Positions 1 to 11,376 of a DNA stretch of 11,376 bases are shown here, piece after piece. The notes beneath the pieces were generated by a model that did not search any database, was not told the DNA's origin, and saw only the letters and a list, made by a program, of their open reading frames with translations. A program made the position numbers and the translations under genes. The stretch spans positions 1 to 11,376 of the forward strand of contig PLSZ01000185.1 in assembly GCA_003164305.1 (NCBI GenBank), read 5' to 3'. Every line of letters begins with the position of its first letter. The first letter of the stretch is position 1. Source of the stretch: Acetobacteraceae bacterium. Its GTDB lineage: Bacteria; Pseudomonadota; Alphaproteobacteria; Acetobacterales; Acetobacteraceae.

Positions 1-2809
1 CCGGAGCACCGGCCGCGAGCGATCGGCGCAACGCGGGCAAACGGTGGAACAGATCGGCGATGCATTCCTCCACCATCTCGGCCAGTTCATCCGGCTTGAT
101 GTTGGCGCGCAGTTCCGCGATGCGCTCGGCGGCCAGGATCGGGATCCCCTCCTCGGTTTCCTGTTCAAGCCCAGGCATGGAGCCAAGACCGGGGGAGGAA
201 GAGCGGCTGAGCCAGACCTGGCGGCCGATGGCGGCGGTGAGGTCTTCCAGGGTCGGTGGGTCGGGCAAAATCTCGTCCACGCCAATGTCGCGCCAGGCGC
301 GCGCGTCGGCCTCATCGTGCGGTGGTGCGAGCACGACCACGGGAATCGTTCTGGCTGGCCCCTGATTTTCGCGCACGGTCGCCAGCACAGACGCCAGGGT
401 CATGTCAGGCAGCACGGAGTCCAGAAACAGGATGTCATATGGAGCGTCGCGTAACGCCTGGACCGCTTCCTCGCCGGTGGTCACGGCGTCCACCATGTGG
501 CTGTCGCGGCGCAACATGGTCACGGCGGCCATGCGCAGACCGGTTGGTTCGCCGACCAACAGCACGCGCGTACGTGGCAGCGGGCGACCCTCGGCGGGTG
601 CCTGTCCGGGGGCTCGCCCGCGCTGACCGGGCAGCACTTCCATGGGTAATGTCAGGATGAAATCGTTGCCGGTGCGGCCGTCGCTTGTCGACCACCCCTC
701 GCACCGCAATTGTCCGCCCATCAACCCCGTCAGATGCCGCGCGATCGCTGGGCCGAGGCCAGTGCCCCGCCGATAAATGTCGCCCGTGGCTTCGCCCTCG
801 TCCCGTACTTCGATCTCGTGCAAAGCGGGGAAGATGCCGGCGCGCTTCGCGTCGGGGATTGGCGTGCCGAAGCCGCGGATGGTCAGCCGCAGAGCGATCG
901 GTTCGCCATACTCATCCTCGCCGCCATCGGCGATCAGCCACATCGTGTCAGGCGAGGCGAACCGCACCGCCTCGGACAGCAGCAGCATGACGATCTGGCG
1001 GAGCCGGTCGGGGTCGATAATCAATTCGGCCGGCGCCGCTTCGTTGACGATCGAATATACCGTGACGCCGCGATCGTGCGCCGCCGGTTGGATGGTATCG
1101 ACGATGTCCCGCAACATCGGACGCACGCTGATCAACGCCGGCCGCGGCACCACCGCGTTGGCTTCCATCAGAGGCACTTCGATCGCGTCGGTGGCGAGAT
1201 GGCCCAGACTCGCGGCGGCCCGCCGCACGCGTTCGATCGCCGGACGGTTCGCCGGCACCTCGATCTCCCCCAGCCGCGCGATCGACCGCGTCAGCGTGGC
1301 GACGCGCGCGCGCAACTCATAGGAAATGACGCCGAGGAAACGCAGCCGGGAGGATTGCTCGCGCAGCAAAACGTCCCGCGCGTCGCGCAGTGCCTGCCGC
1401 GCGCGGCGCCCTTCGGTCACGTCGGAGTACAATGCGACGAAACCGCCCTCGGCGAGGGGGCGGCAGCGCAGTTCGATCACCCGGTCGTGGGCGGTGAAGG
1501 TTTGGCTGGTGCCGAAATTACCGGCCCGTAGCAACGCCGCCCGGCGGTCCACTTCCGCGTCCACATCCGCCACCGGCCCGAAATATCCGGCTTCGGCCTG
1601 CATGCGCAGCACATCTTCCATCGGCATGCCGGTCCGGATGAAGCTGGCGTTGATGCCGGCGTGTTCGGGAAACAACGCGCTCCATTCAACGAGATATAAA
1701 TGCGCGTCGAAGATCGCGATGCCGTCCGAGACAGCCGCGAATGTCGCCAGCATGCGCCGCGAGACGGCGTCCGCCTGCGCACGAGAGACCTCGGCCAGCG
1801 CGTTTGCGGCGGCGAACCTGGCCTGCGCTTCCCGGTCCCGCGCGGCACGGCGCCGGCTGGCGCCCAACATGCTGATCAACAGCAGGCTGATGATCAATGT
1901 CAGCAGCGTCACGCAGCCGGCGAAGATTCGGGACTGCCATTGCCAGGCGATGACCGGACGCATCGCCTCTTCGCGATCGATGCCGGCGATCACCGCCAGA
2001 TCGCGGCCCGGCAGCCGGCGGAAGGCGTGAATTCGGACCACGGCGTCGGAAGCGGACGGCCCCACCCAAACACCAGAGTCGCCGGCATCGACCACGCCGA
2101 ACATCGGTGTGTCGGCGATACTGGCGTCCTGGCTGCCCGCGGCCGAACCAAATGTCGCTCGCAGCTTGCCGTCCGTCAGATCGATCAAGGCGGCGAACCC
2201 GTTGCCGGGCGGACTCGCACCGGAGAACACCTCGGTGATCGCCGACACCCGGTAATCGGCGTCGATGATGCCCGCGAAGGAGCCATCGGGGTGGTGCAGG
2301 GTACGCGCCGCGTCCAGGTGCCATTGGCGCATGATCGGATTGACCGTGGCGGCGCCAAGAAACAGTTTCGGTTTGTCGTTGGTATGCTCGGCGGCGTCGC
2401 GGAACACATCCAGGTCAGCGACGCCCTGACCGATGAAGTCGGACACGGACGACTGGCGAATGATCCCGTTCTCGTCCGCCAGGAACATGTCGCGGGAAAT
2501 GCCGTTCAGGATCCGCGCCCGGGACCGGGCGTTTTCCAGATTGAAGCGGCGCGGGTCCGACTCATACTCCTGAACCATCATCTCGAGGGTCTGATCGAGC
2601 GCCAGGATTTGCCGGTTGATCTGCTCGCTGTAGTTGGCGGCGAGGCCGGTCGCGGTCGCGTCCGTTCGCTGGATCGTGTCAAGCCGCCGCGCCTCGGTGG
2701 TTATCCGCGCGGCATACCAGACAGCGCCGATGATCGCCCCGGCCGTCGCGAGGATCAGCAGGACAGCCAGCAGAGCGCGGGTGGAGCGCAGGAGACCGGG
2801 CAGCTTCAC
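1..2809 (-). CDS. Membrane hybrid sensor kinase with degenerate catalytic core (partial, runs off left edge)
   Basis: This frame is open for 936 codons from GTG 2809 to the left edge. In order it reads: TM1 (about 9-32); a periplasmic dCache-like sensor (about 35-285, with FLADENGII and a GRDL strand near its end); TM2 (295-316); a short coiled stretch; a PAS_7-like domain (about 353-475); a HisKA-like helix pair (about 485-560); HATPase (about 595-725); receiver (about 745-865); and the first helix of an HPt domain from 897. The usual FLxxxSHELRTPL H-box reads FLGVISYELRARV, so the phospho-acceptor is Tyr497. N-box Asn is Glu613 and the G1 Asp is Ile644, while the G2 box GTGLG (682-686) is intact. 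The receiver keeps Asp797 but has Gly753, Ala828 and Asp850 where Asp, Thr/Ser and Lys are expected. An in-frame TGA lies just upstream, so GTG is the first possible start. Ligand and output are unknown. It may be a signal-sensing pseudokinase or scaffold. Confidence 0.88.
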   Translation of the reverse strand, partial: MKLPGLLRSTRALLAVLLILATAGAIIGAVWYAARITTEARRLDTIQRTDATATGLAANYSEQINRQILALDQTLEMMVQEYESDPRRFNLENARSRARILNGISRDMFLADENGIIRQSSVSDFIGQGVADLDVFRDAAEHTNDKPKLFLGAATVNPIMRQWHLDAARTLHHPDGSFAGIIDADYRVSAITEVFSGASPPGNGFAALIDLTDGKLRATFGSAAGSQDASIADTPMFGVVDAGDSGVWVGPSASDAVVRIHAFRRLPGRDLAVIAGIDREEAMRPVIAWQWQSRIFAGCVTLLTLIISLLLISMLGASRRRAARDREAQARFAAANALAEVSRAQADAVSRRMLATFAAVSDGIAIFDAHLYLVEWSALFPEHAGINASFIRTGMPMEDVLRMQAEAGYFGPVADVDAEVDRRAALLRAGNFGTSQTFTAHDRVIELRCRPLAEGGFVALYSDVTEGRRARQALRDARDVLLREQSSRLRFLGVISYELRARVATLTRSIARLGEIEVPANRPAIERVRRAAASLGHLATDAIEVPLMEANAVVPRPALISVRPMLRDIVDTIQPAAHDRGVTVYSIVNEAAPAELIIDPDRLRQIVMLLLSEAVRFASPDTMWLIADGGEDEYGEPIALRLTIRGFGTPIPDAKRAGIFPALHEIEVRDEGEATGDIYRRGTGLGPAIARHLTGLMGGQLRCEGWSTSDGRTGNDFILTLPMEVLPGQRGRAPGQAPAEGRPLPRTRVLLVGEPTGLRMAAVTMLRRDSHMVDAVTTGEEAVQALRDAPYDILFLDSVLPDMTLASVLATVRENQGPARTIPVVVLAPPHDEADARAWRDIGVDEILPDPPTLEDLTAAIGRQVWLSRSSSPGLGSMPGLEQETEEGIPILAAERIAELRANIKPDELAEMVEECIADLFHRLPALRRSLAAGAP

Positions 2810-2826
2810 GGCGGATGGGGTTCCAT
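2806..2826 (-). other. Six-codon upstream ORF overlapping the kinase start
   Basis: An ATG at 2826 opens a MEPHPP peptide whose TGA stop (2808-2806) overlaps the kinase GTG (2809-2807) as GTGA. Such an overlap could allow translational coupling in front of a kinase start that has no clear Shine-Dalgarno sequence of its own. The ORF is so short that chance is a real alternative. Confidence 0.3.
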
Positions 2827-2891
2827 GGTTGGCTCAACCTGTGGGCCTGGGGTGACGGGTTAACGGTAGTGGGCCGCGAACCTGCGACCTG

Positions 2892-2915
2892 CCATGATAC
2901 AACTCTGTTTCATGG
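2892..2915. promoter_or_regulatory. Interrupted palindrome upstream of the kinase gene
   Basis: The arms CCATGA (2892-2897) and TCATGG (2910-2915) enclose a second pair, ACA (2899-2901) and TGT (2906-2908), with one T/T mismatch between the pairs and a 4-nt centre. This 24-bp dyad has 9 of 10 matched positions per arm. It sits about 83 bp upstream of the kinase GTG and downstream of the likely promoter, so it could be an operator or an RNA hairpin in the leader. No regulator can be named. Confidence 0.45.
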
Positions 2916-2953
2916 GTTGCTGAGCTTACCATGCGGTTAACATTCGTGGGATC

Positions 2954-2982
2954 ATTATATGAATTTGACATGCATGTGTATA
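2954..2982 (-). promoter_or_regulatory. Probable sigma70-type promoter for the kinase gene
   Basis: On the minus strand a perfect -10 hexamer TATAAT (2959-2954) is preceded, at 17 bp, by TATACA (2982-2977), which matches four of six positions of TTGACA. The start of transcription would fall near 2947, giving a leader of about 140 nt that contains the palindrome at 2892-2915. This short tract is distinctly AT-rich in a GC-rich window. Confidence 0.5.
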
Positions 2983-3007
2983 GTTTTCGTAAGGACGCTG
3001 TACGGCT

Positions 3008-3033
3008 CCGCGGTCCGTTCGGCTGGACCGCGG
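3008..3033. repeat. Perfect 9-bp inverted repeat with 8-nt loop
   Basis: CCGCGGTCC (3008-3016) and GGACCGCGG (3025-3033) are exact reverse complements around an 8-nt loop. No T-run follows on either side, so it is not a convincing intrinsic terminator. It lies between the kinase promoter and the decayed sensor fragment and could be a protein-binding site. Confidence 0.4.
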
Positions 3034-3103
3034 CCCACTGGAGCCATGAGGTAAGGAAACGCTTCACCGGCTGGGGAGACGAGTTTGCGGAACCACGTTG
3101 ATT

Positions 3104-3265
3104 CAGCCCGCCGACGGCGAGCAGCAACACCGTGATGAAACCGGCGCGCCGCGGAATGTGCCATTTCATGCGAGTGGCGAGGCGCGTGGTCTCCTCTTGT
3201 TCCATCGCCACGATCAGGATCAGGTCGCGGCCGGGAACGCGGCTCCAGGCGTACAGCCGGGTCAC
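3104..3265 (-). pseudogene. Decayed fragment of a second dCache sensor (sensor end plus TM2)
   Basis: Reading on the minus strand gives RLYAWSRVPGRDLILIV, then a charged segment, then a hydrophobic helix (FITVLLLAVGGL). The same order occurs in the neighbouring kinase just before and in its TM2 (RIHAFRRLPGRDLAVIA, then IFAGCVTLLTLI). The fragment therefore looks like the last part of a dCache domain and the second membrane helix of a paralogous sensor. It is cut off by an in-frame TGA upstream, and nothing kinase-like follows downstream before 2834. It has no plausible start or full domain. The simplest reading is the leftover of a tandem sensor gene lost by deletion. Confidence 0.6.
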
Positions 3266-3333
3266 CGGTCAATGGCCCGAAGGTTCCGAATAGATCGCTT
3301 GCATCGAAATTTGCCGAAAGGGTCGGGACGGAG

Positions 3334-4323
3334 ATGGCGCCGCATCCTCAACGACTAACAGTCACCCGCCGTGCGTGGCCGCTTATGACCGCGCACGGGG
3401 TCAAGACCGCGGTCGACGTCGTTGTCGCCGAAATCTCCGATGGCGACTCACGTGGCCGCGGCGAAGGCGTACCTCTTTGGCGATACGGCGAGAGCATTGA
3501 CAGCGTCGTCGCCGCGCTGGATGCGATGAAGGGCGCGGTCTTCTCGGGGCTCAATCGCGAGACACTGCAACATGCGATGCCGCCGGGCGCGGCGCGCAAC
3601 GCGCTCGACTGCGCGTTCTGGGACATCGATGCGAAGCGCGCTTTTCGAAGTGTCGCGGAGCTGGCCGGGCTCGGCGCGGTGCCGCCGCTGTTGACGGCGT
3701 TCACGGTTGGGTTCGATACGCCGGACAAGATGGCTGACCTGGCGGCCGCCAATCGCGCCCGGCCTCTGCTGCGATTGGAGCTGGGTGGCGACGGCGATGT
3801 CGAACGGGTGCGGGCGGTGCGGCAGGCGGTGCCGACGTCGCGTCTCATCGTCGATGCCAATGAGAGCTGGAATGAAGCCCGGTTTCGCGCGTTCATGCCG
3901 GCGCTGGTCGATTGCAGGGTCGAACTGATAGAGCAGCCGCTGCCGGCCGGCGCTGATGACGCGCTGGCGCGGTTGGAGCATGCGATCCCACTCTGCGCTG
4001 ACTGCTCCTGCCGGACGCTGGCCGATCTCGACCGGCTCGACGGGAAATACGAGGTCATCAATATCAAGCTCGACAAGGCGGGTGGGCTGACCGAGGCGCT
4101 CGCGCTGGCCTCGGTTGCGAAGCGGCGCGGCGTGCGGATCATGGTCGGCGGTGCGATCGGCACGTCGCTTGGGATCGCGCCGGCGCTGCTCGTCGCGCGG
4201 CTTGCCGAGATCGTCGATCTCGACGGGCCGTTGCATTTGGCATCCGATCGCGTTCCGGGGCTGCGGTATGAGGGCAGCACGATCTGTCCGCCCGATGCGA
4301 ATCTTTGGGGCGGACCCGGTTGA
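3334..4323 (+). CDS. dgcA: DgcA-like dipeptide epimerase (enolase superfamily) with altered catalytic motif
   Basis: The 329-residue protein follows the L-Ala-D/L-Glu epimerase pattern: capping domain with ARNALDCAFWDIDAK, metal ligands Asp174 (VDANESW), Glu200 (LIEQPLP) and Asp223 (CADCS), the second catalytic Lys245 (NIKLDKAGGL), GTSLGIAPA, and the C-terminal DLDGPL motif that recognises the dipeptide amino group. The family epimerises L-Ala-D-Glu from murein to L-Ala-L-Glu for recycling in the cytoplasm. Here the KxK motif of the second barrel strand, whose second Lys is a catalytic base, is Arg147-Leu148-Glu149, and the usual DES is DCS. Two-base epimerisation should therefore be impaired, and the protein may be inactive or altered. 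ATG 3334 follows a GGAG placed rather close to it. Homology begins at residue 7, supporting this start. A partial second copy lies at 5231-5356. Confidence 0.85.
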   Translation: MAPHPQRLTVTRRAWPLMTAHGVKTAVDVVVAEISDGDSRGRGEGVPLWRYGESIDSVVAALDAMKGAVFSGLNRETLQHAMPPGAARNALDCAFWDIDAKRAFRSVAELAGLGAVPPLLTAFTVGFDTPDKMADLAAANRARPLLRLELGGDGDVERVRAVRQAVPTSRLIVDANESWNEARFRAFMPALVDCRVELIEQPLPAGADDALARLEHAIPLCADCSCRTLADLDRLDGKYEVINIKLDKAGGLTEALALASVAKRRGVRIMVGGAIGTSLGIAPALLVARLAEIVDLDGPLHLASDRVPGLRYEGSTICPPDANLWGGPG

Positions 4324-4356
4324 TGATGGGCTGTAAACCCATGCCGACCTGAATTG

Positions 4357-4409
4357 AGGCGGACCGGCGGATTTGGCCCTTTACGGAACCCGAAGCCGCC
4401 AGTCCGCTT
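4357..4409. repeat. Imperfect inverted repeat downstream of dgcA
   Basis: GCGGACCGGCGG (4359-4370) and CCGCCAGTCCGC (4396-4407) pair at 11 of 12 positions, with one further G-T and one A-T pair outside, around a 25-nt loop. A small hairpin (TCGCG, loop CAG, CGCGA; 4412-4424) follows at once. No T-run follows the stem, so if this ends dgcA transcription it is not a classical intrinsic terminator. Confidence 0.4.
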
Positions 4410-4550
4410 CCTCGCGCAGCGCGAAAATCAAGAATGTTTCAACAAACCCAGGCCCGTGAAAACAAAGCGATTTTCGGTTGCGTCATTCCGTTGCGGAAGG
4501 GAGATGGCAGTCACCGGCTGCTTCGGGGTTTTTTGTGCTATAAGGGGATC

Positions 4551-4847
4551 ATGGATCGGCGGGATATCATCGCCCGGTTGCGGGAGAACGAGGCGGCGCT
4601 AAGGGCGCGCGGAGTCGCGCACGGGGCGCTGTTCGGCTCGCGTGCCCGTGGCGACGCCCGTCCTGACAGTGATACCGACATCATGATCGAGATCGATCCC
4701 GAGGCGCCGGTCGGAGTCTACGAGTATGTCCGCATCAAAGAATACATCGCCAACCTGTTCGACGGGCCGGTCGATGTCGTGGATCGTGAGGGATTAAAGC
4801 CTTACGTCAGACCGGCCGCCACGTCGGACGCCATCTATGCCTTCTGA
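4551..4847 (+). CDS. mntA: MntA-type nucleotidyltransferase antitoxin
   Basis: This 98-residue protein is a minimal nucleotidyltransferase. The signature GSRARGD (29-35) followed by Asp41 and Asp43 fits GSx10DxD exactly, and these acidic residues bind the metal and nucleotide. In MntA/HepT systems such proteins neutralise the HEPN toxin by transferring AMP to a tyrosine near its active site. AAGGGG (4543-4548) lies 2 nt before the ATG; the same bases overlap a TGCTATAAG that resembles an extended -10 element, so a near-leaderless transcript is possible. The reading frame is open further upstream to 4434, but family homology starts only here. The toxin gene overlaps the 3' end by 11 bp. Confidence 0.85.
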   Translation: MDRRDIIARLRENEAALRARGVAHGALFGSRARGDARPDSDTDIMIEIDPEAPVGVYEYVRIKEYIANLFDGPVDVVDREGLKPYVRPAATSDAIYAF

Positions 4848-5193
4848 GCGCGAGGCAACCCGCCGCTGGCCTGGCGATATCCAGCACCACATAGCAATGG
4901 CCGAGGGCTTCGTTGCCGGCATTGGCTATGACTCCTTCAAGGATGACAATTTGCGTCTCTATGCCGTGACGCGGTGCCTTGAGATCATCTCCGAGGCATC
5001 GCGCCGGTTGCCGGACGAGGTGAAAACGCGGCATCCGTCGATCGCGTGGCGAGAAATGGCGGCGGCGGGTAATATCTATCGGCATGAGTACGAAGATGTG
5101 GCCGCCCGTCGCGTGTGGCGCACTCTTACCATCAGCTTGCCGCCGTTGCGTGCTGTCGTCGAAGCGGAACTGGTTGCGCTGGGTGCCGCGTGA
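4837..5193 (+). CDS. hepT: HepT-like (DUF86) HEPN ribonuclease toxin, atypical motif
   Basis: The 118-residue protein has the all-helical layout of DUF86/HepT: an N-terminal helix (DIQHHIAMAEGF), a central amphipathic helix (RLYAVTRCLEIISEASRRLP), then AWREMAAAGN and the active-site region YRHEYEDV (81-88). In the usual toxins RX4-6H starts with Arg at the position occupied here by Gly78; Asn79, His83 and the AMPylation-type Tyr85 are kept and Arg82 sits directly before the His. From memory, GNxxRHxYD-type HepT proteins form a recurrent subgroup, so this is probably a variant and not a dead toxin. The ATG lies inside the antitoxin gene (11-bp overlap, different frame), which points to translational coupling. 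Confidence 0.8.
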   Translation: MPSEREATRRWPGDIQHHIAMAEGFVAGIGYDSFKDDNLRLYAVTRCLEIISEASRRLPDEVKTRHPSIAWREMAAAGNIYRHEYEDVAARRVWRTLTISLPPLRAVVEAELVALGAA

Positions 5194-5230
5194 AATACGG
5201 CTATGAGTGGGTGTAGACGGATGGACGGAG

Positions 5231-5356
5231 TTGGCGCGGTGGGAGCATGCGATCCCGCTTTGCGTCGACTGCTCCTCCGATCGCGTTGCGGGGCTGCGCT
5301 ATGAGGGCAGCATGATCTGTCCGCCTGATCCGAAACTCTGGGGTGGACCTGATTGA
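5231..5356 (+). pseudogene. 3'-terminal remnant of a second dgcA with a 234-nt internal deletion
   Basis: Bases 5231-5276 match dgcA 3964-4009 at 40 of 46 positions, and 5277-5356 match dgcA 4244-4323 (through the stop codon) at 70 of 80. The 234 nt between (4010-4243, exactly 78 codons) are missing. The remnant still reads in frame as LARWEHAIPLCVDCSS then DRVAGLRYEGSMICPPD and ends in TGA. It shares the unusual DCS variant with the intact gene. The open frame could start at GTG 5207, giving 49 residues, but lacks the barrel core and cannot be an enzyme. With the intact gene on the other side, it brackets the toxin-antitoxin pair. Confidence 0.85.
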
Positions 5357-5420
5357 CGGCCGTGGTGAACATAATGAAGGGTTCGGCACCGCCTGGGCTG
5401 ACCACCGCCAGGCACAAGCC

Positions 5421-5548
5421 GTGAGCGGTGCGGCCGCCATCAAGGGTCGGACGATCCGCATCTTTTGGCGGACGGTTCTCCGAGCCGCATCCTGACCGCC
5501 GAAATCATGAACTGGACGGGCAAGGTCATCGTCGCACCTCGGACACGC
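5421..5548 (+). pseudogene. Frameshifted N-terminal remnant of a GIY-YIG family protein
   Basis: From GTG 5421 the sequence reads AAIKGRTIRIF and then, after loss of one base in the T-run at 5463-5466, LADGSPSRILTAEI and MNWTGKVIVAPRTR. This order (GRTIRIFL-DG-P-G--TAEI-NWTGKV-VAPR) is what I recall from the N-terminal region of a group of bacterial GIY-YIG nuclease proteins. The catalytic GIY-YIG part itself is absent, and similarity ends at about 5548. It is thus a broken fragment in the same debris as the dgcA remnant. The assignment rests on memory of the family, not a search. Confidence 0.5.
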
Positions 5549-5622
5549 TCTTCCAATTTACTCCTTCCGGTTCTGTAGGGGATATCGATACGCTGGCGGG
5601 CAATAGCCGTCGCCTCGATAAT

Positions 5623-5665
5623 CTGCGGGCCGGGCTGGATGAGCTTTACCGGATGTGGTTTTAAA
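5623..5665. repeat. Left copy of a short direct repeat flanking the PadR unit
   Basis: This copy shares CTGCGGGCCGGGC exactly with 6615-6627, then, after a 9-nt extra segment, TTACCGGATGTGGTT, which matches 14 of 15 bases of the other copy, and a similar TTTTAAA end. The two copies lie about 1 kb apart in the same orientation on either side of the padR/membrane-protein unit. This copy overlaps the stop codon of the membrane-protein gene. Confidence 0.5.
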
Positions 5666-6263
5666 TGCCCTTCCCGAAGAAATGAACGGTTTCGGTGAGA
5701 ACCTGTTTTGAATAACGCTCGATCGATGTCCTACAGATGGGACATACTGAAAAAACCCATTGGAACGGAGGTAATCCACAAATTGCAAAGATGAGGCTTA
5801 TCTTCACCAACTGCCACGTAGTCATCTTTGCTCTGAGTGAGCCTTCGATTTCTAGACAGAAGTCCCGAAAGACATCGCTTCCGACATGTTCATCACAATG
5901 CCCATATTTAAACATTTCCCTGAGGGCTACTGCGTGGATCAGCATTCGTGATTCGGCGGAGAGAATGGTGGCAGCGGCGCGAAGTAGACTCGTCCTGCGG
6001 ATCGCTGACATTTTTGACGCCGCCGACACGAAACCAAAAGCGTCGATGAGCTTGCCCAAATCCCCCGGTATTTCGGCAATATGCCCGCGCCACTCCTCCT
6101 CGCACCGGTCACGCAAATCCGTAGGCAGCTTCAGAATTGCGCGCTTTAGCAGGCAATTAACCAGAACAGGGTTCCACGACCCGAACTCGTCAGCGAGTAT
6201 TTTGACGATGACGCCCAAGAAAATCGTTCCGACGACCGCCAGAGCCCATATGATCATGCCCAT
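5661..6263 (-). CDS. PadR-linked membrane protein of unknown function
   Basis: The 200-residue protein has an N-terminal helix (about 3-24), a soluble middle part and a second hydrophobic segment (about 152-173) followed by a CPIC pair (174-177). The middle contains LPTDLRDRCEEEWRGHIAEI and then PGDLGKLIDAFGF. An LP-x-R-x-x-EEW-x-x-x-x-x-x-x-PG pattern recurs, as I recall, in small membrane proteins encoded beside PadR regulators, but I know no assigned function. ATG 6263 was chosen because GGGAGG lies 5 nt before it. It overlaps the padR gene by 10 bp, so the two are one coupled operon. An ATG at 6257 (ATGA overlap) is the alternative. Base composition is clearly more AT-rich than the flanking genes, suggesting transfer. 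Confidence 0.7.
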   Translation of the reverse strand: MGMIIWALAVVGTIFLGVIVKILADEFGSWNPVLVNCLLKRAILKLPTDLRDRCEEEWRGHIAEIPGDLGKLIDAFGFVSAASKMSAIRRTSLLRAAATILSAESRMLIHAVALREMFKYGHCDEHVGSDVFRDFCLEIEGSLRAKMTTWQLVKISLIFAICGLPPFQWVFSVCPICRTSIERYSKQVLTETVHFFGKGI

Positions 6264-6562
6264 GCAAGCCTCCCACTCGATGGCAACAGGTCTTGAAAGG
6301 CAGCCCGCGCTCGCGTCTGACCGAGCCCTGTGATGCGATAGAATCGACGCCGCGGCCGACCTAGCGCTGTTGGTTCCTCGGTCTCCCAACGACTTGATAA
6401 CCAGCCGGCATCCTCAAGCCGCATCAGTATTGGGTATAGGCTACCGGATTGGAGCTTTGCCACCTTGCCAATTTGGGCGCCTGACAGCTCGCCCCCTGAG
6501 GTATCGAGGATTGCCCCTAGCACCCTCAGGGTCTGTGTCGTCATGCGTGGTTCGTTGTCCAT
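6254..6562 (-). CDS. PadR family transcriptional regulator
   Basis: The 102-residue protein is a small winged-helix regulator of the PadR type. TLRVLGAILD, GAQIGKVAKLQSGSLYPIL, RLEDAGWLSSRWE and GRPRRRFYRITGLG give the helix-turn-helix, the recognition helix with the hallmark SGSLYPIL, and the wing. PadR proteins usually repress their own operon and respond to stress or small ligands, and here the operon partner is the overlapping membrane-protein gene. A promoter (6570-6598) ends so close upstream that transcription should begin at or near ATG 6562, giving a leaderless message. ATG 6544 (MTTQTLRVL) is an alternative start with a leader of about 18 nt but no Shine-Dalgarno sequence. The short C-terminal tail lacks the long dimerisation helix of larger PadR members. 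Confidence 0.82.
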   Translation of the reverse strand: MDNEPRMTTQTLRVLGAILDTSGGELSGAQIGKVAKLQSGSLYPILMRLEDAGWLSSRWETEEPTALGRPRRRFYRITGLGQTRARAAFQDLLPSSGRLAWA

Positions 6563-6569
6563 ACGCTGA

Positions 6570-6598
6570 ACTCTATATAGGGGTATCCGGTCTGTCAA
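6570..6598 (-). promoter_or_regulatory. Promoter of the padR operon with overlapping palindrome
   Basis: On the minus strand a perfect -35 TTGACA (6598-6593) is followed after 17 bp by TAGAGT (6575-6570), four of six matches to TATAAT. The 8-bp palindrome CTATATAG (6573-6580) overlaps the -10 box, a likely place for an autoregulatory PadR operator. The +1 would fall around 6562, the first base of the chosen padR start codon. Confidence 0.6.
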
Positions 6599-6614
6599 GC
6601 GCTGATTGGCCGTC

Positions 6615-6648
6615 CTGCGGGCCGGGCTTACCTGATGTGGTTCTGAAA
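6615..6648. repeat. Right copy of the short direct repeat flanking the PadR unit
   Basis: CTGCGGGCCGGGC (6615-6627) runs directly into TTACCTGATGTGGTT and CTGAAA. Compared with the copy at 5623-5665 it lacks 9 nt after the shared 13-mer and has a few substitutions. It lies just upstream of the padR promoter. Confidence 0.5.
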
Positions 6649-6767
6649 GCGTGATCCGGGAATCCAGACGTGGCTAATTCACCTCCTAGCCTGAAGCGGC
6701 GAAACCAGTCAGGGTCGGCCGGCGTCTGACACATCGTCGCGACGCTCAATGGAATTTCTGTGGCGCG

Positions 6768-6824
6768 GCGAAGTAAGAAAGGGTTTAGCGCGGATATAAA
6801 GGGATTCACGCTGAACACGCAGAT
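6768..6824 (+). repeat. Inverted-repeat arm A of the GxxExxY element
   Basis: Reading on the plus strand, this arm runs GCGAAGTAAG, then a variable spacer, TTTAGCGC, GGATA, GATTCACGC and GAACACGCAGAT. Arm B (7213-7267) carries the same series on the minus strand: the first 10 and last 12 bases are identical, with small indels between. The arm lies downstream of the GxxExxY stop codon, so the pair encloses the gene. Confidence 0.75.
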
Positions 6825-6837
6825 GGTTAGGAGTGGG

Positions 6838-7236
6838 TCAGAGGCCGTTGACCACACGTCTGATTTCGAGACGTGATTTGCCGAAGTTAAGCAGCAGACA
6901 GAGTCGTAGACCGGTCGCCTTGAGATAATTGGTACATTGCATCCTGTGGGTGTCGTCCAATGCTTTGACGGTCTTGAGCTCGACCAGAAGCACGTCCTCG
7001 ACAAGGACGTCCGGGAAATACTCGCCGACCACCACGTCATGGTAAAGCACCCTGACGCCAGGTTGCTGGACAATCGCGAGGCCAGCATCACGCATTTCGA
7101 TCGCCAGTGCATTTTCATAGACTTTTTCAAGGAAGCCGGCGCCGAGCGTATTGAGTACCGTGAACGCACAGCCGATCACCCGTCCCGATAGATCGTTCAG
7201 CAGCACGGCGTTATCTGCGTGTTCGGCGTGAATCAT
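6838..7236 (-). CDS. GxxExxY family protein (PDDEXK-like fold)
   Basis: The 132-residue protein carries the family signature GFLEKVY (34-40) and the nuclease-like strand pair with Asp76 and Glu86-Leu-Lys88 (FPDVLVEDVLLVELK), followed by the usual YLKATGLRLCLLLNFG. GxxExxY proteins are predicted PDDEXK-like but their substrate is unknown to me. ATG 7236 is the first ATG of the frame; a TTG at 7281 would add 15 residues. No good Shine-Dalgarno sequence is seen. The first codons, MIHAEHAD, are encoded by inverted-repeat arm B, and the stop lies 14 nt beyond arm A. The gene therefore looks like the only cargo of a 500-bp cassette (6768-7267). Confidence 0.85.
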   Translation of the reverse strand: MIHAEHADNAVLLNDLSGRVIGCAFTVLNTLGAGFLEKVYENALAIEMRDAGLAIVQQPGVRVLYHDVVVGEYFPDVLVEDVLLVELKTVKALDDTHRMQCTNYLKATGLRLCLLLNFGKSRLEIRRVVNGL

Positions 7237-7267
7237 TCTTGTATCTGCGCTAAAAACCTTACTTCGC
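7213..7267 (-). repeat. Inverted-repeat arm B of the GxxExxY element, containing the start codon
   Basis: On the minus strand this arm has GCGAAGTAAG, TTTTTAGCGC, AGATACAAGA, the ATG of the GxxExxY gene, then ATTCACGCCGAACACGCAGAT. It matches arm A (6768-6824) in reverse orientation with about 80 percent identity by eye, including an exact 12-nt end (GAACACGCAGAT). Confidence 0.75.
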
Positions 7268-7409
7268 GATGCTCCCAGCAAAAGGTCAAAGAAGTGTTAA
7301 CCCGCCCATGATGCGGCAGCCGCGTGAAGCGCGCACGATGGACTTGGCTGCCCGCCAGTATTGGAACGCCTCGCACTGTCGTTCGATCACACCTCGAAGG
7401 CCACCAGTC
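7268..7409. other. Short non-coding gap
   Basis: Between the GxxExxY element and the Uma2 gene I see no convincing gene, promoter or repeat. Short open frames here lack ribosome binding sites and recognisable motifs. Confidence 0.4.
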
Positions 7410-7994
7410 TCAATCGAAGTCAATCCCGGAATAAACCTCGTCAAGTGTCAGATCGATGCCAAATTCCGGCAGGCGAATGGGTCCGGCCGTGTCGGTGGCG
7501 TCCCGGTGCCACGCCTGCTCACCAGGTTCGCGCCAGAACGCACGGAATGACCGACTCTCGGATTCAACGACAACATAGCGGAGCATCGAGGGGACCGATT
7601 CGTACTCATCGACCTTCTCCTCGTCCCGTCGCCGATTACCCCGGACCGGCGAGACGACTTCAAATACAACAATCGGCGCCGGCACGGCGACCGCGTTCCG
7701 GTGCGGCCTGGAACACGCGATGAACGCGTCCGGCTCTCGCAGGGCGCCCCCGACTGTTTCGATCGCATCCTGTGGTCCATAGGTGTCGCATGGCGCGCCC
7801 GCCGGCAATCTGGGGCGGATAGAACCCCGGATGTTGCGACCAATCCGGTTGTGGCCAACGGTGGCTGGGGCCATCGCGACTGGCCGGAAACCGTCGAACT
7901 CGTATCGGCGGCCTTCCGGTTGGGTCTCAGCCCAGGCGAGGAACCGGCTCTGGCTCCATGAGTCCCAATCAATCTGTCGAGCGGCGACCGTCAT
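7410..7994 (-). CDS. Uma2 family (DUF820) PDDEXK endonuclease
   Basis: The 194-residue protein matches the Uma2/DUF820 pattern: YEFDG with Glu32, His48 in a VGHNRIGRNI segment, REPDAFIAC with Asp89, PIVVFEVVSPV with Glu112, and DEEKVDEYESVPS with Lys127, then the strand RYVVVESESRS. These positions correspond to the PDDEXK-type metal-binding core. The length is typical of the family. Targets are unknown; such genes are scattered, often multi-copy, in cyanobacteria and many GC-rich bacteria. ATG 7994 is at the family's usual N-terminus but has only a weak purine-rich stretch upstream. It stands alone on the minus strand and no operon partner is evident. Confidence 0.82.
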   Translation of the reverse strand: MTVAARQIDWDSWSQSRFLAWAETQPEGRRYEFDGFRPVAMAPATVGHNRIGRNIRGSIRPRLPAGAPCDTYGPQDAIETVGGALREPDAFIACSRPHRNAVAVPAPIVVFEVVSPVRGNRRRDEEKVDEYESVPSMLRYVVVESESRSFRAFWREPGEQAWHRDATDTAGPIRLPEFGIDLTLDEVYSGIDFD

Positions 7995-8362
7995 GACTTC
8001 GCGACCCCATATGGCGGCAAGCGCTTATAACCAGCAGAGGCATTCAATGCACCCAGGGTCATTACCGCCGCGCGCCGGCAACCTAATGCGCCGAGGGTGA
8101 GCGGGCAATCCGCGAGTCGGCAACCGCGCGGACTGGGCCCGCTCCTCGGCCCCGACCTCGACCGCATCGTAACCAGCCGCCCGGGGTCGATGCTGGTCCG
8201 ATGCCGCTCCAGCGCAACAGCCGGATTGGGTTGGAAACGGTCCGGCGGGTGAGGGTGGCAAGCCGAAGATCCGCTTACCGGCGAGGCGTGCCACGGCCGG
8301 AAATTCGGGTCACGATCGCTTTGGAACGCCCGCCAACAGCGATGGACAGCGAGCGTCGAATA
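7995..8362. other. Gap without a gene
   Basis: This 368-nt GC-rich gap carries no protein I can support. Open frames in it, including a minus-strand one at 8025-8294, show no recognisable motif and are Arg/Pro-rich in the manner of random GC-rich frames. Its only clear structure is the hairpin at 8099-8144. Confidence 0.5.
8099..8144. repeat. Strong nested hairpin between uma2 and the membrane-protein gene
   Basis: GAGCGGGC (8099-8106) pairs perfectly with GCCCGCTC (8137-8144). Inside, CCGCG (8110-8114) pairs with CGCGG (8127-8131), and CGG (8118-8120) with CCG (8124-8126) around a CAA loop. This gives 16 base pairs in 46 nt. No T-run follows on either strand. It could end minus-strand transcription in a Rho-linked way or be a REP-like dispersed element. 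Confidence 0.5.
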
Positions 8363-8860
8363 TCATCGCCTGGTCTGGTCTTCGTAGACCCCGATAACGA
8401 TGAGCCATGCACCCGAAATAAGGAACGCGAATAAAACAACGATTCCAATAGCCGCGATGTAAAGCCCCGCGGCATGTCCGAAAATCAGAAAAATCGCCCC
8501 TGTAACTTCCGCGAGGTAACACAGCGTGCCGCCCCCAAGCCGAGGCACATTCAATCCGATAAAGCTCACGCCTGCTTTGATTGCGACTACATAACCCCTG
8601 ATGAAGATGGCTGTCGCGATAAGCCAGAGGACAAGCCACTCAATGCCAAGCGCTCGAGGGGGTTGATTTCCGATAAGCGCGAAACCGCATGCCATGAAAA
8701 CCGCGGTGAAACCCGACAGCATATTAATCGCCCGGTTCTTATGTGTCGTGTTTCGGATAATGACTTCGGGATTGATCGACATCGCGACGAAAATCAAACC
8801 AGCAAGCGCCGCCGCTCCGCTGCCCACCATGACAAAGAAGTTGTCCCATCGATCCAACAT
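8363..8860 (-). CDS. Five-helix integral membrane protein of unknown function
   Basis: The 165-residue protein begins MLDRWDNFFVMVGSGAAALA and shows about five hydrophobic helices: 8-28, 46-63, 74-93, 108-127 and 131-157. The opening pattern (W-x-x-F-F-V-x-x-G-x-A-x-A-L-x-G-L-x-F-V-A-x-S) recurs in uncharacterised small membrane proteins, from memory, but no function is attached. ATG 8860 was chosen because the membrane pattern starts there; the frame is open far upstream (to 9064), and ATG 8887 is possible. The nearest Shine-Dalgarno-like stretch, a G-rich AGGGGGG, is about 9 nt from ATG 8860. A small hairpin (8891-8910) lies just upstream. No cytoplasmic domain or catalytic motif is seen. 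Confidence 0.7.
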   Translation of the reverse strand: MLDRWDNFFVMVGSGAAALAGLIFVAMSINPEVIIRNTTHKNRAINMLSGFTAVFMACGFALIGNQPPRALGIEWLVLWLIATAIFIRGYVVAIKAGVSFIGLNVPRLGGGTLCYLAEVTGAIFLIFGHAAGLYIAAIGIVVLFAFLISGAWLIVIGVYEDQTRR

Positions 8861-8890
8861 AAGATCCAACCCCCCTCTCCCAGGCATCGA

Positions 8891-8910
8891 TGAGCGTAGC
8901 GACACGCTCA
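8891..8910. repeat. 7-bp hairpin upstream of the membrane-protein gene
   Basis: TGAGCGT (8891-8897) and ACGCTCA (8904-8910) are exact reverse complements with a 6-nt loop. It lies 31-50 nt upstream of ATG 8860, so it would be in the leader of that transcript. It may equally be a chance or dispersed repeat. Confidence 0.35.
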
Positions 8911-9085
8911 GGGCTTGTGCCATCTTCGCATCCTGCCAGATTCGGTCGGAGTCGGTCATCGCCAAGAAGGCCGGGGGGCGGACCCTGGTGGCACTGGCTC
9001 GTGGGCACACGCCTGGCTCTGCCCGCGCCCGGCGCCCGAGTACAAGACGGAGGCGTGTGTTCAATCGCAGCCGACCGAATACCCC

Positions 9086-9853
9086 TCACATCGCCGTCAT
9101 ACCGCCGTCCACGAACAGCAGGGCGCCGGTGACGTAGGAGGCATCGTCGGAGGCCAGAAACAGGATCGCGGCGGCGACCTCCTCGGGCCTGCCTGGGCGT
9201 TTCATCATGGTGCCTTGCGCGGCCTTGGCGTTGTATTGCTCGACGGTCTCCCCGGCCGCCGCGATGCGGCGCGCATGAAACGGCGTGAAGATCGGGCCGG
9301 GCCCGACGGCGTTCACACGAATGCCCTCCGCCGAATGGTCGGCGGCGAGCCCCCGCGTCAGGCCCGCGATCGCGGCCTTGGTGGTATCGTACTGCAGGTT
9401 GCCGCCGCCCGCGACGACGGAACGCACGGAGGCGGTGTTAACAATGGCGCCCCCCTTGTTGAGGCGCATCAGCGGAACCGCCGCCTTGGCACAGAAGACA
9501 TAGCTCATCAGGTTGACGCTGAGGATCTCGTTCCAGCTCGCCGCGCTCGCCTCATCGACCTTCTCGTATTTGCGGATGCCGGCGTTGTTGATGAGGATGT
9601 CGAGGCGCCCGAACTTCTCCGCGGCGCCGTTGACGAAGTCGAGGCATGCGGCCTCGGTACCAACGTCAGCCTGCGTGAAGGCGACCTTGGCGCCGGCGGC
9701 CTCGAGTTCGGCCGCCACGCGCTGGCCGCGCTCGCCGTCCCGATCGCAGAATGCCACGCTGGCGCCCTCGGCGACGAACCGCCTGACCGTCGCCTCGCCG
9801 ATCCCCGATGCCCCGCCCGTCACCGCCGCGACCTTGCCGTCGAGCCTTCCCAT
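9086..9853 (-). CDS. SDR family NAD(P)-dependent oxidoreductase
   Basis: This is a complete 255-residue classical short-chain dehydrogenase. It has the cofactor loop TGGASGIG (12-19), Asp37 at the end of the second strand (favouring NAD over NADP), DV at 63-64, NNAG (89-92), and the catalytic set Asn114, Ser142, Tyr155 and Lys159 (YDTTK), then NAVGPGPIFTPF and a closing GALLFVDGG. The substrate cannot be told from sequence. It resembles 3-oxoacyl-ACP reductase-like and sugar or alcohol dehydrogenases equally. AAAGGGG about 7 nt before ATG 9853 is a good ribosome binding site. It follows the isocitrate dehydrogenase gene on the same strand after 115 nt, so joint transcription is possible but not shown. 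Confidence 0.92.
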   Translation of the reverse strand: MGRLDGKVAAVTGGASGIGEATVRRFVAEGASVAFCDRDGERGQRVAAELEAAGAKVAFTQADVGTEAACLDFVNGAAEKFGRLDILINNAGIRKYEKVDEASAASWNEILSVNLMSYVFCAKAAVPLMRLNKGGAIVNTASVRSVVAGGGNLQYDTTKAAIAGLTRGLAADHSAEGIRVNAVGPGPIFTPFHARRIAAAGETVEQYNAKAAQGTMMKRPGRPEEVAAAILFLASDDASYVTGALLFVDGGMTAM

Positions 9854-9937
9854 GTTCGTCCCCTTTCAATGCATTGCGAAACGCGCATCCACGATCCCGT
9901 CGTATGCACCGGGCGGGCACCGCCTTATAGATCCGAC

Positions 9938-9952
9938 CCCGGTTATCCCGGG
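9938..9952. terminator. Weak hairpin downstream of icd
   Basis: CCCGG (9938-9942) and CCGGG (9948-9952) can form a 5-bp stem around TTATC, 17 nt past the icd stop. There is no T-run on the minus strand, so termination here is doubtful and read-through into the SDR gene is possible. Confidence 0.2.
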
Positions 9953-9968
9953 TGGGCCTAACTCCGCG

Positions 9969-11376
<1,408 letters not shown>

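Follow-up and report, generated by a model that had tools for sequence, protein, structure and literature searches.

A predicted inactive hybrid histidine kinase of Acetobacteraceae and its possible conversion to an HPt phosphotransfer protein

We analyse a hybrid histidine kinase gene at the left end of the window (the whole stretch of 11,376 nucleotides studied here). Across an entire clade of relatives, which we call clade A, the ATP-site residues of the kinase core have been lost, the phospho-acceptor histidine drifts and the receiver has lost most of its pocket; the sensor, the PAS domain and an HPt domain with its histidine are kept, and the HPt evolves more slowly than in canonical relatives. 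The disappearance of the ATP residues beside a well-preserved relay domain suggests, as far as sequence can tell, that a source of phosphate became a phosphate relay. We moderately favour the reading that this inactive kinase has turned into a membrane-bound HPt phosphotransfer protein, similar to RcsD, which is charged by another kinase.

Table 1. Features of the kinase gene and its locus, in window coordinates
Feature	Position	Strand	Remark
Pseudo-histidine-kinase gene, dCache-PAS_7-DHp-CA-REC-HPt	2..2809	minus	3' end past the window's left edge
dCache sensor region, residues 40-290	1940..2692	minus	borders chosen by us; Pfam dCache_1 below cut-off
PAS_7 domain, residues 359-471	1397..1735	minus	Pfam, 75.8 bits
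DHp-like helical hairpin, residues 480-560	1130..1372	minus	borders chosen by us
Tyr497 (codon TAT) at the phospho-acceptor His position	1319..1321	minus	
CA (HATPase-like) domain, residues 590-725	635..1042	minus	HATPase_c 33.4 bits; predicted fold, ATP residues lost
Glu613 replacing the N-box Asn	971..973	minus	acid in 49/49 clade A rows; Asn in 64/70 other rows
Gly646 replacing the G1 Asp	872..874	minus	Asp in 0/49 clade A rows; in 70/70 other rows
Pseudo-receiver domain, residues 746-865	215..574	minus	Response_reg 38.5 bits
Gly753-Glu754 at the receiver acidic pair	548..553	minus	
Asp797, receiver phospho-acceptor position	419..421	minus	49/49 clade A rows; 54/54 with fragments
Ala828 at the receiver Thr/Ser position	326..328	minus	Ala in 47/49 clade A rows
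Asp850 at the receiver Lys position	260..262	minus	Lys in 1/49 clade A rows
HPt start, residues 890-936	2..142	minus	His944 beyond the left edge, visible in P0002
Monomeric isocitrate dehydrogenase	9969..11375	minus	locus landmark also in canonical relatives; 7 kb from the kinase

The gene, its family and its locus

The kinase frame starts with GTG, is open over 936 codons, as an earlier note on this DNA had read it, and exits through the left edge of the window. A full-length copy of 1009 aa (P0002), which differs from the window's protein in two residues and the start codon, shows the HPt, of which the note had seen only the beginning, to be complete and to carry His944. In Pfam searches with the window protein PAS_7, HATPase_c and Response_reg score above their cut-offs, both dCache models fall below theirs, and HisKA gives no match at E<=1. 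Among 47 clade A members, dCache_1 matches 43, dCache_1_like all 47, HisKA four and Hpt 15 (all at E<=0.01; Hpt is below cut-off in P0002), and Response_reg is found in every one.

The window protein shares the order sensor-PAS-DHp-CA-REC-HPt with active tripartite hybrid kinases and nests among canonical rows of our alignment, which indicates common descent; the canonical relative P0059 has the identical domain order at 45% identity over 981 columns. The dead rows form a single clade within a family of mostly intact kinases. Its monophyly is recovered at 100/100 on sensor and PAS columns only (careful tree of 55 rows, 26 from clade A), and its SH-aLRT support on those columns is 100 in a tree of 119 rows, 49 from clade A, from which six near-identical locus rows were omitted. 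Clade A residue counts that include fragments draw on 59 proteins, of which the ten shorter than 900 aa were omitted from the trees to leave 49; counts for non-clade rows use all 70 such rows.

Clade A and canonical kinases both sit at an isocitrate-dehydrogenase-linked locus. The dehydrogenase gene or a part of it occurs in 29 of 41 genome loci within the fetched stretch, mostly 1.5 kb of flank (three of the 29, L016, L034 and L035, being matches under 100 residues), and also at L042 and L049, where the stretches are longer. This shared locus and the lack of a close second copy lead us not to favour the kinase as a side copy of an active paralogue: in genome G001 the second-best hit of P0002 reaches 26% identity, and in G401 searches at 1e-200 and 1e-180, which scored just 25 and 2 candidates, gave none beyond the first. 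A tandem ancestor may have existed, since the remnant of a related kinase is seen upstream. A hybrid kinase, P0122, which neighbours several canonical relatives, is found near the kinase on the same contig in six of the 12 genomes searched, with an in-frame stop in G359. We set it aside as phosphate donor on the grounds that the two clade A genomes searched hold no close copy (none in G401 at 1e-60; in G001 a single partial match of 40% identity at another place). Inside the window, on the one side of the kinase that it covers, we recognise no hybrid-kinase or regulator partner gene. Among open-access titles and the opening parts of abstracts we find no paper on this kinase family or on an isocitrate-dehydrogenase-adjacent kinase in Acetobacteraceae.

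Losses in the kinase core and the receiver

Canonical dCache-PAS_7 tripartite hybrid kinases such as P0059 keep the phospho-acceptor His, the N-box Asn, the G1 Asp and the receiver pocket, whereas clade A does not. The earlier note placed Tyr497, Glu613, Gly753, Asp797, Ala828 and Asp850 correctly and was right that the Pro after ELR is gone; we find Arg502 there. It took Ile644 for the lost G1 Asp, but alignment to canonical relatives puts the G1 column at residue 646, and column 644 is hydrophobic on both sides (Ile or Val in 49/49 clade A rows, Val or Leu in 70/70 others). The first N-box Asn is gone too (Leu609 in the window; Asn in 0/49), so that both N-box positions and G1 lack the Mg-ATP residues of an active hybrid kinase in all 49 rows; with fragments and the window's copy included, 613 is acidic in 57/57 and 646 is Asp in 0/57. 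The degeneracy of the ATP site is old and common to the whole of clade A. The G2 Gly-rich box is mostly retained, and the pocket carries a clade-specific set of residues: an acid at 613 (49/49), Arg616 (48/49), Arg645 (49/49) and a small residue at 646 (49/49).

The phospho-acceptor position, at which the window protein has lost the His of an active kinase, tells a different story. His is present at 497 in 30 of the 49 clade A rows of at least 900 aa, and the other 19 have Phe, Leu, Tyr, Lys or Val; 17 of these replacements are hydrophobic or aromatic. Tyr occurs in three of the 49, each beside relatives with another residue (three separate origins by parsimony), and the closest relative, P0003 at 81% identity, has His. 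The change at 497 is therefore late and variable, decay of this His came after the ATP-site losses, and Tyr497, on which the note laid its emphasis, is not itself the key change. Of the triple that the note proposed to look for in orthologues, the acid at 613 is universal in clade A and Tyr497 rare, and 644 is not G1. A functional Tyr of the DivL kind is ruled out by the same variation and by the His of P0003.

In the receiver, Gly753 is present as the note said, but the acidic pair is 753/754 and an acid is kept at the second position. Across clade A the Thr and Lys are gone nearly throughout and the acidic pair mostly, and the window protein lacks the full pocket of an active hybrid kinase; a phosphate route through Asp797, which the note had considered, is doubtful despite the invariance of that residue.

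Domain rates and the HPt

To compare constraint among domains we express rate as tree length relative to dCache, with medians and 95% ranges from 100 column bootstraps, omitting three clade A rows without the HPt column. The 39 canonical rows were picked because six of their sites bear the canonical residues, so their counts at those sites mean nothing alone; P0073 is omitted, and so is L040 although its residues are canonical. Against these residue-chosen rows, the 46 clade A rows give 1.51 (1.20-1.80) versus 0.70 (0.55-0.85) for DHp and 0.65 (0.50-0.87) versus 1.43 (1.11-1.87) for HPt. Relative to the sensor, then, the DHp of clade A evolves at about double the canonical rate and its HPt at about half, and these are the fastest and the slowest domains of the clade; CA is no faster (1.40 versus 1.42). 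Because the canonical set had been chosen by residue, we ran a second test with 50 non-clade rows not picked in this way, dead branches included, and obtain 0.68 (0.50-0.98) versus 1.32 (0.99-1.72) for HPt, 1.52 (1.27-1.80) versus 1.07 (0.78-1.37) for DHp, and an HPt/DHp ratio of 0.45 (0.36-0.66) versus 1.24 (0.95-1.64). In pairwise terms, identity is higher in the HPt than in the DHp for 1034 of 1082 pairs within clade A but for 29 of 1653 canonical pairs, the pairs not being independent.

Three pairs of clade A members have DNA sequence, and their whole-gene dN/dS is 0.24-0.32, with dS near saturation (NG86, used because YN00 failed on most comparisons). For DHp the clade A values are 0.23-0.51 and those of five canonical pairs about 0.08-0.19; this domain is therefore relaxed but not free. 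The low whole-gene values and losses common to dozens of divergent relatives bear out the earlier note's view of a kept pseudokinase and rule out sequencing error or recent decay; the note would have read His-bearing orthologues with dN/dS near 1 as decay, and the orthologues exist but the ratio is not near 1.

The HPt histidine is kept in 44 of 46 clade A rows (48 of 50 with fragments and the window's copy, gapped rows omitted), with Gln in P0049 and P0053. The motif reads HxxVG, not HxxKG, and most other rows have HxxVG too. Searched by itself against the PDB, the HPt segment returned nothing convincing (best kinase match E 0.31). In P0075, P0083 and P0088, which lack the HPt His, HPt identity is 0.74-0.79 at sensor identity 0.84-0.85, not visibly relaxed when canonical pairs show 0.70 at 0.80-0.88; conservation of the HPt therefore need not imply HPt catalysis. 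That this is the sole HPt of its genome is ruled out by 12 Hpt matches in G001 and 6 in G401 (E<=0.01).

Outside clade A, one or two further branches look dead by their residues and keep the HPt His: P0093/L054/L055, where the N-box Asn has become Ser and the receiver Asp Ala or Thr, and P0094, with Gln at the phospho-acceptor His, Tyr at the N-box Asn and Arg at the receiver Asp. Over the six pairs that these four rows form, HPt identity is 0.68-0.95 and DHp identity 0.22-0.82. The P0091/L014 branch, where Ile replaces the N-box Asn and Asn the HPt His, may be true decay; L014 has one in-frame stop and P0091 a 1010-aa frame.

A relay among its alternatives and known systems

The mechanism that we favour has three steps. 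Another hybrid kinase of the cell would donate phosphate to His944, His944 would hand it on to a response regulator, and the dCache and PAS input would set the availability of the HPt by way of the dead DHp-CA-REC body. Among the mechanisms raised in the earlier note, relay through the HPt is the one that the rate pattern favours, and the HPt His kept in other dead branches speaks for it as well. Our searches found no donor kinase or acceptor regulator for the clade A HPt. The Gln in two members, the HxxVG motif, the few Pfam Hpt matches, the unrelaxed HPt of the three His-less rows and the constraint left on DHp count against a relay, and an HPt-only role neither requires the invariant Asp797 nor fits a CA domain that is no faster than in canonical kinases. 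This last observation, with the clade-specific pocket residues, counts for a doubtful further idea, namely that the ATP pocket was rebuilt and not just broken. The dead core would then gate the HPt, either as a lock that holds no nucleotide or as the receptor of some new ligand; one locus beside isocitrate dehydrogenase would have gone from kinase to gated relay, and at least one more branch of the family would have made a similar switch.

The strongest rival, which we hold unlikely, is a pseudokinase that acts allosterically, as DivL or RetS does: its dead DHp-CA would bind either a partner kinase or a regulator in its phosphorylated state and alter that protein's activity, the HPt being secondary. 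The HPt conservation of the His-less rows makes it slightly more likely than it would otherwise be. The predicted model does match DivL and RetS, DivL ranking first in a tie with others, but active kinases match it almost equally well, which leaves the fold match without power to discriminate, and the DHp, where the partner surface is expected, is the fastest domain of clade A and the HPt the slowest. Phosphotransfer through an HPt is reversible in principle, and a phosphate sink, in which the HPt drains regulator phosphate rather than supplying it, would have an anatomy identical to that of the relay. We consider it improbable: with most of the neighbouring receiver's pocket for taking and hydrolysing phosphate lost, drainage through it would be unlikely, and the sequence data are silent on the direction of transfer. 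A kinase still active with an unusual ATP site or acceptor could point to the G2 box and to the many rows with His497, yet the clade-wide loss of both N-box Asn and the G1 Asp, the varying H-box residue, the scarcity of HisKA matches and the reduced DHp constraint make it about as improbable. Ordinary decay of a redundant kinase gene would account for the variable 497, the His of the nearest relative, the relaxed DHp and perhaps the P0091/L014 branch, but is scarcely credible given long open frames in 49 divergent rows, the low whole-gene dN/dS, an HPt slower than the canonical one and the mostly hydrophobic or aromatic replacements at 497.

To our knowledge, known pseudo-histidine kinases are mostly single cases, for example DivL and RcsD. 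In the present case intact kinases occur together with a large dead clade and with additional dead branches, all within a single family and at a single kind of locus. With intact and dead members side by side, and DHp constraint lower and HPt constraint higher in the dead clade, a transition from kinase to relay can be tested by comparing relatives. For clade A, names given in databases ('signal transduction histidine kinase', for instance) are misleading.

DivL, the Caulobacter pseudokinase, binds DivK~P and controls CckA. It resembles the window protein in having Tyr at the phospho-acceptor position and, by the predicted model, a kept DHp-CA fold. In clade A, by comparison, Tyr is one of several replacements and is not kept by selection, the N-box Asn has become an acid, and a receiver and an HPt are added; in DivL, changing the Tyr impairs growth and morphology (PMC4211667). 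A second likeness is with GacS, whose HPt is used by LadS (PMC4866733), so that the HPt of one sensor kinase serves another kinase; GacS differs in being a working kinase in its own right, able to autophosphorylate. The closest parallel to the relay that we favour is RcsD, described in a preprint (PMC13317618) and in PMC7418988 as an inactive kinase domain with an HPt whose His accepts phosphate from RcsC and passes it to RcsB. Judged by its residues, clade A likewise combines a dead kinase core with an HPt that conserves its His. RcsD has an ABL domain in the receiver's place, a model absent from the seven families listed for P0002 at E<=0.1, whereas Response_reg still recognises the clade A receiver, whose Asp is retained; and, unlike RcsD, clade A takes its input through dCache and PAS_7 and arose inside an Acetobacteraceae kinase family.

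An ancient loss of the ATP site and a later, variable change at residue 497

The kinase gene runs off the left edge of the window inside the first part of its phosphotransfer domain (HPt); in front of this it encodes a sensor resembling dCache, then PAS_7, the core of a histidine kinase and a receiver. A protein search returned the complete protein, P0002, which is 1009 aa long and encoded on a 51-kb contig. Apart from the start codon, it differs from the window at two residues. The HPt is whole in P0002, and the HPt histidine that the earlier note could only look for beyond the edge is present as His944 within the motif THAMVGMAGGYG; the Pfam Hpt match is weak (16 bits against a cut-off of 24.6), and the region is helical in the predicted structure, with a mean pLDDT of 84-94 in 10-residue blocks over residues 901-1000. 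Tyr497 (codon TAT at window 1321-1319), Glu613, Gly753, Asp797, Ala828 and Asp850 all read as first described. The G1 Asp had been misplaced: the G1 column is residue 646, a Gly in the window protein, and residue 644 lies in a column that is hydrophobic in all aligned rows. At the acidic pair of the receiver one acid, Glu754, is still present.

In an alignment of P0002 and 94 relatives (P0003 to P0096), 59 rows including P0002 form one group, here called clade A, whose other members are 51-81% identical to the window protein; the remaining 36 rows, at 38-45% identity, are for the most part canonical kinases, which keep the acceptor His, the N-box Asn, the G1 Asp and the receiver pocket. With gapped rows omitted, the N-box Asn in clade A is replaced by Glu in 54/57 rows and Asp in 3/57, the G1 Asp is missing in 57/57, the receiver Thr has become Ala in 52/54 and the Lys is kept in 1/54. 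The receiver Asp is kept in 54/54, as is the HPt His in 48/50 (Gln in P0049 and P0053). The other 36 rows keep the Asn in 33, the G1 Asp in 35 and the HPt His in 31 of 35; in a set of 119 rows that also takes in genome loci and omits short sequences, the 70 non-clade rows keep them in 64, 70 and 64 of 69, and the receiver Asp in 66. Because the tree was built on sensor and PAS columns only, it is independent of the lost traits, and it recovers clade A as monophyletic on a long stem, both with 49 clade rows (SH-aLRT 100, stem 0.46) and in a more careful mixture-model analysis with 26 (100/100, stem 0.6).

Position 497 behaves differently. Among the 49 clade A rows of at least 900 aa it is His in 30, Phe in 8, Leu in 4, Tyr in 3, Lys in 2 and Val in 2, which parsimony explains with 10 residue changes, or 5 if scored as His versus not-His. 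The closest other relative, P0003 (81%), has His, and all three Tyr497 rows adjoin relatives with a different residue in the trees. Tyr497 is thus a late, variable change and not the key one it had been taken for. The suggested order is a single loss of the ATP site on the stem followed by repeated losses of the acceptor His. Replacements are hydrophobic or aromatic in 17/19 cases, which would fit helix-bundle packing better than free drift.

Domain rates inside and outside the clade

DNA was available for three clade A pairs (the window and loci L002 and L036), whose whole-gene NG86 dN/dS is 0.24, 0.29 and 0.32. In the helical acceptor domain (DHp) they give 0.23, 0.43 and 0.51, whereas five canonical pairs range from about 0.08 to 0.19. 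Synonymous divergence (dS) is close to saturation, and YN00 was unusable on most comparisons; rates compared between domains are the clearer signal. We computed these with topology fixed and tree length relative to dCache (median and 95% range of 100 column bootstraps). With 46 clade A rows and 39 rows picked for canonical residues, the DHp rate is 1.51 (1.20-1.80) in clade A versus 0.70 (0.55-0.85), the HPt rate 0.65 (0.50-0.87) versus 1.43 (1.11-1.87), the receiver rate 1.22 (0.98-2.30) versus 0.99 (0.74-1.33), and the rate of the ATP domain (CA) 1.40 versus 1.42. Against 50 non-clade rows unselected by residue, and so including dead branches, the HPt contrast stands, at 0.68 (0.50-0.98) versus 1.32 (0.99-1.72), whereas the DHp contrast shrinks to overlapping ranges, 1.52 (1.27-1.80) versus 1.07 (0.78-1.37); the HPt/DHp ratio is 0.45 (0.36-0.66) versus 1.24 (0.95-1.64). 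Pairwise identities compared at equal sensor identity agree. The HPt is more alike than the DHp in 1034/1082 clade A pairs and 29/1653 canonical pairs, counts that are descriptive because the pairs are non-independent.

Outside clade A, P0093 and loci L054 and L055 have N-box Ser and receiver Ala or Thr, and P0094 has Gln for the acceptor His, N-box Tyr and receiver Arg. These rows, which represent one event or two, retain the HPt His, and again their HPt is much better conserved than their DHp. A mirror image is seen in P0075, P0083 and P0088, which retain the kinase His and Asn and have Gln, Glu and Gln for the HPt His. No HPt relaxation is visible in these three (HPt identity 0.74-0.79), so a conserved HPt is no proof of HPt catalysis. 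In P0091/L014 neither the N-box Asn nor the HPt His remains, and L014 carries a stop.

The isocitrate dehydrogenase locus

An isocitrate dehydrogenase gene, of monomeric or dimeric type, lies near both clade A and canonical kinase genes. Of 41 genome loci, 29 show it whole or in part in the flanking DNA that was fetched (mostly 1.5 kb), 3 of these matches being short; longer stretches show it at two more, L042 and L049. In G401, a clade A genome, the monomeric type lies upstream of the kinase gene; G001 has a truncated dimeric one at its kinase locus, and the window a monomeric one 7 kb from the kinase, from which an insertion may have separated it. Clade A was found in 2/33 genomes from the same genus as G001, of which 10 others have a canonical match at equal threshold; those same two are all that were found among 389 relatives of G401 (2/389), and a sample of the family gave 1/397. 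Given this distribution and a kind of locus common to active kinases, the clade A gene looks like an orthologue altered in place; duplication followed by loss is a possible alternative.

Other features of these loci are collected in the table. The overlapping pair in the window is presumably an MNT-HEPN toxin-antitoxin system.

Coordinates of kinase genes, kinase relics and neighbouring genes
Feature	Sequence	Coordinates	Strand	Remark
Kinase gene	window	2809 to 2	minus	936-codon open frame, left end
Remnant of a second kinase gene, dCache type	window	3113-3298	minus	between kinase and MR/MLE gene
Nucleotidyltransferase and HepT-like genes	window	4434-4847, 4837-5193	plus	overlapping
PDDEXK_3 gene	window	6838-7281	minus	between kinase and isocitrate dehydrogenase
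Uma2 family gene	window	7410-7994	minus	between kinase and isocitrate dehydrogenase
233-aa frame	window	8363-9064	minus	resembles a membrane protein by inspection; no Pfam match at E<=0.01
Kinase relic of the same kind	L001	3076-3490	plus	38.7% to P0061 residues 246-378; adjoins truncated isocitrate dehydrogenase gene
P0122-family kinase	L044	189-2633		
P0122-family kinase	L045	9733-12330		
P0122-family kinase	L047	1805-4042		
P0122-family kinase	L048	1550-3955		
P0122-family kinase	L049	10575-13043		

A probable role and its precedents

A kinase of this make-up is not expected to use ATP, and phosphotransfer is catalysed by the receiver pocket, most of which is gone from the window protein. 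The best-conserved parts of its clade are the HPt, PAS and sensor. For these reasons, and because there are precedents, the protein most likely acts as a gated HPt, which a putative donor would charge and from which a putative acceptor would receive phosphate. RcsD, the Rcs phosphotransfer protein, carries an HPt beside an inactive kinase domain, and its HPt His receives phosphate from RcsC and hands it on to RcsB (PMC13317618, a preprint; PMC7418988). LadS feeds the HPt of GacS, so that an HPt can be shared between kinases (PMC4866733).

In 6/12 genomes searched, a hybrid kinase of the P0122 family, which combines HAMP, HisKA, HATPase and receiver domains and gives no Hpt match, is encoded no more than a few kb from the canonical kinase. 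It is a possible donor for the HPt of that kinase; the two clade A genomes searched have no close copy.

Some observations do not fit a gated HPt. Asp797 is invariant in clade A despite the mostly vanished pocket, whereas the P0093 group and P0094 no longer have it, and the CA shows no extra relaxation. The CA also carries a clade-specific set of residues: an acid at 613 (49/49), Arg616 (48/49), a small residue at 646 (49/49) and Arg645 (49/49, versus 41/70 elsewhere). Together these suggest that the dead core still performs something specific. An allosteric role of the DivL/RetS type stays the main rival, since DivL and RetS are the top structure matches of the modelled core, although active kinases are tied or close behind. 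In DivL, the Caulobacter pseudokinase, the Tyr matters for function (PMC4211667), unlike Tyr497 in the window protein.
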